Assembly: GCA_018266105.1 (NCBI GenBank)
Contig: JAFEBA010000081.1
Location: 62,001 to 126,000, forward strand
Reading direction: 5' to 3'
DNA from: a bacterium
GTDB lineage: Bacteria > Vulcanimicrobiota > Xenobia > Xenobiales > JADMJV01
DNA: 64,000 nucleotides
The notes beneath the pieces are model-generated. The model saw only the letters and a program-made list of their open reading frames with translations. It did not search any database and was not told the DNA's origin. Positions 1 through 64,000 of the stretch are shown in pieces. The position numbers were made by a program, and so were the translations under genes. Each line of letters begins with the position of its first letter. The stretch's first letter is position 1.

Positions 1-468
1 GCCTGGGCACGACCGGGTCTGACCGCCTCCGAAGCGCGTGCCTTGAGCCAGGGGCGAGTAACGTTCAAGGAAGTCTGCCGCAAACCGAATGACCAGATCC
101 GCGAGCAGCTCTCGTTCACCCCGAGTCAGTTCAGCCTGACCGACCTGAAGGTCGAAAACGGGAACTGGTTCAGTCAACGCCAGTCCGGCCAGGCTCGGGT
201 TCCACTGCCACCCTCACTACGAGGGCACATTGTGCAGATTCAACTGGATGCCACATTCATTCAGGGAGAAGCCCGCTTCTTCAGCTCCGACGAACAGGCC
301 CAACCCTGCGAAGAGATCCTGACCTTCCACGTCCCGAGCTGGGAAGAAGGCTGCGAACACTGTCTCAGTCAACGCACTCACGTTATGGCCACCAGCTCGC
401 TAACCTTTATCCTGCCGGCCCACTCACGAATGCGCCTGCGACGTTTGCTGGTGCAGGCCTTAAACTGA
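1..468 (+). CDS. Hypothetical protein, 5' truncated by the window edge
   Basis: The reading frame is open from base 1 with no stop before the TGA at 466-468, so the gene starts outside the window. A TTG at 43 could serve as an internal start, but no ribosome binding site precedes it. The visible part (about 155 residues) is a soluble-looking domain rich in beta-prone stretches. It has a Cys pair in the segment GCEHCLSQ and a basic, Leu/Arg-rich C-terminus (RMRLRRLLVQ). I recognise no family. An FNR-type box begins 8 bp after its stop and belongs to the next gene. Confidence 0.6.
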   Translation, partial: AWARPGLTASEARALSQGRVTFKEVCRKPNDQIREQLSFTPSQFSLTDLKVENGNWFSQRQSGQARVPLPPSLRGHIVQIQLDATFIQGEARFFSSDEQAQPCEEILTFHVPSWEEGCEHCLSQRTHVMATSSLTFILPAHSRMRLRRLLVQALN

Positions 469-476
469 ACTCTTAT

Positions 477-490
477 CTGATCCAGATCAT
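477..490 (+). promoter_or_regulatory. FNR-type box upstream of the small membrane protein gene
   Basis: The sequence is CTGAT-CCAG-ATCAT. Its centre (483.5) is 32 bp upstream of the centre of hexamer TAAATT (513-518), which predicts transcription from about 525. That gives a 36-nt leader containing the Shine-Dalgarno sequence GGAGGA of the gene at 561. Confidence 0.75.
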
Positions 491-560
491 AGCCAGTCCC
501 TGGCCTTCGGGATAAATTAGCCCTGGCTCGCCTCGCGCAAATTGCCGCCCGGAGGATCAA

Positions 561-683
561 ATGCTTCAAATTCTGCTTCATACCGAAGTCGGTGTCTATT
601 CTTTAGTCGCGCTGGTCCTCACCATCGGCCTTGGGTTCGTGATCTCCTACGGAGCCAAAAAGGTCTTACACGACCAGGGCTAA
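561..683 (+). CDS. Tiny single-pass membrane protein, DUF3149-like
   Basis: This is a 40-residue ORF with ATG at 561, preceded by GGAGGA at 551-556 (5-nt spacing), ending at TAA 681-683. The product starts MLQILLHTEVGVYSLVAL, continues with one hydrophobic helix (about residues 12-31), and ends with a charged tail (KKVLHDQG). The pattern 'short amphipathic start, (S/T)-x-VGxxSL, one membrane helix, basic tail' resembles the DUF3149 family of short membrane proteins. The family match is from memory. The gene has its own FNR-type box and -10 element, so it is probably expressed at low oxygen. No function is known to me. Confidence 0.7.
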   Translation: MLQILLHTEVGVYSLVALVLTIGLGFVISYGAKKVLHDQG

Positions 684-689
684 CCCGAC

Positions 690-1019
690 TCAGCCGGCCA
701 GGTTGCGGAACTGCATATTGGGGTCGCAACCGCGGATGCAGTCAAGCAATTTGAACAGCTGCGGTAAGGCCACGGAGTAGAAGACCATGCCCTGGGCGCG
801 ACGCGCTCGCAGCAGACCCAGAGCCTTCATCTTGGTCAGATGCTGTGAGACCACCGGTTGAGGCAGGTCCAGCTCCTCCTGAATCTGATTGACCGGGGCT
901 TCGCCATTGGACTCTAGGAACTCCACGATTCTCAGGCGAGCCGGGTGCCCCACGCACTTGAGCATGTCAGCCGCAAAGTCAATGAGCTGGGGAGCCAGCT
1001 TCTCTTTCAATCGTTCCAT
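690..1019 (-). CDS. ArsR-family winged-helix transcriptional regulator
   Basis: The product has 109 residues from the ATG at 1017-1019, preceded on the minus strand by GGAAAG with 5-nt spacing. An in-frame TTG at 1091 would add 24 residues but has no ribosome binding site. The helix-turn-helix is clear: MLKCVGHPARLRIVEFL, then the recognition segment QPVVSQHLTKMKALGLL, and a wing with RRAQGMVFYSVA. The canonical ELCVCDL metal site of ArsR/SmtB is absent (here VNQIQEEL). Cysteines are found at MLKC and near the C-terminus (LLDCIRGCD), so any metal or redox sensing would use a different site. It is transcribed away from the candidate small RNA region. Confidence 0.88.
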   Translation of the reverse strand: MERLKEKLAPQLIDFAADMLKCVGHPARLRIVEFLESNGEAPVNQIQEELDLPQPVVSQHLTKMKALGLLRARRAQGMVFYSVALPQLFKLLDCIRGCDPNMQFRNLAG

Positions 1020-1241
1020 TTCGTCTTTCCAATCTCGCCCAAACGGGAACTTTGTCCAGTATAACTCCTGGGAAGCCCACTTACAACTCAATATCTTAAT
1101 TATCTAATACGAGCAAGCCGACCGGGATGAACAAATTGCTGGGTCAAGAAACTTCTCCCACGATCCCTCCGCTCTGGCGATTCGTTTACAAACCGGCAAC
1201 AAATCCAACGCAACTCCGTCACATAATCACAGCAGACAAAG

Positions 1242-1319
1242 CGCGGCTGAACGGCCGCGAGACGTCTCCTGAATGTGTGTGTGTATGTGTAAAAGGCCCT
1301 GCTGAAGCGGGGCCTTTTT
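1242..1319 (+). ncRNA. Candidate small RNA or orphan transcript end
   Basis: The stretch 1020-1344 has no convincing gene. It does hold a hairpin (CGCGGC at 1242-1247 pairing with GCCGCG at 1254-1259), a GT-rich linker, and then a textbook rho-independent terminator on the plus strand. No plus-strand gene lies between 684 and this terminator, so it must end either a small RNA or a long 3' tail of the gene at 561. I see no strong -10/-35 pair, so the 5' end is undefined. Confidence 0.35.
1291..1319 (+). terminator. Rho-independent terminator
   Basis: AAAAGGCCC pairs with GGGCCTTTTT across a short loop, and the right arm runs into a T tract followed by GTTTT. The structure is strong on the plus strand. 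Confidence 0.85.
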
Positions 1320-1344
1320 GTTTTCCCCGAGGCAGACTCCCCGA

Positions 1345-1358
1345 TTGAGCTGGATCAT
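1345..1358 (+). promoter_or_regulatory. FNR-type box upstream of USP gene 1393
   Basis: The sequence is TTGAG-CTGG-ATCAT. Its centre is 32 bp upstream of the centre of hexamer TAAGCT (1381-1386) and exactly 41.5 bp from the GTG start at 1393. The mRNA should therefore start at, or within a base of, the start codon. Confidence 0.75.
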
Positions 1359-1392
1359 ACTCAGCCTCGACCTGCTGACCTAAGCTAGCTTC

Positions 1393-1809
1393 GTGCCATA
1401 CAGCAAAATTCTCGTTCCCTTGGACGGCTCTCCGTTAGCCGAACTGGCCGCTCAACACGCCGCCCGGCTGGCCCGCACCTGCAAGGCTCATCTCATTTTC
1501 ATCAGAGTGGCTCAGCCCGAGCAGACCCAGGAAGCCGCCCTCTACCTGCACAAGATCAATCAGCAGGCTCACTATGAGCTCCTCGACACCGAGGCCATGG
1601 TCCGCTACGGCTCAGCAGCCGAGCGCATCGTAGACACGGCCAACGAAATGGGAGTGGATCTGATCGTGCTCAGTTCGCACGGCAGGACAGGTCTTTCTCG
1701 CCAGGTATTCGGCAGTGTAGCCGAATCCGTCATGCGCAGCGCCAACTGTCCGGTAACGGTGGTCAAATCCTTCCGCGGCAACGCCAGCCAGCCAGCCGAC
1801 GGTCAATAG
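1393..1809 (+). CDS. Universal stress protein (single UspA domain)
   Basis: This 138-residue UspA-fold protein begins MPYSKILVPLDGSPLAELA. It carries the ATP-binding signature near the C-terminus (SSHGRTGLSRQVFGSVAESV), matching G-x2-G-x9-G-(S/T). The GTG start has no Shine-Dalgarno sequence. It lies 41.5 bp from the centre of an FNR-type box with TAAGCT six bases upstream, which fits a leaderless transcript. In Pseudomonas the FNR homologue ANR drives USP genes for anaerobic survival, and the same role is inferred here. It is one of four USP genes in the window, all with such boxes. Confidence 0.93.
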   Translation: MPYSKILVPLDGSPLAELAAQHAARLARTCKAHLIFIRVAQPEQTQEAALYLHKINQQAHYELLDTEAMVRYGSAAERIVDTANEMGVDLIVLSSHGRTGLSRQVFGSVAESVMRSANCPVTVVKSFRGNASQPADGQ

Positions 1810-1838
1810 AAGCCTTCGCTCGACTGCCGCTCAGACCC

Positions 1839-1852
1839 CTGATTAAGATCAT
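1839..1852 (+). promoter_or_regulatory. FNR-type box in the leader of Crp/Fnr gene 2061
   Basis: The sequence is CTGAT-TAAG-ATCAT, centred 32 bp upstream of CATACT (1875-1880). The predicted start is near 1887, leaving a leader of about 174 nt before the ATG at 2061. That is unusually long for this window. Confidence 0.65.
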
Positions 1853-2060
1853 ATCCTGGCGCAGGCCTGCCCTCCATACTGAAGCAGAACCGACGGCGAG
1901 CTCCTGAGCAGATGCCCGGCAGCCTCCGCCTTTAGTCTGACATCCGACCTGACCCAAGGCGGATAAAAGATCTCCCCTTTTGCGGTCGCGGCTCCCACCC
2001 GCTCCGGGTTACTCTAACTTCACGCCCAGAGGGGCGAGGGATTTTGGGAGGAGCCGGAAC

Positions 2061-2711
2061 ATGAGTCTCACTTGCACGGAAAAGAATTCGGAGATGATTC
2101 TCGGGGAGCTTGCCTGGGTCAAGCAGTTGCAGCCAGGCGAAGCACTTTTCTGGCAGGGTGATTCTCCCAATGCCGTCTACCAGGTGGTCGAGGGTTTCGT
2201 CAAACTCACCTGGGCCAGCCCCTGCGGTCGGGAGACCATCTCAGAACTGTTGCTACCAGGCGACGTGTTCGACCTGCCCAGCTTTCTAGACGGCTCGCCT
2301 TATCCGTTTAGCTGCAAGGCTCCCTCTAACGCCACCGCCCGGGTGGCCGTCCTGGCCCGGGGCGCCTATCTGGAGGACCCGGAAGTGGGCTGGCGCTGCC
2401 AGGCTCGTCTGGTGCAACAACTGCGCCGGCAGCGCAGTCATCAGGTGGCCTGCCCGGCTGACCGGGTCGAAGTTCGCCTCTCGCGGGCTCTGCTCTACCT
2501 GGCTCAGTCACTTGGCCAGTCGGCCGGACAATCGGTGCGCTTTCCCCTGAGCCTGACCCGACAGGAACTGGCGGAATGGATCGGCACCACCACCGAAACC
2601 GTGATTCGCCTTTGCAGCGATTGGAAACGACGCTGCCTTGTGGAATGGGACCGCCAGTCTCTGACCGTGGTCAACCCAAAGCAACTGGCCTTCCTGGGAG
2701 AAGCCGCTTAA
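2061..2711 (+). CDS. Crp/Fnr-family transcriptional regulator with altered recognition helix
   Basis: The product has 216 residues. The ATG at 2061 is chosen because GGGAGGAG sits about 7 nt upstream; in-frame codons further upstream lack a ribosome site. An N-terminal cyclic-nucleotide-binding-like beta-barrel (LQPGEALFWQGDSPNAVYQVVEGFVKL) is followed by a winged helix (LSLTRQELAEWIGTTTETVIRL). The recognition helix reads ETVIR where FNR-type proteins have E-x2-S-R, so it probably does not read the TTGAT boxes of this window in the usual way. There is no Cys cluster for an iron-sulfur site. Its own promoter carries a box, so it may be a second-tier regulator. Confidence 0.9.
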   Translation: MSLTCTEKNSEMILGELAWVKQLQPGEALFWQGDSPNAVYQVVEGFVKLTWASPCGRETISELLLPGDVFDLPSFLDGSPYPFSCKAPSNATARVAVLARGAYLEDPEVGWRCQARLVQQLRRQRSHQVACPADRVEVRLSRALLYLAQSLGQSAGQSVRFPLSLTRQELAEWIGTTTETVIRLCSDWKRRCLVEWDRQSLTVVNPKQLAFLGEAA

Positions 2712-2747
2712 GCAAGAAATGAAGCCCCCGGGTGCGAAGGCTCGTCG

Positions 2748-3059
2748 ATGATGAAAAAATTAGCGATGCTCCTCATCCTTTGCTCTCACTATGCCTTCGC
2801 CGACTCGGTTCTCACCGGTGTCATTCAGAACGTCGAAGCTGGGGACTACTTCCACGTCGTCATCAAGGACGCCAAAGGCAAGGAACACAGTTTCTTTCTC
2901 GGCAACCACAAAAGCTTCGACCCTCTGGTCGCCAAACCCAATGCCTACAAAGGCAAGAAAGCCCGCGTGCACTGGCATAGCGTCGAGAAGAACATCCCCG
3001 AAGCGGGCGGCAAGATGAAGATCGAAGAGGCGACTTCCATCGAGATCCTGGCCAAATAG
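2748..3059 (+). CDS. Small secreted protein, OB-fold-like, function unknown
   Basis: This 103-residue product starts with MMKKLAMLLILCSHYAFADS, a typical Sec signal peptide ending around residue 19. The mature part is about 84 residues, strand-rich and Lys-rich (VLTGVIQNVEAGDYFHVVIKDAKGK; KARVHWHSVEKNIPEAGG). It looks like a small beta-barrel of the kind seen in periplasmic OB-fold proteins. GAAGG lies about 8 nt before ATG 2748. It lies 36 bp after the Crp/Fnr gene on the same strand and may be co-transcribed. I do not recognise a specific family. Confidence 0.75.
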   Translation: MMKKLAMLLILCSHYAFADSVLTGVIQNVEAGDYFHVVIKDAKGKEHSFFLGNHKSFDPLVAKPNAYKGKKARVHWHSVEKNIPEAGGKMKIEEATSIEILAK

Positions 3060-3060
3060 G

Positions 3061-3774
3061 TCAGACCATTCCGCCCATTCCCCAGTAGCCGTGGTCCGGT
3101 TCCAGTTCTCGGGAGACGGGACCCCTGGCCACCAGCGCCCCCTGCTCTAAACTCAGCCCCTTGGCGGCATAACTGTCGCGGAAAAGTCCGTGCAGAAAAC
3201 CCGGCTGAGAGAGCTGGTCGGGCGTGACCGCCAGGGTCTTGCCGAAACTCTCGACCTTTTCAGACTGCTGCTCGGGGGTCCCCTGCAGACACTGAATGGA
3301 GACATCGTCCTGCATCCCCACCTGCCACCAGTTCTTGTTCATCCACTCTGGACTGGCCTCGACCAGCAAGTCCAGATCGGAATTGGCGCCGAAGCGTCCT
3401 TTGAGCAGACTGCCGGCCACGTAAAATCGACATGGAAACCCGGAGTTCTCCTCCAGCACGCGCCGGGTGGTGCGCTGCACGGCCTGCTCCAGATGGTCCA
3501 GGCGTTGATGCACCTCCTGGTCGGTGTAGGGTTCCATGCGAATTTCTCGCGAAATCTTGGTAGCCAGCGTCAGTGGACCTTTGCCGTAGCACCCTGTCAG
3601 GGCGTCCAGGCGCTTGTTCTCGGGTAGATCGGCAAGACTGCTGACGAAATCGGGCTCAAAATGATTGAGAATGGTGGCCAGATTTTCTTCCAGAATGGTA
3701 TGGTTTTCAGGCTGGCGGCCGGCAGCAGTCAACAAACGACGGGCCACGACCTGGGGAGGATGAGCTACGATCAC
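3061..3774 (-). CDS. Nucleotidyltransferase-fold protein (MNT/Pol-beta type)
   Basis: The product has 237 residues with a GTG start, stopping one base after the convergent gene. The central motif GSLLKGRFGANSDLDLLVEA matches the GS-x(9-10)-(S/T)-D-x-D pattern of minimal nucleotidyltransferases, with the two metal-binding aspartates in SDLDL. The N-terminal about 110 residues are helical (LEENLATILNHFEPDFVSSL; DHLEQAVQRTTRRVLEE). The C-terminal part is unremarkable. Substrate is unknown, and no HEPN antitoxin-like partner is adjacent. The start codon is uncertain because no good ribosome site is visible. Confidence 0.75.
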   Translation of the reverse strand: MIVAHPPQVVARRLLTAAGRQPENHTILEENLATILNHFEPDFVSSLADLPENKRLDALTGCYGKGPLTLATKISREIRMEPYTDQEVHQRLDHLEQAVQRTTRRVLEENSGFPCRFYVAGSLLKGRFGANSDLDLLVEASPEWMNKNWWQVGMQDDVSIQCLQGTPEQQSEKVESFGKTLAVTPDQLSQPGFLHGLFRDSYAAKGLSLEQGALVARGPVSRELEPDHGYWGMGGMV

Positions 3775-3803
3775 CCTTCCAGTTTATCGGTTCAGCTTGA
3801 AAT

Positions 3804-5567
3804 TTACATGAACAGAGGGTTTGGAGTCAGCTCGCCGCGTGCTCGTTCGCCCCAGCGGGTAATGGTCGAGTTCAGAGCTGCCGGGCTGATCGGCTTGCTG
3901 ATGTAGTCATTCATCCCGGCCTCCAGACAGAGTTCCCGGTCACCCTTCATGGCGTTGGCCGTCATTGCAATAATAATGGGGGTTTTGATATTCGGACAGA
4001 ACTGGATGATCTTTCGGGTTGTTTCGAGACCATCCATCTCCGGCATCATTACGTCCATAAAGATCAGGTCGTAGGACTTCCGCTGCAGAGCCTCCAAAAC
4101 TTCTAAACCGTTGGCGGCCACGTCGGCCAGATAACCAAAGCGTGAGAGCAGGCGGACCGCCAGCTTCTGGTTTACACCATTGTCCTCGGCCACCAGAATG
4201 TGCAAAGGATAGCGCTGGGCCAGTTCCGGATCCACCGTAAGGGTCTTGTCCACCACGGGAGCGGCCTCCGGAGTGGCGGCCTGGCAGGCCACCCGGTCGA
4301 TGGACTGAAAAAGCACAGACTGGCGAGGAATATGCGGCAGACAATCAGCAAAGCAGGCCGAGCAACGCCCCCGACTGCGACAAGCGACCTCGCCCATCAA
4401 GGCGATGGTCGGCCGAGGCATCAATGCCTGGGCCAACTCCTGAGCCCGACAATGGTCGCTGGCGCTCACCACCGACAGGAGTCCCAGGTCCACTCCTTCC
4501 AGCATCCCGCTGGCTTGCTCATAACTTTCGCAGACCCGTACACTCAGACCCCAGTCTTCGAGACGCTTTTGCATCACCCGGCGGCGGTTCTCGCGCCCCT
4601 CCAGCAAAAGGACCCGGAGTTGACGAGGAGCCAACGGGGGGGGTTCATCGGCCGCTCTCAGGCGAACCTTGAAATAGAAGGTCGAGCCCGATCCGGGCTG
4701 ACTCTCGACCCAGATGTCCCCATCCATAAATTGAGTCAATTTCTTGCAAATCGCCAGTCCCAGCCCGGTGCCGCCGTAGCGGCGTGTGGTGGAGGAATCC
4801 ATCTGTGAAAAGGGCTTAAACAACCTGTCGATCCGATCACTCGGCATTCCAATGCCGGTGTCCACCACCTTGCCCTGAAGCCAGATCACATCCTGGCGGC
4901 GCTCGGCCAGACTCAGCTCCAGCCTGACCTCGCCTACTTCTGTAAACTTGATGGCGTTGCTGACCAAATTCCAAAGAATCTGCCGCAATCTTGTAATGTC
5001 CCCGATGACGGTGGTGGGCAATGCAGGGTCCACCAGATACTGCAGGTCGACCCCCTTGCCCAGGGCCCGGCCTGCGACCAGCTCTAAAGTCTCCTCAACC
5101 GAGGGGAGCAGAGTGAATGGAGCCTCTTCCAGCTGCAGATGGCCGGACTCGAATTTAGAAAAATCGAGAATATCGTTAATGATTTCCAACAGGCTCTCAC
5201 CGCTCACACGGATGCTGTCGACGTATTCTCGCTGCTCGGCGGAGAGGGCCGTATCCATCAACAAGGTGGTCATGCCAATCACGCCGTTCATCGGGGTGCG
5301 GATCTCGTGACTCATGGTGGCCAGGAATTCAGACTTTGCCTGGGCGGCCTGTTCGGCCGCCACTTTAGCGGTCTTCAAATCGGCCACCTGACGGTCGACT
5401 TCTTCCTGGAGGCGAATATTGCTCTCAAAGATCGAGAACGCGTCACCAGCGTTGCGAATGCTGCGTTTGACACGTTCCTTCAAAGAATTGTTGACGATAT
5501 GGAGGCGCCGGACGGTCTCGTCCAGCTCGGCCACGCGGGCACGCAGGGCCGCTACCTCGTCTAGCAT
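3804..5567 (-). CDS. Hybrid histidine kinase with a degenerate, Cys-rich middle receiver and C-terminal REC
   Basis: The product has 587 residues and no membrane segment. Domains in order: an N-terminal coiled coil (1-75), HisKA with phospho-accepting H87 in [10 protein letters not shown], HATPase ([27 protein letters not shown]), a degenerate receiver (about 310-440) and an intact C-terminal receiver (ILVAEDN; phospho-Asp in [11 protein letters not shown]). The middle receiver has no acidic pocket ([21 protein letters not shown]) and contains the cluster [14 protein letters not shown], which could bind metal or act in redox. The start overlaps the FIST gene by 7 bp, so the kinase is translated with its likely sensor. 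An 8-C tract lies in the gene (4636-4643 on the plus strand). Confidence 0.93.
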
Positions 5568-6685
5568 TTCTCGCCGATCGTAACCGCCGTGAGCGTCTGA
5601 TTGACGTGCAACGAACGGATCTGTTCGCCATAGCTGCTAAACCCGGCGAAGCGGAGTCGTTTCAGCAGTGGGGCGACTTGCGAATGCAGGCCCTTCTCCT
5701 CGATCTCCAGTCTGCGCAGAATGCAGTCGATACCGAGCGTCAGGTGAACCCTCTTAAAGTCATGCTCAATGCGCTCCACTTCTCCCTCCAGGGTTTCAAC
5801 CAATCCGACTCCCGAGGCCACCGTTAAAGGCAGACCGTCATCAATCGCACAGAAGAAACTCAAACTCCCGTCCGGGTTGACTTTCTGAATTGAGCGAACG
5901 TACCACTCCTCCCCAATCTGAAGCATCATCGGGTGCTTGGAAAAGGTCTGAGGATTGAGTTGCTCGACGCTGAGTCCCAACAACGAGGCCAGCTGTGGTG
6001 CGGCTGGAGCCCCGTCGATCTCGTAAACGATCCGCTGTTGCAGATCGGAATTGGTGATGACCATGTCTTGTTTCGAGGGCTTAAAGTGCTGAACGCGAAA
6101 GATCTCGAAAGGCAGCAAGCTTTCAATCACCGTGAAGGTGGCCGCGTTGTCCAGGTAGCTTCCTTCACAATAGACGCGAGTCTGATTGAAACTGAGGCTG
6201 TCGCCGGCCGAGCCCCCGATCAAGGGAATGCCCCGAAAGGCCCGGTAAACCTGCCCCACCAGGTTCTCCTCAGCCAGGGACAGGCCGTCCACCAGCAGGA
6301 CCCCGAAACTCTTCGACCCAGGAAGAGATGGGTTCTCCAGGACGGCCTGGGCCATCCCCGGCAGACTGCGATAGTCAAAGGAGCGCAGGTCCGGTATAGC
6401 AATCTGCTTGAAGGCAAAATACTGGCTGGAAAAGCCGACCGCTACCGTACCTTCCTTCTGGTATTCGTCCAGAATTTCGCCAGCGGTGGTGCAAGATGCC
6501 ACCGGGCACTCAAAGGCCTCGCGCAAAGCCCGACCCAGGCGCTGGTCGTCCAGGCTCGAGCAACGAAACAAGAAAAGGCCGGCCAGGGGTTGCCCCAACT
6601 GGCTGAATTGCTGTTGGATCTCGCGGACCAGAAGCTCGGGATCCCTGGCCTCGGACCAAACTCGGAGGATCGGATTGTCAGACAT
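5561..6685 (-). CDS. FIST-domain small-ligand sensor protein
   Basis: The product has 374 residues from the ATG at 6683-6685 ([10 protein letters not shown]); a frame extension to 6757 is possible but has no support. FIST_N is recognisable from the early [12 protein letters not shown], the GLFLF/TTAGEI blocks and the [10 protein letters not shown] motif. FIST_C follows ([33 protein letters not shown]). FIST domains are proposed to bind small ligands such as amino acids and to feed signal-transduction proteins. Overlap with the downstream hybrid kinase supports a two-gene sensory module. No FNR-type -10 element is positioned for this gene. Confidence 0.9.
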
Positions 6686-6793
6686 CACTCTTGCTATCGT
6701 CAACTCTCGGAGATCTTTAAGCCCGCACCCAGGCCTGAGGGCCGAGCATAGGCCCAAAAGCGACGAAACCTTAAAAAGTTACCTCCAGAAAAG

Positions 6794-6807
6794 TTGATCC
6801 AGGTCAA
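6794..6807 (+). promoter_or_regulatory. FNR-type box of the Ala/Gly-rich protein and radical SAM operon
   Basis: The sequence is TTGAT-CCAG-GTCAA. Its centre is 32 bp from the centre of TAGACT (6830-6835), predicting a start near 6842. The 27-nt leader contains GAGGAGG (6854-6860) before the TTG start at 6869. Confidence 0.75.
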
Positions 6808-6868
6808 AGTCCAGCCACTGTTGCGCCCTTAGACTAAAGCTTAGATACCATTTGAGGAGGCCAGACCC

Positions 6869-8008
6869 TTGGACATCCGCTTGCTTTTCGGACAAACAAA
6901 CCTGAATGTAGTGAGCCTTCCACCCGCCCTGGCCCCCCAGGCGGCACCGGCGACCGTCAATTACAAGAGTTTCGCCCAGCAGGGCCTGACGGTCGCTCAG
7001 GACCTGGAGCGATTCTTTCTGGCCGTGCTCGGCCAGAGCGCACAGCTGAGTCCCGGCGCCGTTGCTGACCAACCCAACCCCTTCCCCGTCTTTGGCCAGC
7101 AAACGGCGACCTTCGCTGCTGCAGCCGGCGCGGGCTTTGCGGTACCACGACAAGGGGCCTATGCGGCAGCTTTCGGTGGATTTGCCGCTGGCGCGGCTCT
7201 GGGAACGAGCATTGAGCCTCAGTTCGGATTCGCCCAGGCGGGCTATGCCCAGGCAGGATACTCCCAGGGAGCAGCCTTGGGTCAGGCCAATGTGGGCTTT
7301 CTGGCACTGTTTGGCATCATTGGAGGTTTTCAGGGAGCCGGCTTCTCGGGCGGCTACCAAGCGGCCGCGGGGGGAATGGCCGGACTCAATCTGGCGGCCG
7401 CCCTGTACGGAGCCCAGCCGCCCAACAATCTCTCGGCCAGCCTGGCTTACAGTCAGCAACAGCGCGTAACCGACGATCCCTATGGGGTATCCCAAAGCGG
7501 ACAGGGTGACAAAAGCGACCTGGCCAACTCGCCGGAGGCGATGCTGGCCATCCACGAAGCTCTCAAAGGGAAGGGGGTTCAAAGCTACGAGGACCTGGCC
7601 AAAACTCTGAAGGAAACCTACGGAATCGAGGCCACTTCAGGCGACATCACCGTCAAGGATAAAGATGGCAAAGAGCATACCGTCAAAGGCGTCAAGCTCG
7701 GCAACGGTGACTATTTCATCGATGGCAATGGCAATGGACAGTTGGACGCGGGCGACTATAAGTTTGATGAGGCCGTCAAGAACGTCAAGGACAAATACCA
7801 TCTGTCGGACGACGATTTGAAGAAGGTCACCGAAGATCTTAAAACTCGGGCCAAGAACGGCGTCAGCAATCAGCCGCAATCTCAGCAATATCCGACCTAT
7901 AACCAGTTTCCGCAGTTCGCCCAATTTCCGCAAGTAGTCTACAATCCACAGATGAATATGCAAATTATGGTCCTGTTCGCGCAGGCCTTTGAGTTGGCGG
8001 TGGCATGA
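6869..8008 (+). CDS. Ala/Gly/Gln/Phe-rich repetitive protein with a calcium-loop-like segment
   Basis: The product has 379 residues. The TTG start is supported by GAGGAGG at 6854-6860. There is no signal peptide. Residues about 75-215 are low-complexity, rich in A, G, Q, F and Y, with near-repeats such as QAGYAQAGYSQGAALGQA. Residues about 235-320 form a charged module: LKETYGIEATSGDITVKDKDG, then DGNGNGQLDAGDYKF, which resembles an EF-hand/dockerin-type Asp/Asn loop. The tail is QFPQFAQFPQ-like. The next gene overlaps its stop by 4 bp and the radical SAM gene follows, so the protein could be a substrate, scaffold or surface-assembly component. No known family is recognised. Confidence 0.75.
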   Translation: MDIRLLFGQTNLNVVSLPPALAPQAAPATVNYKSFAQQGLTVAQDLERFFLAVLGQSAQLSPGAVADQPNPFPVFGQQTATFAAAAGAGFAVPRQGAYAAAFGGFAAGAALGTSIEPQFGFAQAGYAQAGYSQGAALGQANVGFLALFGIIGGFQGAGFSGGYQAAAGGMAGLNLAAALYGAQPPNNLSASLAYSQQQRVTDDPYGVSQSGQGDKSDLANSPEAMLAIHEALKGKGVQSYEDLAKTLKETYGIEATSGDITVKDKDGKEHTVKGVKLGNGDYFIDGNGNGQLDAGDYKFDEAVKNVKDKYHLSDDDLKKVTEDLKTRAKNGVSNQPQSQQYPTYNQFPQFAQFPQVVYNPQMNMQIMVLFAQAFELAVA

Positions 8009-8274
8009 AAATGACTCGGTCCGAACTGGTGGAACTGTTTGAGGAGTTCTTACAGCTCACCGATCGGCAACAACTGCTGCGTGAGGAACTCCTGCAATTG
8101 CAGATGTTTGGGAAAAGGGCTACGGAGGAGCGCGTGGCGGCCCAAATGGAGGAGCAACAGGCAAAGTTGGACGAGATAGAAAGGATCCGAATGCAGTTGA
8201 TGCTGCCCATTTTGGAGAAATTGGCGGCCTTCATCGCTTCGGTCAGACCGACCAGTGCTGCCGCCAGTTCCTAG
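8005..8274 (+). CDS. Small coiled-coil protein
   Basis: The product has 89 residues. The ATG overlaps the previous stop in an ATGA junction, so translation is coupled. It is almost entirely amphipathic helix (LVELFEEFLQLTDRQQLLREELLQLQMF; EEQQAKLDEIERIRMQLMLPILEKLAAFI), highly charged, ending in an Ala/Ser-rich tail. It overlaps the next gene by 20 bp. Its size and setting next to a radical SAM enzyme would fit a recognition or adaptor peptide, but that is inference. No family is recognised. Confidence 0.7.
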   Translation: MKMTRSELVELFEEFLQLTDRQQLLREELLQLQMFGKRATEERVAAQMEEQQAKLDEIERIRMQLMLPILEKLAAFIASVRPTSAAASS

Positions 8275-10132
8275 CCCGGACTTGCTCCCGGCCGTGCCCT
8301 CAGCCGGCCTCTCCGGCCCTGTTCTGCTGCTCTTTCCGCCCCAGTGGACACCGCAGAATCCGTCTTTCGGACTGACCTCTCTGGGCGGACACTTGCGTCA
8401 CAAAGGCCTGAAAACACATCTAATGGACCTGAACCTACGTTTCTACGAGGAAGTTCTGGCGCCTGAGCATCTTCTTTACTGCCGAGAACTGACACGCTCG
8501 CGGGCCGAGCACCTGCGCAACCGCTGCAAGTTCCGCCTGATGTTCTCGGTGGAAGGCAAGCATCTGGAGCGAGATGCGGCCCACCTGCTGCGCCTTGACG
8601 AACTCCTGGAACGACCAGAAGACCCCTGGGAAGCCGCCGCCCGAGGCGTTGAGGAGGCGCTCAACTGTCTGCGTTCACGCGAGCACTTCTACGAGCCCGC
8701 TCGTCTGGTTCCGTCTCTGGTGCTGCTGGATGAAGCGCTAGACCTGGCCGCGGCTCCCTACGACACCCATCTGGCCCTGAACGATTTTCGCGCAACCCGC
8801 TATCCTTTGACGGTGGAGGCCATGGAGGCAGCCACCGAGGATAGCTGGGGTAACCCTTTCCTGGGCTTGATGAAAAAATGGCTGCCCGAGCTCGTCGCCT
8901 GCAAACCCTCGATGGTGGCCCTCTCGATCAGTTCTTTCTCTCAAATCTTAGCCGGCTTGACGCTGGCACGCCTGGTCAAGCAGGCCTTACCGGACATCCA
9001 CCTGACCCTGGGCGGCAACTTCTTTGGGCGTGTGGCCGACCGGCTGCAGAAAAAGCCCGAATTCTTTGAACTATTCTGCGATAGCCTGGTGGTCGGAGAG
9101 GGAGAAGTGGCTTTTGAGCAGCTGGCCCGAGCCGTGCGGGAAGGCCGCCCCCCGGAGCAGGTGGCCAGAGTCGTTACAGCCCGGGGGCGGGGCCCACTCC
9201 AGCCCGACCCCGCCGTCCCTCTAGAGGAACTCGGCCCCCTGGACCTGGCCGACCTGCCGTTGGAGCGTTATTTCTCACCGGAACCGGTGATTTGTATTCA
9301 AGCCAGCCGAGGCTGCTACTGGGGTCTGTGCAGCTTCTGTGATTCCTACTGGGGCGTCAAGCTGGACAAAAAGTCTACCCCCAGATTGGTGGCGGAACTC
9401 CAGCGCCTAAATGAACTCTACGGAGTCCGCCACTTCGAGTTCATCGACGAGTGTTTGACTCCCAAAGACATGGCGGACATGGCTCGGGCCATTCAAAAAA
9501 GCGGGCTGGCCATCCACTGGTTTGCCAATGCCCGCACCGAGAAAGGCTTCCTGAAGGTCCTGAGGCATCTGCCTCCGGCCGGCTGCTCCATGCTGCTGTG
9601 GGGCTTTGAATCGGCCAGCCCTCGAATTCTGAAGCTGCTGGCCAAGGGGGTGCATCCTTCGGAACGATGGAGGGTGTTGCAGGCGTCGGTGGCCGCGGGC
9701 ATCTGGAATTTTGCCTATGTCTTCTTCGGCTTCCCGGGCGAGACCCGAGAGGAAGCCGAGGAGACGATCCAGGGCCTCTGCAACAACACCGACCTGCTGC
9801 ACTCGTACGGACGAAGCATTTACACTCTGGGACGCCACTCACCGATGGCTCAAAATCCCGACAAATACGGATTGTCCGATCTGGTGGAGGGAGGCACCGA
9901 TCTATCGGTCAATCTCACCTACACCAATCATCTCGGCCCGGACCACGAAGAAGTCCAGCAGCGGGTGGAACTCTGCACTCGCCACTGCCGCCAGGCCTAC
10001 GGAGATCCCCTCTGGATGGCCCTGCGCAACCGCGAAAACCTGCATCTCTATCTGGTTCGCTACGGCACCCAGCAGATTCGGGAGTGGAGCCTGAGTCCGC
10101 GGCAACTGCAACAGGCGAGCTTTCAAAAATAA
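8255..10132 (+). CDS. B12-binding-domain radical SAM protein
   Basis: The product has 625 residues with a GTG start inside the preceding gene. An N-terminal cobalamin-binding-like domain (VLLLFPPQWTPQNPSFGLTSLGGHLRHKG; later VVGEGEVAFEQL) precedes the radical SAM barrel. The cluster motif near residue 352 is RGCYWGLCSFCD, i.e. C-x4-C-x2-C rather than the common C-x3-C-x2-C. Similar insertions occur in the RiPP-maturation-type B12 radical SAM enzymes. Later motifs FEFIDE, LLWGFESAS and FFGFPGET are typical of this superfamily. Substrate is unknown; the co-encoded Ala/Gly-rich and coiled-coil proteins are the obvious candidates. Confidence 0.9.
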   Translation: MLPPVPSPDLLPAVPSAGLSGPVLLLFPPQWTPQNPSFGLTSLGGHLRHKGLKTHLMDLNLRFYEEVLAPEHLLYCRELTRSRAEHLRNRCKFRLMFSVEGKHLERDAAHLLRLDELLERPEDPWEAAARGVEEALNCLRSREHFYEPARLVPSLVLLDEALDLAAAPYDTHLALNDFRATRYPLTVEAMEAATEDSWGNPFLGLMKKWLPELVACKPSMVALSISSFSQILAGLTLARLVKQALPDIHLTLGGNFFGRVADRLQKKPEFFELFCDSLVVGEGEVAFEQLARAVREGRPPEQVARVVTARGRGPLQPDPAVPLEELGPLDLADLPLERYFSPEPVICIQASRGCYWGLCSFCDSYWGVKLDKKSTPRLVAELQRLNELYGVRHFEFIDECLTPKDMADMARAIQKSGLAIHWFANARTEKGFLKVLRHLPPAGCSMLLWGFESASPRILKLLAKGVHPSERWRVLQASVAAGIWNFAYVFFGFPGETREEAEETIQGLCNNTDLLHSYGRSIYTLGRHSPMAQNPDKYGLSDLVEGGTDLSVNLTYTNHLGPDHEEVQQRVELCTRHCRQAYGDPLWMALRNRENLHLYLVRYGTQQIREWSLSPRQLQQASFQK

Positions 10133-10174
10133 ACAGAACAGAGGGAGCGGCCAGCAACCGACGAAAACATCCGG

Positions 10175-10627
10175 ATGCAACAAATCACCTGGAGCGAATG
10201 GTCCCGTCGCGTGCACTGGCCTCAGGCCGTGGGAGCTTGCTTTGTCTCCTGGCTCGGCCACAAGCTGGTGGTCCAGTTGATTCTGATTCTCTCCCAAGGC
10301 TGGACCTCACTCTCCCTGCCGGCGGCCGGCCAGACCCTGGTGCTGCTGCCGCTCCTGCTGATGTTACTCCTGGGCCTCGCTCTGGCGGTGGGACGTCTGC
10401 TGGGAGTGACCATTGCTTCGGAAGAAAGGCGGCAGGCAACGGTGATCGCCTTCGGAATGCTGGGTGGACTCTATTCGTTTTTTTGCGTTTCCCAACATCC
10501 TCTGGTCATCGCATGGACGCTGGTCAACGTGCTGGTGGCGCTGATCGGGGCGGGGCTGGCCCACCGGGTGCAGTGGCTGAAAATCCCGGCCGCCATGAGC
10601 CGGCTTTTTGAATCGCCTCGGCGATAA
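10175..10627 (+). CDS. Four-helix integral membrane protein, unknown function
   Basis: The product has 150 residues and about four hydrophobic segments (GACFVSWLGHKLVVQLILIL; TLVLLPLLLMLLLGLALAV; VIAFGMLGGLYSFFCV; LVIAWTLVNVLVALIGAGLA). It starts MQQITWSEWSRR, with no clear Shine-Dalgarno sequence. It sits 42 bp after the radical SAM gene on the same strand and is probably the last gene of that operon. I recognise no family. Confidence 0.7.
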   Translation: MQQITWSEWSRRVHWPQAVGACFVSWLGHKLVVQLILILSQGWTSLSLPAAGQTLVLLPLLLMLLLGLALAVGRLLGVTIASEERRQATVIAFGMLGGLYSFFCVSQHPLVIAWTLVNVLVALIGAGLAHRVQWLKIPAAMSRLFESPRR

Positions 10628-10629
10628 GC

Positions 10630-10643
10630 CTGACCCAGATCAA
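10630..10643 (+). promoter_or_regulatory. FNR-type box of the hemerythrin gene
   Basis: The sequence is CTGAC-CCAG-ATCAA. Its centre is 32 bp from the centre of TACAAT (10666-10671), a near-consensus -10. The hexamer is 7 nt before the ATG at 10679, so the leader is at most about one nucleotide. Confidence 0.78.
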
Positions 10644-10678
10644 GGTTATCCAGATGGCAGGCATTTACAATCCTGCCA

Positions 10679-11074
10679 ATGATCGAATTCACCTCAGCAT
10701 ACGAAACCGGGTTTCCCGAAGTCGATCGTCAGCATAAAAAGCTCTTCGACACGCTCAACACTTTAGAGAAAGACATTGAACGCGGCATGGTGGAACACGT
10801 GCTGCCAATGACCCTCGTCTTCCTCAAAACCTACACCAGGCACCATTTTTCTTTGGAAGAGGGCTGCATGGCCAAACACCAGTGCCCAATTGCCGAGAAA
10901 AACAAGCAAGCGCACCGGAACCTGATCGAACTGGTACCGACCTTTGAAGAACGCCTGAGTCGCGAGGGTCCGACCGAAAAGCTGGCCAAAGACATTTACG
11001 ACTTTCTGGTCAACTGGCTTTCGGGGCATATCCTAAAGATCGATACCCACCTTCGTTCCTGCAAGGGACGCTAG
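10679..11074 (+). CDS. Hemerythrin-family di-iron oxygen/NO-binding protein
   Basis: This 131-residue four-helix protein begins MIEFTSAYETGFPEVDRQHKKLF and has the hemerythrin pattern: H19, HHFSLEEGCM, QAHRNLI, and WLSGHILKID near the C-terminus. One canonical ligand looks substituted. In the usual P-x4-H-x3-H block the first His is Asn here (CPIAEKNKQAH), so the diiron site may be incomplete or differently coordinated. There is no Shine-Dalgarno sequence, and the FNR-type promoter predicts an almost leaderless mRNA. Such proteins bind O2 or NO, fitting a low-oxygen/NO programme. The stop overlaps the convergent coiled-coil gene by 4 bp. Confidence 0.88.
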   Translation: MIEFTSAYETGFPEVDRQHKKLFDTLNTLEKDIERGMVEHVLPMTLVFLKTYTRHHFSLEEGCMAKHQCPIAEKNKQAHRNLIELVPTFEERLSREGPTEKLAKDIYDFLVNWLSGHILKIDTHLRSCKGR

Positions 11075-11832
11075 GCGAAATCTTCGTCAAAAGCACTACC
11101 CTCCAGGAGAAAGTCTTCGCGTTCGGCCTCAGAGAGTTGCCGTTCCAGGGAGGAAAGCTGCTCGCGGCGGTCCTGGAGTTCTTCTTCCAATTCCTCCTCC
11201 AGGACGGTATCCAGAACGCGATCCAGCTCACCGGACGCCTGAATACGCTCGGCCCGAGCCTTCTGCTCCTGGAGTCGCGCGTTCAACTGCAAAAGAGAAG
11301 CCAGACTCGCACCTGCGGCCTGACATCTCAACTCCAGCTCGGCCTCCATATCTGAACGCCGGGCTGACAGCTCGCGAGCCGCGAAATTTGCAACCTCCAA
11401 CTCCTGGTTGCGCTCCTTCAGCTGCTTCAGCCTTTCACTTGCCTCCGAAACCTGGCCTGACAACTGCTGAGAAAGCAGGCCGCCAGGCTGGTCTTGCTCG
11501 TGACACGCAAAGCGAAGCCTCTCGCATTGTTTCTGAAGCAGGTCGATCCGTTCCGCCAGAGCGTCCAGCAAGACTTGCTGTTGTCCGTCCAGATAAGCTT
11601 GATAGATGCGCGTAATTCTACGCTTCTCACAAACAACCCCGGCCATTCGAGCCTTCAGCCTCAGCAGTTGGCGATAGCGTTCGGACTGCTCGCGACTCTC
11701 ATCAAGCGGCAGTCGCTGCTGCATCAAGCGGCATGCCTGGCGCAGTCGTTCACTCATCTCAAGAATCTCGACCGTGCGCCTGGCAATGGCATCAATGGGC
11801 GTTCTCTCTCGTTGGGATTGCGTGAGATTCAT
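11071..11832 (-). CDS. Long coiled-coil protein with C-terminal LLEGSAFD motif
   Basis: The product has 253 residues from the ATG at 11830-11832, preceded by AGGAG (10-nt spacing). Almost the whole protein is heptad-rich helix (VEILEMSERLRQACRLMQQ; ERLKQLKERNQELEVANF; LDTVLEEELEEELQDRREQL). It has no membrane segment or signal. The C-terminus LLEGSAFDEDFA resembles LLKGSGFDGEV at the end of another coiled-coil protein (19767-20468) in the chemosensory operon. The two may be distant paralogues or share a partner. It is transcribed divergently from the MCP gene. Function unknown. Confidence 0.75.
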   Translation of the reverse strand: MNLTQSQRERTPIDAIARRTVEILEMSERLRQACRLMQQRLPLDESREQSERYRQLLRLKARMAGVVCEKRRITRIYQAYLDGQQQVLLDALAERIDLLQKQCERLRFACHEQDQPGGLLSQQLSGQVSEASERLKQLKERNQELEVANFAARELSARRSDMEAELELRCQAAGASLASLLQLNARLQEQKARAERIQASGELDRVLDTVLEEELEEELQDRREQLSSLERQLSEAEREDFLLEGSAFDEDFA

Positions 11833-11955
11833 GACCGAACCACTCCTAATTTTAGCAGCCAATTCTGACTGTCTCGCCGGACTGTGCCACATTCTGGTTT
11901 TACCCAACGAAATGCAAGTGAACTCACAGAATAGAACCTTTCGCGCCACAAGATC

Positions 11956-11969
11956 CTGACCCAAGTCAT
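11956..11969 (+). promoter_or_regulatory. FNR-type box of the chemosensory operon
   Basis: The sequence is CTGAC-CCAA-GTCAT. Its centre is 32 bp from the centre of TAAATT (11992-11997), predicting a start near 12004. That leaves a 28-nt leader with GCAGGGG before the MCP start. It lies between the divergent coiled-coil and MCP genes. Confidence 0.72.
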
Positions 11970-12031
11970 GTTATGAAACAACAATTCACGATAAATTAGG
12001 CAACACATCTTTCTGCAGGGGTCTGTTGCCT

Positions 12032-13189
12032 ATGAAAGCCAACCTACGTACGAAGTTCATTCGATTGACGATACTTGCCCTCCTCACGAACCTGACCACG
12101 GTAGCCTCCGCACTCCTCCATTGGCCCGCCGTGATTACAGCACTCCTGGCCATGGTGAGCTTTGGCCTGGTGGCCTGGTGGAGCAGTTACCAATCCGATG
12201 ATCTGTGTCGTCCCTTGGAACTCGCCCTGAGCGCAGTGTCGGAATATTGCCAGGGAGACCTGAGGCGCTCGCTCAGCAGCTCCCGCCAGGACCAGCTGGG
12301 CGAATTGCTGAACTCCTTAGAGAAGCTGCGCGCGGCCTACCGAGCGCAAATCCAGCAGGTCCAGGCCGCCTCGGAATCCAATCACAGCGCCGCTCAAAAC
12401 ATTCAGGCATCGGCCAGCGAAGTGGCCGAAGCCTCGCTGGACATGGCGCGCGGAATCGCCGAGGCCACCTACACCGTGGAGGACGTTCGCCAGACGGCCC
12501 TCACTTCCGAGCAGAAGGCCAAGGTGATGGCTGAAACGGCTCAAGAAGCGGCCCAGGTAGCGGCCCAGGGTCAGCTGGTCACCCAGATGACTCAGCAAGA
12601 GATGGAGCAAGTCCGTTCCACAATGGACTCGATTGCGGAAAGCATTTTGCAGTTGAGCGGCCAGAGTGTGGCCATTGCTAACCTGATTGGTTCGGTGAAT
12701 GACCTGGCCGAGCAGTCCAATGTGCTGGCAGTGAATGCTTCCATTGAGGCGGCCAAAGCGGGCGAATTCGGCCGAGGCTTCGCGGTAGTGGCTCAGGAAG
12801 TCAAGAGCCTGGCCGACGAGTCCAAGCAGGCGACCAATCAGGTTCGAGCCATTCTGCAAGAAATCGAGCGTTCCACCTCGGCCGCGGTCATGGTGGCCGA
12901 GCAAGGCTCCAAGACCACTCAGACGGCCCTGAAACAGGCCACTGAAGCCGGGGACGCCATCCGCAGCCTGGGCGGGCGAGTCGTTCTGGCGGCCCAAAGC
13001 GCAGCCCAAATCAGTGTCTCCAGCGCCACCCAGTTGACCGGGATGGAGCAGGTGACCGAGGCCATGAAAGGCATCCGCGAAGGCAGTAGCCTGATGGCGC
13101 CCTGCATGAGTCGCCTTTCAGACCTTGCCGCCCAACTGGAAGACCTTTCGGCCCGACTCAATGCGTCGGTTGAAGGCTATCAGTTATGA
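12032..13189 (+). CDS. Methyl-accepting chemotaxis protein without an extracytoplasmic sensor domain
   Basis: The product has 385 residues from ATG 12032; an in-frame TTG at 12026 is the alternative. Two closely spaced hydrophobic segments (about 10-30 and 33-50) form a hairpin with no periplasmic domain. They are followed by a HAMP-like linker and a long signalling coil. The hairpin tip is canonical for kinase contact: DLAEQSNVLAVNASIEAAKAGEFGRGFAVVAQEV. With no ligand-binding domain, sensing must be membrane-state based, cytoplasmic, or delegated to partner proteins. First gene of the chemosensory operon, controlled by an FNR-type box. Confidence 0.93.
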   Translation: MKANLRTKFIRLTILALLTNLTTVASALLHWPAVITALLAMVSFGLVAWWSSYQSDDLCRPLELALSAVSEYCQGDLRRSLSSSRQDQLGELLNSLEKLRAAYRAQIQQVQAASESNHSAAQNIQASASEVAEASLDMARGIAEATYTVEDVRQTALTSEQKAKVMAETAQEAAQVAAQGQLVTQMTQQEMEQVRSTMDSIAESILQLSGQSVAIANLIGSVNDLAEQSNVLAVNASIEAAKAGEFGRGFAVVAQEVKSLADESKQATNQVRAILQEIERSTSAAVMVAEQGSKTTQTALKQATEAGDAIRSLGGRVVLAAQSAAQISVSSATQLTGMEQVTEAMKGIREGSSLMAPCMSRLSDLAAQLEDLSARLNASVEGYQL

Positions 13190-13225
13190 ACACGAGCCTG
13201 CGTTCGCGAAATCCCGGGGCGGGCC

Positions 13226-13687
13226 GTGGTCAGTGACCTCTTTGTCTTCAATCTGGCCGGCCACCGAATTGGCCTGCCTCTAGACTCGGTCATCCGAGTC
13301 TTTCAGGCCGTCGAAATCAGCCCGTTGCCGCAAGCCCCGCCGTCTGTGTTGGGAGTCGTTAACGTTCGCGGCCGCCTCCTTCCCGTGCTCGACATCCGCG
13401 CCCGCTTCGGCCTGGCCGCTCAAGAGCTCCAGGTTTCCAATCAGATGGTCATGATCCAGTCCCAAAAGCGACAGCTTCTGATTCTGATCGACTCTTCGGT
13501 GGGCGTGGTGGCCTGTAATCTCCAGGACCAGATTGCAGCCGAGGAGCTTGACCCCCGTATGGTTTGGATGGATGCGGTCATTCGCAGCATTGACGGAGTC
13601 GTTTATGTCCACAATGTGGAGCGCTTCCTCAGCCTGGAGGAGGAGAGTATCCTGAGCCAGGTTCTGACCGAAAGGCAATGCTCATGA
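13226..13687 (+). CDS. cheW: CheW-like coupling protein (first of two)
   Basis: This 153-residue CheW domain starts VSDLFVFNLAGHRIGLPLDSVIRVFQAVEISPLPQAP. It contains the family block VLGVVNVRGRLLPVLDIRARFGL, and the second subdomain has ILIDSSVGVVACNL. The GTG start at 13226 is used; a 16-codon reading frame (13186-13236) overlaps upstream and is probably not a gene. It couples the MCP to CheA. It overlaps the second CheW gene by 10 bp. Confidence 0.92.
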   Translation: MVSDLFVFNLAGHRIGLPLDSVIRVFQAVEISPLPQAPPSVLGVVNVRGRLLPVLDIRARFGLAAQELQVSNQMVMIQSQKRQLLILIDSSVGVVACNLQDQIAAEELDPRMVWMDAVIRSIDGVVYVHNVERFLSLEEESILSQVLTERQCS

Positions 13688-14190
13688 ACGACGCCGAGCT
13701 TTTGCGAAAGCGCGCTCGTCTGCTGGCGGAGGCGCGCAACGAAGACGAATCGGTCAAGCTTGAGGTCCTTCTCTTTGCCTTAAACAGTCAGCATCTGGCA
13801 GTGGACAAGGCCAGGGTGGAAAACGTGCTCCGCCTTCAGTCCCAAAGCCTGACACCTCTGCCCGGCTGTCCAGGATGCATCGCCGGGTTGATCAACTTCT
13901 CGGGGGAGCTTCTCCCGCTGGTGAGAGGCAATCACTTACTCTTCGGGATCACCGAGCCGTCCAGGCCTGAGACAACCATTGTGGTCTTAAAGGCGGGCGA
14001 CGAAAACTATGGTTTGCTGGTCGACGAAATCGTGGGCATCCGACAGATTCCCTGCAACCAGCTGCTCCTTCCCTCGCGACAAAACCTGTCACCATGGATC
14101 GCCTCGGTTACACGGGACGATATCACCCTGATCGACGTGGATGCACTTTTGACTCATCAAAACCTTGGCTTTGGAGAATCCGGAACATGA
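13678..14190 (+). CDS. cheW: CheW-like coupling protein (second of two)
   Basis: The product has 170 residues. A 25-residue charged N-terminal extension (NDAELLRKRARLLAEARNED) precedes a CheW domain (VLLFALNSQHLAVDKARVENVL; CIAGLINFSGELLPLVRGNHLLF; YGLLVDEIVGIRQIP). The extra N-terminal helix and a Cys pair (GCPGC) distinguish it from its neighbour. Two CheW proteins in one operon can give different array composition or bind different receptors. It overlaps CheA by an ATGA junction. Confidence 0.92.
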   Translation: MLMNDAELLRKRARLLAEARNEDESVKLEVLLFALNSQHLAVDKARVENVLRLQSQSLTPLPGCPGCIAGLINFSGELLPLVRGNHLLFGITEPSRPETTIVVLKAGDENYGLLVDEIVGIRQIPCNQLLLPSRQNLSPWIASVTRDDITLIDVDALLTHQNLGFGESGT

Positions 14191-17100
14191 GGGAGGAATT
14201 CGGTCAAAACCTGGAGGCGCTCTTTCAGGAAGAATCCAGTCAACTGCTACGGGCCATGCGAGACGGCCTTGGGCGCCTTCATTCCGAGGAAGCAGCCGAC
14301 CCAGAAACGATCCAAACCGAGCTGCGAAGAGCCGCCCATACCTTGAAGGGCGGCGCCCGCGCCACCGAACAGCCGGAGGCCGAGATGTTGGCCGAGTCGC
14401 TTGAACGAGCTCTCAAGATGGTCAAGCCAGACCAGCTTGCCCGCTCGAGCTCGGGCCAGGAGTTTCTACTCCAAACAATTCAGCTTCTCTCCGACTGTCT
14501 GGACCCGGACCGGCGGCCGGCCTCCTCCGTCATTCAGAGTCGCCTGGAGCAATTGGACCAACTCCCGAGTCAAATCTCCGTGCCTGAAACGCCAGCGGGT
14601 GCACAGTCGGAATTGGACCTTGTGTTTCGTGGGGAAGCGGCTCACTGCATTCAAGCTTTACGGACCGCCCTGAGTCATTGGGGACGACCTGCCTTCCCGG
14701 CCCAACTGAAGCAGGCTGCGACCGCCGCAGCCGACCTCGAGGGCGCGGCCCGCTCGACCGATCAGCCGGTGCTCGAAATCCTGGCTGAACACCTCAAGTC
14801 TTTGCTCCGCAAAAGTCTGCAGCAAAACTGTGCCTGGAGTCATGAACGCGCCGAGACGGCCGACCAGGTGATTGGTCGCTGCCATCAGATCGTTGCCGGC
14901 GAATCGACACCCTCGGCCGAGCAAGTCATGGAATTGCTCGCAAGAATCGCCCGGGCGGAGGAGCAGGTCCTTGAATCGACCGAGGCCGTTTTCGAAAGCT
15001 CGGAAATCCCGTCAGCCTCCGAATCCCAGGCTCTATCACTGGTGCCATCCCGGGAGGTGAGCTTCGAAACCGGACTGCGTCAGACGTTCAAGGAAGAGGT
15101 TGAGGAAAAACTGATTGAGCTGGGAGACATCCTGGTCGCGCTCGAGCAGAAACCCGATCCCAACAACCTTGAATCGGTATTTCGCCACTTCCATAACCTC
15201 AAGGGTGCGGCCCGGAGCGTGGGTGCTGTGGCCATGGAGGGTCTGTGCCAGTCCGCTGAAAGCCTGCTGGCTCAGGTCAAGAAAGGCCTGGTCAGGTTAG
15301 AATCCGGGGTGCTTGACGGTCTGCACGAGACGGCCAACCTGCTCAACGCCTTGGGACGGGATCATGAGCAACCCCACCTGCAGAGTGTCAGAAAGTGTAT
15401 TGCCCTGCTCGACGCTCTGGCCGAAGGCAAAAATCCGGCACCAAACCACTCGCTCGAGATTCCAGCCATTTCTCCTCAAGATCTTTCCAGGACCGACCTG
15501 GAGTCTATTCGGATCTCATCACGGAAGCTGCAAAAACTGGCATCCCAAATCCAGGAACTGCTCTCCCTGAAGCTGGCTTCTCAACAACGAGTGCTTGAAC
15601 TCAGGCAGATCAATGCCCGACTGAAGAACTGGGAGAACGAATGGAAACGCCTGCAGCCGCGCCTGAAAGAATTGGACGTCCCCGCGGCCGTAAAGGAGTT
15701 TCTGAACTTCAACTCCGGTTTTGCCAATGAGCTCAAACAGAGCCTGACTTCTTTAACCCGAGCGACCGATCAAGACAGGCGCAATACGACCGCTCTGGTA
15801 GACAGCACCCAGGAACAGTCCAAGCGGCTTTTGATGAGCCCGTTCTCCACCATTCTGGGGCGCTTTCCGAAGATCGCGCGAGACCTGGCCCAGAGCCTTG
15901 GAAAAAAGGTTGAGGTCCAGATCGAGGGAGCCGAACTCGAGAGCGACCGTCGAATTCTGGAAAGGCTGAACGACCCTCTCCTGCATTTAGTCCGCAATGC
16001 CATCGACCACGGCATAGAGCCCCCGGAGCAAAGAATTCACTCCAACAAGCCGGCCCAAGCGCGTCTGAAGATCTCGGTTTACCCCTATCGCGGAAGTCAG
16101 CTCCAGTTAACCATTCAGGACGACGGAGCGGGGGTCGACCTGTCCAAAGTTCGTCAGATCGCTCGCGAGAAAAATCTGGTCAGTCCTCAACAGGCGGAGA
16201 GTGCCTCCGACCAGGAGGTTTTGCAGTGGATCTTCCTCTCGGACCTATCAACACGCTCAAGCGCCAGCGAAATCTCGGGACGAGGCCTGGGTATGGCCAT
16301 CGTCCGCGACCTGATTATGCAGTTGGGCGGTAGCATTCAAATCAACTCTCAGCGCGGCAAAGGAACCAGTCTGACCATCTCTTTGCCGACAACGCTGGCC
16401 ACCTTCCGCGGGATTCTCGTCAAGGTCTCCGGTCAAACTTTCGTCTTCCCCACCGCCAGGGTGCACAGAGTGTTACGAATCAGACCCGAACAAGAGATTC
16501 ACAAGCTGGAAGGCAAGCAGAACATCTTCCTGAACGCCCAGGTGCTCCCGATCCACCGTCTTTCCGAGCTGCTGCTGATGCCCTCCCCGCTCAACCCCAA
16601 GGGCCCCTATCTCACCTTAATCCTGGAAGCAGAGCAGCGCATGGCGGCCCTGATTGTAGACGAAATTGTCAGTGAACAGGAGGTACTGGTGAGGGAACTG
16701 AAGCCCCCTCTCTCACTCATACCCCACCTATCAGGCATTAGCTTACTGGGCACGGGCGAACTGGCTCCTATCCTGAACGTGAGCTACCTGGTTCAGCGCC
16801 AAGGTCCTCTGCATAGCCAGCTTCCTATCTCAAGCAAGCTGCCCAAAAAGCCCCTGCAGATCCTGCTGGTGGACGACTCCCTGACTTCACGTGCGTTGCT
16901 GAAGAGCATTTTGGAGTCGGCCGGATACAAAGTCGAGACCGCCTCGGACGGAGAGGAGGCGCTGGCGGCCCTGAGTCAGCGTCCATGGGACCTGGTGGTC
17001 TCGGACATTGAGATGCCGCGAATGAACGGGCTGGAACTCACGCGCCACATCCGGGCCGATCGCAAACGAACCGGGAGCCTCCCGGTTATCCTGGTCAGCA

Positions 17101-17216
17101 CCTTGCACAGCGATGAGGACCAACAAAGAGGTCTGGAAGTTGGGGCCAACGCTTACGTGGTCAAGGGCAACAGAGCCCAAACCAAACTACTTGAGGCGAT
17201 TCGCTCGCTACTCTAG
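14187..17216 (+). CDS. cheA: CheA-type chemosensory histidine kinase fused to a receiver, three Hpt modules
   Basis: The product has 1009 residues from ATG 14187, which overlaps the previous stop. Order: Hpt1 with H51 (RAAHTLKGGARAT); Hpt2 at about 140-260, degenerate (the aligned His is Ala in TAAADLEGAAR); Hpt3 with H336 (RHFHNLKGAARS); a dimerisation coil at about 430-530; HATPase from about 590 (LVRNAIDHGIE, DDGAGVD, GRGLGMAIV); a CheW-like domain at about 735-870; and REC at about 890-1009 (ILLVDDS; phospho-Asp in VVSDIEMPRMNG). This layout matches the Pil-Chp/ACF-like hybrid CheA enzymes more than flagellar CheA. No CheR, CheB or CheD gene lies nearby. Confidence 0.95.
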   Translation: MREEFGQNLEALFQEESSQLLRAMRDGLGRLHSEEAADPETIQTELRRAAHTLKGGARATEQPEAEMLAESLERALKMVKPDQLARSSSGQEFLLQTIQLLSDCLDPDRRPASSVIQSRLEQLDQLPSQISVPETPAGAQSELDLVFRGEAAHCIQALRTALSHWGRPAFPAQLKQAATAAADLEGAARSTDQPVLEILAEHLKSLLRKSLQQNCAWSHERAETADQVIGRCHQIVAGESTPSAEQVMELLARIARAEEQVLESTEAVFESSEIPSASESQALSLVPSREVSFETGLRQTFKEEVEEKLIELGDILVALEQKPDPNNLESVFRHFHNLKGAARSVGAVAMEGLCQSAESLLAQVKKGLVRLESGVLDGLHETANLLNALGRDHEQPHLQSVRKCIALLDALAEGKNPAPNHSLEIPAISPQDLSRTDLESIRISSRKLQKLASQIQELLSLKLASQQRVLELRQINARLKNWENEWKRLQPRLKELDVPAAVKEFLNFNSGFANELKQSLTSLTRATDQDRRNTTALVDSTQEQSKRLLMSPFSTILGRFPKIARDLAQSLGKKVEVQIEGAELESDRRILERLNDPLLHLVRNAIDHGIEPPEQRIHSNKPAQARLKISVYPYRGSQLQLTIQDDGAGVDLSKVRQIAREKNLVSPQQAESASDQEVLQWIFLSDLSTRSSASEISGRGLGMAIVRDLIMQLGGSIQINSQRGKGTSLTISLPTTLATFRGILVKVSGQTFVFPTARVHRVLRIRPEQEIHKLEGKQNIFLNAQVLPIHRLSELLLMPSPLNPKGPYLTLILEAEQRMAALIVDEIVSEQEVLVRELKPPLSLIPHLSGISLLGTGELAPILNVSYLVQRQGPLHSQLPISSKLPKKPLQILLVDDSLTSRALLKSILESAGYKVETASDGEEALAALSQRPWDLVVSDIEMPRMNGLELTRHIRADRKRTGSLPVILVSTLHSDEDQQRGLEVGANAYVVKGNRAQTKLLEAIRSLL

Positions 17217-17224
17217 GAGAGATA

Positions 17225-18757
17225 ATGAAAACCCTGGTTCTCGTGGTCGAGGATAGTCCAACTCAGGCAGCTCGCCTCAAGCATATTCTCCAGCAAAGTG
17301 GTTTCGACGTTTTGGTCGCGCCTAGAGCCAGCGACGCCCTCAAGATCGCGCGTTCAGAGAAACCACAGTTGATCGTCAGCGACGTCAGCATGCCCGAGAT
17401 GGATGGCTACGAGCTCTGTCGTCGGGTTCGAGCCGACGCTCAGCTCCAGAATTTAGCCATCTTGCTGCTCACCGGCCTGAGCGACCCGGAGGATATCATC
17501 CGCGGATTGGACGCCGGAGCGGATTCCTATTTAACCAAGCCCTACGAAGAATCAGACCTGGCCGCGCGCATTGAATTCGTACTTTCCAATCGAGTTGAGA
17601 AGCGAACCTCGGAGACCCCCCTGGAGGTCACCTTCCTTGGCAAGAAACACTGCATCAACTCAAGCCGCGAGCAAATTCTGGGACTGCTACTCTCGACCTA
17701 CGAATCTGCAGCCCAACAAAATCGGCGTTTGAACAGGGAAGTGTTAAGCCTGAAAATGCTGCAACGCGAACTCCAGCTCAAGGCCAAAACCAACGAGGAA
17801 GAGACCCGAGACTACCCCCTGGCACTGCGGGCCATGTTTTCCGATACGCGCAACCCGGTGCTGGCGGTCAATCGACAGGGGGGTTTGCTCGACCTCAACC
17901 AGAGCGCTCAAGCCACCTTTGGTCCTTCGGGGGCGGGCTTCATCCAGGCAATTGGGGATGAGCACCGCTCGCGCTGGAATGGATTACAGATCCAGTGGAA
18001 CGACCTGGAGCTGGGAGAGATGAACGGCGAACTTCAGACGTTCCCCTGCAGTTGGGCTGAACAGAGCGCCTATTTGGTCACGGTCAAGCCCGCACGCCCG
18101 CTTCAGGTGCCCTCTCAGGCGGGTGCCTCGAAGGGAGCCAGAAGTGAATTTCTAGGTCAGTTGAGCCTGCAACTGCGAGAAGCATTGCGCCCTCTTCAGA
18201 GCAGTCGGACACAACTGACCCCCGAGCAACAGAAGGCCTTAAAGAACCTTGAGAATCTTGACGTTCTGCGGCTCTCCTCACTCCAATGGCTGCTCTCGCC
18301 GCAACCGACCCGGATTGAGCAACTGCTGAAGGCCTGCCTCGAACACTTCTCGGTACAGACTCTGGCCGAGTCCAGAGAGGTTCAACTCCAGTTAGAGTGC
18401 CCCGACGGCGAGCCAGAATGGCAGGTGGATCCAGAGCTGGTGCAGTCGAGCCTGATCAGACTTCTACGCAACGCCATCCAGTATAGTCCCGAAGGCGCGA
18501 CCGTGAAGTTGAAAGCCACTCTTGAAGAAGATTGGTTGACGGCCGAGGTGAGCGACTCGGGACCAGGCGTGCCCCCTCCCCTGATACCCGAGCTGTTTAA
18601 CCTGTTTGCCACGGGGCCTGGGGGGGGTTTAGGAAGCGGACTCTACTATGCCCGCTGTGTCAGCCAGGCCCACGGCGGGAGCCTGGTTTATGAAGCCCTA
18701 AATCCCGGCGCCCTCTTTCGCCTCAAGTTACCCAGAAATGTCGAGAGCCGAAATTGA
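17225..18757 (+). CDS. Receiver-PAS-HATPase protein lacking the phospho-accepting histidine
   Basis: The product has 510 residues, 8 bp after cheA. An intact N-terminal REC (VLVVEDSPTQA; phospho-Asp in IVSDVSMPEMDG; LTKPYE) is followed by a coil, a PAS-like region (PVLAVNRQGGLLDLNQSAQATFG) and a kinase core. In the HisKA position the sequence is SEFLGQLSLQLREALRPL, where the usual H-E-(I/L)-R-T-P is missing, so it cannot autophosphorylate in the standard way. The ATPase has RLLRNAIQYSP and DSGPGVP, but its last G box is simplified (GPGGGLGSGLYYAR) and lies on an 8-G tract. It is probably an output or decoy receiver with a degenerate kinase fold, phosphorylated by the upstream CheA. Confidence 0.88.
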   Translation: MKTLVLVVEDSPTQAARLKHILQQSGFDVLVAPRASDALKIARSEKPQLIVSDVSMPEMDGYELCRRVRADAQLQNLAILLLTGLSDPEDIIRGLDAGADSYLTKPYEESDLAARIEFVLSNRVEKRTSETPLEVTFLGKKHCINSSREQILGLLLSTYESAAQQNRRLNREVLSLKMLQRELQLKAKTNEEETRDYPLALRAMFSDTRNPVLAVNRQGGLLDLNQSAQATFGPSGAGFIQAIGDEHRSRWNGLQIQWNDLELGEMNGELQTFPCSWAEQSAYLVTVKPARPLQVPSQAGASKGARSEFLGQLSLQLREALRPLQSSRTQLTPEQQKALKNLENLDVLRLSSLQWLLSPQPTRIEQLLKACLEHFSVQTLAESREVQLQLECPDGEPEWQVDPELVQSSLIRLLRNAIQYSPEGATVKLKATLEEDWLTAEVSDSGPGVPPPLIPELFNLFATGPGGGLGSGLYYARCVSQAHGGSLVYEALNPGALFRLKLPRNVESRN

Positions 18758-19770
18758 ACTACCATCCAGGCTTCGCTCTTTACCAGGAAGTGCTTCGGAC
18801 CCCCGGTCACTGGCGCGAATTTCTGGACCTGGCCCGTCGAAGGCAGCACGAATTTCGGAGCTGGCTCCAAGGGGAACGATTCGGCCAGGTGGTGTTCCTG
18901 GGCTGCGGCCCTCAAATCGGTGTGGCCCAAAGTGCCGCAGCCCTAACTCAACCTCTGGCCCGAATCAACACTCGTTCCGCAACCCCGCAAGACATACTGT
19001 TTAGCGAACTGCCTCCCTATGACCCAAGGATCAAGACTCTGGTCGTGATGCTATCCAGGGGGGGCTGGTCAGGCTCGGGCCTGCGCGCGCTACGTCTACT
19101 GCGCGCCCGGGACCCGCGCGCCGTGACTCTGGCCATTACCAACCAGGAGGGCAAGATCTCCACGGAGTGCGACCGTAGCATATGCACCTCTGCTTACCCA
19201 GATCTGTCCCTTTCAGGAGTGCAGGCCAATTCGCTGGCCATTCTGGCCTGCTGGCAACTGGCCTTGTGGCTCTCCAGACGTCCGGAAGAACCGCCTGCGC
19301 TGGAGCCCTTGGGGGGGGAGAGTCTTACCACCGTCTGGGCGCGTGTGCGAGCCTGGTTGCGCCCGTCTCGCCCTCCACGCAATCTGTATCTGGTATCCTC
19401 CACCCCGATCCAGGGCCTTGCCCAAAGCCACGGAGCAAGCTGCTCCACCTTGAGCGGAATCCCGACCCATGCGAGCCTTTACAGTGGTCTGGCCCTCTCC
19501 ACCCTGCCTGCCCACTCGGCCGTAGTAGGTCTGACCTGCCCCTCCTTCCTGAAGGCCGAGCTTGCCGCTCTGGAGCGACTGCCCAACTCGGTTCGTAGCG
19601 CAAGCTTGGGAGGGGAAGAGCAGGCGGCCAAGGTCCCCATCCTGTGTCCGCTGGAAAACCTGGCCGACTTCAACTGGGCCCTGCTCGCCCCGCCGGTCAT
19701 CACTCTGCTAGCTCTGGCCTGCGCCCTCCAGTCAGGACGAAACCCAGATTTCAGAGGTGCTGGACAGTGA
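18754..19770 (+). CDS. SIS-domain (sugar-isomerase fold) protein inside the chemosensory operon
   Basis: The product has 338 residues. The TTG start overlaps the previous stop by 4 bp. Two SIS-like halves are visible: QVVFLGCGPQIGVAQSAAAL, then LVVMLSRGGWSGSGLRALRLL with TLAITNQEGKIS (the S-R-x-G loop of phosphosugar binding); and RNLYLVSSTPIQGLAQSHGA in the second half. The closest functional class is the AgaS/GlmS-isomerase type, which binds phosphorylated sugars. There is no glutaminase domain. Encoded among chemotaxis genes, it may act as a cytoplasmic sugar-phosphate sensor rather than a metabolic enzyme (inference). An 8-G tract lies at 19311-19318. Confidence 0.8.
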   Translation: MNYHPGFALYQEVLRTPGHWREFLDLARRRQHEFRSWLQGERFGQVVFLGCGPQIGVAQSAAALTQPLARINTRSATPQDILFSELPPYDPRIKTLVVMLSRGGWSGSGLRALRLLRARDPRAVTLAITNQEGKISTECDRSICTSAYPDLSLSGVQANSLAILACWQLALWLSRRPEEPPALEPLGGESLTTVWARVRAWLRPSRPPRNLYLVSSTPIQGLAQSHGASCSTLSGIPTHASLYSGLALSTLPAHSAVVGLTCPSFLKAELAALERLPNSVRSASLGGEEQAAKVPILCPLENLADFNWALLAPPVITLLALACALQSGRNPDFRGAGQ

Positions 19771-20468
19771 ACGAGAACTCGTCACCCAGTCTGGAATACC
19801 AAAGAACGCTGGCATCCTTCCAGAGAGCGCGTTCGGAATACCGGCAGTTACGTGAGGAATTCCTACGCTTCAAAGCCGGGCCGATGCAGCGAGACGAGAA
19901 CAAGCTCGAGGAGTTGCATCAGTCGCTGACGGAAGCATTGTCGGCCATCAGACTGACACACGAGCAACTTTCGAAAGTGCTCAAGCACGACCCCAGGGCC
20001 TGGGAACTCTACCAGCAGAGCCTGCAACTCGAGCGCGAACAATATCGTTTGGAGTCGAGGCTCAAGGACCTGAAAAGCGAGGCATCCAACAAAGCTCCTA
20101 CCCAAGAGTCCTCCTCCAGGCAATCCATGGATTTGCTGGCCGCCAGAATCATGCTTCAGGAGTCCCGCCGGCAGAGTCTCCAGGCGGAATGGGAGATTCA
20201 TCAGAGGCGGAACCAGGAATGGGAAACCATAGAGCTCATCCGGCAGCTTGGACCGCTGGAATTTCAAAACAGGTGCCGGCTGGAATTGGAGCGTTGCGGC
20301 CAATTTCTGGAGAGTGACCCAAGCACGGAGGAGAGACACCATTCCGAGCTTAGAGATCAGGTCGAGGCCGTGCAGAAGAGAATCTCGGAGAAGGTTCATC
20401 AACTGGAGGAGCAGCGTGAAGCGACTTCGGACTTACTGAAGGGGAGTGGGTTTGACGGTGAAGTTTAA
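19767..20468 (+). CDS. Coiled-coil protein of the chemosensory operon
   Basis: The product has 233 residues. The GTG start overlaps the SIS gene stop by 4 bp; the frame is open further upstream but only inside the previous gene. It is nearly all charged helix (LASFQRARSEYRQLREEFLRF; LYQQSLQLEREQYRLESRLKDLK; EAVQKRISEKVHQLEEQREA). It ends LLKGSGFDGEV, similar to the C-terminus of the coiled-coil protein at 11071-11832 (LLEGSAFDEDFA). Translational coupling implies a stoichiometric partner of the array or of the SIS protein. No family is recognised. Confidence 0.78.
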   Translation: MNENSSPSLEYQRTLASFQRARSEYRQLREEFLRFKAGPMQRDENKLEELHQSLTEALSAIRLTHEQLSKVLKHDPRAWELYQQSLQLEREQYRLESRLKDLKSEASNKAPTQESSSRQSMDLLAARIMLQESRRQSLQAEWEIHQRRNQEWETIELIRQLGPLEFQNRCRLELERCGQFLESDPSTEERHHSELRDQVEAVQKRISEKVHQLEEQREATSDLLKGSGFDGEV

Positions 20469-20507
20469 GAAGCAAATCAAAGCCACATCTTGGGGGAGTC
20501 GCTTAAG

Positions 20508-20729
20508 ATGACTCCCCAACAGCAACTTGCATCCGAACGACTGATCAGCGAATTGTCTCGTCGCTTTGGAGACGTGACTTCCCGAGCGGAAGTCACATCC
20601 CACGGATTGACTGTCTATTTAAAAACCAGCCCGGCCCGTTTCGCGGAGGTCGAAAAGTCCATCATGGATGTTCTGACCGACATTCTTCTCAACCAGGGCA
20701 TCCTGCTCATCCTCTTGCGAGAAGCATAG
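20508..20729 (+). CDS. Small alpha/beta protein, unknown
   Basis: The product has 73 residues from ATG 20508, preceded by a G-rich ribosome site (GGGGGAG, 20492-20498) about 9 nt upstream. An in-frame TTG at 20490 is less likely. The sequence (SERLISELSRRFGDVTSRAEVTSHGLTVYLKTSPARFAEVEKSIMDVLTDIL) suggests a helix-strand-helix fold. It lies 39 bp after the coiled-coil gene and is probably the last gene of the chemosensory operon, converging on the kinase gene. Function unknown. Confidence 0.65.
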   Translation: MTPQQQLASERLISELSRRFGDVTSRAEVTSHGLTVYLKTSPARFAEVEKSIMDVLTDILLNQGILLILLREA

Positions 20730-20737
20730 CCCGCTGC

Positions 20738-22420
20738 CTAGAACGACTGGAAAGCGCTGCCTCCGATAAACTCGCGCAAGACTGAAGTAGCCGGAATGGC
20801 CTCACTGTAGACGGGCACGAAGAGCTCCAGGAACTTGAGTAATTCATAGGCCTTGACCCGGGACGGGTGTTGGCGAGGAACTTCCAGCAGAAAGCGCCAG
20901 GCCTGATTGCGGAGCACAGCCGTCTCATAAACCAGGGTCGAGTTGAACATGGCGTCGCTGCGGTCCTGGTACGGAAAGATATATCGCTCCTCCCCTCGGC
21001 GAACGGAAGGCCAGCGTGAGATGGTGTCGGCCGCGGAGAACCCTCGATACTGCCTGTCTCGCACGATCCGGCGCAGCAAACGAGCGTCCGAGGTAAAGAT
21101 CCGGTTTTGCTCATCGATCACCAGTTGGGTCAGAGCGCTCACAAAAATGTGGTAGCGCTGGTCGGGTGGAACGCTGGGGAAGAGGCCGGGATTGAGGCCG
21201 TGAATGCCCTCGATGACCACGATCTGGTCGGCTCGTAGCTTCAAGCAAGGCCAGGATTCTCGGGCCGTGGGTGCGCCGGTGGCGAAATCGTATCGGGCCA
21301 TTCGCACCTCCTGGCCCTGAAGCAGAGAGCCTAAGGTCTGGTCTAATAACTCTAGATCGAGGGCTTCCAGGGCTTCAAAATCAAGTTCACCGAATTCATC
21401 CAGGGGAGTCTTGTCTCGACCACGGTAGTAGTTGTCCAGGCTGATCGGCACCGGCTGCAAGCCGTTGACCTGGAGCTGCACCGCCAGCCTGCGTCCAAAG
21501 GTGGTCTTGCCCGAAGAAGAGGGTCCAGCGATGCAAACCAGTCGCAACTTGTCCCGGCGCGAGGCGATCGAATCGGCGATCTCGGCAATCTTCTTCTCGT
21601 GCAGCGCCTCAGCCATCCTCACCACGTCATCGAAGCGGTCTTCCAGCGTTGCTTCGGTCAGATCGCCCACGGCCGCAACTCCAACCAATTGGTTCCAATC
21701 ACGGGTTTCTCGATAGGCTTTAAACAGCTTTTCGCTATTCTGGCCCTGTGGATTGGGCAAAGGCGAAGTGGCGGCCACGGCCGGAAAGCTGAGCACCACG
21801 CCAGGCGGATAGGGCATCACCTGGAGCCCGCTCAAACAGCCGGTGGACGGGGCGCAAGGACCCATCATCAACTGATGATGGCCCTCCAGTTCCAGCACGT
21901 GCATGCGCGGGGCGGCCCAACCCTTAATCAACTTTCGCTTGAATCCGAAGGGGTCATCCAGGCGGGTGCTGAGGGCTTCGACGGAGAGGGAATGGCGCTC
22001 AAAATCGACATCCCGCTCGATCAGTTCGGAGAGCAATTGATTGACCCGAGCGCACCACTCCAAGAGTTCACCCGAATGTCCCAGCAGCTCGTAATAATAA
22101 CCGCCCATCAGGGATTGGCCAATCATTAACTGCAGGTCTGGGAAATGCCGACGCACCAGACTCTGAAAGACATAGGTGGCGGTGCGGCGCAGGATAGCCT
22201 GACCCTCGGGACTCTGGCAGGTCACAACCGCCAGGCTGGATTCCCCGTCGATGGCGGTATCCAACGAAACCAGATGGTGGTTCAGCGTCGCCCCCACCAC
22301 CTGATTCTGACGCAGATAAAGCTCCCCCAGAAACTCGCAAATTCGAATTCCGACCGGCAGCTGGTGCAGGGTTCCATTGAACTCTACTCCAACCCGGTGG
22401 CCATTGCGCAACTCACTCAT
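20738..22420 (-). CDS. TGS/threonyl-tRNA-synthetase-like fused to uridine-kinase-type nucleoside kinase
   Basis: The product has 560 residues. The N-terminal about 60 residues form a TGS-like domain (GTLHQLPVGIRICEFLGELYL; VVGATLNHHLVSLDTAI). This is followed by a synthetase second-additional-like domain (HFPDLQLMIGQSLMGGYYYEL; IERDVDFERHSLS). The C-terminal half is a phosphoribulokinase/uridine kinase: Walker A GPSSSGKTTFGRRLA near residue 300, SLDNYYRGRDKTPLDEFGELDFE, and VVIEGIHGLNPGL. This architecture is a known family of nucleoside kinases of unclear in vivo substrate. The sequence looks complete. Confidence 0.93.
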   Translation of the reverse strand: MSELRNGHRVGVEFNGTLHQLPVGIRICEFLGELYLRQNQVVGATLNHHLVSLDTAIDGESSLAVVTCQSPEGQAILRRTATYVFQSLVRRHFPDLQLMIGQSLMGGYYYELLGHSGELLEWCARVNQLLSELIERDVDFERHSLSVEALSTRLDDPFGFKRKLIKGWAAPRMHVLELEGHHQLMMGPCAPSTGCLSGLQVMPYPPGVVLSFPAVAATSPLPNPQGQNSEKLFKAYRETRDWNQLVGVAAVGDLTEATLEDRFDDVVRMAEALHEKKIAEIADSIASRRDKLRLVCIAGPSSSGKTTFGRRLAVQLQVNGLQPVPISLDNYYRGRDKTPLDEFGELDFEALEALDLELLDQTLGSLLQGQEVRMARYDFATGAPTARESWPCLKLRADQIVVIEGIHGLNPGLFPSVPPDQRYHIFVSALTQLVIDEQNRIFTSDARLLRRIVRDRQYRGFSAADTISRWPSVRRGEERYIFPYQDRSDAMFNSTLVYETAVLRNQAWRFLLEVPRQHPSRVKAYELLKFLELFVPVYSEAIPATSVLREFIGGSAFQSF

Positions 22421-22477
22421 AAGGCACCGTTTCTCACCCCGACCTGAAAGCCTTCGATACTTTCTAACCAGCTCTTG

Positions 22478-23167
22478 CTATGGCTGGCAGCCATTAAGAC
22501 CGGCCACCACTTCCTGCTCAGCCAACCATGTGGGAAACTCCAGCAGCGAGGAGAGCTGGCAGTCGGCCAGGCAAAAGCGCGGATTGGCCGCCTGTTCTCG
22601 ATCGGGGATGGCCAACACCGGCATGCGGGCGGCCTTGGCGGAAATGACGCCGTTTAGGGAATCTTCGATGGCCAGACAGCGGAGGGGCGAAACCTGCAGC
22701 TTGGAAGCAGCGCTCAAATAGACGGCTGGATGAGGCTTGCCCCAACTTTCGTCCTGGGCCGAGTGAATCACGGAAAAGAACGGGCGCAAACCCAGCCGTT
22801 CCAGGGTGGCCTCGATCAGACAGTAATTGGAGGAAGAGGCCAGTCCTAAGGGCAGCCCGGCCTGGCGACAGGCCTGCAAAGCCTCCTGCACGCCAGCCAT
22901 TGGTTGACCTTGAGTGCCAACCAGCTCCACCACCCGGTCCAGAATTTGCTGACTGAGCAGGGATGGACTGGTGCCGCTCCAGGGCTGAATGGCATACCAG
23001 TGGGCCACCACCTCCTCGATACGTAGACCGGTGGTCTGACGGCAATCCTCTTCGCTGAGAGTCAGGCCAACGGTGGCGAAAAGCTCCATTTCGGCCTGAC
23101 GCCAGAAAGGCTCAGAATCGATGAGGACCCCGTCCATATCGAACAGGATGCCGTTGATCGTCAACAT
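22478..23167 (-). CDS. HAD-superfamily sugar-phosphatase / beta-phosphoglucomutase-like hydrolase
   Basis: This 229-residue HAD subfamily IA hydrolase has the nucleophile pair D10 and D12 in ILFDMDGVLIDSEPFW, then LGLASSSNY (motif II Ser), KPHPAVYL (motif III Lys) and IEDSLNGVISAKAA (motif IV). The helical cap contains TTGLRIEEVV. The sequence is closest to the YniC/HxpB 2-deoxyglucose-6-phosphatase type. It likely acts on small phosphosugars. The exact substrate cannot be read from sequence. Confidence 0.93.
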   Translation of the reverse strand: MLTINGILFDMDGVLIDSEPFWRQAEMELFATVGLTLSEEDCRQTTGLRIEEVVAHWYAIQPWSGTSPSLLSQQILDRVVELVGTQGQPMAGVQEALQACRQAGLPLGLASSSNYCLIEATLERLGLRPFFSVIHSAQDESWGKPHPAVYLSAASKLQVSPLRCLAIEDSLNGVISAKAARMPVLAIPDREQAANPRFCLADCQLSSLLEFPTWLAEQEVVAGLNGCQP

Positions 23168-23170
23168 GGG

Positions 23171-23653
23171 CTACTTATACAGCAAAAATTCGCCAGCTTT
23201 GGTGTCCACGGCATACTTCAAGGCCGGATCCCAGGGCGTGCGCGAAGCCACGAAATACTCGGCCGTGCTGAGGTCCTGACGCACGGGCGTGAGGTCCTTG
23301 CCCTTGCCTTCAGCACCAAGCCGGGCCAGAAATAGACCCTGACCAAAATCGTCTTGAGTCAGAACTTCCTTGCCGGCCTCCTGAGCCACCCGCTCCATCT
23401 CTTTGAGGCTGGGAGCGACCAGGCTGGGCTCATCGAACAAAACGGTGCCACCATTCTTATAGCCATCCCCACCCTTCTCGATGGAACTGAAGTTGGCCTG
23501 ACCGTCGCCATTGAGGTCGATGACGTCGGTGGCAGGAGTCTGCAGTGGGGGTCCCCAGCCACAAGAAAAGTCAGCGCTGGCCCGGGCATCGCGCAGAATC
23601 TTGTAGGATGCCACGATCTGATGGTTGGATCGAAATTCGTTGCTGAGCTGCAT
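23171..23653 (-). CDS. Hypothetical protein with Asp/Asn-rich loop
   Basis: The product has 160 residues from ATG 23651-23653 (MQLSNEF), with AGGGG about 8 nt upstream; a TTG at 23680 is possible but less supported. It has no signal peptide. The segment DVIDLNGDGQANFSSIEKGGDGY looks like a calcium-binding loop and is similar in style to loops in the protein at 6869. The C-terminus (YFVASRTPWDPALKYAVDTKAGEFLLYK) is strand-rich. It is separated by 3 bp from the HAD gene downstream. No family is recognised. Confidence 0.7.
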   Translation of the reverse strand: MQLSNEFRSNHQIVASYKILRDARASADFSCGWGPPLQTPATDVIDLNGDGQANFSSIEKGGDGYKNGGTVLFDEPSLVAPSLKEMERVAQEAGKEVLTQDDFGQGLFLARLGAEGKGKDLTPVRQDLSTAEYFVASRTPWDPALKYAVDTKAGEFLLYK

Positions 23654-23730
23654 TGACAAACCCCTTGCTTGATTTGCCAAGAGCTTAAGCAGGGAGGCTG
23701 AAAAATAACCGATACAGCCGGATCCAGAGT

Positions 23731-24390
23731 TCAGGCGGGGGCGAAGCTACGCTCGGAAAGAAGCTCATTCTGACCGTTATAAAGGCGGGCCTGGCTGACC
23801 TGTCCGTCGGGAGTGAACTCCTGACAATAACGGGAGCGCAGCTTTCCGTCTGGCCCGTACCAATGTTTCTCGATCACCCGGTCGTTGCCGTCATAGAACA
23901 GCTGGCGCCAGCCGTTCAGTTTTTCGTGGGCATCATAGTAGCGGGCCAGACAAACGCGACCAAGTTCATCGTATTGGTAAGTACTCTTGGACTGCAGGCG
24001 TTGATTGGGGTCGTAAGCGATCTCGGCCACTTCCAGACCGTTCTGATCCCAAACTGAAACCACATGTCCCCTGGAATTCTCTTCACCGTCGAACTCCAGC
24101 CGGTCCACCATATGCCCGTCCGCACCGTAGATATACTGATGAATCAGGCGTAAACTGCCGTCCGGATTGTAGTCCAGGGCCTCCACGATGCGTCCGTCTT
24201 CCCAGCTGAGGAGCTTGATGGCGGGCCTTGAAAGCTCCGGTCGATGCTCCTCAATTCTTTCCAGCTGGCCCCGGGAATTATCCACCAAACGCCAGTATTC
24301 GGCCGGCAGGCGAGCCGGGTCCAGTGGATCGAATCCGTAAATTTGACCCAGAGCTCGGTCAAAACGCCACTCGCGAAAAAAGCCCGCCAT
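23731..24390 (-). CDS. YD/MORN-like repeat protein
   Basis: The product has 219 residues with a strong ribosome site (GGGAGG) before ATG 24388-24390, which overlaps the monooxygenase stop by one base. About six short repeats of roughly 20-24 residues follow the pattern aromatic-x-x-D-G-x(3)-hydrophobic. Examples are YNPDGSLRLIHQYIYGADGHMV, WDQNGLEVAEIAYD, YDELGRVCLARYYDAHEKL, YDGNDRVIEKHWYGPDGKL and FTPDGQVSQARLYNGQNELL. These resemble YwqK/YD repeats that form beta-sheets. No signal peptide or toxin domain is present. Function unknown; it is co-transcribed with the FAD enzyme. Confidence 0.75.
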   Translation of the reverse strand: MAGFFREWRFDRALGQIYGFDPLDPARLPAEYWRLVDNSRGQLERIEEHRPELSRPAIKLLSWEDGRIVEALDYNPDGSLRLIHQYIYGADGHMVDRLEFDGEENSRGHVVSVWDQNGLEVAEIAYDPNQRLQSKSTYQYDELGRVCLARYYDAHEKLNGWRQLFYDGNDRVIEKHWYGPDGKLRSRYCQEFTPDGQVSQARLYNGQNELLSERSFAPA

Positions 24391-25898
24391 CAGTTTCCTC
24401 CCACCGCCGCCAGAACTCGAGCCGCTTCATCCAACCGCCCACGGGCTGCCACATAGCCATCCGGGCGAATCAGAATCAGTCCGTCTTCGCCGACCCCATA
24501 GGTTGAGCGCAGGGTGTCATTGGGGTCCTGGTAGTTGCCCGGACCGATGACGTGAAGCTTGACGCCGCGGTGTCGAGCCAGGGCATGCAACTGGCGCAAG
24601 GAGGTATCCGAACCAGGAAAGGCCAGGGCGTTGTATTCCTGCCCCCGCAACAGCTGGAAGACCCTTACCAATCCTTGAGGACTGAGCACTTCGCCGTCGG
24701 GGGCACGGTCGCCCGACTGCAAACCTTTGCCGCCTGCTCCGTCCTGATCGGCTGAGCGATAATGAAACTCCAGCTGCCACCAGGGCACATTGTACTGCTC
24801 CATCAGCTGTTGTCCGACGCTCCGAGGAGTCTCAAAATTCTCGACGGCTTCGTCGGTCTGCAGCAAGACCTCCTGAGCGATGGGACGGCGTTCCTTCTGG
24901 TAGGTCTCCAGCAACTCGGCCGGAACCTGCTGCCGCACCACGCGAGCCAGCTTCCATCCCAGGTTGTAGGCATCCTGAATACCCATATTCATCCCCTGGA
25001 AGCCGGTGGGAGCGTGCACGTGGGCCGCGTCGCCGGCCAACAAGACCCTCCCCTTACGATAGCTTTCGGCCAGACGACATTCGATCTGATAGTTGCAGAT
25101 CAATCGAGGTGAGGTCAGCGTGATGTTCCGTCCCACCATCTGGCCGGCGAATTCCTGAAATTCGCCCAGATCTGGGGGCTGTTCGTCCACGAAACCGTGA
25201 CGCACTTCATCATCGGACGGGCCGGAATGCGGCCCGGAGCGCAAATCCTTCGTCCACATACGGAACTGATTGGGTCGAGCCACCGGCAACATTCCCAGCG
25301 TCTTCTGCTGGCGTCGAAAGATATAACTGCGGTCCAGCGGCAGATCCCACTCGACCGCCACATCGGCCAGGCTGAAGAGATAAGGATAGGCCTTGCCTGG
25401 GAAAGCAATGCCAGCGGCCCGGCGCACGGCACTGTTGGCCCCGTCGCAGGCGACTAGATAGTCAACCTCCACCGTCTCACCGTCGAGCTGAGCGACCACG
25501 CTGTTCTCATTCTGCTCCAGACCGAGGAAACGGCGGTTCCATTCTACCGATACTCGCAGATTGAGTAACTGTTGGACCAGCGTCTTCTCGATCACGTTCT
25601 GTTCCAAAGCCAGCATGTTGGGGTAAGGGGCGGTATTGGAGACCACCGGTTGAGTGGAGCGCACCATCTTGCCGTCCACGAAATGACTCTCCCCCACCAC
25701 CGGAAGTCCGAGTCGGATCGGAAGTTGAAGCACACTCATGGCTTCAAAAATCTCTTGCGTGCGCGATTGCACCCCGACCGCCCGCCCTCGCTGGGCCACC
25801 TGGTTCGACTTTTCGATAATGCGTACCGGCACCTGGCGGCGTGCCAATTCGATCGCCAGCGTCAGGCCGGTCGGACCGGCCCCCACAATAAGAATCAT
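24390..25898 (-). CDS. FAD-dependent aromatic-ring monooxygenase (PheA/TfdB/UbiH-like)
   Basis: The product has 502 residues from ATG 25896-25898 (MILIVGAGPTGLTLAIELARR). The frame extends to a TTG at 25946, but that codon lies inside the FNR-type box. Motifs: GxGxxG Rossmann, DG motif DYLVACDGANSAVRRAAG, second FAD motif GRVLLAGDAAHVHAPTGFQGMNMGIQDAYNLGWKLA, and a C-terminal thioredoxin-like domain (HVIGPGNYQDPNDTL). The length and C-terminal domain fit phenol-hydroxylase-type enzymes. The box centre is exactly 41.5 bp from the ATG and CAGAAT is 6 bases upstream, so the mRNA is likely leaderless. An FNR-controlled oxygenase is unexpected. Confidence 0.9.
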   Translation of the reverse strand: MILIVGAGPTGLTLAIELARRQVPVRIIEKSNQVAQRGRAVGVQSRTQEIFEAMSVLQLPIRLGLPVVGESHFVDGKMVRSTQPVVSNTAPYPNMLALEQNVIEKTLVQQLLNLRVSVEWNRRFLGLEQNENSVVAQLDGETVEVDYLVACDGANSAVRRAAGIAFPGKAYPYLFSLADVAVEWDLPLDRSYIFRRQQKTLGMLPVARPNQFRMWTKDLRSGPHSGPSDDEVRHGFVDEQPPDLGEFQEFAGQMVGRNITLTSPRLICNYQIECRLAESYRKGRVLLAGDAAHVHAPTGFQGMNMGIQDAYNLGWKLARVVRQQVPAELLETYQKERRPIAQEVLLQTDEAVENFETPRSVGQQLMEQYNVPWWQLEFHYRSADQDGAGGKGLQSGDRAPDGEVLSPQGLVRVFQLLRGQEYNALAFPGSDTSLRQLHALARHRGVKLHVIGPGNYQDPNDTLRSTYGVGEDGLILIRPDGYVAARGRLDEAARVLAAVGGN

Positions 25899-25920
25899 GG
25901 GACTATTCTGCAGGACCCGA

Positions 25921-25963
25921 GGGCTGGCAACCTTGATCCAGGTCAAACATGGGCTGGCAACCT
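25921..25963. repeat. 13-bp direct repeat flanking an FNR-type box
   Basis: GGGCTGGCAACCT occurs at 25921-25933 and again at 25951-25963, 30 bp apart. The FNR-type box (25933-25946) lies between the copies. It may be a local duplication or part of a promoter structure. Confidence 0.7.
25933..25946 (-). promoter_or_regulatory. FNR-type box of the FAD monooxygenase operon
   Basis: On the minus strand it reads TTGAC-CTGG-ATCAA. It lies 32 bp from the centre of CAGAAT (25910-25905) and 41.5 bp from the ATG at 25898. Confidence 0.78.
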
Positions 25964-25981
25964 GACTGGGAGCCAGATAGG

Positions 25982-26335
25982 TTACTCGAGCTCGAAAAGA
26001 ACCTGACCGCCCTGCACCGTTTCGCCGATCTTGACCAGCACCGAGCTGACCTTACCGGCCACAGCAGCGGTGATCAGCGTCTCCATTTTCATCGCCTCCA
26101 GCACCACCACCGGGTCACCCGGCTGCACCGACTGGCCCAACTGGGCGGGTATGCGCACCACCACGCCCGCCACCGGGCTCCGACCCACTTTGTCGCTCAC
26201 CTCGGGAGCCGCGGCCGGAGGCGGAGGTGGGGCGGCCCCGCTGTGTTGACTAAAGTGATGGTGGACCGGCTCGGGCTCGAAGGCCTCCACATCCACCTCA
26301 TAAATCCGATTCTCGATGGTTATTTTCAACTTCAT
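25982..26335 (-). CDS. Biotin carboxyl carrier subunit (transcarboxylase 1.3S-like)
   Basis: The product has 117 residues. It begins MKLKITIENRIYEVDVEAFE, the conserved start of 1.3S/OadA-BCCP proteins, followed by a Pro/Ala linker (GAAPPPPPAAAPEV). The lipoyl/biotinyl domain carries the biotin-accepting K83 in LEAMKMETLI. It carries carboxyl groups between the 5S and 12S catalytic subunits encoded upstream. Last gene of the operon, 11 bp after the small subunit. Complete. Confidence 0.95.
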   Translation of the reverse strand: MKLKITIENRIYEVDVEAFEPEPVHHHFSQHSGAAPPPPPAAAPEVSDKVGRSPVAGVVVRIPAQLGQSVQPGDPVVVLEAMKMETLITAAVAGKVSSVLVKIGETVQGGQVLFELE

Positions 26336-26346
26336 AACGATTGATT

Positions 26347-26604
26347 CTACCTTTCCAAACTGAGACGCCGGGAGGCCTGGATGGAGACACGGCCTTGCTG
26401 AGACCAGCTTTGGGTGCCCAGCAGCCGCACCTGACGAATGGGCGCTCGCTTGCCCAGGTAAGCCGCCACGGCCGCGGCCAGCACGAAGATATCATCTTCC
26501 GGGATCGGCTGGCGAAGCTGCCGCACCTCGCCTTCCAGCAGTTCGACCCGATGAGCCAGGGCCCGAATCTCACTGCGCATCAGAGCCAGATCTTCTTCGC
26601 TCAT
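26347..26604 (-). CDS. Small accessory subunit of the acyl-CoA carboxylase/transcarboxylase complex
   Basis: The product has 85 residues. The N-terminal half is a coiled coil (EEDLALMRSEIRALAHRVELLEGEVRQL). The C-terminal half has VLAAAVAAYLGKRAPIRQVRLLGTQSWSQQGRVSIQASRRL, typical of the gamma/epsilon-like assembly subunits found beside decarboxylase and carboxylase beta subunits. It overlaps the beta-subunit gene by 4 bp. It has no membrane helix, so it is not a classic OadG. The role is probably structural. Confidence 0.8.
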   Translation of the reverse strand: MSEEDLALMRSEIRALAHRVELLEGEVRQLRQPIPEDDIFVLAAAVAAYLGKRAPIRQVRLLGTQSWSQQGRVSIQASRRLSLER

Positions 26605-28145
26605 AAGGGCACCAGTCCATGCTTCTTGGCCGGTCTCAGTTCGCGCTTGGTGGCCAGATATTCGAGAGATTGGGCCAGCACCTTGCGAGTGTCGGCCGGA
26701 TCGATGATGTCGTCCACCAGTCGGCGACCGGCGGCCACGTAGGGATTGGAGAATGCTTCCCGATAAGTGGCGATGAGCTCCTGACGTTTTGCCGCGGGAT
26801 CTTCAGCACCCTGGATCTCTTTGCGGAAGACGATCTCGGCCGCGCCTTCGGCTCCCATCACGGCCACCTCGGCTGTGGGCCAGGCGTAGACCCGGTCCGC
26901 GCCCAGGTCTTTGCCACACATGGCCAGGTAGGCTCCACCGTACGACTTGCGCAGGATAACCGTAATTTTGGGCACGGTGGCCGAGGAGTAAGCGAAGAGA
27001 AGCTTGGCTCCGTGACGAATCACTCCGCCGTGCTCCTGTTGCACCCCGGGCAGAAAGCCCGGTACGTCCACCAGCGTCACCAGCGGAATGTTGAAAGCAT
27101 TGCAAAACCGCACGAAGCGACTGGCCTTAACGCTCGAGTTGATATCCAGCACTCCAGCCAGATAGCTCGGCTGATTGGCCACCAGCCCGACCGAGCGTCC
27201 CAGGATGCGTCCCAGACCAATGACCAGGTTGGGTGCGTAGCCGCTCTGGACCTCGAGAAAGTCCCCTTCGTCCACCACCCGCGTGATGATTTCGCGCACG
27301 TCGTATCCCTGCTTGGGATCATCGGGCAACACTTGACCCAGCTCCGGGTCGGGCTCCACCCGACCATCGGTGGGCAAAAGAGGCGGATCCTCAAGGTTGT
27401 TTGAAGGCAGAAAGCTCAACAGCTTCTGGCAAAGCGCGATGGCTTCGCGGTCATCTTCGGCCACGAAGTGGACCACCCCTGAGTTGCGCATGTGCGCATC
27501 GGGACCACCTAGAGCGTCCGCAGTGACGGTCTCGTGAGTGACCTGGCGAATCACGTCCGGCCCGGTGATGAACATCTGAGCCTGACGGGTTTGAATGATA
27601 AAGTCGGTTAGAGCCGGGCTATAGGCCGCTCCACCCGCGCATGGTCCGCAAATAATGGAGACTTGAGGAACGCATCCGCTCAACTGGACATTGCCGTAGA
27701 AGACTCGGCCGTAACCTGAGAGCGAATCAATTCCTTCCTGCACGCGCGCCCCGCCCGAATCGTTGATGAACACGAAAGGTGAGCCGGTCTTCAGGGACTG
27801 CTGCATAATGTCGGCGATTTTCTGGCAGTGAACTTCGCCCGCCGAACCGCCGGCCACGCTAAAGTCCTGGCTGGCAAGATGAATCAGGCGTCCATCCAAA
27901 GAGGCAGCTCCGGTCACCACCCCATCGGCCGCCATTTCCTTGCCCTGCATTCCAAACAGGCTGGCGCGGTGCTGGGCGAAAGCACCGCTCTCTTGAAAAC
28001 TGCCGGGGTCAACCAGGGCCTGCACCCGCTCGCGAGCCGTCAGTTTTCCCTGCGCCCTTTGCTTTTCCAGCCGATCCGCTCCTCCCCCGAGTTCAACCTG
28101 CTGGCGCTTCTTGTTGAGTTCGTCCACTCTCTCTTGCATATTCAT
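26601..28145 (-). CDS. Carboxyltransferase subunit (12S methylmalonyl-CoA transcarboxylase / acyl-CoA carboxylase beta)
   Basis: The product has 514 residues. GAGGAG precedes ATG 28143-28145. Crotonase-fold carboxyltransferase motifs are complete: GSAGEVHCQKI, FINDSGGARVQEGIDSL, CGPCAGGAAYSPALTDF, PGFLPGVQQEHGGVIRHGAKLLFAY and MCGKDLGADRVYAWPTAEVAVMGAEGA. The C-terminus KKHGLVPL is typical. It transfers carboxyl between biotin and a short acyl-CoA (methylmalonyl-/propionyl-CoA). With a 5S pyruvate partner and no OadB-type sodium pump nearby, transcarboxylase is the best reading. Confidence 0.95.
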   Translation of the reverse strand: MNMQERVDELNKKRQQVELGGGADRLEKQRAQGKLTARERVQALVDPGSFQESGAFAQHRASLFGMQGKEMAADGVVTGAASLDGRLIHLASQDFSVAGGSAGEVHCQKIADIMQQSLKTGSPFVFINDSGGARVQEGIDSLSGYGRVFYGNVQLSGCVPQVSIICGPCAGGAAYSPALTDFIIQTRQAQMFITGPDVIRQVTHETVTADALGGPDAHMRNSGVVHFVAEDDREAIALCQKLLSFLPSNNLEDPPLLPTDGRVEPDPELGQVLPDDPKQGYDVREIITRVVDEGDFLEVQSGYAPNLVIGLGRILGRSVGLVANQPSYLAGVLDINSSVKASRFVRFCNAFNIPLVTLVDVPGFLPGVQQEHGGVIRHGAKLLFAYSSATVPKITVILRKSYGGAYLAMCGKDLGADRVYAWPTAEVAVMGAEGAAEIVFRKEIQGAEDPAAKRQELIATYREAFSNPYVAAGRRLVDDIIDPADTRKVLAQSLEYLATKRELRPAKKHGLVPL

Positions 28146-28158
28146 CAGTTGCTTCTCC

Positions 28159-29628
28159 TCACAGGGGGGCGACGGTTACGTCATGAGTTTTACCGGCGAA
28201 TGTGACCGAATACTTGACCGGTCCGCTCAGGGACGCGGCCTGCTTGGGACTGGGATCACTGCCGACATTCTTGGGTCCATCTTTGCGATGCAAAAAGAAC
28301 TGAGGAGCGACCTGAGGGAACATGGCGTAAGTCAAGACGTCCTCGTCGCAACTCTGACAGCCGGGTAAGGCCAGCGCGGCTTCGCGCAGTTCCTGCCATT
28401 CCGGCTTAAGCAGATCAGCCGGGCGTTGCGTAATCAGAGGCTTTTTGGCTTTGTCTTCGGCCAGCTTCATGACCTCGGGATCGCGCGGTCCGATTGTTTC
28501 ACCGTAGTAGCCCAGCATCAAATCGGCGAATTCACCGGTCAGCACTTTATAAGAGCCCATCATCACATTGAACACGGCCTGGCTGCCCACAATCTGGCTG
28601 GAGGGCGTGACCAGTGGCGGAAATCCCGCTACCTTACGAACCCTGGGGACTTCCTCGAGCACTTCCTTCATCTTATGGGCCGCACCCTGCTGTTTCAGCT
28701 GACTTTCCATGTTGCTGATCATACCGCCAGGAATCTGGCTTTCGAAAATCTCCGTATCCACGCCAACGATATTGGAGAGGAAAGCGTGATACTTCGGTCG
28801 GATCTTGGCAAAGTGATCGCGAATACGAGCCAGATGATCCTTCTTCAGGCGGGTCTCAAAGCCGGTTCCTTCCAGCATTTCCACCAGACTCTCGGTGGGA
28901 TTGTGTCCAGGACCCAAACTCAGAGAACTGATGGCCGTGTCGACCACGTCAGCCCCGGCCTCAATTGCCTTCATCAGACTGACCATGGTCACGCCGGTGG
29001 TGGCGTGAACGTGTACGTGCACCGGAATCTCGCTGCCAAATCGAGCTTTGATCCCTTTGACAAGATCATATGCCGGCTGTGGCTTGAGCAGGGCGGCCAT
29101 ATCCTTGATGCAAATGGAGTCGCAGCCCATTTCAATCAGTTTGCCGGCCATGTCCACAAAGCTTTCCACGGTATGCATGGGACTGGTGGTGTAGCAAATC
29201 GTACCTTGGGCGTGCTTTCCGGTGCGCTTGACGGCCCGAATGGGACACTCTAAATTGCGCAAATCGTTGAGCGCATCAAAGACGCGGAATACATCCATAC
29301 CGTTTTCAGCGGCCTTGTCCACAAATCGGTCGACCACGCCGTCTTCATAGTGACGGTAGCCCAGCAAATTCTGGCCGCGCAGCAGCATTTGCAGGCGCGT
29401 ATTGGGCATTCCTTTGCGGAATGCACGCAAGCGTTCCCAAGGGTCTTCGTTCAAGAAACGAATGCACGCATCGTACGTTGCGCCGCCCCAGCATTCCACC
29501 GACCAGAAGCCGGCACGATCCAGGTCCGCCAAAGCGGGCAACATGTCTTCCAGGGCCATGCGGGTCGCCATCAAACTTTGATGGGCATCTCGCAGAGCCA
29601 GTTCAGTAACCTCAATGACCTTATTCAT
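28159..29628 (-). CDS. Pyruvate/oxaloacetate carboxyltransferase subunit (transcarboxylase 5S / PycB / OadA catalytic domain)
   Basis: The product has 489 residues from ATG 29626-29628 (MNKVIEVTELALRDAHQSL). TIM-barrel motifs: RDAHQS, WGGATYDACIRFLNEDPWERL, MLLRGQNLLGYRHYEDGVV, the carbamoylated-Lys motif CIKDMAALLKP, and metal His pair VHVHATTG. There is no C-terminal biotin domain; that is the separate gene at 25982. The first base of the start codon is 41.5 bp from the FNR box centre, with TATAGT six bases upstream, so the mRNA is likely leaderless. With 12S and 1.3S partners it would exchange carboxyl between methylmalonyl-CoA and pyruvate, the core step of the Wood-Werkman propionate cycle. 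Confidence 0.93.
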   Translation of the reverse strand: MNKVIEVTELALRDAHQSLMATRMALEDMLPALADLDRAGFWSVECWGGATYDACIRFLNEDPWERLRAFRKGMPNTRLQMLLRGQNLLGYRHYEDGVVDRFVDKAAENGMDVFRVFDALNDLRNLECPIRAVKRTGKHAQGTICYTTSPMHTVESFVDMAGKLIEMGCDSICIKDMAALLKPQPAYDLVKGIKARFGSEIPVHVHVHATTGVTMVSLMKAIEAGADVVDTAISSLSLGPGHNPTESLVEMLEGTGFETRLKKDHLARIRDHFAKIRPKYHAFLSNIVGVDTEIFESQIPGGMISNMESQLKQQGAAHKMKEVLEEVPRVRKVAGFPPLVTPSSQIVGSQAVFNVMMGSYKVLTGEFADLMLGYYGETIGPRDPEVMKLAEDKAKKPLITQRPADLLKPEWQELREAALALPGCQSCDEDVLTYAMFPQVAPQFFLHRKDGPKNVGSDPSPKQAASLSGPVKYSVTFAGKTHDVTVAPL

Positions 29629-29662
29629 GCCCTGACTATAGACCCCCGGCATCCCCCCCGAC

Positions 29663-29676
29663 CTGATCTAGATCAC
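29663..29676 (-). promoter_or_regulatory. FNR-type box of the transcarboxylase operon
   Basis: It reads CTGAT-CTAG-ATCAC on the plus strand. It lies 32 bp from the centre of TATAGT (29640-29635) and 41.5 bp from the start codon at 29628. Confidence 0.8.
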
Positions 29677-29781
29677 ACCATGAATTTTTGCACTTCAAGG
29701 GCCAGAGGAAAGATTTTGCTGGCAGCGAGTTCTCCTTTGCCCACCACGAACACCTCCTCGGGCTGGATGGAGGCGAAATGA

Positions 29782-29913
29782 GTCAGATTGGACGAAATCT
29801 CCGAGGTCTTGAAAGAATTCCCCGCCGTTGTGTTGCTTCGCAAACCTTTTGGAGCCAAAGAACTGACGGCCGCAGTCCAGGCGGCCCTGAAGGCGAATCC
29901 TGAACTCAGCTGA
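29782..29913 (+). pseudogene. Remnant of a response-regulator receiver domain
   Basis: After an in-frame TGA (29779-29781), this frame reads VRLDEISEVLKEFPAVVLL and then RKPFGAKELTAAVQAALKA, ending at TGA 29911-29913. It looks like the last third of a CheY-type receiver, with the conserved K-P-(F/Y) followed by the final amphipathic helix. I find no Asp-pocket or phospho-Asp segment upstream (29677-29780), so the rest has decayed or been lost. The remnant overlaps the Crp/Fnr gene end by 8 bp. A short real ORF cannot be fully excluded. Confidence 0.5.
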
Positions 29914-30583
29914 TTTCTTCTCCGCAGGCCAGCTCCAAGACGGTCCAGTCGAGCACCTGAATCAGGCCGCTGCGGTCGTGCTCAAGCACGCCCTCCTGGC
30001 GAAGTCCTCGGAAGGTGCGAGACAAGGTCTCACCGGTCAGGCCCAGCAGCCGGGCCAGCAGGCCTTGCGCGATGGGTAACTGGATGGTGTCGCCGGTCTC
30101 CCTGAGGCCCAGCAGATAGCGCGCCAGGCGCCCGCGGGCATCGCGCAAAGTCAGGTCTTCCACGGTGGCCACCAATTTTCGCAGCTTCAAGGCCATTCCA
30201 GCCAGCATCCGCAGGCCCAAATCCGGGTCTCGCGCCAGTAGTTGCAGCAGGGCCTCGCGGTCGACCAGCACCAGTTCGCAATCCTCCACGCATTCGGAGT
30301 TAGCGGGATATTTGCCACCTGAAAAGACGGGGGCTTCGGCGAAGGTCTGACCGGCGGTGAGTACGGCCAGAACGTGCTCACCGCCGCGGGGTGAGAGCTT
30401 GAAGATCTTGACCGATCCGAAACGAACCAGATAAAGCCAGCGAGCGGACTCGCCTTCCTGGAAGATACGATTGCCAGCGGCGTAATGACGGCTGAGGGAA
30501 GCAGTCTCAATGAGATCCGCATCAGCCGGCTGAAGTCCGGCAAACAACGGAAAATCGGCGATTCTGAGCGCTTGAGGTGTCAC
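29906..30583 (-). CDS. Crp/Fnr-family regulator downstream of nirK-sco
   Basis: The product has 225 residues using GTG 30581-30583 (VTPQALRIADFPLFAGL); a TTG at 30670 would add 29 residues of low-complexity sequence. Effector domain: LIETASLSRHYAAGNRIFQEGESARWLYLVRFGSVKIFKLSPRGGE. DNA-binding domain: IAQGLLARLLGLTGETLSRTFRGLRQEGVLE, with the E-x2-S-R signature (ETLSR) that reads TTGAT half-sites in FNR and DNR proteins. No N-terminal Cys cluster is present, so it resembles the DNR/NNR nitrogen-oxide-sensing type. Linkage to nirK supports a role in nitrite/NO control (inference). Confidence 0.9.
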   Translation of the reverse strand: MTPQALRIADFPLFAGLQPADADLIETASLSRHYAAGNRIFQEGESARWLYLVRFGSVKIFKLSPRGGEHVLAVLTAGQTFAEAPVFSGGKYPANSECVEDCELVLVDREALLQLLARDPDLGLRMLAGMALKLRKLVATVEDLTLRDARGRLARYLLGLRETGDTIQLPIAQGLLARLLGLTGETLSRTFRGLRQEGVLEHDRSGLIQVLDWTVLELACGEEIS

Positions 30584-30678
30584 TTTTCTGGGCTTCAACG
30601 CCGGAGACGGGTATCCCCCAGGGGGACCAGGAGCTGTTGACCAGGAGTCCTGATGCCGGCTATCCGGCAAGCTTCTGG

Positions 30679-31230
30679 TTACCTGCTCAGGAGTTTGCGG
30701 ATCTCGCGCAAGCGCTCCTCGGCCCCGCCGGACAGACCGACCTGCTGCTGCACGATCTCGCCTTGCTGATTGAGCACCGAGATCATTGCGCTATGGGCAT
30801 AGTCTTTCTGACTGGATTTGCGATACTTGAAATTCAAAGTGGCGGCCAGTTCGCGCACGTCCTCCGGATGACCACGCAGCAATCTCCAGCCTGGTCCAAA
30901 GTGATGCAAGCCGGCGAAGTCCTGCAATTTCTCGGAAGTGTCCACGGTCGGGTCGATGGAGACCAGCACAAACCCTACCTGCTTGCGTTCGCGAGGCGTA
31001 AGACTTGATTCAGTCCGCTGCATAGAGTCAATAATGGCTGGGCAGACGGACTGGCAATGGGTGTAAACCATGGCCAAAACTTCCACCCGACCGGAGAGTT
31101 GTTCCAGCTGCAGAGTGTGGCCGGCCTGATCCTGCCAGGCCGATCCGAGGTTGTAGATTGATTCGTCAGGCAGAGCATAGGCCGAGAGCACAAGAAGAAA
31201 TACCAGACCAAATCGCAGCATTTGCCTCAT
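30679..31230 (-). CDS. SCO1/SenC-type copper chaperone / thioredoxin-fold protein
   Basis: The product has 183 residues. The signal peptide is [19 protein letters not shown]. The copper-binding motif C-x3-C is in [11 protein letters not shown], and the distal His is in [15 protein letters not shown] proteins deliver copper to copper-oxidase CuA and to copper nitrite/nitrous-oxide reductases. The ATG overlaps the nirK stop (ATGA), so it very likely matures the copper sites of that NirK in the periplasm. Length is normal for the family. Confidence 0.93.
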
Positions 31231-32672
31231 TTTCGGCGTCCCTTCACCTGCTCTACGGTCAGGTCGCCGCCCTTGTTGCCGTAGTTGTTGATGACGTAGG
31301 TGACCACCGCAGCTGTTTGCTCATCGCTTAAGCCCAGCTTGGGCATCACCTGATTATACTTGTTGCCATTGACCGTGATCTCCCCCTGAAGCCCGTTGAA
31401 GATGGCATCCACGGCCCGATTGGGGTCGGCATTGAGGTAGTCAGACTTCGCCAGCGGCGGAAAGACATTGGGCACGCCTTCGGCGTTGGCCTGGTGACAG
31501 GCGGTGCAAACCTGCTTGAACACGTCCTCACCTTGCTTGAGTCGGTCGGCCTTCGTGCGGGCGGCCGGAGCAACTGCTCCTTCATCGGGCATCTCCTGAG
31601 GGGCCCCGCCTTCCGGGCGGTAGATGGTGTCATCCTGCTTGCCAGAATAGATACCCTTTTCCTCATCCCCGGCCACCTTGATCATGCCTAAAGCTCCTTT
31701 GTTGAAGGCTCGAAAGATGGAGTGGTCGACCAGAATGAAGGTGCCCGGCACCTCTACTTTGAACTCAGTAATCGCGGAACCACCGGCTGGAACCAGGGTT
31801 GTTTGGACATTATGGTTAACCACGTCTCCGCCCTCAGGGTAGACCGTGTCGAAAATTTCACCGATGACGTGGAAGGAAGAAACCAGGTTGGGGCCACCGT
31901 TTCCAACAAATAATCGAATTGTCTCACCCTTTTTGGCCTGCAGCGCCTTGTCCCCCACTAACGAACCGACCGAGCCATTGAAAACCACGTAGTCTGGTTT
32001 CTCCTCCAGTGCTTTCACCATGCTGAAGGGTTGCAGGCCGGGTTGGCCATTGGGACCCTTGGTGTAGAAGTCGCCCTGCATCACGTAGAACTCACGATCC
32101 ACCTTGGGCAGCCCCTCAGGTGGTTCAACCAGAATCAAACCATACATTCCGTTGCCGATATGCATACCCACCGGAGCCGTGGCGCAGTGGTAGACGTACA
32201 GGCCACGGTTGAGTGCGCGAAAGGAAAACTTGGATTCGTGTCCGGGAGCCGTGAACGAAGATGCGGCTCCACCTCCGGCCCCGGTCACGGCGTGCAGGTC
32301 AATGTTGTGGGGCATTTTGCTGGACGGGTGATTGGCCAAATGAAACTCGATCAGGTCCCCCTGACGCACCCGAATAAAGCAGCCCGGAACTTTGCCGCCG
32401 AAGGTCCAGAAAGTATAGTCCACACCGTCCGCCAGTCGCGAGACCTCCTCCCGAACCTCCAGCTTCACAATCACCTTGGTCGCATGATTGCGCTTGATCG
32501 GGGGCGGGACCTCAGGCGCGTGGGTCAGCACCGCCACCTCCTCTCCCTGAATCTCCTGATTCTGAGGGGAGGCCAACGTCTGCTGATGGGGTCCCGGCGG
32601 GCTTGGTGCGCAGCCCATCCAGAGCAGGCCGGCCACGCCTCCAAGAATGAAAAAGCTTGTCAATTGACGCAT
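31227..32672 (-). CDS. nirK: Copper nitrite reductase with C-terminal cytochrome c domain (three-domain NirK)
   Basis: The product has 481 residues. Its lipoprotein signal has lipobox LLWMGC. Cupredoxin domain 1 contains the catalytic Asp and copper His residues ([10 protein letters not shown]), then the type 1 site ([18 protein letters not shown]). Domain 2 has the catalytic-site His in [11 protein letters not shown] and VDHSIFRAF. The C-terminal cytochrome c (about 375-481) has C389-TACH and probable axial Met443 (NQVMPKLG). It reduces nitrite to NO in the periplasm; the fused haem domain takes electrons directly, as in Ralstonia pickettii NirK. AGGAGGG precedes ATG 32672, and the promoter has an FNR-type box. 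Confidence 0.96.
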
Positions 32673-32699
32673 TTGCGTTCCCTCCTGAGAAAAAGACTA

Positions 32700-32720
32700 G
32701 AGGGCCCGGGTGGGGCCCTC
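32700..32720. promoter_or_regulatory. Perfect 8-bp inverted repeat inside the nirK promoter
   Basis: GAGGGCCC (32700-32707) pairs with GGGCCCTC (32713-32720) around a 5-bp spacer. It lies exactly between the FNR box and the -10 hexamer TAGTCT (32699-32694). It could be an operator for a second regulator. As a minus-strand hairpin followed by TAGTCTTTTTCT it could also act as a terminator for read-through. Confidence 0.55.
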
Positions 32721-32721
32721 A

Positions 32722-32735
32722 TTGATTCAAGTCAA
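32722..32735 (-). promoter_or_regulatory. FNR-type box of nirK-sco
   Basis: On the plus strand it reads TTGAT-TCAA-GTCAA. It is centred 32 bp from the centre of TAGTCT (32699-32694), predicting a start near 32687 and a 15-nt leader with the Shine-Dalgarno sequence. Confidence 0.75.
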
Positions 32736-32816
32736 GTCCAATTTGGGCATTGGCTTGGAGCCTGCCTCCGTACTCCAGGCCGGCCCAAAGGGAACCTAAA
32801 GTCGCTGTGATTTTCG

Positions 32817-32830
32817 CTGATCCAGCTCAA
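32817..32830 (+). promoter_or_regulatory. FNR-type box of the flavoprotein gene 32877
   Basis: The sequence is CTGAT-CCAG-CTCAA. It is centred 31 bp from the centre of CATAGT (32852-32857), one base short of the otherwise constant 32. The predicted leader of about 12 nt contains GAGGAG (32864-32869). Confidence 0.65.
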
Positions 32831-32876
32831 GGTTTAGATCGCCAGCCCGGACATAGTGTGGCCGAGGAGAACCTGT

Positions 32877-33989
32877 ATGCAATACGTTCCTGTTATCATC
32901 ATCGGAGCCGGCCCGGCCGGCCTTAGCACCGCCTACGAAGTCCAGAAGTACGGACTGGACTATCGCTTGCTGGAAGCCTCTTCAAGTGTAGGTCAGACCT
33001 TTCTTGCCATGACCCACAAAACCACCTACGGACCATGGGTCAACAATGTTTTGCGCGGGACAACTTGGGAGCCCTGGGGACCCATCTACAGGTTACTGGC
33101 TCGCACCACGCGAGCCGAGTATGCAGAATATCTGGAGGACTATGCCCGCCGCCTCCATCTGAAGGTGGCACTGCATCAGCCAGTCCAGTCCGTGACCTGG
33201 AAAAACGGAACCTTCTGCGTCCAAACGCCCAAAGGCCAGTTCGAGACGGCCTGCGTGGTCAACTGCGCAGGCTACTTCTGCAAACCCCTGGTCCCGAAGT
33301 ACCCCGGATCAGAAAGCAGTAAGATCCCGCAAATTCATAGTCGAGAGTATCGATCACCGGCCAGCGTAGGTCGGCTGATTGGAGACCGGGGCCGAGTGCT
33401 GGTGGTGGGCAAGAAGTTATCGGCTGGCGAAACCCTGGCCGAACTGGTGGCAGCCGGTTTTGAGACCGCCCTTTCCAGCCGAAGCCCCATCGAATACTGG
33501 CCGGACATTTGGAAAGAGACTCTAACCAGCCCGTTCATTCTGGTCAACGAGTGGATCCGTCGCCACCTGGAGTTGGGGCGTCCGGATCATCTGCAGCCCA
33601 AGATGCGCTACAATCAGCACGGCGCCAGCCTGCACTCGGGCCAGACCACCCTCTACCCTGAAATCGCCGAAATCCATGAGAAGAGCGTGAGCTTTCAGGA
33701 CGGTCGCGAGAGCGAATTTGATTTGATTGTCTACGCCACCGGTTACCAGGGAAACTTCGCCCATCTGGCCGGACTAGAGCTGCCGTCACTGCAGGAAAAT
33801 GACGCGCCTTCGGTTTTCCAGTTGGAATCCAGCGAAATTCCGAACCTGTTCTTCGTCGGTCTGATCGGGGGGGCCAGCTTCCGCAGCGAGTTCTTACGAG
33901 GGATCCGCGAAGACGCCCGGCGAGTTGGCGAAATCATCCACATGCGATCGAGCTTTGCACCCATTCCCAGAGTAGCGCCCATCACGTAG
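32877..33989 (+). CDS. FAD/NAD(P)-binding flavoprotein monooxygenase/reductase-like
   Basis: The product has 370 residues from ATG 32877, preceded by GAGGAG at 32864-32869. FAD Rossmann: VPVIIIGAGPAGLSTAYEVQKYG. A second dinucleotide motif is modified: RVLVVGKKLSAGETLAELVAAG, where the usual GxGxS/G pattern is GKKLSAGE. ATG-type motif: DLIVYATGYQGN. C-terminal: IPNLFFVGLIGGASF. It belongs to the flavin-containing monooxygenase/YpdA/thioredoxin-reductase-like group without the CxxC redox pair. Substrate is unknown. Divergent from nirK with its own FNR-type box, so it may act in the same anaerobic or nitrosative programme. Confidence 0.88.
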   Translation: MQYVPVIIIGAGPAGLSTAYEVQKYGLDYRLLEASSSVGQTFLAMTHKTTYGPWVNNVLRGTTWEPWGPIYRLLARTTRAEYAEYLEDYARRLHLKVALHQPVQSVTWKNGTFCVQTPKGQFETACVVNCAGYFCKPLVPKYPGSESSKIPQIHSREYRSPASVGRLIGDRGRVLVVGKKLSAGETLAELVAAGFETALSSRSPIEYWPDIWKETLTSPFILVNEWIRRHLELGRPDHLQPKMRYNQHGASLHSGQTTLYPEIAEIHEKSVSFQDGRESEFDLIVYATGYQGNFAHLAGLELPSLQENDAPSVFQLESSEIPNLFFVGLIGGASFRSEFLRGIREDARRVGEIIHMRSSFAPIPRVAPIT

Positions 33990-33998
33990 CGAGGGCTA

Positions 33999-34030
33999 TC
34001 CGGCCAACAGCATATAGGAACTTGGCCGGA
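33999..34030. terminator. Hairpin between convergent genes
   Basis: TCCGGCCAA (33999-34007) pairs perfectly with TTGGCCGGA (34022-34030) over a 14-nt loop. It lies in the 105-bp gap between two convergent genes. No long T tract follows on either strand, so it is a terminator-like or bidirectional stem rather than a textbook terminator. Confidence 0.45.
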
Positions 34031-34094
34031 AACTCCCTTGACAGGCGAGAATCCTACTCCTGGGGTCGAATCGGGGCAATTCCACCCATTATAT

Positions 34095-34787
34095 CTAGCC
34101 GGTCGCGACGATGGCTTCCAGATCGGCGGGCTTGAGCAGGGTGATTTGTCTGCCCTTGAGTTTCAGGCTACCGGCGCGGGCAAGGGAATGCAGCAGGCGT
34201 GAGACGGTCTCAGTGGAGGTGCTGGCCAATTGGGCGAACTCGGTGCGGGTCAGAGCCAGCACCTGGCCATTGGGTTGGGACAGTTCCAGAATAGCCTTCG
34301 AGATACGGGCCGGGGCGCTGAGTCCGCCCAGGCTGAGAAGTCGATCCTCGGCGCTACTCTGGTCTCGGGCCAGGGCTCGCAGCAGGTTCATATTCAAAAT
34401 GGCCCCCTGGCCGAGAGCGGCTTTGACGCAGGCGGACTGGTAATTGCAGACCACCCCGGATTTCATAATCATAGCGCTATGGGGCGCCTTCTGACCGGAG
34501 ACCATGAGGGACAGACCCAGCAACTGCCCGGGTCCCGCCAGGCCCACGATCTGCACCTTGCCGACCTGACTGAGGGCCACCAACTTGACCTGCGCCGAGC
34601 TGATGCAAAAGAGGCCCGAGAGGGTCTCGCCCTGACGATAAAGAGTCTCACCGCGCTGATAAAATCGAGAGATACGGCCGCCGTCTAACCTCTTGACAGC
34701 TTCCACTTCAGCCTTCAGCACAATCTCGGCACATTCGGCCGCATGGCACTTGAGACAACTTCTTTTGACCTCGGAGTTTGTTCGCAT
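34095..34787 (-). CDS. fnr: FNR-type oxygen-sensing regulator with N-terminal cysteine cluster
   Basis: The product has 230 residues from ATG 34785-34787; frame extension to 34886 runs through the promoter. Cys11, Cys14 and Cys19 (SCLKCHAAEC) give C-x2-C-x4-C, close to the C20-x2-C23-x5-C29 [4Fe-4S] ligands of E. coli FNR. Cys114 or Cys120 (GVVCNYQSAC) lies where the fourth ligand C122 is found. The recognition helix STETVSRLLHSL carries the E-x2-S-R residues that contact TTGAT. Its own FNR-type box is 43.5 bp from the ATG with TAGCAT 7 nt upstream, implying autoregulation. It is the best candidate for binding the boxes in this window. Confidence 0.92.
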   Translation of the reverse strand: MRTNSEVKRSCLKCHAAECAEIVLKAEVEAVKRLDGGRISRFYQRGETLYRQGETLSGLFCISSAQVKLVALSQVGKVQIVGLAGPGQLLGLSLMVSGQKAPHSAMIMKSGVVCNYQSACVKAALGQGAILNMNLLRALARDQSSAEDRLLSLGGLSAPARISKAILELSQPNGQVLALTRTEFAQLASTSTETVSRLLHSLARAGSLKLKGRQITLLKPADLEAIVATG

Positions 34788-34823
34788 TCTTGCGATGCTA
34801 GATGAAACGCGACCGGGCATACC

Positions 34824-34837
34824 TTGACCTGGATCAT
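34824..34837 (-). promoter_or_regulatory. FNR-type box of the fnr-like gene (autoregulation)
   Basis: On the plus strand it reads TTGAC-CTGG-ATCAT. TAGCAT (34800-34795) is 33 bp centre to centre, and a window one base on gives 32. The leader is predicted to be 0-2 nt. Confidence 0.72.
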
Positions 34838-34937
34838 AAACAGGCATCCCCGGCGAACGCCTGGTTGCCGCCAGGGCTGCAAACACTCGGGAGCTCAGGG
34901 CAGGAATTCGCCCTGCCGCGCTGACAACTCATTCAGT

Positions 34938-35591
34938 ATGAATCCTGAAAAAACCGCCTGGACGACAAGTTGCTTCTCCTCATTGCCCCCTTCTGAGATC
35001 GAATGGCTGCAGAGCGCCAGTCAAGAAGTATCAATGGAAGTGGGACAGCATCTGGCCTGGGAGGGTCAGGAGTGCACGGGCCTGGGACTGGTTCTGGCCG
35101 GTATGGCACGGGTCTACAAACTTGGAGAATCCGGTCGTGAGATTACCTTGTATCGGGTCGAGCCCGGTGAAAGCTGTATCCTGACGGCCTCCTGTTTACT
35201 CTCGGGGCAGCCCTTCCCGGCATTCGCCCAGGTTGAACAAACTCTACAGGCGCGCTGGCTGCCGGCCCAACCCTTTCGCCAGCGTATGCATCAGTCTGAA
35301 GCATGGCGTAGCTTTGTGTTTCAACTGCTCTCGCGGCGTCTGGCGAGCGTTATTGGCGTGGTCGAGGAGGTCGCTTTTCGCCGCGTAGACCATCGGCTGG
35401 CCGAGTTTCTGCTGCTTCATCCCCAGGGCTGCGCTCTCACTCATCAACAAATCGCCCAGGAACTGGGCAGCTCGCGTGAGGTCATCAGTCGTCTGCTCAA
35501 GGATTTTGAGCGCCACGGATGGGTCAGTCTGGGACGCGGCCACCTCTCGCTGTTGGACCCGGCTGGCTTAAAGGCCGGGACGGTGACTTAG
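34938..35591 (+). CDS. Crp/Fnr-family transcriptional regulator
   Basis: The product has 217 residues from ATG 34938, without a clear ribosome site. Effector barrel: VGQHLAWEGQECTGLGLVLAGMARVYKLGESGREITLYRVEPGESCILTAS. HTH: GCALTHQQIAQELGSSREVISRLLKDFERHGWV. The recognition helix EVISR keeps the E-x2-S-R pattern. Cysteines at the start (TTSCFSS), ESCILTASC and QECTG are not arranged like FNR. The sequence resembles Crp-like regulators often linked to DUF2892 proteins, and such a gene follows 68 bp downstream. The effector may be sulfur- or redox-related (inference). Confidence 0.9.
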   Translation: MNPEKTAWTTSCFSSLPPSEIEWLQSASQEVSMEVGQHLAWEGQECTGLGLVLAGMARVYKLGESGREITLYRVEPGESCILTASCLLSGQPFPAFAQVEQTLQARWLPAQPFRQRMHQSEAWRSFVFQLLSRRLASVIGVVEEVAFRRVDHRLAEFLLLHPQGCALTHQQIAQELGSSREVISRLLKDFERHGWVSLGRGHLSLLDPAGLKAGTVT

Positions 35592-35659
35592 TCACTGAAC
35601 TTTTACCCGGCTCCAGTTATGCTCCAAGGGTCAAGACAACCCGAGGAGGACTCAGAAAA

Positions 35660-35845
35660 ATGTTATCTTTGAATGTTGGTGGCGCCGACCGCATGCTGCG
35701 AATTCTGCTGGGACTGGCTTTGATCGCGCTGGCGCTGTTTGGCGGCAAGGTCTGGGGCTGGGTGGGAGTCGTGCCCCTGCTCACCGGGATCTTTCGATTC
35801 TGCCCGGCCTACCTGCCCTTTGGATTCAAAACCTGCTCCCGCTGA
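35660..35845 (+). CDS. DUF2892 (YgaP-like) inner-membrane protein
   Basis: The product has 61 residues from ATG 35660 after GAGGAGG. Pattern: LNVGGADRMLRILLGLALIALALFGGKVWGWVGVVPLLTGIFRFCPAYLPFGFKTC, matching DUF2892, with its conserved N-x4-DR-x-LR start, P-L-L-T-G and C-P-x-Y/T-C end. It has two membrane helices. In other bacteria such proteins accompany rhodanese and sulfur-handling genes. The preceding Crp-type gene probably regulates it. Confidence 0.9.
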   Translation: MLSLNVGGADRMLRILLGLALIALALFGGKVWGWVGVVPLLTGIFRFCPAYLPFGFKTCSR

Positions 35846-35923
35846 ACCCAAAAGATCACATGTCGGCAAACTGATTCAGCACTTTTTTCCGTCAATTATC
35901 CGCCACGACTTAAAGTGTGCGAG

Positions 35924-37072
35924 ATGATTGATCGATTGATGCACAAATTGGCCAGGCCGCCAGCACCGGAAACCCGCTGTGTGCGTCTGGAAGAACTCAA
36001 AAATGTGGCCGACCTACCAGGCCTGGGTGGCAGCGGACAGAGCCTGGTCGACGGTATCGCCGCTGACCAGCTGGTGCACTCCCCAACTGGAGAGACTTTC
36101 CTGCCCGCTTCGCTCTTCGGCGGCCAGGCCCGCAAGGACCCGGCCGCCTTCTTCGGAGTCAAGCGAGTCTATGGCCTGGATGAATCGGAAGGGGTGGAGG
36201 GCCGCCGCGCAGCGCTGAAGCTCAGTCCCAAGGACCTGGGAGAGGTCGCTCACTCTCGCTATCTGCACAAGAGTTTGCAAAAGGGTCCCGAAGGCACGGT
36301 CTTTTTGCTGAAGGATGGTCTACCACGCTGCTTCTCGCGCAGCCAGACCTACACCTGTCTGTCGCAAAACCCACGAGAGGGACTGGGCGACCGGGATTTG
36401 CGCTCATTCCGGCAACTCAGCGACCTCCAAAAGTCCCTGCTGGGCGCCCCGGACTACTCCGAGAAGCGCTGGAACAGCGAATTCTCACCCCGGCAAATGA
36501 AGGCCTTTCTGGTTCTGACCGAGCTCTGGGAGCATCCAGAGCGCATCGATCAGTACAGCCAGACCAAAGGTCAAAAACCCCTTTCCCCCGAGCTACTCCA
36601 GAAGCTGAAGGTCACCCCGCGGGACTTCGAAGGGGTGACCCTGGGGAGCATTCACAGTGATCGGAAGCACTTTGAAGTGACCTTTAGTGGTAGCCCGGCT
36701 TCTATGCAACGTCTGGCTGAGATCCTTGGACGAGCTGACCGGGACGCCAAAGGAACTGAGACTGAGCGAGGATATCTGGCTGATCAACCCTACAAGCCTT
36801 TTCATCCTGACACCCAGATGGGTGGCGGGCGCAGCCCCAATTCGCACTACAGTCTGCAGTTTATGCTGGGGGAACAGGATGGAGCTGGCGATGTCGACAT
36901 GTTCCAGCCCCTGCACCTGCCCGGAGAAACAACTCCCTCGGAACTCCGAGGGGCTTTCGTAAGGCACTGGGCCAAACACTGGGGGGAAATCATTGTGGGC
37001 AAGAACCTGATGCCGGACTACATGAAACCAGACAAACTGGCCCAACAACTCCAAATCTCGCTCTATCAATAA
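35924..37072 (+). CDS. Large hypothetical cytoplasmic protein
   Basis: The product has 382 residues from ATG 35924 (an in-frame GTG at 35915 adds three). No ribosome site is visible, and no signal peptide or membrane helix. Middle and C-terminal parts contain LQKGPEGTVFLLKDGLPRCFSRSQTYTCLSQNPREGLGDRDL, SDLQKSLLGAPDYSEKRWNSEFSPRQMKAFLVL and FHPDTQMGGGRSPNSHYSLQFMLGEQDGAGDVDMFQPLHLPG. The protein looks globular and complete. I recognise no family. It precedes the USP gene on the same strand, but that gene has its own promoter. Confidence 0.72.
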   Translation: MIDRLMHKLARPPAPETRCVRLEELKNVADLPGLGGSGQSLVDGIAADQLVHSPTGETFLPASLFGGQARKDPAAFFGVKRVYGLDESEGVEGRRAALKLSPKDLGEVAHSRYLHKSLQKGPEGTVFLLKDGLPRCFSRSQTYTCLSQNPREGLGDRDLRSFRQLSDLQKSLLGAPDYSEKRWNSEFSPRQMKAFLVLTELWEHPERIDQYSQTKGQKPLSPELLQKLKVTPRDFEGVTLGSIHSDRKHFEVTFSGSPASMQRLAEILGRADRDAKGTETERGYLADQPYKPFHPDTQMGGGRSPNSHYSLQFMLGEQDGAGDVDMFQPLHLPGETTPSELRGAFVRHWAKHWGEIIVGKNLMPDYMKPDKLAQQLQISLYQ

Positions 37073-37086
37073 AGGCAAAACGGATT

Positions 37087-37100
37087 ATGATCGGGGTCAT
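37087..37100 (+). promoter_or_regulatory. FNR-type box of tandem-USP gene 37135
   Basis: The sequence is ATGAT-CGGG-GTCAT. Its centre is 41.5 bp from ATG 37135 and 32 bp from the centre of GAGACT (37123-37128), a weak -10. Confidence 0.7.
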
Positions 37101-37134
37101 AGCCCCACCGCCACTTGTAGCCGAGACTTAAACC

Positions 37135-37992
37135 ATGAAAATTCTGATTCCCCTGAATGGAACGTCCGCCGCTCATCGAGTCTTGCCTTTTGCTAACCAA
37201 CTAGCAGTAAGGCTGGGGGCGGAGCTGCTCTTCTTGCGTGCCATCGACCCACTGGCCTTTGCGGGTGAGAGTTTTGCGTCGCTGGTGACCGTGCACCTGG
37301 AACGAGAAATGCTGAAGGCGGCCCAGAGCTATCTAGACACGATTGCGGCCAAATTTCCTAATGTCCTGTCCAGGTCGCTCTGTCTGGTGGGGCCAGCCCG
37401 AGAAACGATTCGTTCGGTGGCCGAACGCGAGAAATGCAACCTGATTCTCATGGCCCCCTACTCCTACGGACCCATCGCTCGCTGGCTGGTCGGAAGTATG
37501 GCCGAGCAAATTTCCCACTGCGCCCCCTGTCCAGTCATGCTGGTTCGAGGCGAGGCGGTGGCAGACCCCAAACATGTTTTGGTTCCAGTCGACGGTTCGG
37601 AAGCATCCTGCAATGTGCTCAAAGACCTCAAACCCTGGATCGGACCTGAAGCGCGAGTGACCGTGATCCACTGCACCGGAGTCAACGAAGATGAGGCCGG
37701 GAGCAACCACACCACCCATCAGTTTCTAAAGCAGCTTCGAGCCGACCTGGGAGAAAAGGTGGCCCGATACCCCAAGGCCCACCTGGAGTTTGTGTCTACT
37801 CACTCTCCCGACGGCATCCTGAGCTGGCTTGAGAGCTCCGATTGCGACCTGGTGGCCATGGCCACTCACGGTCACGGGAGCGCCGAAAAACTCTACGCGG
37901 GCAGCACCACCGACCTGGTGGCGCGCCAACTGGACCGTCCGCTATTGCTCTTTCCCCCGGCCTCCCGGCAGGTTCCGATTACAGTCGAGTGA
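37135..37992 (+). CDS. Tandem-domain universal stress protein
   Basis: The product has 285 residues and two UspA domains. Domain 1: MKILIPLNGTSAAHRVLPFANQLAVRLG to PCPVMLVRG. Domain 2: HVLVPVDGSEASCNVLKDL to DRPLLLFPPAS. The ATP loop of domain 2 is recognisable (ATHGHGSAEKLYAGSTTDLV); in domain 1 it reads APYSYGPIARWLVGSMAEQI. There is no Shine-Dalgarno sequence. The start codon is 41.5 bp from an FNR-type box, so the transcript is likely leaderless. The 3' end overlaps the convergent USP gene by 51 bp, and both products end in very similar FPPAS-type strands. Confidence 0.93.
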   Translation: MKILIPLNGTSAAHRVLPFANQLAVRLGAELLFLRAIDPLAFAGESFASLVTVHLEREMLKAAQSYLDTIAAKFPNVLSRSLCLVGPARETIRSVAEREKCNLILMAPYSYGPIARWLVGSMAEQISHCAPCPVMLVRGEAVADPKHVLVPVDGSEASCNVLKDLKPWIGPEARVTVIHCTGVNEDEAGSNHTTHQFLKQLRADLGEKVARYPKAHLEFVSTHSPDGILSWLESSDCDLVAMATHGHGSAEKLYAGSTTDLVARQLDRPLLLFPPASRQVPITVE

Positions 37993-38775
37993 GGCAGGCG
38001 GAAAAACCAGCGTCGGACAGGGAGCATGGCGCGCAACCTGCTCGGTGACGCTCCCTCGCCAGAAATGGTCCCAACCCTTTCGGCCGCGGGTTGCCATGGC
38101 GATCAGGTCACAATCGCAGTGAGTAAACCACTCCAGGATGGCTGCAGGAGCTTTGCCCGGACGGCAAATCAGCTCCCAGCGTTGCTTACCGTCGATCACC
38201 GCCTCAAAAGCCCTGGTCCAACGATCATCCATCTGCTGACTGCCGTGGCAGTGGAGCAGGGTGACTCGAACGTCTTCCGGCACAAAGGCCTGGGCCCGCC
38301 GACAGACTTCGAGTGAGGCCTCGGAGGCGTCCACCGGCAATAAGAGGTGATGAAAACGGACATTGGTCTCGCCGCGGAGCAGAAAAACGGGACAGGGAGC
38401 ATCGCGGATGACTTCCTCGGAGACGCTCCCATAAATCCACCGCTCCAGTCCGGCCTGGTTATGGGGGGCAAAGGCAATCAAATCACACTGCTGGGCCACC
38501 TGGCAGATGCTGGGGCAGGTCCCACCGCGGTGGACCAGAGCCTGGACGGCGAGGCCAGCGAGTTCCTCGACGCGTTCCTTCAAATAAGCCTCCGCCTGCT
38601 GGGCGGCGGCGGCTCCCCAATGCTCACTTTCATCCACGGCCGGCGAATGAAAACTCAAAGGGTCGACCACGCGTAGCAATGTGAGCTGGGCTTTCCAGGC
38701 CGGCGCCAGACCTTTCAGATAGGGCAAAATTCTCTGACTCGTATCCGAACCATCTAATGGAACCAAAATTTTCAT
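37942..38775 (-). CDS. Tandem-domain universal stress protein, convergent paralogue
   Basis: The product has 277 residues from ATG 38773-38775 (MKILVPLDGSDTSQRILPYLKGL) with GAGGTGGAG upstream. Two UspA domains: PCPVFLLRGETNVRFHHLLLPVDASEAS marks the junction, and the second ATP loop is ATRGRKGWDHFWRGSVTEQV. The frame extends further upstream but runs through the promoter. It has an FNR-type box and TAATCT at the standard spacing. It overlaps the neighbouring USP gene tail-to-tail by 51 bp, so the two messages are antisense to each other at their 3' ends. Confidence 0.93.
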   Translation of the reverse strand: MKILVPLDGSDTSQRILPYLKGLAPAWKAQLTLLRVVDPLSFHSPAVDESEHWGAAAAQQAEAYLKERVEELAGLAVQALVHRGGTCPSICQVAQQCDLIAFAPHNQAGLERWIYGSVSEEVIRDAPCPVFLLRGETNVRFHHLLLPVDASEASLEVCRRAQAFVPEDVRVTLLHCHGSQQMDDRWTRAFEAVIDGKQRWELICRPGKAPAAILEWFTHCDCDLIAMATRGRKGWDHFWRGSVTEQVARHAPCPTLVFPPASLDCNRNLPGGRGKEQ

Positions 38776-38835
38776 CCCACTCCACCTCGTTTCCAGCAGT
38801 TTTTGCAGATTATCACTTCGAGGCGGAGTCTCAAA

Positions 38836-38849
38836 ATGATTTAAATCAT
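38836..38849 (-). promoter_or_regulatory. FNR-type box of USP gene 38775
   Basis: The sequence is ATGAT-TTAA-ATCAT, a perfect palindrome, centred 32 bp from the centre of TAATCT (38813-38808). It predicts a 26-nt leader with a ribosome site. Confidence 0.78.
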
Positions 38850-38893
38850 AGGTCCGGTTCTGGCGGCCTGTTAGATTGGAGCGGGGTGAAGCT

Positions 38894-39964
38894 GTGACGG
38901 CAAAAGAACAAACCACCGCTCGTGAACTGGATCTGGCGGAACAATTGATGGCAAAATTGACGAAAAAAAACAATGCCGTCCTTTGCTTACAAATCCAGGC
39001 CGTGGCCGTAGAAAATGACCTCCAGCTTGCGACCCAGCGGCGCGAAGCGGGCTTCCTGAAGAGAGCCCGAGAGCGAGTCGAGTGGGTCCACCAAAGCCTG
39101 GCTCGTCACCGTGAGGATGCCCCTTTAAGAGGTTGGCTGAGCGGGCTGGACGACTGTGAAGCCCGTCTGCATCCGACCCGAGGAGGTTTGCGCAGCGGAG
39201 CTCCCTATCCAGAACGCGGGCCCCGCCAGCCACTGGAACCCCACAAGGAGCCGCTGCGGGACGGTCAGTGCTTCCGCGACCTGGCCCTTTGGATGGCGGC
39301 GCTGGAACGATGCTTTCGCGTCAGCGGTCTGCCTCAATACCTGGATTGGGCCGAAGACCTGGCCGAGGTGGCTTTCCAGGCCTTTGTCTACCGCACACCG
39401 GCCGGGCCCCGGATGCACAGCAAAATGAGCTGCGACCTGAATCGGGCGCTCATCCCTGAAATGGACCCCCTGGATCCATTAGATGGTCTGGCGACCTATC
39501 TTCGCCTTCATTCTACCGGGGGCAGCCTGGAAGAAGAATGCTATGACTTCGCGCAAATGATCGCGGGGGCCGAGTTTTCCAGTCGCGAGCCCGGCGATCT
39601 GGGCCGAATCCTCTGGAATTCAGCTCGCCTTCGCAATGAGCCCGACCTGGCATCCTTGAGCGACGGACTGGTGGCATTGGCGGTCCGCTGCCTTGCCTGG
39701 TTCGTGCACAACCTGCCGCTTCAGGAAGAGCGCGCAAACCGAGAACCCGCCGGAGAACTGGTTCTGGCCTACGGCCTGGACCGAGTCCGGTCTGAACTGG
39801 TGGGAAGGCGCGCCTGCCGTCCCTATGCCAGACTGGCCAGCCAAATCCTGGCTCATTGGAGCCGCGAGAGCAACCGACAGCTTTCGATTTGGACGGACCA
39901 GTCTGAGCTCCACGATGTTCTGCTGGCCGGGGCGCTGTTAAGCCGCCACTCAAATCGCAGCTAA
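38894..39964 (+). CDS. Hypothetical helical protein, possible six-hairpin fold
   Basis: The product has 356 residues from GTG 38894 with GGGGTGAA upstream; a TTG at 38876 is the alternative. It is all-helical and cytoplasmic. Notable segments: RDGQCFRDLALWMAALERCFRVSGLPQYLDWAEDLAEVAFQAFVY, RMHSKMSCDLNRALIPEMDPLDPLDGLATYLRL and ILWNSARLRNEPDLASLSDGLVALAVRCLAWFV. Regular hairpins with D-x-L-A-x-(W/Y) suggest an alpha/alpha toroid like those of glycoside hydrolase relatives, but no catalytic motif is evident. I do not recognise a family. Confidence 0.72.
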   Translation: MTAKEQTTARELDLAEQLMAKLTKKNNAVLCLQIQAVAVENDLQLATQRREAGFLKRARERVEWVHQSLARHREDAPLRGWLSGLDDCEARLHPTRGGLRSGAPYPERGPRQPLEPHKEPLRDGQCFRDLALWMAALERCFRVSGLPQYLDWAEDLAEVAFQAFVYRTPAGPRMHSKMSCDLNRALIPEMDPLDPLDGLATYLRLHSTGGSLEEECYDFAQMIAGAEFSSREPGDLGRILWNSARLRNEPDLASLSDGLVALAVRCLAWFVHNLPLQEERANREPAGELVLAYGLDRVRSELVGRRACRPYARLASQILAHWSRESNRQLSIWTDQSELHDVLLAGALLSRHSNRS

Positions 39965-39969
39965 TCGAT

Positions 39970-40995
39970 TCAATCACCCACTTCGGCAAGCACGAACTTT
40001 GCGCCATTGAATTTGAAGTCGACAAAATTGCCGCTGGCGCTGGCGAAAACCAGTCTGATGATGGGATATCCTGAAGTCTGAGGGAGAATATGAACGCCAG
40101 CTCGTTCTTCAGGCTTTTGGGCGTAGACATCACTATCCAGATGAAATGGCTCCTGGAAAGACTCGGAGCGAAAAATCACCTCGGAATCCGAATTGAGCAC
40201 GAGCATCTGCTTGTTCCCGTCGGAATCCGGCTGAGTCTGACCGTCCAGACCCAGGACTTGAATCTTCTCAAGCCTTCCGTCCTTGTTGACGTCCCCAGTG
40301 ACCTCATAGAGCAGCGGGAGCGCGCCCGGGGTGGGAGTCGAAGATGAAGCCGGGGCGGGCAGCTCGGTGGGACGGATCAGGCTGGCTTGCTGGCTCTGTC
40401 CCTGGCCGTCGCTGAGAGCAAGACGTACGCGCCTGCCGGGCTCGAGCCACTCCCAACGCATCTTCCAGGACTTGCCGCCCGATTCGAGCGCCTCCCCCAC
40501 CAGTTGCCCTCCTTCAGTCCAGAGGCGGAAGCTCGAATTTTCGGGGCCTGCTCCCCGCAGCTCAGAACCTTCCCGGTGCAGAGAAAATGTGCCGGGGTCA
40601 CTCTCGCTATACTTTGGGTCGCGCGGATCGACCGTCCACTCTCCTTCGGCCAGGCTCAGGTCGGCAGTCGAGGACGCGGGGGTTGGATTGGAAGAGGTCG
40701 GCGGAGGCGGGGGCGCGCTCACGACCGGACTGGAGGTCGCGCCTGGAGTGGCGACCTGAGACGGAGTGTCGCTCTGACGGGCGAGCCAGCCGCGATAAAG
40801 TCCACCCAGCAGCGCCAGGCAGGCCAACCCGGCCGAAAGGGCCCTCCCCCAGGAAAAGCCCGGGCCCGGGGCTGGATGGGGATCTAGGGCCTTAGGAGGA
40901 GGTGTGGAGGCAGGGGGGGTCTGAGAAGCGCCGCAGTGCACACAAAAGGCACAGTCCTCAGGCACAACCTTACCGCAGGTGGAACAAAACCTCAT
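39970..40995 (-). CDS. Zinc-ribbon membrane-anchored protein with beta-rich C-terminus
   Basis: The product has 341 residues from ATG 40993-40995. The N-terminal double CxxC zinc ribbon is MRFCSTCGKVVPEDCAFCVHCGA. A Pro-rich linker and one membrane helix (ALSAGLACLALLGGLYRGWL, about 50-70) follow, then a second Pro/Ser linker and about 230 residues outside. The outer part has a VTGDVNKDGRLEKIQVLGLDGQ block like FG-GAP/VCBS calcium loops. A divergent gene (41097) encodes a secreted protein with the same RIDLDGDGKAETVGL-type block, so the two may work together. The box at 41032 serves both; the leader here is about 2 nt. Confidence 0.82.
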   Translation of the reverse strand: MRFCSTCGKVVPEDCAFCVHCGASQTPPASTPPPKALDPHPAPGPGFSWGRALSAGLACLALLGGLYRGWLARQSDTPSQVATPGATSSPVVSAPPPPPTSSNPTPASSTADLSLAEGEWTVDPRDPKYSESDPGTFSLHREGSELRGAGPENSSFRLWTEGGQLVGEALESGGKSWKMRWEWLEPGRRVRLALSDGQGQSQQASLIRPTELPAPASSSTPTPGALPLLYEVTGDVNKDGRLEKIQVLGLDGQTQPDSDGNKQMLVLNSDSEVIFRSESFQEPFHLDSDVYAQKPEERAGVHILPQTSGYPIIRLVFASASGNFVDFKFNGAKFVLAEVGD

Positions 40996-41031
40996 ACGAG
41001 TCAAGCTTAGGGCGGAGACCCGGGACAAACT

Positions 41032-41045
41032 ATGATCAGGATCAG
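41032..41045. promoter_or_regulatory. Bidirectional FNR-type box between divergent genes
   Basis: The sequence is ATGAT-CAGG-ATCAG. It is 32 bp from TAAGCT (41009-41004) on the minus side and 32 bp from TAGACT (41068-41073) on the plus side. One palindrome could therefore activate both genes. Confidence 0.72.
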
Positions 41046-41096
41046 AGCCGGTGGCGCAGGCGGCTTCTAGACTTTCAAAAGGAGAGGCAGGTTGAG

Positions 41097-41690
41097 ATGA
41101 AAGCAATTGCAATGATGGTGCTGGGCCTGACGATTTCAGTCTGGGCCCAGAGCGAGACTCCCAAACCAGGCCAGAGCTACCAGACCACCCGTATCGATCT
41201 CGACGGAGATGGAAAAGCCGAGACGGTCGGCCTGCGCTGTGAATCCCTTAAAGGCGGGAATTGGTATTCACGCCTGAGCGTTTGGGACGGGCAGGGGCGC
41301 TTGCTCTGGCAAAGCATGCCCAGCAAGCAGGGAGTCTGGGCTTTCGGAGGCTGGGACTGGGGCATCAGCGATCTCCAACTGGTGGCGGACATCGACAGGG
41401 ATGGTCGGGTCGAGGCCGTCTCGCCCGAACCGGTTTCGGACGTCAGACCGGTCACCTATCGGATTTATCGCTGGAGCGGCCGGGCCTTCACCTATGTGCG
41501 CTCGGCCGAACTGGGCAGCGACAGTGCCGAGCATTTCAGCTGGGGCAAGGCCAACATCAACCGCCCCTGGATCGGGAAACTCCACGCGGGTCCGAGCGGA
41601 ACTCTCTGGGAGCCCTCGTCCGGCGGCGAAATTAGAACGCGCGAGGTAAAGCTGAAAGCCGATTCCCGAGGGTTCCAGGTGGCTCCGTAG
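41097..41690 (+). CDS. Secreted FG-GAP/VCBS-like protein
   Basis: The product has 197 residues from ATG 41097, which follows GGAGAGG. The Sec signal peptide is MKAIAMMVLGLTISVWAQS. Two calcium-loop-like blocks follow: TTRIDLDGDGKAETVGLRC and LVADIDRDGRVEAVSPEP, typical of integrin-like propeller repeats, but only two are present, fewer than a full propeller. The product is probably periplasmic or secreted. It shares its promoter box with the divergent zinc-ribbon protein. The last 59 bp overlap the convergent USP gene. Confidence 0.8.
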   Translation: MKAIAMMVLGLTISVWAQSETPKPGQSYQTTRIDLDGDGKAETVGLRCESLKGGNWYSRLSVWDGQGRLLWQSMPSKQGVWAFGGWDWGISDLQLVADIDRDGRVEAVSPEPVSDVRPVTYRIYRWSGRAFTYVRSAELGSDSAEHFSWGKANINRPWIGKLHAGPSGTLWEPSSGGEIRTREVKLKADSRGFQVAP

Positions 41691-42150
41691 TGGCCGACAT
41701 CTGCCGCAGCTCCTGCTTAATTCGGCACACTTCCGGGGTCTGCGGGCCGAGGATCAAAACGGGGCGGGAGCAGCGTCGTGCCAGCTCTTCGGCCACGCTG
41801 CCGGCCAGACGTCGGTCCAGACCGGTTCGACCATGGGAAGTCATAACCACCACCTCGCACTCGTGCCGAAGGGCGGCTTCATGAAGAACCGGGGCGATGC
41901 GGGGGCCGGGCCTGAGCACCTCCACCCGCACTGAACGTCCGGGCTTGAACCAGTGGGCGGCCACGATTTGCAGGTAGCTTTCGCAGCGATTGCTCTCCAG
42001 TTCCTCGGGCGCTCCAGCCCGCCGGGAGTTCTCCAACATGCGTACCAGCACCAGTTCACCTGCACCCGGTTCAAGCAGTTGGCAGGCCACATAGAGGGCC
42101 GCTTCGGCCACCGGGGAGCCGTCCAGAGGGACCATGATTTTTCGGTACAT
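41632..42150 (-). CDS. Universal stress protein (single domain)
   Basis: The product has 172 residues from ATG 42148-42150 (MYRKIMVPLDGSPVAEAALYV), with GAGAGGAG 5 nt upstream. ATP-loop: MTSHGRTGLDRRLAGSVAEELARRCSRPVLIL, a complete G-x2-G-x9-G-S. A C-terminal extension of about 35 residues (TPEVCRIKQELRQMSATTE) overlaps the convergent gene. The FNR-type box and TTTAAT (42174-42169) give a predicted 12-nt leader that is little more than the ribosome site. Confidence 0.93.
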   Translation of the reverse strand: MYRKIMVPLDGSPVAEAALYVACQLLEPGAGELVLVRMLENSRRAGAPEELESNRCESYLQIVAAHWFKPGRSVRVEVLRPGPRIAPVLHEAALRHECEVVVMTSHGRTGLDRRLAGSVAEELARRCSRPVLILGPQTPEVCRIKQELRQMSATTEPPGTLGNRLSALPRAF

Positions 42151-42196
42151 GAAACTCCTCTCCAGGCGATTAAAACACCCGGCTGGCGAAGGCTGA

Positions 42197-42210
42197 ATGA
42201 TCTGGATCAG
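42197..42210 (-). promoter_or_regulatory. FNR-type box of USP gene 42150
   Basis: The sequence is ATGAT-CTGG-ATCAG, 32 bp from the centre of TTTAAT (42174-42169). No good -10 lies at the mirrored position toward the hydrolase gene at 42264, so dual use is doubtful. Confidence 0.75.
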
Positions 42211-42263
42211 GTTCATTTCTGCTCTGATTTTAAACAGGTTTAGAAACGGGTCTTCTCAAAGGA

Positions 42264-43085
42264 ATGAGAGAGCCGATAACCTTTATTATGGACATTATCA
42301 CCCGCAATTTCGTGAACCTGGAGGGGCCAGAAGACGGACCGGTGGTGTTGCTGGCCCACGGACTAGGATGCGATCAACGCTTCTGGCGGCCCCTGGCCGC
42401 CCGCCTGTCCTCCAGGTATCGGCTGGTGTTGTTCGATTACGTGGGTTCAGGGAACTCGAGGCGAGAGGCCTATTCCAACTCCCGATACGGGCATCTGGAT
42501 GGTTATCGAGACGACCTGCTGGAGGTGCGTCAGGCCCTGGGTCTGACTCGGGTCCATCTGGTGGGGCACTCCATCAGTTCCATGATCGGGATGCTGGCCA
42601 TCCTGAAAGAGCCCGAACCTTTCCTGTCCCTCACCATGGTGGCGCCTTCACCTCGCTTTCTGAACGAACCCGAAACCGGCTATGTGGGGGGATTCGAGAA
42701 ATCCGAGATCGACGATTATCTTGACGTTATGGACCGCAACTTCATTGGCTGGGCCACCGCCTTCGCACAGCTGGCGGCCGGCCCGGACGCGCAGGCGGAG
42801 CGCGACCTCTATGAAAGTTTTTGCTCCACTGATCCACGCACTATCAGAACCTTCGCCGAACTGGCTCTGTATGTCGACCTGCGTCACCGCCTGCCAGAAC
42901 TGATGGCCGAGACGCTGATTCTCCAGTGCCATCGCGATCCGCTGGCTCCCCTTACGGTGGGCAAATACCTGTGCGAACAGATCCCCAAGGCACACTACGC
43001 GGAACTCGACCTGAGCGGCCACTGTCCGCAAGTGACCCATCCCGACCTGGTGGCCGCGCGTTTGGAACAGTTTTGGCAGACCTGA
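42264..43085 (+). CDS. rsbQ: RsbQ-like alpha/beta hydrolase (sensor-type)
   Basis: The product has 273 residues from ATG 42264; ATG 42288 is possible. Catalytic triad: Ser in HLVGHSISSMIG, His in LSGHCPQVTHP, and Asp in the segment LQCHRDPLAPLTVG. Other family blocks: VVLLAHGLGCDQRFWRPLA, LVLFDYVGSGNSRREAYSNSRYGHLDGYRDDL and MVAPSPRFLNEPETGYVGGFE. This matches RsbQ of Bacillus subtilis and the related KAI2/D14 strigolactone-type receptors. RsbQ works with a PAS-containing partner, and the gene overlaps the next one, which encodes a PAS histidine kinase. Confidence 0.93.
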   Translation: MREPITFIMDIITRNFVNLEGPEDGPVVLLAHGLGCDQRFWRPLAARLSSRYRLVLFDYVGSGNSRREAYSNSRYGHLDGYRDDLLEVRQALGLTRVHLVGHSISSMIGMLAILKEPEPFLSLTMVAPSPRFLNEPETGYVGGFEKSEIDDYLDVMDRNFIGWATAFAQLAAGPDAQAERDLYESFCSTDPRTIRTFAELALYVDLRHRLPELMAETLILQCHRDPLAPLTVGKYLCEQIPKAHYAELDLSGHCPQVTHPDLVAARLEQFWQT

Positions 43086-44587
43086 CTGCCCTCGACCAGT
43101 TGAACCTGGGAGTGCTCGATCTGGACGATCAGGGCCGTGTGGAGTTCGCCAACCGGACGGCCAGGCGATGGTTGGGCCAGGACCTGGATCGAATGAACTT
43201 TTCCGAGCTTTTGAGCTCGGGCAGTCGCCTCTTTTTTCTCAATCATCTTTATCCGCTGATTCACACGGGCCAGGACCTGGAAGAGGCTTATGTCTCGCTC
43301 AAAGATGCCCAGGGCCAGGAACTGCCCGTCCTGCTCAACGCGAACTCCCTGACCGGCGCCCGCAAACGCCTGACCTTCATGCCCATCCGCCGACGCGCCA
43401 TTGTCGAGCAGCAACTGCTGAAAGCCAAGCAGGAAGCCGAGGCGGCCGTGATCGCCCAGCAGGCCACCTTGGAGGCCCTCAAGGAAGCTCAGGCCAGACT
43501 GGCCCTGCAGGACCGCCTGGCGGTCATGGGCACCCTGGCGGCGGGTGTGGCGCACGAACTGAACAACCCGCTGGCCTATGTCATGGGCAACCTGGAGTTT
43601 CTGAGGGGCGCTCAGCTGGACGAGGAAGAACGCCTCAGTCTAGAGGATATCAAGGAAGGCGTACGCCGCATCCACGGCATCGTGGCCAGCCTGAAGGTGC
43701 TGTCGCGCTCGGACGATGAGCGTAAAGTCGCTCTGGATCTCAATCATATGGGTCAGATCGCCAGTCACCTGAGCAGCAAAGAGTGCGCCAACTGCTGTCG
43801 TCTGGAATCCAGCTGGCACCCTTCACCGATATTTGTGCTGGGCGACGAAGGTAAGGTCACCCAGGTTCTGCTCAACCTGATGCTCAACGCCTGTCAGGCC
43901 TTCACTCGACCCGATCTAGAGAAGAACTGCATTCAAGTGCGCACCTGGGTGGAAGGAACGGACGCCTGTCTGGAAATCAGCGATAACGGCCCTGGGGTTC
44001 CGGAAGAACTGCGCAGCTGCATTTTTGATGCCTTTTTTACGACTAAACCGGTCGGATCGGGCACAGGCCTGGGTCTGAGCATCTGCCAGGGAATCGTCAA
44101 ATCCCTGGGCGGGCGCCTCGAACTGATGCCCTCGCAAACGGGCGCCAGCTTTCGGGTCACCCTGCCGCTGCAACAGCCTCCAAGCTCCGGCCGCAAAGCG
44201 GAGGTGTCCAGGGCAGACCGCCTCGAGGGGCTGGACTGCCTGATCATTGACGACGACCCCAAGGTCGCCAGAGTCTTACAGCGAGTGCTTTCTCGCTGCC
44301 AGACCCAAGTGGCGCTGGGCGGCGCCAAGGGCCAGGAGGTGCTGCGCCAGGAAAAGCCTTTTGACCTGATCATCTGTGATATGATGATGCCGGACGTTTC
44401 GGGGATTGAGGTTTACCGATCGGTTTCCAGCCAGCATCAGCAGCGCTTTGTCTTTGTGACCGGTGGAGTCACCCAGGAGGACGAGAACTTCGTCCGCGCT
44501 ACCGGCGCGCCGCTGCTCAGCAAACCCTTCGGACCGGATAAGATCGTGGCCGCTTACGCCCAGCTTAAGACTCGAGCACGGCCCTGA
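43073..44587 (+). CDS. PAS histidine kinase with C-terminal receiver, partner of the RsbQ-like protein
   Basis: The product has 504 residues from TTG 43073, which overlaps the hydrolase gene by 13 bp; the true start is uncertain. PAS: LNLGVLDLDDQGRVEFANRTARRWLGQDLD. A coil follows (KAKQEAEAAVIAQQATLEALKEAQARLALQ). HisKA: GVAHELNNPLAYVMGN. HATPase: NLMLNACQAF, DNGPGVP, GTGLGLSI. REC: CLIIDDDPKVAR with phospho-Asp in IICDMMMPDVSG. In B. subtilis RsbQ acts on the PAS domain of the phosphatase RsbP; here the PAS partner is a kinase-receiver. The stop overlaps the convergent kinase gene by 23 bp. Confidence 0.92.
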   Translation: MADLTALDQLNLGVLDLDDQGRVEFANRTARRWLGQDLDRMNFSELLSSGSRLFFLNHLYPLIHTGQDLEEAYVSLKDAQGQELPVLLNANSLTGARKRLTFMPIRRRAIVEQQLLKAKQEAEAAVIAQQATLEALKEAQARLALQDRLAVMGTLAAGVAHELNNPLAYVMGNLEFLRGAQLDEEERLSLEDIKEGVRRIHGIVASLKVLSRSDDERKVALDLNHMGQIASHLSSKECANCCRLESSWHPSPIFVLGDEGKVTQVLLNLMLNACQAFTRPDLEKNCIQVRTWVEGTDACLEISDNGPGVPEELRSCIFDAFFTTKPVGSGTGLGLSICQGIVKSLGGRLELMPSQTGASFRVTLPLQQPPSSGRKAEVSRADRLEGLDCLIIDDDPKVARVLQRVLSRCQTQVALGGAKGQEVLRQEKPFDLIICDMMMPDVSGIEVYRSVSSQHQQRFVFVTGGVTQEDENFVRATGAPLLSKPFGPDKIVAAYAQLKTRARP

Positions 44588-47500
44588 TCTTGAGATTGAC
44601 GCTCTCCCAGTCAAAGGGCTTGGAGAGGAAGTTCTCACCGCTAAAGTCGAAACGTTCCAGCGCTTCATCCGTGTAACCGGACATGAACATCTGTTTGGCT
44701 CGGGGGCAGAGGCGCTTCAGGCGCTGGGCCAGTTCGCGACCGTTCATCCCGGGCATAATCACGTCGGTCAGCACCAGATCGACCTGAGGTCCGATTCTTT
44801 CGCACAGAAGCAGAGCCTCGCCAGCGTTGGCGGCCACTTCGACATGGTAGCCGGCGTTGGTCAGCACCCTTTTCAATACGCTGCGAAGGGCCGGTTCATC
44901 CTCGACCACCAGCAGGCTCTCGCCAGCGGCGCCGGACCGGATGCTGCGATCTCTAGGGGCGGGATTGGTATCCGGATCGAAGTTGGCGGGGAAGTAGATG
45001 TCCATGCGAGTGCCCTGGCCAGGCTGGCTTTTGACCGAGATGGCTCCCCCGCTTTGCTTCACAATCCCGTAGACGGTGGAGAGGCCCAGGCCGGTGCCCT
45101 TGCCCAGCCGTTTAGTGGTGAAGAAGGGCTCAAAGATTCGCATCTGGGTGGCCTCATCCATGCCGCAGCCAGAGTCCTGTACGCTCAGGCACACGAAGGG
45201 GCCGGCCGCCAGGCTCAGGGCCAGAGCCTGATCCTCATTCAAGTTTTGATTTGCGGTACGCACTTCCACCCGTCCGCCATCGGGCATGGCGTCGCGAGCG
45301 TTGACGGCCAAATTCATGAGGACCTGTTCCAGTTGGCCTCGGTCAGCCAGAATCGGGTGCAAGTCGGTCTCTCCGGAGAAGCTGAGCTCGACATCCTCGC
45401 CAATCAGGCGCTGCAGCATACGGGTCAGACCGGCCATCAGCTGATTGAGGTCAATGCTTTCAGGCTGCACCACCTGGCGGCGACTGAAGGTGAGGAGCTG
45501 GCGGGTGAGGCCCTCAGCGCGCTTGCCGGCTGAGCGAATCTCTTCAATGTCATCAAAGAGCGGGTCGTCCTGGCTCAATTCGGACTGGGCCAGTTCTGAG
45601 TAAGAAAGGATGACGGTTAACAGATTGTTGAAGTCGTGGGCCACACCGCCGGCCAGGCGTCCGACCGCCTCCATTCTTTGGGCCGCTCGGAGCTGCTCTT
45701 CGGTTTCGCGCTGATGAGTAAGGTCGGTGCAGACCAGGGTCAGGCCACCGTCATTCTCGCGACGAACCCGGCACCAGGCGGCGCGAGGATTGCCCTGAGC
45801 GTCCAACAAGCGCAGTTCGTGGTGCCCGACTTTGAGTTCGGCGGCATCATCGGGATGGATCACCTGGAGCAGGGGCGTGCCCAGCAGCTGCTCCGGCCTC
45901 CAGGAGAACGAGGCCACAGCCCGATTGATGAAGGTGATGCGGCCTTCGCGGTCACTGCTGAAGAGCAGATCGTCCAGACTTTCGACCAGTCCGCGAAACT
46001 TCTCTTCGCTGCGCGCCAAGGCTTCCTGGCTCTGGAGCCGCTCGCTGATGTCTTGCTGGATGGCCACGTAGTGACTGGTTTGTCCATCCTCGCCGCAAAC
46101 GGGGGTGATGGTCTCTTCGATGAACAGCAGGTGACCATCCAGGTGTCGGTTGATCATCTCCCCATGCCAGACCTGACCGCGACTTAGAGTGGCCCATAGC
46201 CTGGAGTAAAACTCGTCATCATGGTGGCCGGACTTGAGCATGCCGATCGACTGTCCCAGAATCTGGCTCTGGCTGTATCCAGTGTGCTGCATGAAGGCCT
46301 GATTGACCCACTCCACCCGACCCCGGGCATCCGTGATCACGATGCCCTGGGCGGCCGCCTGCAAGGCACTGGTTTGCAATCGGCGCTGGTCCTCTAGCAG
46401 GCGGCGCTGACGAATATCCTGAACCAGCATAATGGACTGGTCGGCTTCAGCCAGCTGACAGTGGCGCACTTCCACCCAGGCCAGGGTGCCGTCCTGGCGG
46501 CGATACTGCAGCTCTTGACTCTGGCCTCCGTTCCGCAACAGGCCCCAGAGCTCTCCCTGACCTTGCAGGAGCTCGCTTTGCGAATAGCCGGTTAGCTGAC
46601 ACAGAGTCGGATTGACCCGCAGCAGACACATCCGGGCCGTATCCAGCAGGGCCATTCCAATCGGTGCAGCCTCGAACATGGTGCGCAGCAACTCCTCGTT
46701 GTCGCGCATTGCCCGTTCGGCCAGTTTGGCGGCGGTGATGATCTCGCTAAACAGAATCAGGCCGCCAATCTGGCCGTCGATCTCGAACCAGGGGCGAATC
46801 TCCCAGCGCACCCAGTCCACGCTGCCATCCGCGCGGGGAAACTGGTCTTCCTGGCACGACTCCACGGCGCCAGCCAGGCAACGCCTGTGAATCTCGCGCC
46901 AGCGCTCGGGCAGGTCTGGGAAAATCTTCCAGTGATTCTTGCCCACCAGATCGCTCTCAGAGAGTCGATAGTCGGCGGCAAAGCGATGGCTGACCAGCAG
47001 ATAGTTCATGTCGCGATCAAACATTGCCACGGCTGCGGGCGAATGTTCCAGAAAGAGTCGCAGGCTCTGCTCGCTCTCCACCAGGCGGCGCCGGGCCGTC
47101 CAGTAGTCGGTGTAGTTCCGTCCGACCCCGAGCACACCCACCACGCTTCCCTCTTCAATGTAGGGCGTCTTGACCGTCTCCAGCAGCTCTCGGTGGCCGT
47201 CGGCAAAAGTCACCCACTCCTCGTTGCGCAGCGGACCCCCAGCCGCCAGAGCACGCAGATCGTGTTCACGGAAGAACTGGGCCAACTCGGGCGAGACCAT
47301 CTCGTAGTCGGTCTTGCCCATCAAGGTGGCGTGATCTACCCCATAAAGGGAAAGAAATCGACGATTGCTTTCTAGATATTCGCCCTTCTCAGATTTCAGC
47401 CAGACCAGATCCGGAATGTTGTCCAGCATAGCTCTTAAGCGCACGCGCTCAAGCTTCAGCTCCAGCTTTTCGCGGGTGCTATTTAGCGCGAGCTGGAGGA

Positions 47501-47675
47501 TGGCCAGCAGTGAAGGGTTTGGGCACGGAAAGGCCTGAATCTGTCCATCCTGTGAGATTTCCGCCCGCTCCCAGAAGCCCGTTTCTTGTCCGGCCGCAAC
47601 CAGCCGTTGATTGAGGTCTTCGGGGCGGTCGAGGCTGTGGAGCTCTTTGAAAATTCCTAAAAGCTGGTCTATCAC
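44565..47675 (-). CDS. Multi-PAS hybrid histidine kinase (five PAS domains, REC)
   Basis: The product has 1036 residues with a GTG start. There are no membrane helices. After a coil (1-85) come five PAS/PAC units: [64 protein letters not shown]; and [17 protein letters not shown]. HisKA ([17 protein letters not shown]) and HATPase ([31 protein letters not shown]) follow. The C-terminal receiver has [11 protein letters not shown] and phospho-Asp in [20 protein letters not shown]-type kinases usually relay to other receivers. No haem or flavin site can be confirmed by eye. It probably senses redox or small ligands in the cytoplasm. Confidence 0.94.
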
Positions 47676-47721
47676 CCTTTAGCTATCGGCAGTCGAAGTC
47701 AAAGCAATAGATGGTAAAGTC

Positions 47722-48312
47722 TTACCGCGGGGCGCAAAACTCCTCTTTGCGCAATCCGCACCCGAACACGGGGGCGGCCGCGATCCCGGGCCCATCCGCG
47801 GCCAAAGCGGCCAACAGGGCCTCGGAATTCGCGTTATCTCCCTCATGACCACGAGAGCCGGTCAGTCCGCCCTGGTAGCGCAAACGACCGGATCTTGAGT
47901 AGAGCAGGGCCTGCCCCGAGGTGTAACATCCAAAGCGGCTGGTTTCCGGCAAGCCCTTGTCCAGGAAAACGCGGGATCCATCGATGCTGCGCACCCGCTC
48001 CATCATGCCGGCAGCGTCGGCCACATCCATCTGACCCGGCAGCCCGATCACAACCATCAGGTCGAAGGCCCGCGGGGATCTGAGGCGAACCTTGCGCAAC
48101 TCGGCCAGGCAAGCCCGGGAGCACGGGCAACCCGGGTGCAAAAAGAGCAGCAGGATGGGGCTTCGCCTGGAAAAATGTAGTTTGCTGGCCACCGGCCAAT
48201 GAGCGGGAGCCCTGGCACTGAGGGCGGGCCTGCATTCGTGGTCGGCCAGACCCAAGATGCCCAGCCAGGCCAGGCCCAACCACAGGACCCAAAGATACTT
48301 TTGTCGCCTCAC
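47722..48312 (-). CDS. RedB-like membrane-anchored thioredoxin-fold protein
   Basis: The product has 196 residues with an N-terminal anchor or signal (KYLWVLWLGLAWLGILGLADHEC). The thioredoxin-like motif is FLHPGCPCSRACLAELRKV, the HP-x-CPCS signature of RedB-type proteins. Extra cysteines occur at the C-terminus (FGCGLRKEEFCAPR) and in RFGCYTSG. ATG overlaps the upstream kinase stop (ATGA), suggesting a kinase with an associated periplasmic redox protein. The RedB role is poorly understood; a redox-sensing role is inference. Confidence 0.82.
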   Translation of the reverse strand: MRRQKYLWVLWLGLAWLGILGLADHECRPALSARAPAHWPVASKLHFSRRSPILLLFLHPGCPCSRACLAELRKVRLRSPRAFDLMVVIGLPGQMDVADAAGMMERVRSIDGSRVFLDKGLPETSRFGCYTSGQALLYSRSGRLRYQGGLTGSRGHEGDNANSEALLAALAADGPGIAAAPVFGCGLRKEEFCAPR

Positions 48313-49223
48313 GAAGCCAGCGGCAACTCGATGATGAACTTGGTGCCCTGGCCGGGCACGGAATAAAAGGAGAGCTGACCAAAGTGCTGGTCCACAATCA
48401 CGCGGCGAGCCATGAGAAGCTCCTGCCCACCGCCGTGTCCGGCCGGCCTGGTGTTGAAGAAAGGATCAAACAGATTGGACTGGAGGCTCTCGGGAATGCC
48501 GACACCATCGTCTTCGATACTCAGCTCGGCAAAGTCTCCGCGGCGCAGGGTGCGGATAGTAATCAGGCCCACCGAACCTTTCTCTCGAATGGACTGGGCT
48601 GCATTGACCAGGAAGTTGAGCACAATCCGGGAGATGTCGGCACGCACGCAAGAAATGGGCGGCAGCTCCGGATCAAATTCGGTTTCTATTTTAGCCAGGT
48701 ACTTCCACTCGCCGGCCGATACCGCCAGGCAGTTTTGGATAATCTCCTCAATGGGCACCGCCACCATCCCCGGCGTACCCGAATGAGCGCAGCGGCGCAT
48801 GGCCTGCACAATTCGATTGACTCGACTCAGACCTTCCTGACTGGCGTCCAGCGCCTCGGGCACCTCATTGCGCAGGTAGTCCAGATCGAACTGGCCCATC
48901 TCCTCGGGCGCCCCGCCGCTTCGAAAGCAGTCGATGACTTTCCATAATTCGTCAAAGGTCTCGCGCAGGAAGGTCAGATTGTCTCCAATGAACTGCGCGG
49001 GAGTGCTGATCTCGTGGGCAATGCCGGCAGCCAGGCGACCAATCGTGGCCAGCTTGGAGGCGGAATTGAGCTGCTCCTGAGTCAGGCGCAGGCGCTTATT
49101 CAATTCGTCCAGCTCTTGTGATTGCCTGAGCAGCTCCGCGCTCTGCCGCTGCAAAGCAACGGTCAGATCGAGATTTTGCTGGGCCAGCTCGGATGTTGCG
49201 AGGATTGGTTCAAGATTCGGCAA
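48309..49223 (-). CDS. Soluble histidine kinase (HEISTP type)
   Basis: The product has 304 residues. TTG start with AGGAGG 6 nt upstream. An N-terminal coiled coil (LQRQSAELLRQSQELDELNKRL) is followed by HisKA IGRLAAGIAHEISTPAQFIGDNLTFL, then HATPase with NFLVNAAQSI, DDGVGIP and an unusual G2 box GHGGGQELLMAR, where most kinases have GTGxGL. There is no sensor domain, so input must come from partners. It belongs to the HEI(N/S)TP-x-Q-(F/Y)-I-(G/S)-DN family seen three times in this region. First gene of an operon with the RedB-like protein. Confidence 0.9.
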   Translation of the reverse strand: MPNLEPILATSELAQQNLDLTVALQRQSAELLRQSQELDELNKRLRLTQEQLNSASKLATIGRLAAGIAHEISTPAQFIGDNLTFLRETFDELWKVIDCFRSGGAPEEMGQFDLDYLRNEVPEALDASQEGLSRVNRIVQAMRRCAHSGTPGMVAVPIEEIIQNCLAVSAGEWKYLAKIETEFDPELPPISCVRADISRIVLNFLVNAAQSIREKGSVGLITIRTLRRGDFAELSIEDDGVGIPESLQSNLFDPFFNTRPAGHGGGQELLMARRVIVDQHFGQLSFYSVPGQGTKFIIELPLAS

Positions 49224-49295
49224 GATAGCCTCCTGCTGTGCATTGTCGGCCCGACCCCCTGAAAGTTTAGCCTTCAGTTCTGCGAACAGCCTGTC

Positions 49296-49308
49296 GATAA
49301 TCTATCTA
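49296..49308 (+). promoter_or_regulatory. Core promoter for a leaderless receiver gene
   Basis: GATAAT (49296-49301) lies six bases before ATG 49308, with no Shine-Dalgarno sequence. The geometry predicts transcription starting at the start codon. No FNR box is found here. Confidence 0.5.
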
Positions 49309-49676
49309 TGCTGCCAACCAGCGCCACGACCAAAAAGCGACTCCTGTTCATCGATGACGAGCAGGCCTGGCTCACGGTCCTACCCAAGCTTTTGAAAGAC
49401 TATGATGTGAGTTGCGCCTGCGGGGCCGAGCCCGCCCTGGCGCTGTTGCGCCAGGACTGCGCCTACGACGTCATCTTCTGCGACGTGTGCATGCCAGGCA
49501 TGGGAGGACGGGAACTCTTTTCCCTCTGGTCTGCCGAGCGTCCCGACACGAAAGACCTTTTTGTCTTCATGTCAGGGGGCGAGACCTTGAACGGAATCAG
49601 CAATACCCTGCTGGAGAAACCACTGCCGGTGAGTAAGCTCAGGCAATTTCTGAATCAGAGACTGCCCAACCCATGA
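49308..49676 (+). CDS. Single-domain response regulator (REC)
   Basis: This 122-residue receiver has the acidic pair in RLLFIDDEQAWLTVLPKLLK, phospho-Asp in VIFCDVCMPGMGGRELF, a switch Ser in FVFMSGGETLN, and the conserved Lys in LLEKPLPVSKLRQFL. It has no output domain. Its stop overlaps the next kinase gene. It probably relays phosphate between the HEINTP kinases and an output protein. Confidence 0.93.
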   Translation: MLPTSATTKKRLLFIDDEQAWLTVLPKLLKDYDVSCACGAEPALALLRQDCAYDVIFCDVCMPGMGGRELFSLWSAERPDTKDLFVFMSGGETLNGISNTLLEKPLPVSKLRQFLNQRLPNP

Positions 49677-51400
49677 TGACAGTCGGCAGTCTGGCTGAAT
49701 CCGACCGGGCCAGGGCAGCTGAACTGCTGGCCATGCGCCAGAGGACGATTTACGAACGCACCGACCGTCTTTTCGCTGGCCTGCTCATCTTCGAGTGGCT
49801 GCTGGCTATCGTATTCGCGCTCCTCATCTCCCCCCATACCTGGATCGGAGAAACCAGCAGCCTGCACATCCACGTCCTGGCAGCCGTCTTCTTGGGCGCC
49901 CTGCTGGTCAGTTTTCCTCTCTGGCTGGTACGCAACCAGCCCGGCCACTCGGCCACTCGCAACGCGGTGGCCTGCGCGCAAATGCTGATGTCCTCCCTGC
50001 TTATTCACACCAGTGGTGGACGCATCGAAACACACTTTCACATCTTTGGCTCGCTGGCGTTCTTAGGCTTCTATCGAGACTGGAAGGTCTTTGTACCGGC
50101 CACGCTGGTCATCGTCACAGACCACTGGCTTAGAGGCACGTTCTATCCTCTCTCGGTTTTTGGAGTGGCTGAACAGGGATCCTGGCGCTGGCTTGAGCAC
50201 GGGGCCTGGATCGTATTCTGCGATTTCTTCCTGATTCAGAGTGCCCTGCAAAGTCAGGCAGAAATGCGTCAAATCGCCGAGCACGAAGCTCAGCTGGAGT
50301 CCAACAACCTGGCCCAACTGCGAGCAGAAAGGGAACGCTTCCGACTGGCCTTCGAAAACGCCCCGATCGGAATGGCCCTGCTGTCCCCCAACGGACGGTT
50401 TGAAAGCGTCAACGAAGTGATGAGCGACCTGGTCGGATACGGTCCGGATGAGCTTAAAGGCATGCAGATGGAGCAACTTCTGGAGGCCGGAGCCGAAATA
50501 CGGGCGGAGTCCCGAGAATTTCGACTCAGCCGCAAGGGCGGCCAGGGGATCTGGGTTTTGGGCAGTCTTTCGCGCTGCGCTGAGTTCTCGATCGCGCAAA
50601 TCGTGGACCTGAGCCAGCGCAAACAGGCGGAGCAAGCTTTACAGCAGGCCCAAAAGTTGGAGTCAGTGGGCCTGCTGGCGGGGGGAATCGCCCATGAAAT
50701 CAATACCCCTATTCAGTATATCGGTGACAACCTGCGGTTCCTGCGGGACTCCTTCCAGGAGCTCCAGCCGGTTCTGGTGGCTCACTCAGGAGCCGAGCCC
50801 GCAAGTCTGCTGGGTGAGGAAATCCCTGAGTCGATCGAGCATTCACTGCAGGGGGTGGCTCGTGTGGCCAGCATCGTGCGTTCCATGAAAGACTACTCCC
50901 AAACCGGGGGCCGAGAAATGCTACCGGCCAACGTCAATGAACTGATCGAAAACGCGCTAATCATTTCCCGCAGCGAGTGGGAGTGTGTAGCTCGAGTGGA
51001 AACCGATCTGCAAGACGACTTGCCCGAGCCCAGCTGCGACCGAGGAGAAATGGGCCAGGTGATTTTGAATCTGCTGATCAACGCCAGTCACGCCAATCAA
51101 GAAAAATACGCGGGCACCGGGGAACTGGGCAGCATCTCGATTCGCACGCGAGGTCTGGGCCCGGAGGTAGAGATCCGAATTCAAGATAGCGGAACGGGGA
51201 TCCCGCTTCACCTCAGAGAGCGTATCTTCGAGCCCTTTTTCACCACTAAAGAGGTGGGAAGAGGCACGGGTCAGGGTCTGGCGGTGGCGCAGGCCGCGAT
51301 ATTGCGGCACAAAGGTCGTTTGCAGCTGGACTCGGAGCCGGGTGAAGGTTCTGTTTTCTCGATTTATCTCCCCACTCTAAAAGCGGAGGTCGGCCCGTGA
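49673..51400 (+). CDS. Membrane-bound PAS histidine kinase (HEINTP type)
   Basis: The product has 575 residues from ATG 49673. The N-terminal membrane sensor has about five helices (LFAGLLIFEWLLAIVFALLI; LHIHVLAAVFLGALLVSFPLWLV; AVACAQMLMSSLLIHTSGG). It contains the motif GGRIETHFHIFGSLAFLGFYRDWKV, with a His-rich face that could bind haem or metal. Then come a PAS domain ([20 protein letters not shown]), HisKA (GGIAHEINTPIQYIGDNLRF) and HATPase (NLLINASHAN, DSGTGIP, GRGTGQGLAV). It lacks a receiver, but REC genes flank it on both sides with overlapping ends. Confidence 0.93.
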   Translation: MMTVGSLAESDRARAAELLAMRQRTIYERTDRLFAGLLIFEWLLAIVFALLISPHTWIGETSSLHIHVLAAVFLGALLVSFPLWLVRNQPGHSATRNAVACAQMLMSSLLIHTSGGRIETHFHIFGSLAFLGFYRDWKVFVPATLVIVTDHWLRGTFYPLSVFGVAEQGSWRWLEHGAWIVFCDFFLIQSALQSQAEMRQIAEHEAQLESNNLAQLRAERERFRLAFENAPIGMALLSPNGRFESVNEVMSDLVGYGPDELKGMQMEQLLEAGAEIRAESREFRLSRKGGQGIWVLGSLSRCAEFSIAQIVDLSQRKQAEQALQQAQKLESVGLLAGGIAHEINTPIQYIGDNLRFLRDSFQELQPVLVAHSGAEPASLLGEEIPESIEHSLQGVARVASIVRSMKDYSQTGGREMLPANVNELIENALIISRSEWECVARVETDLQDDLPEPSCDRGEMGQVILNLLINASHANQEKYAGTGELGSISIRTRGLGPEVEIRIQDSGTGIPLHLRERIFEPFFTTKEVGRGTGQGLAVAQAAILRHKGRLQLDSEPGEGSVFSIYLPTLKAEVGP

Positions 51401-52368
51401 AGCGCCTACTTTTTGTGGATGACGAACCCAACCTGCTGGCAGGTCTGAGAAGAATGCTCCGGTCCGAGCGCAACGAATGGGAAATGGAGTTCGCCGAGGG
51501 AGGCGAGGAAGCGCTGAGCAAACTGCAGAGCCATCGCGCTGACGTGGTGATCTCAGACATGCGCATGCCGCGAATGGACGGAGCTGAGTTTCTCAATGAG
51601 GTGCAACAGCGCCAGCCCGCCACGGCTCGAATTTGCCTTTCCGGTTTTTCGGACGGTGGCCTGATCATGCGCGGTCTGGGAAGCATTCACCAGTATCTGA
51701 ATAAGCCTTGTGAGTCCGGCCATCTGATCCAGACCGTGCGCAATATCTTGCAGGCGGCGGCCGGCCTGCCGGCAGAACTGCACGAGCGTCTTTGCGCCCT
51801 GAAGTGCTTGCCGGTGGCCCAACTGACACTGCAGCACCTGAAGGAGGTGCTGGCCCAGGATGCACCTTGCCTTCAGGAAGTGGGCCAGCTGGCCAACCTC
51901 GATCTGGGACTGTCCTGTCGTCTGCTACAATTGGTCCATTCCGGTTTTTTTGGCACACCACGCCATGTCGAAAGCGTTGAAGACGCCTGTCGATTGCTGG
52001 GAATCGCCAAACTGAGAAAATTGGTCGAATTGCCGGACGTGTTTTCCTCCCAAGAGTTGGACCAGCAGTGGCTTGCCCGGCTGGGTCGGGCAGCCGACCG
52101 GCTGAGTCGACGAGCTTTCAGCCTGGCCAAGGAGAACGGTCTGAGTCCGCGAGAATGCGACTACGCCCGACTGGCCGGCATTCTTTACGGATTGCCGGAA
52201 CTGGCCTGCGCCGCCTGTGGCTGGCCGGAGGTGGTGAACGAATCCGGTCTATTTTTAATTCGCCTGTGGGGTCTGCCCAACCAGGTGGTGGATCCCGAAC
52301 TGGCCCCGGCGGCCCAGGTCGCCCTAGCACTGGATGAAGGAGAGTACGATGCCAGCGCCACCCGGTAG
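51397..52368 (+). CDS. Response regulator with HDOD output domain
   Basis: The product has 323 residues. The GTG start overlaps the kinase stop. REC: RLLFVDDEPNLLAGLRRML, phospho-Asp in VVISDMRMPRMDGAEF, Lys in YLNKPCESG. The output (about 130-320) is HDOD-like: VGQLANLDLGLSCRLLQLVHSGFFGTPRHVESVEDACRLLGIAKLRKLV. HDOD domains lack the HD metal pair and are thought to bind partners or nucleotides. Direct partner of the upstream kinase. Confidence 0.9.
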   Translation: MKRLLFVDDEPNLLAGLRRMLRSERNEWEMEFAEGGEEALSKLQSHRADVVISDMRMPRMDGAEFLNEVQQRQPATARICLSGFSDGGLIMRGLGSIHQYLNKPCESGHLIQTVRNILQAAAGLPAELHERLCALKCLPVAQLTLQHLKEVLAQDAPCLQEVGQLANLDLGLSCRLLQLVHSGFFGTPRHVESVEDACRLLGIAKLRKLVELPDVFSSQELDQQWLARLGRAADRLSRRAFSLAKENGLSPRECDYARLAGILYGLPELACAACGWPEVVNESGLFLIRLWGLPNQVVDPELAPAAQVALALDEGEYDASATR

Positions 52369-53524
52369 AATCCTAATTATCGACGACGACCTCAACATTC
52401 TGCACGGATATCGGCGCATGCTCGGTCGACGCTACGAGGTCGAGATCGCCGAGGGACCCCGCGAGGGCCTGCAAAAAGCTCTGTCCGGTCAGCAGTACGC
52501 GGTCATCATCTGCGACCTGCATATGCCCAAAATCGACGGACTGAGCCTGATGGCCAAGGTTCGGGAACTTTCACCCCATACCGTTCGTATCATCCTGACC
52601 GGTAGTCTGGACAACTCCAATGCCCTCAACGCGATGAACGATGGCACCATCTTCCGTTACCTGACCAAGCCCTGCCGGCTGGAAGTGCTCAGCCGCTGCA
52701 TTGATGAAGGTTTAACCTTCCATCGCCAGGCTTTGTTGGCCGAGCGTATGCGCGGTCAAACCCTGGTCGGACTGGCCTTGCTGATGGCCGACCTGTTCTC
52801 GGTTCAGGAACCCCAGCTGGCGGGTAGCGCTCCGCGTATTCACGCCCTGGTCAGCCAGATGACTCGACGTCTGGCCCTGCCGGACGCCTGGGAATTTGAA
52901 GTGGCCGCGGCCCTCTGCAAAATCGGACTGGTCAGCCTGCCGCCGGCCCTCAAGACCTGCCTGAGCCAGGGCCTGGAGCTGAGCTCCGCTCAAGCCGAAC
53001 TGGTGGCTCAGAGCCCCCAAAGGGCGGCCAGCTACCTGGAGCCGCTAACCGATCTGGAAGAAGTGGCCCGCATGCTGGCCGGTGCCGGCAAGCCACTTCC
53101 CCCGGTAGCAGGCACATGCATGCTGGCTGCCCCGCGCTGGCTGGTCGGAGCCCAACTGCTGCGCCTGGCCAACGATTACGAACAACAGCGAGCTGTGCAG
53201 CCGAACGCTCTGGCCGCCGTTCAGGTGCTCCGTCAAAAAGCCGGCGACTACTTCCCTGAAATGTTGGAATGCCTGGTGGGGCTGGTCACCGAGGAGTGCA
53301 AGTCCAAGACCACCCTGAGCCTGGACAAACTCCGGCCCGGCATGGTGCTGGCCGAGGACCTGGTGAGCCACCGGGGCCAGATGCTGATCGCGCGTGGTCA
53401 AACCATCACTCCGGCCACGCTGGGCTTCCTGGGACATCGGCGGGAATTCGGCTTCGACCTGCCCGGAATCGCCAGCATCCAGACTGAATCCATCCCAACC
53501 CGGGCCTCAGCGGGAGCGGCTTGA
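52349..53524 (+). CDS. Response regulator with degenerate HD-GYP/HDOD-type output
   Basis: The product has 391 residues from ATG 52349 after AAGGAGAG; ATG 52334 is alternative. REC: ILIIDDDLNILHGYRRML, phospho-Asp in VIICDLHMPKIDGLSLM, Lys in YLTKPCRLE. The second half has EFEVAAALCKIGLVSLPP and the family ending LRPGMVLAEDLVSHRGQMLIARGQTITPATL, typical of HD-GYP response regulators such as RpfG. No HD or GYP motif survives, so c-di-GMP hydrolysis is unlikely. Co-transcribed with the HDOD protein. Confidence 0.85.
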   Translation: MPAPPGRILIIDDDLNILHGYRRMLGRRYEVEIAEGPREGLQKALSGQQYAVIICDLHMPKIDGLSLMAKVRELSPHTVRIILTGSLDNSNALNAMNDGTIFRYLTKPCRLEVLSRCIDEGLTFHRQALLAERMRGQTLVGLALLMADLFSVQEPQLAGSAPRIHALVSQMTRRLALPDAWEFEVAAALCKIGLVSLPPALKTCLSQGLELSSAQAELVAQSPQRAASYLEPLTDLEEVARMLAGAGKPLPPVAGTCMLAAPRWLVGAQLLRLANDYEQQRAVQPNALAAVQVLRQKAGDYFPEMLECLVGLVTEECKSKTTLSLDKLRPGMVLAEDLVSHRGQMLIARGQTITPATLGFLGHRREFGFDLPGIASIQTESIPTRASAGAA

Positions 53525-53525
53525 A

Positions 53526-55271
53526 TCAGCTGACCCTTTTGAGAGGGAGAGTGATCCTGAAGGTGGTTCCCTGATCAGGCTGACTGCGAAAGGCAATCTC
53601 TCCACCATAGCGCCTGATGATCGAGCGACACAACGTCAATCCCTGGCCAGTGCCCTTGCCAACCGATTTGGTGGTAAAAAAGGGTTCAAAGACTCGATTT
53701 TGATGAGACCGCGAGATACCGCAGCCGTTATCGGTCACCTGCACCTCCAACAAATCACCCTGGCTGCGAGTGCTCACGGCGATGTGCCCGTCCATATCCT
53801 GCTCCCCACCGAAGCGCTCGGAAATGGCGTCTGAGGCGTTGATCAGCAGGTTCAAAAAAACCTGACTCAACTCGCTCTGGTTGGCCAGCACTTCAGGCAG
53901 GCATTCATCCAGATTGCGTTCTACCACGGCCACGTATTTCAGTCGGTTCTGACAAAGAGTGAGAGAATTTTCCAGCAGATGATTGATGTTGGTGGGACTG
54001 AGGTCGCCCTGCCCTCGATGGGTAAATTCACGCATGGCCCCCACGATTTTAGAAATATGGCGAAGCCCGCCCTGAGTCTGATCGAGGCACAGGGGAATTT
54101 CTTCGCGTAGATAGGAAAAATCATCCGGCTCGGAGCCGGACTGAATGGATTGGATCAGCTCCTCCAGAGATTCCCGTAGAAAATTCATATTGTCCGAAAT
54201 GTATTGAACCGGAGTATTGATCTCGTGGGCGATGCCGGCCGCCAACTCACCCACGCATTCCAGGTTACGCGAGAGGTTGAGCTGGATTTGCAATTGCTTC
54301 TGATGATCGATATCGGTGCAGGTTCCCACCACGCGCAGCGGCTCACCCGACTGCGAGCGAGAAACGACCTTGCCGCGCAGCAGGGTCCACAGCAGGTGAC
54401 CGTCGGACTGCTTGATTCTGCATTCGTGATTGAGGACCGCGGCCGGGTCAGAGAGCATATGCTCGATGGCCTGAACAGCACCAGGCCGATCTTGCTCGTC
54501 AAATCTCTCGAACCAGTCCGCCAGTTGCTGGGCGGCCTCATCCAATCCCGTCATTTCGCGAAAGCGAGGCGAAAAGTAGACACGCTCCTCAGCCAGGTTG
54601 TAATCCCAAACGCCGTCTCCCGAGCCATCGAAGGCCAGACTCCAACGCTCTTCCAGCATCTGCTCCTGCTCCAAAGAGTCACTCAAGTTGCGGTTAGCCA
54701 CCAGCCACTCCACAAACTGGCGATGATTCACGATGGCGGCCCGGGTCATGAAAATCACGAACATGAGGGAGAACAGCGAGGTGAAGCGGTCCTGGGCGTC
54801 GCCCAGGGAAGCCAGGGAGAGGGCCGGCAGCCCGCACATCACCACGATGTAACCCACCTGAATGGGCAGGTGGGCGTTCAAGCCCGTGGTGGAAGCGGCC
54901 ACCAGTCCGGCTGTGACCATGACCAGCAGCAGACATGGAAACTGCCCGCGATACTGGCTTTCTCCCCAGCAGCAAAAGATGCTCCAATGAAAGGCCACCA
55001 AAAAGACGCAGAGCGCATACTGCAAAACCAGCCGTGGCAATTGCTCTGCTGGAGCCGAGGTCAATCGGCGCCCGGTCAGGTAACGGGGCATCCCCACCAG
55101 GAAACTAACCAGAGTCTGGAGTTGAATGACCTCCGGGTAGCTGGTTCCCATCGCGCTGGCTCCGCCCGCAATCATGACGGCTGCGGGGTAACAAAGCCAG
55201 TTGAGGAGTCCAACCGACTGGCCCAGATGTCGGGCCCCTTGAATTCGCAGGCGGGACCAGGGACTGCTCAT
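53526..55271 (-). CDS. Membrane-bound PAS histidine kinase (HEINTP type)
   Basis: The product has 581 residues. There are about six N-terminal helices (LNWLCYPAAVMIAGGASAM; LQYALCVFLVAFHWSIFCCW; LLLVMVTAGLVAAST; VGYIVVMCGLPALSLASL; SLFSLMFVIFMT). A PAS domain of PAC type follows (LAFDGSGDGVWDYNLAEERVYFSPRFREMTG; DGHLLWTLLRGKVVSRSQSGEPLRVVGTCTDI), then HisKA (GIAHEINTPVQYISDNMNFL) and HATPase (NLLINASDAI, DNGCGIS, GKGTGQGLTL). Last gene of the CoA-transferase/ATPase transcript; the kinase probably senses a membrane or redox state linked to them. Confidence 0.92.
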   Translation of the reverse strand: MSSPWSRLRIQGARHLGQSVGLLNWLCYPAAVMIAGGASAMGTSYPEVIQLQTLVSFLVGMPRYLTGRRLTSAPAEQLPRLVLQYALCVFLVAFHWSIFCCWGESQYRGQFPCLLLVMVTAGLVAASTTGLNAHLPIQVGYIVVMCGLPALSLASLGDAQDRFTSLFSLMFVIFMTRAAIVNHRQFVEWLVANRNLSDSLEQEQMLEERWSLAFDGSGDGVWDYNLAEERVYFSPRFREMTGLDEAAQQLADWFERFDEQDRPGAVQAIEHMLSDPAAVLNHECRIKQSDGHLLWTLLRGKVVSRSQSGEPLRVVGTCTDIDHQKQLQIQLNLSRNLECVGELAAGIAHEINTPVQYISDNMNFLRESLEELIQSIQSGSEPDDFSYLREEIPLCLDQTQGGLRHISKIVGAMREFTHRGQGDLSPTNINHLLENSLTLCQNRLKYVAVVERNLDECLPEVLANQSELSQVFLNLLINASDAISERFGGEQDMDGHIAVSTRSQGDLLEVQVTDNGCGISRSHQNRVFEPFFTTKSVGKGTGQGLTLCRSIIRRYGGEIAFRSQPDQGTTFRITLPLKRVS

Positions 55272-55293
55272 ACCTACAAGTTTTCGGAAGTTA

Positions 55294-57153
55294 TTAAGCG
55301 TCCTTAAGATCTTCCGAGTAATCGCTCAGGCCACGTGGGGCCAGGCTGGTACGCAGCGCGTTGAGCACGGCCGCCAGATCGATCAGTTCCTGGCCAATGG
55401 CGCCCTGCACGGGCGTGAGATAGCCGGCCGCCGCGAAAAGCATGCCCACCAGCGACAGCATGATGCCGCCCACCGCACTTTGCAGAGCCACCTGACGCAG
55501 GCGCTTGCCGATATGCAGAAACTCATCCACCTTGCGCAGGCTGCTGTCCAAAATCACCGCTCCAGCCGCCTCGCTGGTGATTTCGCTATTCTGCCCCATA
55601 GCCAGACCCACAGTGGAAGCGGTCAATGCGGGCGCATCGTTAATACCGTCGCCAAGATAGAGGCTGGGCCGCTGCTCGGTTTCCTTGCGAACGATCTCGA
55701 GTTTCTGTTCAGGAGACTGCCCGGCGTGCACTTCCGTGATGACCCCCCCCAGGCTGTGCAAGCCGACCTTCTCGGCCAGATAGTCCACCTCACGTGCCCG
55801 GTCACCCGAGACAATCATCAGCTTTTGGAAGCCGTGCCGACCGTTCAGATGCTCCAGAAAAGAGGCCGTGTCCGTGCGCGGTTGGTCGCGAAAGTGCAGG
55901 CAGGCGGCCGGCTGGCCGTCCACCAGCAAGATGGCTTCCAGGCCGGAATCCTTGGCCTCCAGGCGTGCGCTCTGCTCGGGCTCGAGCTGCTTGCGTCCGA
56001 GCAATGCGACTTGATGGCCTCCAAGGCGTCCCTGAATCCCCCGGCCCGGAGGTTCGGAAATCTGGTCTGCCTCCTGCAATGGACAGCCGGCCTGCTGAGC
56101 GGCAGTTTGAACGGCCTGAGAAAGGGGATGCCGCGAGTAACGCTCGAGGCTGGCGGCCCAACCCAGAACGCTCTGGCGGTCGAAGGGTTCCAGCACCTCG
56201 ATCTCGGTCAGCTCGGGCCGGCCATAGGTCAGAGTTCCGGTCTTATCCAGAATCATCACCTTACAGCTTCCGACGCTTTCCAACGTGGCCGCATCTCGAA
56301 TGATGATGCCGCGACGAGCAGCCAGAGAAATGGAGCCGATGATGGCCACCGGGATGGCGATCAAGAGAGGACAGGGGGTGGCGATCACCAGCACCGAGAG
56401 AAAACGTAAAGGATCGCCACTCCACCACCAGGCCAGTCCGGCGATCAGCAGACCCAGGGGGGTATACCAGGCACCCAGCTGGTCAGCCAGGCGCCGCATG
56501 CGCGGACGGCGCTGCTGAGAATCTTGCATGACGCGCATGATCTTGGCGTAACGGGAGTCCTGAGGCAGCTTCTCGGTGCGGATGACCAGGGAGGTATCCC
56601 CGTTGATGGAGCCGGAAAGCACCTGAGAGCCAGGCACCTTGGAACTCTCATAGGGCTCTCCGGTGAGGTAAGCCTCGTTGACCCTGCCGTAGCCCTCCAC
56701 CACCAGGCCGTCCACAGGCACGGCCTGGTGAGGGAGAACGACCAGCAGGTCGCCCAGAGCGATCTGATCCAGCCCGATTTCCTCCATTTTGCCGTCACGC
56801 TTGCGCTGGGCCTTGTTGGGAAGACGCGAGGCCAGCGCGCGAAGCACCGAAGAAGCTCGCCCCAGGGCGTATTCTTCAAGGGCGCCACCGCCGGAGAGCA
56901 TCAAGACCACCACCGCCCCGGCCAGATACTGGTGCAGGGCCAGGGAGCTGACTATGGAGATGCCGGCCAGCAGATCCGAACCAAACTCTCCTTTCAGGGC
57001 TTTGCGGAGCAAATCCCAGAGCAGGGGCAAGCCGCCCAGAACGATCACGAAGATCAGCGGAACGTCGCGGACCAGCGGGGCCAGCCAGGAACACAGGCCG
57101 TGCACGACCAGTCCAAGAGCCGCCACCAAGGCGATCAGGGCTTGCTGACTCAT
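55294..57153 (-). CDS. P1B-type heavy-metal-transporting ATPase
   Basis: The product has 619 residues. AGGAG precedes ATG 57151-57153. There is no N-terminal metal-binding domain. Motifs in order: actuator YLTGEPYESSKVPGSQVLSGSIN; transmembrane metal site ATPCPLLIAIP (TPC rather than CPC); phosphorylation DKTGTLTYG; HP locus SRHPLSQAV; hinge GDGINDAPAL. The C-terminal helix has AAVLNALR rather than the HEGGT of P1B-4. The TPCPLL subgroup is common, but its metal is not fixed; the protein exports a transition metal from the cytoplasm. It is 7 bp after the CoA-transferase gene. Confidence 0.9.
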   Translation of the reverse strand: MSQQALIALVAALGLVVHGLCSWLAPLVRDVPLIFVIVLGGLPLLWDLLRKALKGEFGSDLLAGISIVSSLALHQYLAGAVVVLMLSGGGALEEYALGRASSVLRALASRLPNKAQRKRDGKMEEIGLDQIALGDLLVVLPHQAVPVDGLVVEGYGRVNEAYLTGEPYESSKVPGSQVLSGSINGDTSLVIRTEKLPQDSRYAKIMRVMQDSQQRRPRMRRLADQLGAWYTPLGLLIAGLAWWWSGDPLRFLSVLVIATPCPLLIAIPVAIIGSISLAARRGIIIRDAATLESVGSCKVMILDKTGTLTYGRPELTEIEVLEPFDRQSVLGWAASLERYSRHPLSQAVQTAAQQAGCPLQEADQISEPPGRGIQGRLGGHQVALLGRKQLEPEQSARLEAKDSGLEAILLVDGQPAACLHFRDQPRTDTASFLEHLNGRHGFQKLMIVSGDRAREVDYLAEKVGLHSLGGVITEVHAGQSPEQKLEIVRKETEQRPSLYLGDGINDAPALTASTVGLAMGQNSEITSEAAGAVILDSSLRKVDEFLHIGKRLRQVALQSAVGGIMLSLVGMLFAAAGYLTPVQGAIGQELIDLAAVLNALRTSLAPRGLSDYSEDLKDA

Positions 57154-57160
57154 CTGTCTC

Positions 57161-58453
57161 CTAACTTAGAACAAAGTGTCGTACACCCTGTATCTCACGC
57201 GCCAGTTCGCCACGGAAGTCGGGATGAGCCAGTTGAATCAGGCGTTCAGCCCTTTGCCGCAGATTCAGTCCGTGCAAATTGACGGCTCCAAACTCAGTCA
57301 CCACCCACTGCACATGGCCGCGACTGGTGACCACTCCCGCGCCGGGCTTAAGAGAAGTCACAATGCGCGAGAGCCGACCGCGGGCGGCGGTGGCGGGTAG
57401 CGCCAGAATCCCCTTGCCGCCGGGCGAGAGCACGGCACCGCGCAGAAAGTCCATCTGTCCCCCTATACCCGAGTAGATATCGTATCCGATGGAGTCGGCG
57501 CAGACCTGGCCGGAGAGGTCGATTTCCAAAGCCGAGTTAATCGCACAGACCCTCGGATTTTTACGAATTAAAGTGGTGTCATTGGTGCGATCGCAGGGGT
57601 GGAATTCCACCAGTGGATTGTCGTGCACGAAGTCAAACACGGCCTGCGTGCCGTTGACAAAGCTTGTCACGGTTCGATTCGGATGAACCGCCTTCTGCCG
57701 ATTGGTAATGACACCGCTCTTGAGCAGAGGCAGCAGTCCATCCGAAAACATCTCGGTATGCACGCCCAGGTCATTTTTGTCGCCCAGGCGGGCCAAAACG
57801 GCATCCGGGATGGCGCCGATTCCCATCTGCAGGGTAGCGCCATCGGTCACCAGGTCAGCCACCAGCTGGCCAATCGCCTGCTCCGCCGGACCCGACTCGG
57901 CCGGGGCGCTCTCGGGCAAAGGCCGGTCCACCACACAATAGGCCTTCAGGCGACTGAGAGGAACCACCCCGTTGCCGTGGGTGCGTGGCATCCGATGATT
58001 GATGACCGCCAGCAAACAGCCGGCGTGCATGGATGCGGACAGGGCCGTGTCCACCGAGGTGCCCAGGCTGCAGTTGCCGTGCTGGTCGGGCGGCGAGAGC
58101 TGCAGCAAAGCGCAGTCCAGAGGGATGGCACCGCCGCTAAAGAGGCCGGGGATGTCCGAGAGAAAGGTCGGGATATAGTCGGCTCTGCCTTCCCGAATGG
58201 CCTGGCGCAAACCGGGACCGGTAAAGAGAGAATTGGAAAAGATCCTGCCGGCGAATTCCGGGTGAGCGAAGGGCATTTCTCCGTGCAAATGCAGATGGTA
58301 AAGCTGCACATCCTTCAGGTCGTCGCGCTCGCAGAGCGCTTGCAGGAGTTCGCTGGGGGTTGCGGCCGCTCCGTGCACAAACAGGCGCTGACCGCTCTGG
58401 ACATGTTGAATAACTTCGGCGGCCGAGACCGCCTGCTCTTGCCAATGTTTCAT
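57161..58453 (-). CDS. CoA-transferase of the 4-hydroxybutyrate/acetyl-CoA family
   Basis: The product has 430 residues, ATG 58451-58453. N-terminal Rossmann-like half: GQRLFVHGAAATPSELLQAL. Middle: LVTDGATLQMGIGAIPDAVLARLGDKNDLGVHTEMFSDG, containing the catalytic Glu of the Cat2/AbfT type (TEMFSDG). C-terminal half: VCADSIGYDIYSGIGGQMDFLRGAVLSPGGKGILALPAT. It moves CoA between short-chain acids such as acetate, propionate, succinate or 4-hydroxybutyrate. The FNR box centre is 41.5 bp from the ATG with TAGGCT six bases upstream, so the mRNA is likely leaderless. It pairs functionally with the transcarboxylase in propionate-type fermentation (inference). Confidence 0.93.
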   Translation of the reverse strand: MKHWQEQAVSAAEVIQHVQSGQRLFVHGAAATPSELLQALCERDDLKDVQLYHLHLHGEMPFAHPEFAGRIFSNSLFTGPGLRQAIREGRADYIPTFLSDIPGLFSGGAIPLDCALLQLSPPDQHGNCSLGTSVDTALSASMHAGCLLAVINHRMPRTHGNGVVPLSRLKAYCVVDRPLPESAPAESGPAEQAIGQLVADLVTDGATLQMGIGAIPDAVLARLGDKNDLGVHTEMFSDGLLPLLKSGVITNRQKAVHPNRTVTSFVNGTQAVFDFVHDNPLVEFHPCDRTNDTTLIRKNPRVCAINSALEIDLSGQVCADSIGYDIYSGIGGQMDFLRGAVLSPGGKGILALPATAARGRLSRIVTSLKPGAGVVTSRGHVQWVVTEFGAVNLHGLNLRQRAERLIQLAHPDFRGELAREIQGVRHFVLS

Positions 58454-58487
58454 GGGGCCAGCCTAGACCCTGAGCCAGGGTCGGAAT

Positions 58488-58501
58488 ATGATCTGGCTCA
58501 G
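58488..58501 (-). promoter_or_regulatory. FNR-type box of the CoA-transferase operon
   Basis: On the plus strand it reads ATGAT-CTGG-CTCAG. It lies 32 bp from the centre of TAGGCT (58465-58460) and 41.5 bp from the start at 58453. Confidence 0.75.
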
Positions 58502-58520
58502 GTTCGGTGAGGCCACTCTT

Positions 58521-58534
58521 ATGATCTGGATCAT
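58521..58534 (+). promoter_or_regulatory. FNR-type box of small coiled-coil gene 58572
   Basis: The sequence is ATGAT-CTGG-ATCAT. It lies 32 bp from the centre of TATTCT (58557-58562) and 44.5 bp from ATG 58572. The leader would be about 3 nt. Confidence 0.78.
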
Positions 58535-58571
58535 CTTCGGCGAATTGGGAATGACCTATTCTGAAAGGGCT

Positions 58572-58865
58572 ATGAACGATCAAGAAATGCCCTACAACGA
58601 TATTGTTTTCGACGCGACCAGCCCCAAGCGAGAACTGGCCCGCATGCGCGATGAATTGAAGGTGCAGATGCATCTGGCCCGAGCCGAGCTGAAAACGCAG
58701 TGGGAGGACCTGGAGAAGCAGTGGACCTTGCTCCAGTCTCGCCTGAGCGTGCTTGAAGTGGCAGGCAACGAGTCCAAGCAGGGGATCGGGTCTGCAGTTC
58801 AGGACTTGAGCAAGGAGCTCAAGCTGGGATATCTGCGCATGCGAGATGCGCTGGCCCGAGTGTAG
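58572..58865 (+). CDS. Small coiled-coil protein under an FNR-type box
   Basis: The product has 97 residues from ATG 58572; longer in-frame starts upstream run into the box. It starts with a short acidic N-terminus (MNDQEMPYNDIVFDATSPK), then one long amphipathic helix pair (RELARMRDELKVQMHLARAELKTQWEDLEKQWTLLQSRLSVLE; VQDLSKELKLGYLRMRDAL). It resembles small USP-linked or stress-related coiled-coil proteins only in general character. No family is recognised. It has its own promoter, and the cytochrome c gene follows with another. Confidence 0.75.
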   Translation: MNDQEMPYNDIVFDATSPKRELARMRDELKVQMHLARAELKTQWEDLEKQWTLLQSRLSVLEVAGNESKQGIGSAVQDLSKELKLGYLRMRDALARV

Positions 58866-58880
58866 CCTCGAAGGCCACAT

Positions 58881-58894
58881 ATGATCTGGATCAT
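58881..58894 (+). promoter_or_regulatory. FNR-type box of the dihaem cytochrome c gene
   Basis: The sequence is ATGAT-CTGG-ATCAT. It is centred 41.5 bp from ATG 58929 and 32 bp from the centre of CAGGAT (58917-58922). Confidence 0.78.
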
Positions 58895-58928
58895 AGCCTG
58901 ACCTTGCCGACTGCTTCAGGATCAGGCT

Positions 58929-59654
58929 ATGAAGCTCTCAACCCCCCTGATTTATACGCTCCTGGCCCTGACTCTGGTGCCTGGCAGGTTGGCCATCGGC
59001 GCCAACTCCCCAGGCCCGGACACAGGCAATCCCGACCGCGGCGCGTTCATTTTTGCGGCCTACTGCGCCTCCTGCCACGGCGATTCAGGGCAAGGGGACG
59101 GTCCTATGGCCCCGAGATTGATGCGCGACTTTAATGTTAAACCGGCCGATTTGACCCAGACCAGCTGGCAAAACAGCCGGAGCAACAAGGAAATGGTCCA
59201 GATCATACGCCAGGGCGGGCGCAGTGTTCACCGCACGGCCTTTATGCCGGCCTGGGCCTCGACCCTGGATCCTCAGCAAACCTACGACCTGGTCGCCTTC
59301 ATCCGCGAACTGGGCAAGCCCGCGGCCACTGGATACATGCCGGCGGCCACCTTGGGCCTGCAGCAGAAGCTGGAGCTGGGACGGGTGATTTACACGCTGC
59401 AGTGCACCGCCTGTCACGGTCCCCGGGGCAAGGGCGACGGCCCGACCTCGCTGGATAAACACCCACCGGATCTCTCCCGCCCGGATGCCTTCCGCACCAA
59501 GACGGATGAGGATCTGGAGGGCTGGGCGGAGTCTGGCATCTATCACGCCGGGGTGCCGATCGATCCGGACGCCAGCCGGTGGTGGCACGGCCCCCTGAAC
59601 AAAGATGAGATGCCCGCCTTGATCCTCTATCTCAGGAGCCTTTCGCTTCACTGA
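58929..59654 (+). CDS. Secreted dihaem cytochrome c
   Basis: The product has 241 residues. Signal peptide MKLSTPLIYTLLALTLVPGRLAIGA. Two cytochrome c domains follow. The first has CASCH (FAAYCASCHGDSGQGDGPMAP) with a candidate axial Met in TAFMPAWASTL; the second has CTACH (YTLQCTACHGPRGKGDGP) with KDEMPALILYL. It is likely a periplasmic electron carrier, possibly delivering electrons to the nitrite reductase or another terminal reductase. The FNR-type promoter predicts a leaderless mRNA. The length fits a standalone two-domain protein. Confidence 0.93.
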   Translation: MKLSTPLIYTLLALTLVPGRLAIGANSPGPDTGNPDRGAFIFAAYCASCHGDSGQGDGPMAPRLMRDFNVKPADLTQTSWQNSRSNKEMVQIIRQGGRSVHRTAFMPAWASTLDPQQTYDLVAFIRELGKPAATGYMPAATLGLQQKLELGRVIYTLQCTACHGPRGKGDGPTSLDKHPPDLSRPDAFRTKTDEDLEGWAESGIYHAGVPIDPDASRWWHGPLNKDEMPALILYLRSLSLH

Positions 59655-59682
59655 AGCCTGGCTTGCAATTCGGCTACAGGCG

Positions 59683-59719
59683 TTAACATTCGGTAGGAAA
59701 ACTTTAACTTTTCTTTAAC
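59683..59719 (+). promoter_or_regulatory. Phased TTAAC direct repeats (Pho-box-like)
   Basis: TTAAC begins at 59683, 59704 and 59715, i.e. spacings of 21 and 11 bp, so all three fall on one DNA face. The last two are within identical CTTTAAC units. This resembles the tandem TTAAC-type boxes read by PhoB/SphR/PhoP response regulators. The pseudopilin operon begins 59 bp downstream. Confidence 0.45.
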
Positions 59720-59777
59720 ATCCCGGGGACTGGCGTAGGTTGTCTGTAGGACGCCTGAGCGAACCCGAGGACGGTAG

Positions 59778-60857
59778 ATGCGCAATCGAAATCTGGAGCA
59801 GCCTGAGCGGATCAGAGTCGAGTCCATGCTGATCGTTGTTTTTACGCGTCAGTTGAGCTCCATGCTGACCAGCAGTGTCCCCATTCTCCAGTCACTAGAG
59901 ACTTTGTCCGAACAGCCGGAGGATCCGGTCTTCGGCGAAGTGATCGACTCATGCGCCGACAAACTCCAGCAGGGCGTCAGTTTTTCCGCGGCCATCTCGC
60001 GCTTCCCGCTGATTTTTCCACCCATCTATCAGACCATGGTGCAGATCGGCGAACGCACGGGTTCTCTGGATGAGTCGCTCAGTCGTCTGGCCCTCTGGCT
60101 GGAGCGCGACGTAGCTCTCCGCCAGCGTATCCGGGGAGCCCTGACCTATCCGGGCTTTGTGATTGTGCTGGCGTCGCTGATGGCGCTCACGGTCTTCTAT
60201 ACGATCATGCCCACTTTTGTTTCGATCTTTGAGGACATGCAGGTGGAACTGCCGATCATCACTCAGATTATGCTCGGCCTCACGCGAGCACTACGAAATC
60301 CACCGGCCGTTCTTTGCATGCTGGCAGCAGCAATGGCGGCCTGGACAGCCTTCCAGGGCTGGAGAAAGAGCCCAAGCGGCTCGCTCCAGTTCTATCGCCT
60401 GTGCAAGAGCATTCCCCTGATCGGATCCATGCTGGTGTTCGGCGGAGTGGCTCGCTACTGCTCGGCCATGGAGGCCTTACTCGTTTCGGGAACCACCCTG
60501 ACTTCGGCTCTGCGCATGGCCGGCAATGCCTGTGGTGACCCCCTGCTGCAGGCCGATTCCGCCGCCATGGTCCAGTCCGTCAGCGACGGTAACCTGCTGG
60601 CCGAACACCTGAGCAAAAGAGACGACATTTACCCGTCCACCTTGCGCGGCATGCTCAGCATCGGCGAGGAGACCTCGACTCTACCCGAGATGTTTGGGCG
60701 CACCGCCACCTACTACGAGCTGGAAATGAACTTTAAGGTGGAGGCGCTGGGGGCGGCCCTGGAGCCTCTCATGCTGGGGGTGGTGGCGCTGGTCGTGGCC
60801 ACCGTGATTCTCTCGATCTTCCTACCGCTCTACTCCTCGCTGGGACAGCTGGCCTGA
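59778..60857 (+). CDS. gspF: GspF/PilC-type inner-membrane protein of the secretion system
   Basis: The product has 359 residues with two GspF domains. Domain 1: FTRQLSSMLTSSVPILQSLETL; QGVSFSAAISRFPLIFPPIYQTMVQIGERTGSLDESLSRLA. Domain 2: GGVARYCSAMEALLVSGTTLTSALRMAGN; TLRGMLSIGEETSTLPEMFGRTATYYE. Three membrane segments (TYPGFVIVLASLMALTVFYTIMP; AVLCMLAAAMAAWTAF; LMLGVVALVVATVILSIFLPLYS). It anchors the assembly ATPase to the pseudopilus platform. The ATPase and secretin genes are not in this window, so the operon is split or continues elsewhere. ATG 59778; the stop touches the next start (TGATGA). Confidence 0.94.
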   Translation: MRNRNLEQPERIRVESMLIVVFTRQLSSMLTSSVPILQSLETLSEQPEDPVFGEVIDSCADKLQQGVSFSAAISRFPLIFPPIYQTMVQIGERTGSLDESLSRLALWLERDVALRQRIRGALTYPGFVIVLASLMALTVFYTIMPTFVSIFEDMQVELPIITQIMLGLTRALRNPPAVLCMLAAAMAAWTAFQGWRKSPSGSLQFYRLCKSIPLIGSMLVFGGVARYCSAMEALLVSGTTLTSALRMAGNACGDPLLQADSAAMVQSVSDGNLLAEHLSKRDDIYPSTLRGMLSIGEETSTLPEMFGRTATYYELEMNFKVEALGAALEPLMLGVVALVVATVILSIFLPLYSSLGQLA

Positions 60858-61624
60858 TGAAAGCGCGCCGGGGGGGATTGACGCTGATCGAGTGCCTGGT
60901 GGCCATCTTTATCATTACCTTCGCCATCTTGATTATGGCCGCTCTCTTCCGCAGCGCTCTGGAGGGGGCCCGACGAGCCAACAAAATCGCAGTGGGCACC
61001 ACCGTCGCCAGCAAGGTCATGGCCGAGGTCATCTACCGTGCTCAGGAGCCGGGTGGATTCGCCAGCTGGACGGCGGTGGACGGTCTGCAGAGGCAGGACA
61101 CGCAGTTTCCAGACTTTGTCTATCGCATCGATTCAGAATTTCAAACCCAGTATTCGCCCTGCAGCCAGAGTGAGCTACGCTATCCAGTCGGCCAGCAGCG
61201 TCTGCTCTCAAAGTCCCTGCGCGAAGTTCGGGTGCGAGTCAGCTGGTCACCCTACGGAGCCCGGGACGTAGTCAACCTGGTCAGCCTGGTCGGGGCTCCC
61301 CCGGTGGTCCTGCAGAAGGTGGGCATCAATGAATCCATTCCCAGTCCCATGGCGGGCTCGGGCAGCACCAGCCTGACCGTTTACGCAAAAGACCCTATCG
61401 GGACCGTGATTCCAGACCTTTTCTATGACTGGAGTCTATCGCCCGAGACGGGCAATGGGGAACTGGTCATCGCTCGCGATGGTCGCAGCGCCACCCTCAC
61501 CAACCGCATCTACGACCAGGACCTGGGCTACATTACGGCCCCGGGCACAGCCCAGTTGCAGCTCCGCTCAAGCCTGGCCGGAGTGCAACAGTCGGACAAT
61601 ACGGGGGTGGACTTCGGCCCATGA
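60857..61624 (+). CDS. Type II secretion / type IV minor pseudopilin (GspI/J-like)
   Basis: The product has 255 residues. Prepilin peptidase motif GGLTLIECLVAIFIITFAILI, with cleavage before LTLIE (family rule: F/L-T-L-I-E). A conserved helix follows, then a large beta-rich domain (VYRIDSEFQTQYSP; VRVRVSWSPYGARDVVNLVSLVG; DLFYDWSLSPETGNGELVI). Longer than a typical minor pseudopilin. Overlaps the GspF stop by one base and the next gene by 4 bp. Confidence 0.9.
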   Translation: MKARRGGLTLIECLVAIFIITFAILIMAALFRSALEGARRANKIAVGTTVASKVMAEVIYRAQEPGGFASWTAVDGLQRQDTQFPDFVYRIDSEFQTQYSPCSQSELRYPVGQQRLLSKSLREVRVRVSWSPYGARDVVNLVSLVGAPPVVLQKVGINESIPSPMAGSGSTSLTVYAKDPIGTVIPDLFYDWSLSPETGNGELVIARDGRSATLTNRIYDQDLGYITAPGTAQLQLRSSLAGVQQSDNTGVDFGP

Positions 61625-62178
61625 AACGAGCCAAGACTGGATTCAGTTTGCTGGAGGCTCTGCTGAGCCTCTCCTTGATGTCGGTCTTGCTGGGCGTGGT
61701 GGCCAGCCTGATGCACGATACATCGGCCCTGCTGCGCCAGGCCGGCAAGGGAGATATGCTTCCTTTGCAGACGGCACTGGAGCTGATGTCCACCGATCTG
61801 CGGGCGGCCTACAAGATCAACCGGGTCGATGCCTCCGGCCTGGAATTGCTCAAGATCGATAGCGCCGATACAAGCCGTCTCCCCAACCCGATTCCCGTCC
61901 CTCCGCCCGCCTCATTTAGCCTGCACGCAGCGGCTTCCAGCCGCAAGATACGCTACTATCAACTGAACGGGGTGCTGCACAGCGAACTGACCTATCCCAA
62001 CGGAGACACCGAAGACTACGAGGCGGTGGGCGGCATTGACGGCCTCGACGCCAGTTTGCTGGAGCGAGGGCTGGTGGAAATTTCGGTGTCGCACCAGGAC
62101 AACAACTCCAACCCGGTCAAGGTCATCAGCCTCACCACTCGGGTGGTCTTGCACCTTCCTGCGCAGGTGGTGCCATGA
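61621..62178 (+). CDS. Minor pseudopilin (GspJ/PulJ-like)
   Basis: The product has 185 residues. Prepilin motif TGFSLLEALLSLSLMSVLLGVVASLM (G-F-S-L-L-E) after a four-residue basic leader. The GspJ-like layout places ELMSTDLRAAYKINRV after the helix, then strand-rich RKIRYYQLNGVLHSELTY and VISLTTRVVLHLP. ATGA overlap with the previous gene. Confidence 0.9.
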   Translation: MKRAKTGFSLLEALLSLSLMSVLLGVVASLMHDTSALLRQAGKGDMLPLQTALELMSTDLRAAYKINRVDASGLELLKIDSADTSRLPNPIPVPPPASFSLHAAASSRKIRYYQLNGVLHSELTYPNGDTEDYEAVGGIDGLDASLLERGLVEISVSHQDNNSNPVKVISLTTRVVLHLPAQVVP

Positions 62179-62678
62179 AGCTGCGGCGCCGGGCATTTAT
62201 GCTCATCATGGCTCTCTTCATGGTGACCTTCATTGCCGTGCTGGCACTGGCCTTCTTAGGAACAGGGGCCGCCGCCTTCCAGGGTGCCCAGGCCACCCGA
62301 CTGGAGCAACAGGCGCTGGCTCTGGCCTATTCGGGAATCGAGGACGCTCGCGTCAAACTGGAGCGAGACCCGCTGTTTCCGCCTTCGGCTGGCGAAGAAA
62401 CGAAATTCTACAGCTACAGCGAGACGGTGCGCGACCTGACATCCGGACCCGTGGTCGGCAGCTTTGAGGTGACGGTCGACCAGACTTATCAGGATTCCCC
62501 TTATTTTTTGATTCGGCTGCTGTCCATTGGTCGGATTCCAAACTCGGGCAAGGAAATCAAGAAGTCGGTCAAGGTGGAGATCGACATCAGCCCCAATGAC
62601 CGCCGCGTCGGTCACGAGACCGATCCCAATCCGAATTTCTATCGTATTGTGCAGTGCAGCGAGGAGGGCCAGCTATGA
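62175..62678 (+). CDS. Minor pilin/GspK- or PilX-like protein
   Basis: The product has 167 residues. N-terminus RRRAFMLIMALFMVTFIAVLALAFLG is a pilin-like helix without the usual Glu at +5. ALAYSGIEDARVKLERDPL is the PilX/GspK signature region, where the tip pilin helix joins its head. The C-terminal half is beta-rich (VVGSFEVTVDQTYQDSPYFLIRLLSIGRIPNSGKEIKKSVKVEI). The lack of E5 is typical of GspK tip pilins. Overlaps both neighbours by 4 bp. Confidence 0.85.
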   Translation: MKLRRRAFMLIMALFMVTFIAVLALAFLGTGAAAFQGAQATRLEQQALALAYSGIEDARVKLERDPLFPPSAGEETKFYSYSETVRDLTSGPVVGSFEVTVDQTYQDSPYFLIRLLSIGRIPNSGKEIKKSVKVEIDISPNDRRVGHETDPNPNFYRIVQCSEEGQL

Positions 62679-64000
62679 ATCCAAGGAGGAGGGGCCTGAC
62701 CCTGGCCGAGTTGCTGGTGGTCATCAGCTTGATCTTGCTGGGCTTGAGTGTGGTGGTGGTCAATCTCCATCGTCGGCCCGCGGGCGCGCAAGGTTCGATG
62801 GGTCTGGCCAAGCAACTGGTGGCCGAGCTTCGCGGCGTGCGCAGCAAGGCCAGAAGCACAGGTTCACCTCGAGCCTTATGCATCCCCAGCAATGGCGGCG
62901 TCACACCCTGCTCTCAGAGCTACTATTTGTTGCACGGCCACGGCAAAACCGCCCCCCGACTGGTGGTGGATACCAGCCGCGACTTCCCCGACACCTATCT
63001 GTTCGTGGGAATCTGCACCCCCAGCACAATCGGAAGCTCGAACCTCAATCCCCCCGCCTTCATGGTGGCCAGCTGGCTCAACCCTGTCATTCGCGACTTC
63101 GTACTGACCTTCACTTCGGATGGCAAATTCTATACCAATGATCTGCCCCACGACTCGGCCGGAAACACCTATGTGGTGGTCAGCGATGGACTGGGCTACG
63201 TGAGCGCCTCCGCTCCCAGCGGCACCGCCACCATGGGGTCCTCCCCTCCACCTTACTTCAGCCTGACCCGGGCCAACCAGCCCTGGATCGTAAAAATAAG
63301 CTCCAGTGGGGCCATCGGTCTCAGCCAGGACTTCGGCAATTCCGGCAGCACGGTGGCCATCAGCAACAGTCAACCCTCCGCACCCTCGACGGCCCCCGCC
63401 CCACCCGTGGTGCGCACCATTGCCACCACCGCTCCCGTCATCGAGGATATCGTCTCCCAGCCAGCCGCCAATCCGGCTTACAATCCGCCTTTCGAGACCA
63501 CCGTTCCACCCGACGGGCGCGTGTCGCTGACACTGATGGCCTATGATGTGGACGGCGACGACCTGACTTACAACTTCAGTTCGGTCGGTGAAGATACGCC
63601 AGAACCAGGGAACTTCACCTATCCCAACGGGATCCGAACCCTCCAGTATCCCAACAACGGGGCCCAGGGTCAGGCCAAAGTGGATTGGGTGCCGCCCGCC
63701 ACGGCCGTGACCGGGGACAGGTTTGACCTGAACGCGGTGGTCACGGATGAGACCGGTCTCAGCGTGACCTCCACCGGACGGGTCACGGTGGAGGTCAACG
63801 TCAAGGTGATTCAGGCGGGCACCATCGCCTACGATAGCAACGGCGATATTTACAGGATGCGTGGCGATGGCACAACCCCCAAACGCCTGGGACCCGGACA
63901 GTGGCCCTCGCTTTCGCCCGACGGTTTACGCATCGCCTTTGTTTGGAACAAGCTTCAGACCTACACTCCGCCTGGCGGTGGAGCGCCCGTGAGCGAGAGC
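62675..64000 (+). CDS. Pseudopilin fused to Ig-like and TolB-like propeller sequence, truncated by window end
   Basis: The frame is open from ATG 62675 to base 64000 with no stop (442 codons). Prepilin motif RRGLTLAELLVVISLILLGLSVVVV, then a GspH-like head (LAKQLVAELRGVRSKARSTGSPRALCIPSNGGVTPCSQSYYLL). This is followed by a Pro/Ser/Ala linker and a cadherin/Ig-like domain (LTLMAYDVDGDDLTYNFSSVGED; RFDLNAVVTDETGLSVTSTG). At the end the first blade of a TolB/WD40-type propeller appears (TIAYDSNGDIYRMRGDGTTPKRLGPGQWPSLSPDGLRIAFVW). A pilin head carrying such a C-terminal module is unusual. The protein would be displayed at or near the cell surface on the pseudopilus. Confidence 0.88.
   Translation, partial: MNPRRRGLTLAELLVVISLILLGLSVVVVNLHRRPAGAQGSMGLAKQLVAELRGVRSKARSTGSPRALCIPSNGGVTPCSQSYYLLHGHGKTAPRLVVDTSRDFPDTYLFVGICTPSTIGSSNLNPPAFMVASWLNPVIRDFVLTFTSDGKFYTNDLPHDSAGNTYVVVSDGLGYVSASAPSGTATMGSSPPPYFSLTRANQPWIVKISSSGAIGLSQDFGNSGSTVAISNSQPSAPSTAPAPPVVRTIATTAPVIEDIVSQPAANPAYNPPFETTVPPDGRVSLTLMAYDVDGDDLTYNFSSVGEDTPEPGNFTYPNGIRTLQYPNNGAQGQAKVDWVPPATAVTGDRFDLNAVVTDETGLSVTSTGRVTVEVNVKVIQAGTIAYDSNGDIYRMRGDGTTPKRLGPGQWPSLSPDGLRIAFVWNKLQTYTPPGGGAPVSES

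Follow-up and report, generated by a model that had tools for sequence, protein, structure and literature searches.

The window, by which we mean the whole 64-kb stretch of DNA that was analysed, carries an operon of eight open reading frames at positions 12032–20729 of the + strand, all of them where the earlier note had placed them and in the order MCP, CheW, CheW, CheA-REC, REC-linker-HATPase, SIS-fold, coiled-coil, and 73-aa protein. The first gene (12032–13189, +) encodes an MCP-like receptor of 385 aa (Pfam MCPsignal, 2.9e-31). It is followed by two CheW-like coupling proteins of 153 aa (13226–13687, +; Pfam CheW, 2.4e-22) and 170 aa (13678–14190, +; Pfam CheW, 8.4e-25), a CheA-REC hybrid of 1009 aa (14187–17216, +) with two Hpt domains, HATPase, CheW, and REC in Pfam, and a receiver-pseudokinase of 510 aa (17225–18757, +) with REC and HATPase. 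The remaining genes encode a double-SIS-fold protein of 338 aa (18754–19770, +), a coiled-coil-rich protein of 233 aa (19767–20468, +), for which neither relatives nor an NCBIfam match were found, and a 73-aa protein with a hydrophobic C-terminus (20508–20729, +), also without relatives found. NCBIfam and Pfam agree on the MCP, both CheW proteins, the CheA with a receiver, and the receiver plus HATPase protein, and a codon-usage score favours the annotated frame for all eight genes, including those of the SIS, coiled-coil, and 73-aa proteins. Composition and order were read from the sequence and the Pfam domains match them, which supports the original description of a chemosensory operon; each of the genes claimed is present by open reading frame, Pfam, or homology.

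All genes had also been described as translationally coupled, and this is only partly right because three of the junctions are gaps of 36, 8, and 39 nt. The other four overlap: the two CheW genes by 10 nt, and the CheW/CheA, pseudokinase/SIS, and SIS/coiled-coil pairs through the stop/start overlaps ATGA, TTGA, and GTGA, respectively, the last of which contains the GTG start of the coiled-coil gene. No terminator-like site was found on the coding strand within the operon. Since all frames are open, the sequence argues that the operon is in use.

Control of the operon by FNR, as the earlier note proposed, is not supported. There is no TTGATNNNNATCAA in the 64-kb window, and the best FNR-like matches upstream of the operon reach 7 of 10, a score found at 176 positions in the window. 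A possible leader hairpin (11997–12032, +; 9 bp and an inner 6 bp) ends at the MCP start codon and contains, in the inner part, the Shine-Dalgarno-like sequence GCAGGGG; its stability is not above chance (z = −1.15), and no Rfam match was found in the window. A bacteriohemerythrin gene (10679–11074) is located near the operon, with a divergent gene in between, and because it is close by, oxygen or redox is a possible theme of the input. The coiled-coil protein was compared with the product of the neighbouring gene at 11071–11964 and is unrelated to it. A defence library gave weak matches only, and these were dismissed.

The MCP has two adjacent transmembrane helices at about residues 9–53, and these hydrophobic stretches leave no room for a periplasmic domain, as had been stated. 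A HAMP-like stretch that Pfam does not recognise is followed by the MCP signalling domain. A motif scan for the methylation consensus gave no match, a crude test in which one of the eight other MCPs compared (L114, from the same genome) also scored none. In CheA, the two histidines singled out by the earlier note were located in Hpt motifs, H51 in 'AAHTLKGG' and H336 in 'RHFHNLKGA'. Between the two His-bearing Hpt domains lies a third, degenerate copy without a histidine (about residues 143–244), and the remainder of the protein consists of HATPase, CheW-like domain, and receiver. Pfam, NCBIfam, and the domain search all give the P3-P4-P5 core, the domain search detected no P2 domain, and the kinase, Hpt, and receiver motifs are intact.

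The protein encoded after CheA is built of a receiver with phosphoacceptor D53, a linker (about residues 126–200), a middle stretch of low confidence, and an HATPase domain. In the model, the linker forms a conserved beta-hairpin and a long helix, with a motif around 'SxRxQILxLLLSTYE'. The predicted fold is confident for REC and HATPase and not for residues 204–331, so we make no claim about PAS or DHp structure. The architecture had been given as REC-PAS-HATPase; the two outer domains hold in Pfam, whereas the PAS match is below threshold (E 0.04) and lies in the stretch that was not modelled confidently. The absence of a phospho-His is borne out and is exceptional within the family: the corresponding column is His in 24/24 aligned relatives with a kinase module and not in the window protein, where the box can be placed at Ser206 or at a Leu within 'SEFLGQLSLQLREAL'. 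None of the histidines of the protein (20, 142, 247, 374, and 483) is at a DHp-like place, Pfam finds no HisKA, and the protein was not matched by a DHp profile made from its relatives. Having neither a phospho-His nor a detectable HisKA, the pseudokinase is predicted to be unable to phosphorylate itself. Its HATPase_c domain (Pfam, 2.1e-15) retains the N, G1, and G2 motifs, with N416, D444, G446, G448, G470, and G472, while the first N-box Asn, nearly invariant in relatives, is replaced by Arg412.

Judging from its sequence, the pseudokinase is a member of a response-regulator family (REC-linker-kinase) that is widespread and closes chemosensory clusters of the 'alternative cellular function' (ACF) class, which control processes other than swimming. 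We found the family at 80 loci in species genomes of many phyla, where it often ends a CheA cluster; when all open frames were checked, CheA was within 6 kb in 51 loci, and the usual order is CheW-CheR-CheW-MCP-CheA:REC-CheB-REC-linker-kinase. CheB is encoded in 49/51 of these loci, the exceptions being two from Methanomicrobiales (L179 and L198), and CheR in 37/51, with most of the others cut by contig ends. No open frame of the window locus encodes CheR or CheB, which confirms an absence noticed earlier and makes the locus unusual. The host genome has four other CheA clusters, all with CheR and CheB, and seven CheR genes lie elsewhere in it, so a CheR encoded elsewhere could act in trans on the window MCP.

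Multidomain response regulators characterise the ACF class, and a kinase module is present in about 40% of them (PMC3447774). CheA proteins with multiple Hpt domains have a receiver in >90% of cases, and about 93% of them are in the ACF/Tfp classes (PMC10782961). The window operon has such a multidomain regulator (REC-linker-HATPase) and does not have CheR and CheB, the usual ACF core, which is not strictly defining. In a quick tree, the window CheA falls within a 48-row group of CheAs from clusters of the REC-linker family (SH-aLRT 98), on a long branch (0.98); because the tree contained no named ACF reference sequences, the class membership rests also on context and architecture. As CheR and CheB are missing here while relatives and the other clusters of the host hold them, we conclude that the operon is very probably a derived ACF cluster, one that seems to have lost adaptation and output-kinase chemistry, yet keeps every frame open. 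The combination of adaptation loss, a pseudokinase output, and a pseudoenzyme partner is absent from every locus compared, and an open literature library held no paper on it.

The SIS gene begins with a TTG inside the TTGA overlap, and the homologous N-terminus of the protein begins at this overlap. Its Pfam SIS match is just under the cut-off (23.4 vs. 25 bits, 5.6e-5), and the assignment rests securely on homology with a double-SIS family from the phylum and on profile matches to solved GlmD/GlmS-type structures (2cb0, 1j5x, and GlmS). The protein is a divergent paralogue (~27% identity) of a phylum-wide GlmD/GlmS-like protein, the gene for which adjoins chorismate synthase in L118. GlmD-type structures carry GCGSS, SRSGETTE or SRTGNTTE, and ExRHG. 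In the window protein, the alignment and profile match give GCGPQ for GCGSS and SRGGWSGSG for SRSGxTxE, so the phosphate-binding loops S-x-S-G-x-T and GCGSS are gone, as are the E-x-R-H-G catalytic segment with its catalytic Glu and the C-terminal segment after NPD. The second motif has drifted in the phylum paralogues as well, which mostly keep the third motif (ExRHG) and the C-terminal segment, as do the GlmD structures. Because these phosphate-binding and catalytic motifs are lost, we reject the idea of a working isomerase. A single-sequence fold of the protein reached pLDDT 34, and no structural reading was taken from it.

In the model of the earlier note, the SIS protein may take the role of a receptor domain: it would bind a metabolite of the cytoplasm, for example a sugar phosphate, and pass this signal to the MCP/CheW/CheA array. 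In favour of the model, an MCP without a sensory domain of its own requires an input partner, sugar phosphates are common ligands of the SIS fold, and the SIS gene overlaps the preceding gene. However, the phosphate-loop serines and the catalytic motif have been lost, so a sugar-phosphate sensor is not favoured by the sequence; in addition, the gene follows the output regulator, away from the MCP, and an SIS gene was found in 0/68 CheA loci compared with that of the window and in 0/51 of the family loci with CheA nearby. Our literature search on SIS domains with chemosensory systems returned nothing relevant. We consider such a sensor unlikely. A binding partner of the pseudokinase would fit the SIS protein better, and the place of its gene after that of the output regulator may suit a role in output or as a scaffold no less than one in input.

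The accessory genes are restricted to the host genome: the window-type SIS gene occurs in 1/149 genomes of the phylum, the coiled-coil gene in 1/28, and the 73-aa gene in 1/58, in each case the genome in which the operon lies. Beyond the phylum paralogues, no SIS relatives were found in species genomes, viral contigs, or plasmids; the peptide-pattern scans used outside the phylum reach only close relatives of the SIS protein, which may therefore occur more widely. The operon is known so far from one species and one genome only. A gene order unique to this strain had been named as grounds for abandoning the proposal; in the compared genomes the order is indeed unique, which argues against a conserved sensor module and not against an operon in use. 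A kinase-like gene downstream has orthologues in two sister genomes (G004 and G002) without the window genes around it, so no empty site can be defined.

None of the compared loci proved to be related to the operon as a whole, and conservation therefore cannot back a partnership of the SIS, coiled-coil, and 73-aa proteins with the core. On one hand, the lack of any conserved association would suit three genes that have no functional relation to the core and merely share its transcript. On the other hand, the TTGA and GTGA overlaps, with the homologous SIS N-terminus starting at the former, speak against such a chance grouping, to which we give little credence. Similarly, a duplicated or acquired cluster in decay, with CheR, CheB, and HisKA lost and the frames still unbroken, would be in line with the long CheA branch, with the confinement of the operon to one genome, and with a host that does not have the core of another ACF cluster present in sister genomes. 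Yet the eight frames, which together span 8.7 kb, are open and host-like in codon usage, the CheA kinase, Hpt, and receiver motifs are intact, and there have been gains of lineage-specific genes besides the losses. Decay is thus improbable.

The explanation that we prefer, a derived ACF cluster with a pseudokinase output that acts by binding, has in our view slightly less than an even chance of being correct as a whole. Input would reach the MCP-CheW-CheA array through the membrane/HAMP region or a partner protein, and the array would switch CheA on or off. As the cluster itself encodes no adaptation by methylation, the output is proposed to follow the level of the stimulus and not its change. 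Phosphate from H51 and H336 would go both to the receiver of CheA itself, which would serve as a sink, and to that of the pseudokinase. The pseudokinase would be changed by this phosphorylation; it keeps most ATP-binding motifs and makes no phospho-His, and it may act by binding, as DivL does, on the translationally coupled SIS pseudoenzyme and on the coiled-coil protein. That the pseudokinase ATPase domain instead phosphorylates a partner histidine in trans as a helper kinase, for example in a CheA Hpt domain, could draw on the ATP-binding motifs kept and on the two His-bearing Hpt domains, but is very unlikely given Arg412 at the first N-box Asn and the undetectable HisKA/DHp dimerisation helices.

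Since the gene order runs from the core to the output regulator and then to the SIS and coiled-coil genes, these two proteins are more likely to act in output or as scaffolds than to sense the input, although either could still be an input. We advance the binding mechanism and their role as outputs tentatively, with the balance somewhat against them. A more far-reaching reading, in which the array is hard-wired without adaptation and a phosphorylation-gated pseudo-histidine kinase drives a pseudo-isomerase and a coiled-coil protein, as a chain of dead enzymes that work by binding alone, is rather improbable.

Chemosensory clusters in which the response regulator is fused to a kinase are common, and for few of them is the output known. 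The window operon offers a natural test of how an array behaves without methylation and of whether a REC-linker module can signal without a phospho-His, with a general weight limited by its being known from one genome only. It is a variant of the ACF class and not a separate class. With the ACF clusters that have CheR-TPR and a REC-kinase regulator (PMC3447774; L104, L107, L133, L141, and L207 in our comparison set), it shares two CheW proteins, an MCP, a CheA with Hpt domains and a C-terminal receiver, and a REC-linker output. It differs from them in having no CheR or CheB, in placing the MCP first, in an output without HisKA and phospho-His, and in the additional SIS, coiled-coil, and 73-aa genes. 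The two Methanomicrobiales loci, which encode CheW-CheW, MCP, CheA-REC, and REC-linker-kinase, are like the window operon in that the DNA fetched around them encodes neither CheB nor CheR; their kinase, however, retains the His, and they have no SIS gene. The SIS protein shares the double-SIS fold with the GlmD/GlmS isomerase domain (PDB 2cb0, 1j5x, and 1moq) and the L118 paralogue, in contrast to which it has lost GCGSS, SRSGxTxE, ExRHG, and the C-terminal tail. For the output itself, the nearest parallel in our comparison is Caulobacter DivL (PMC4211667), which also keeps an ATPase domain and has lost the phospho-His, and which is proposed to work by binding and not by kinase activity. DivL has a Tyr in a recognisable DHp helix, PAS domains, and a separate receiver that it senses, whereas the window pseudokinase has no recognisable DHp and carries a fused receiver within its own polypeptide. 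If our explanation is true, the idea of a pseudokinase acting by binding would extend from DivL to the last step of signalling from a CheA.

Shortly upstream of the chemosensory operon lies a bacteriohemerythrin-like gene (10679-11074, + strand; PF01814), itself preceded by a gene for a radical SAM protein (8255-10132, +) in which the match to a B12-binding domain is weak. Between the bacteriohemerythrin-like gene and the operon is a divergent gene (11071-11964, −), whose 297-aa product has no Pfam match. A possible leader hairpin (11997-12032), with its 3' end at the MCP start codon, has a z of -1.15, which is not above chance, and its inner part holds a Shine-Dalgarno-like stretch. Downstream, the kinase-like gene (20738-22420, −), whose C-terminal half resembles uridine kinases, has orthologues in two sister genomes, G004 and G002; each match is interrupted by a stop or frame break, and synteny with the window is absent.

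The double-SIS protein, a GlmD/GlmS-like paralogue of the window's SIS-fold protein, is found across the phylum (loci L118, L119, L120, L121, and L123), and its phosphate-binding motif, SxSGxT, is degenerate within this class. In L118, chorismate synthase adjoins the gene.

Two Methanomicrobiales loci (L179, L198) contain CheW-CheW, MCP, CheA-REC, and REC-linker-kinase, with neither CheB nor CheR within the fetched stretch. The host (L112, G000:C90) and G002 (L111, G002:C44) each carry a solitary REC-linker-kinase with its His intact. Whereas the sister genomes G001 and G003 have a complete MCP/CheR/CheW-CheW/CheA-REC/CheB/REC-linker-kinase cluster at the corresponding place (L107, L104), in L112 and L111 the signalling core is absent and the output regulator is retained, at 77-90% identity.
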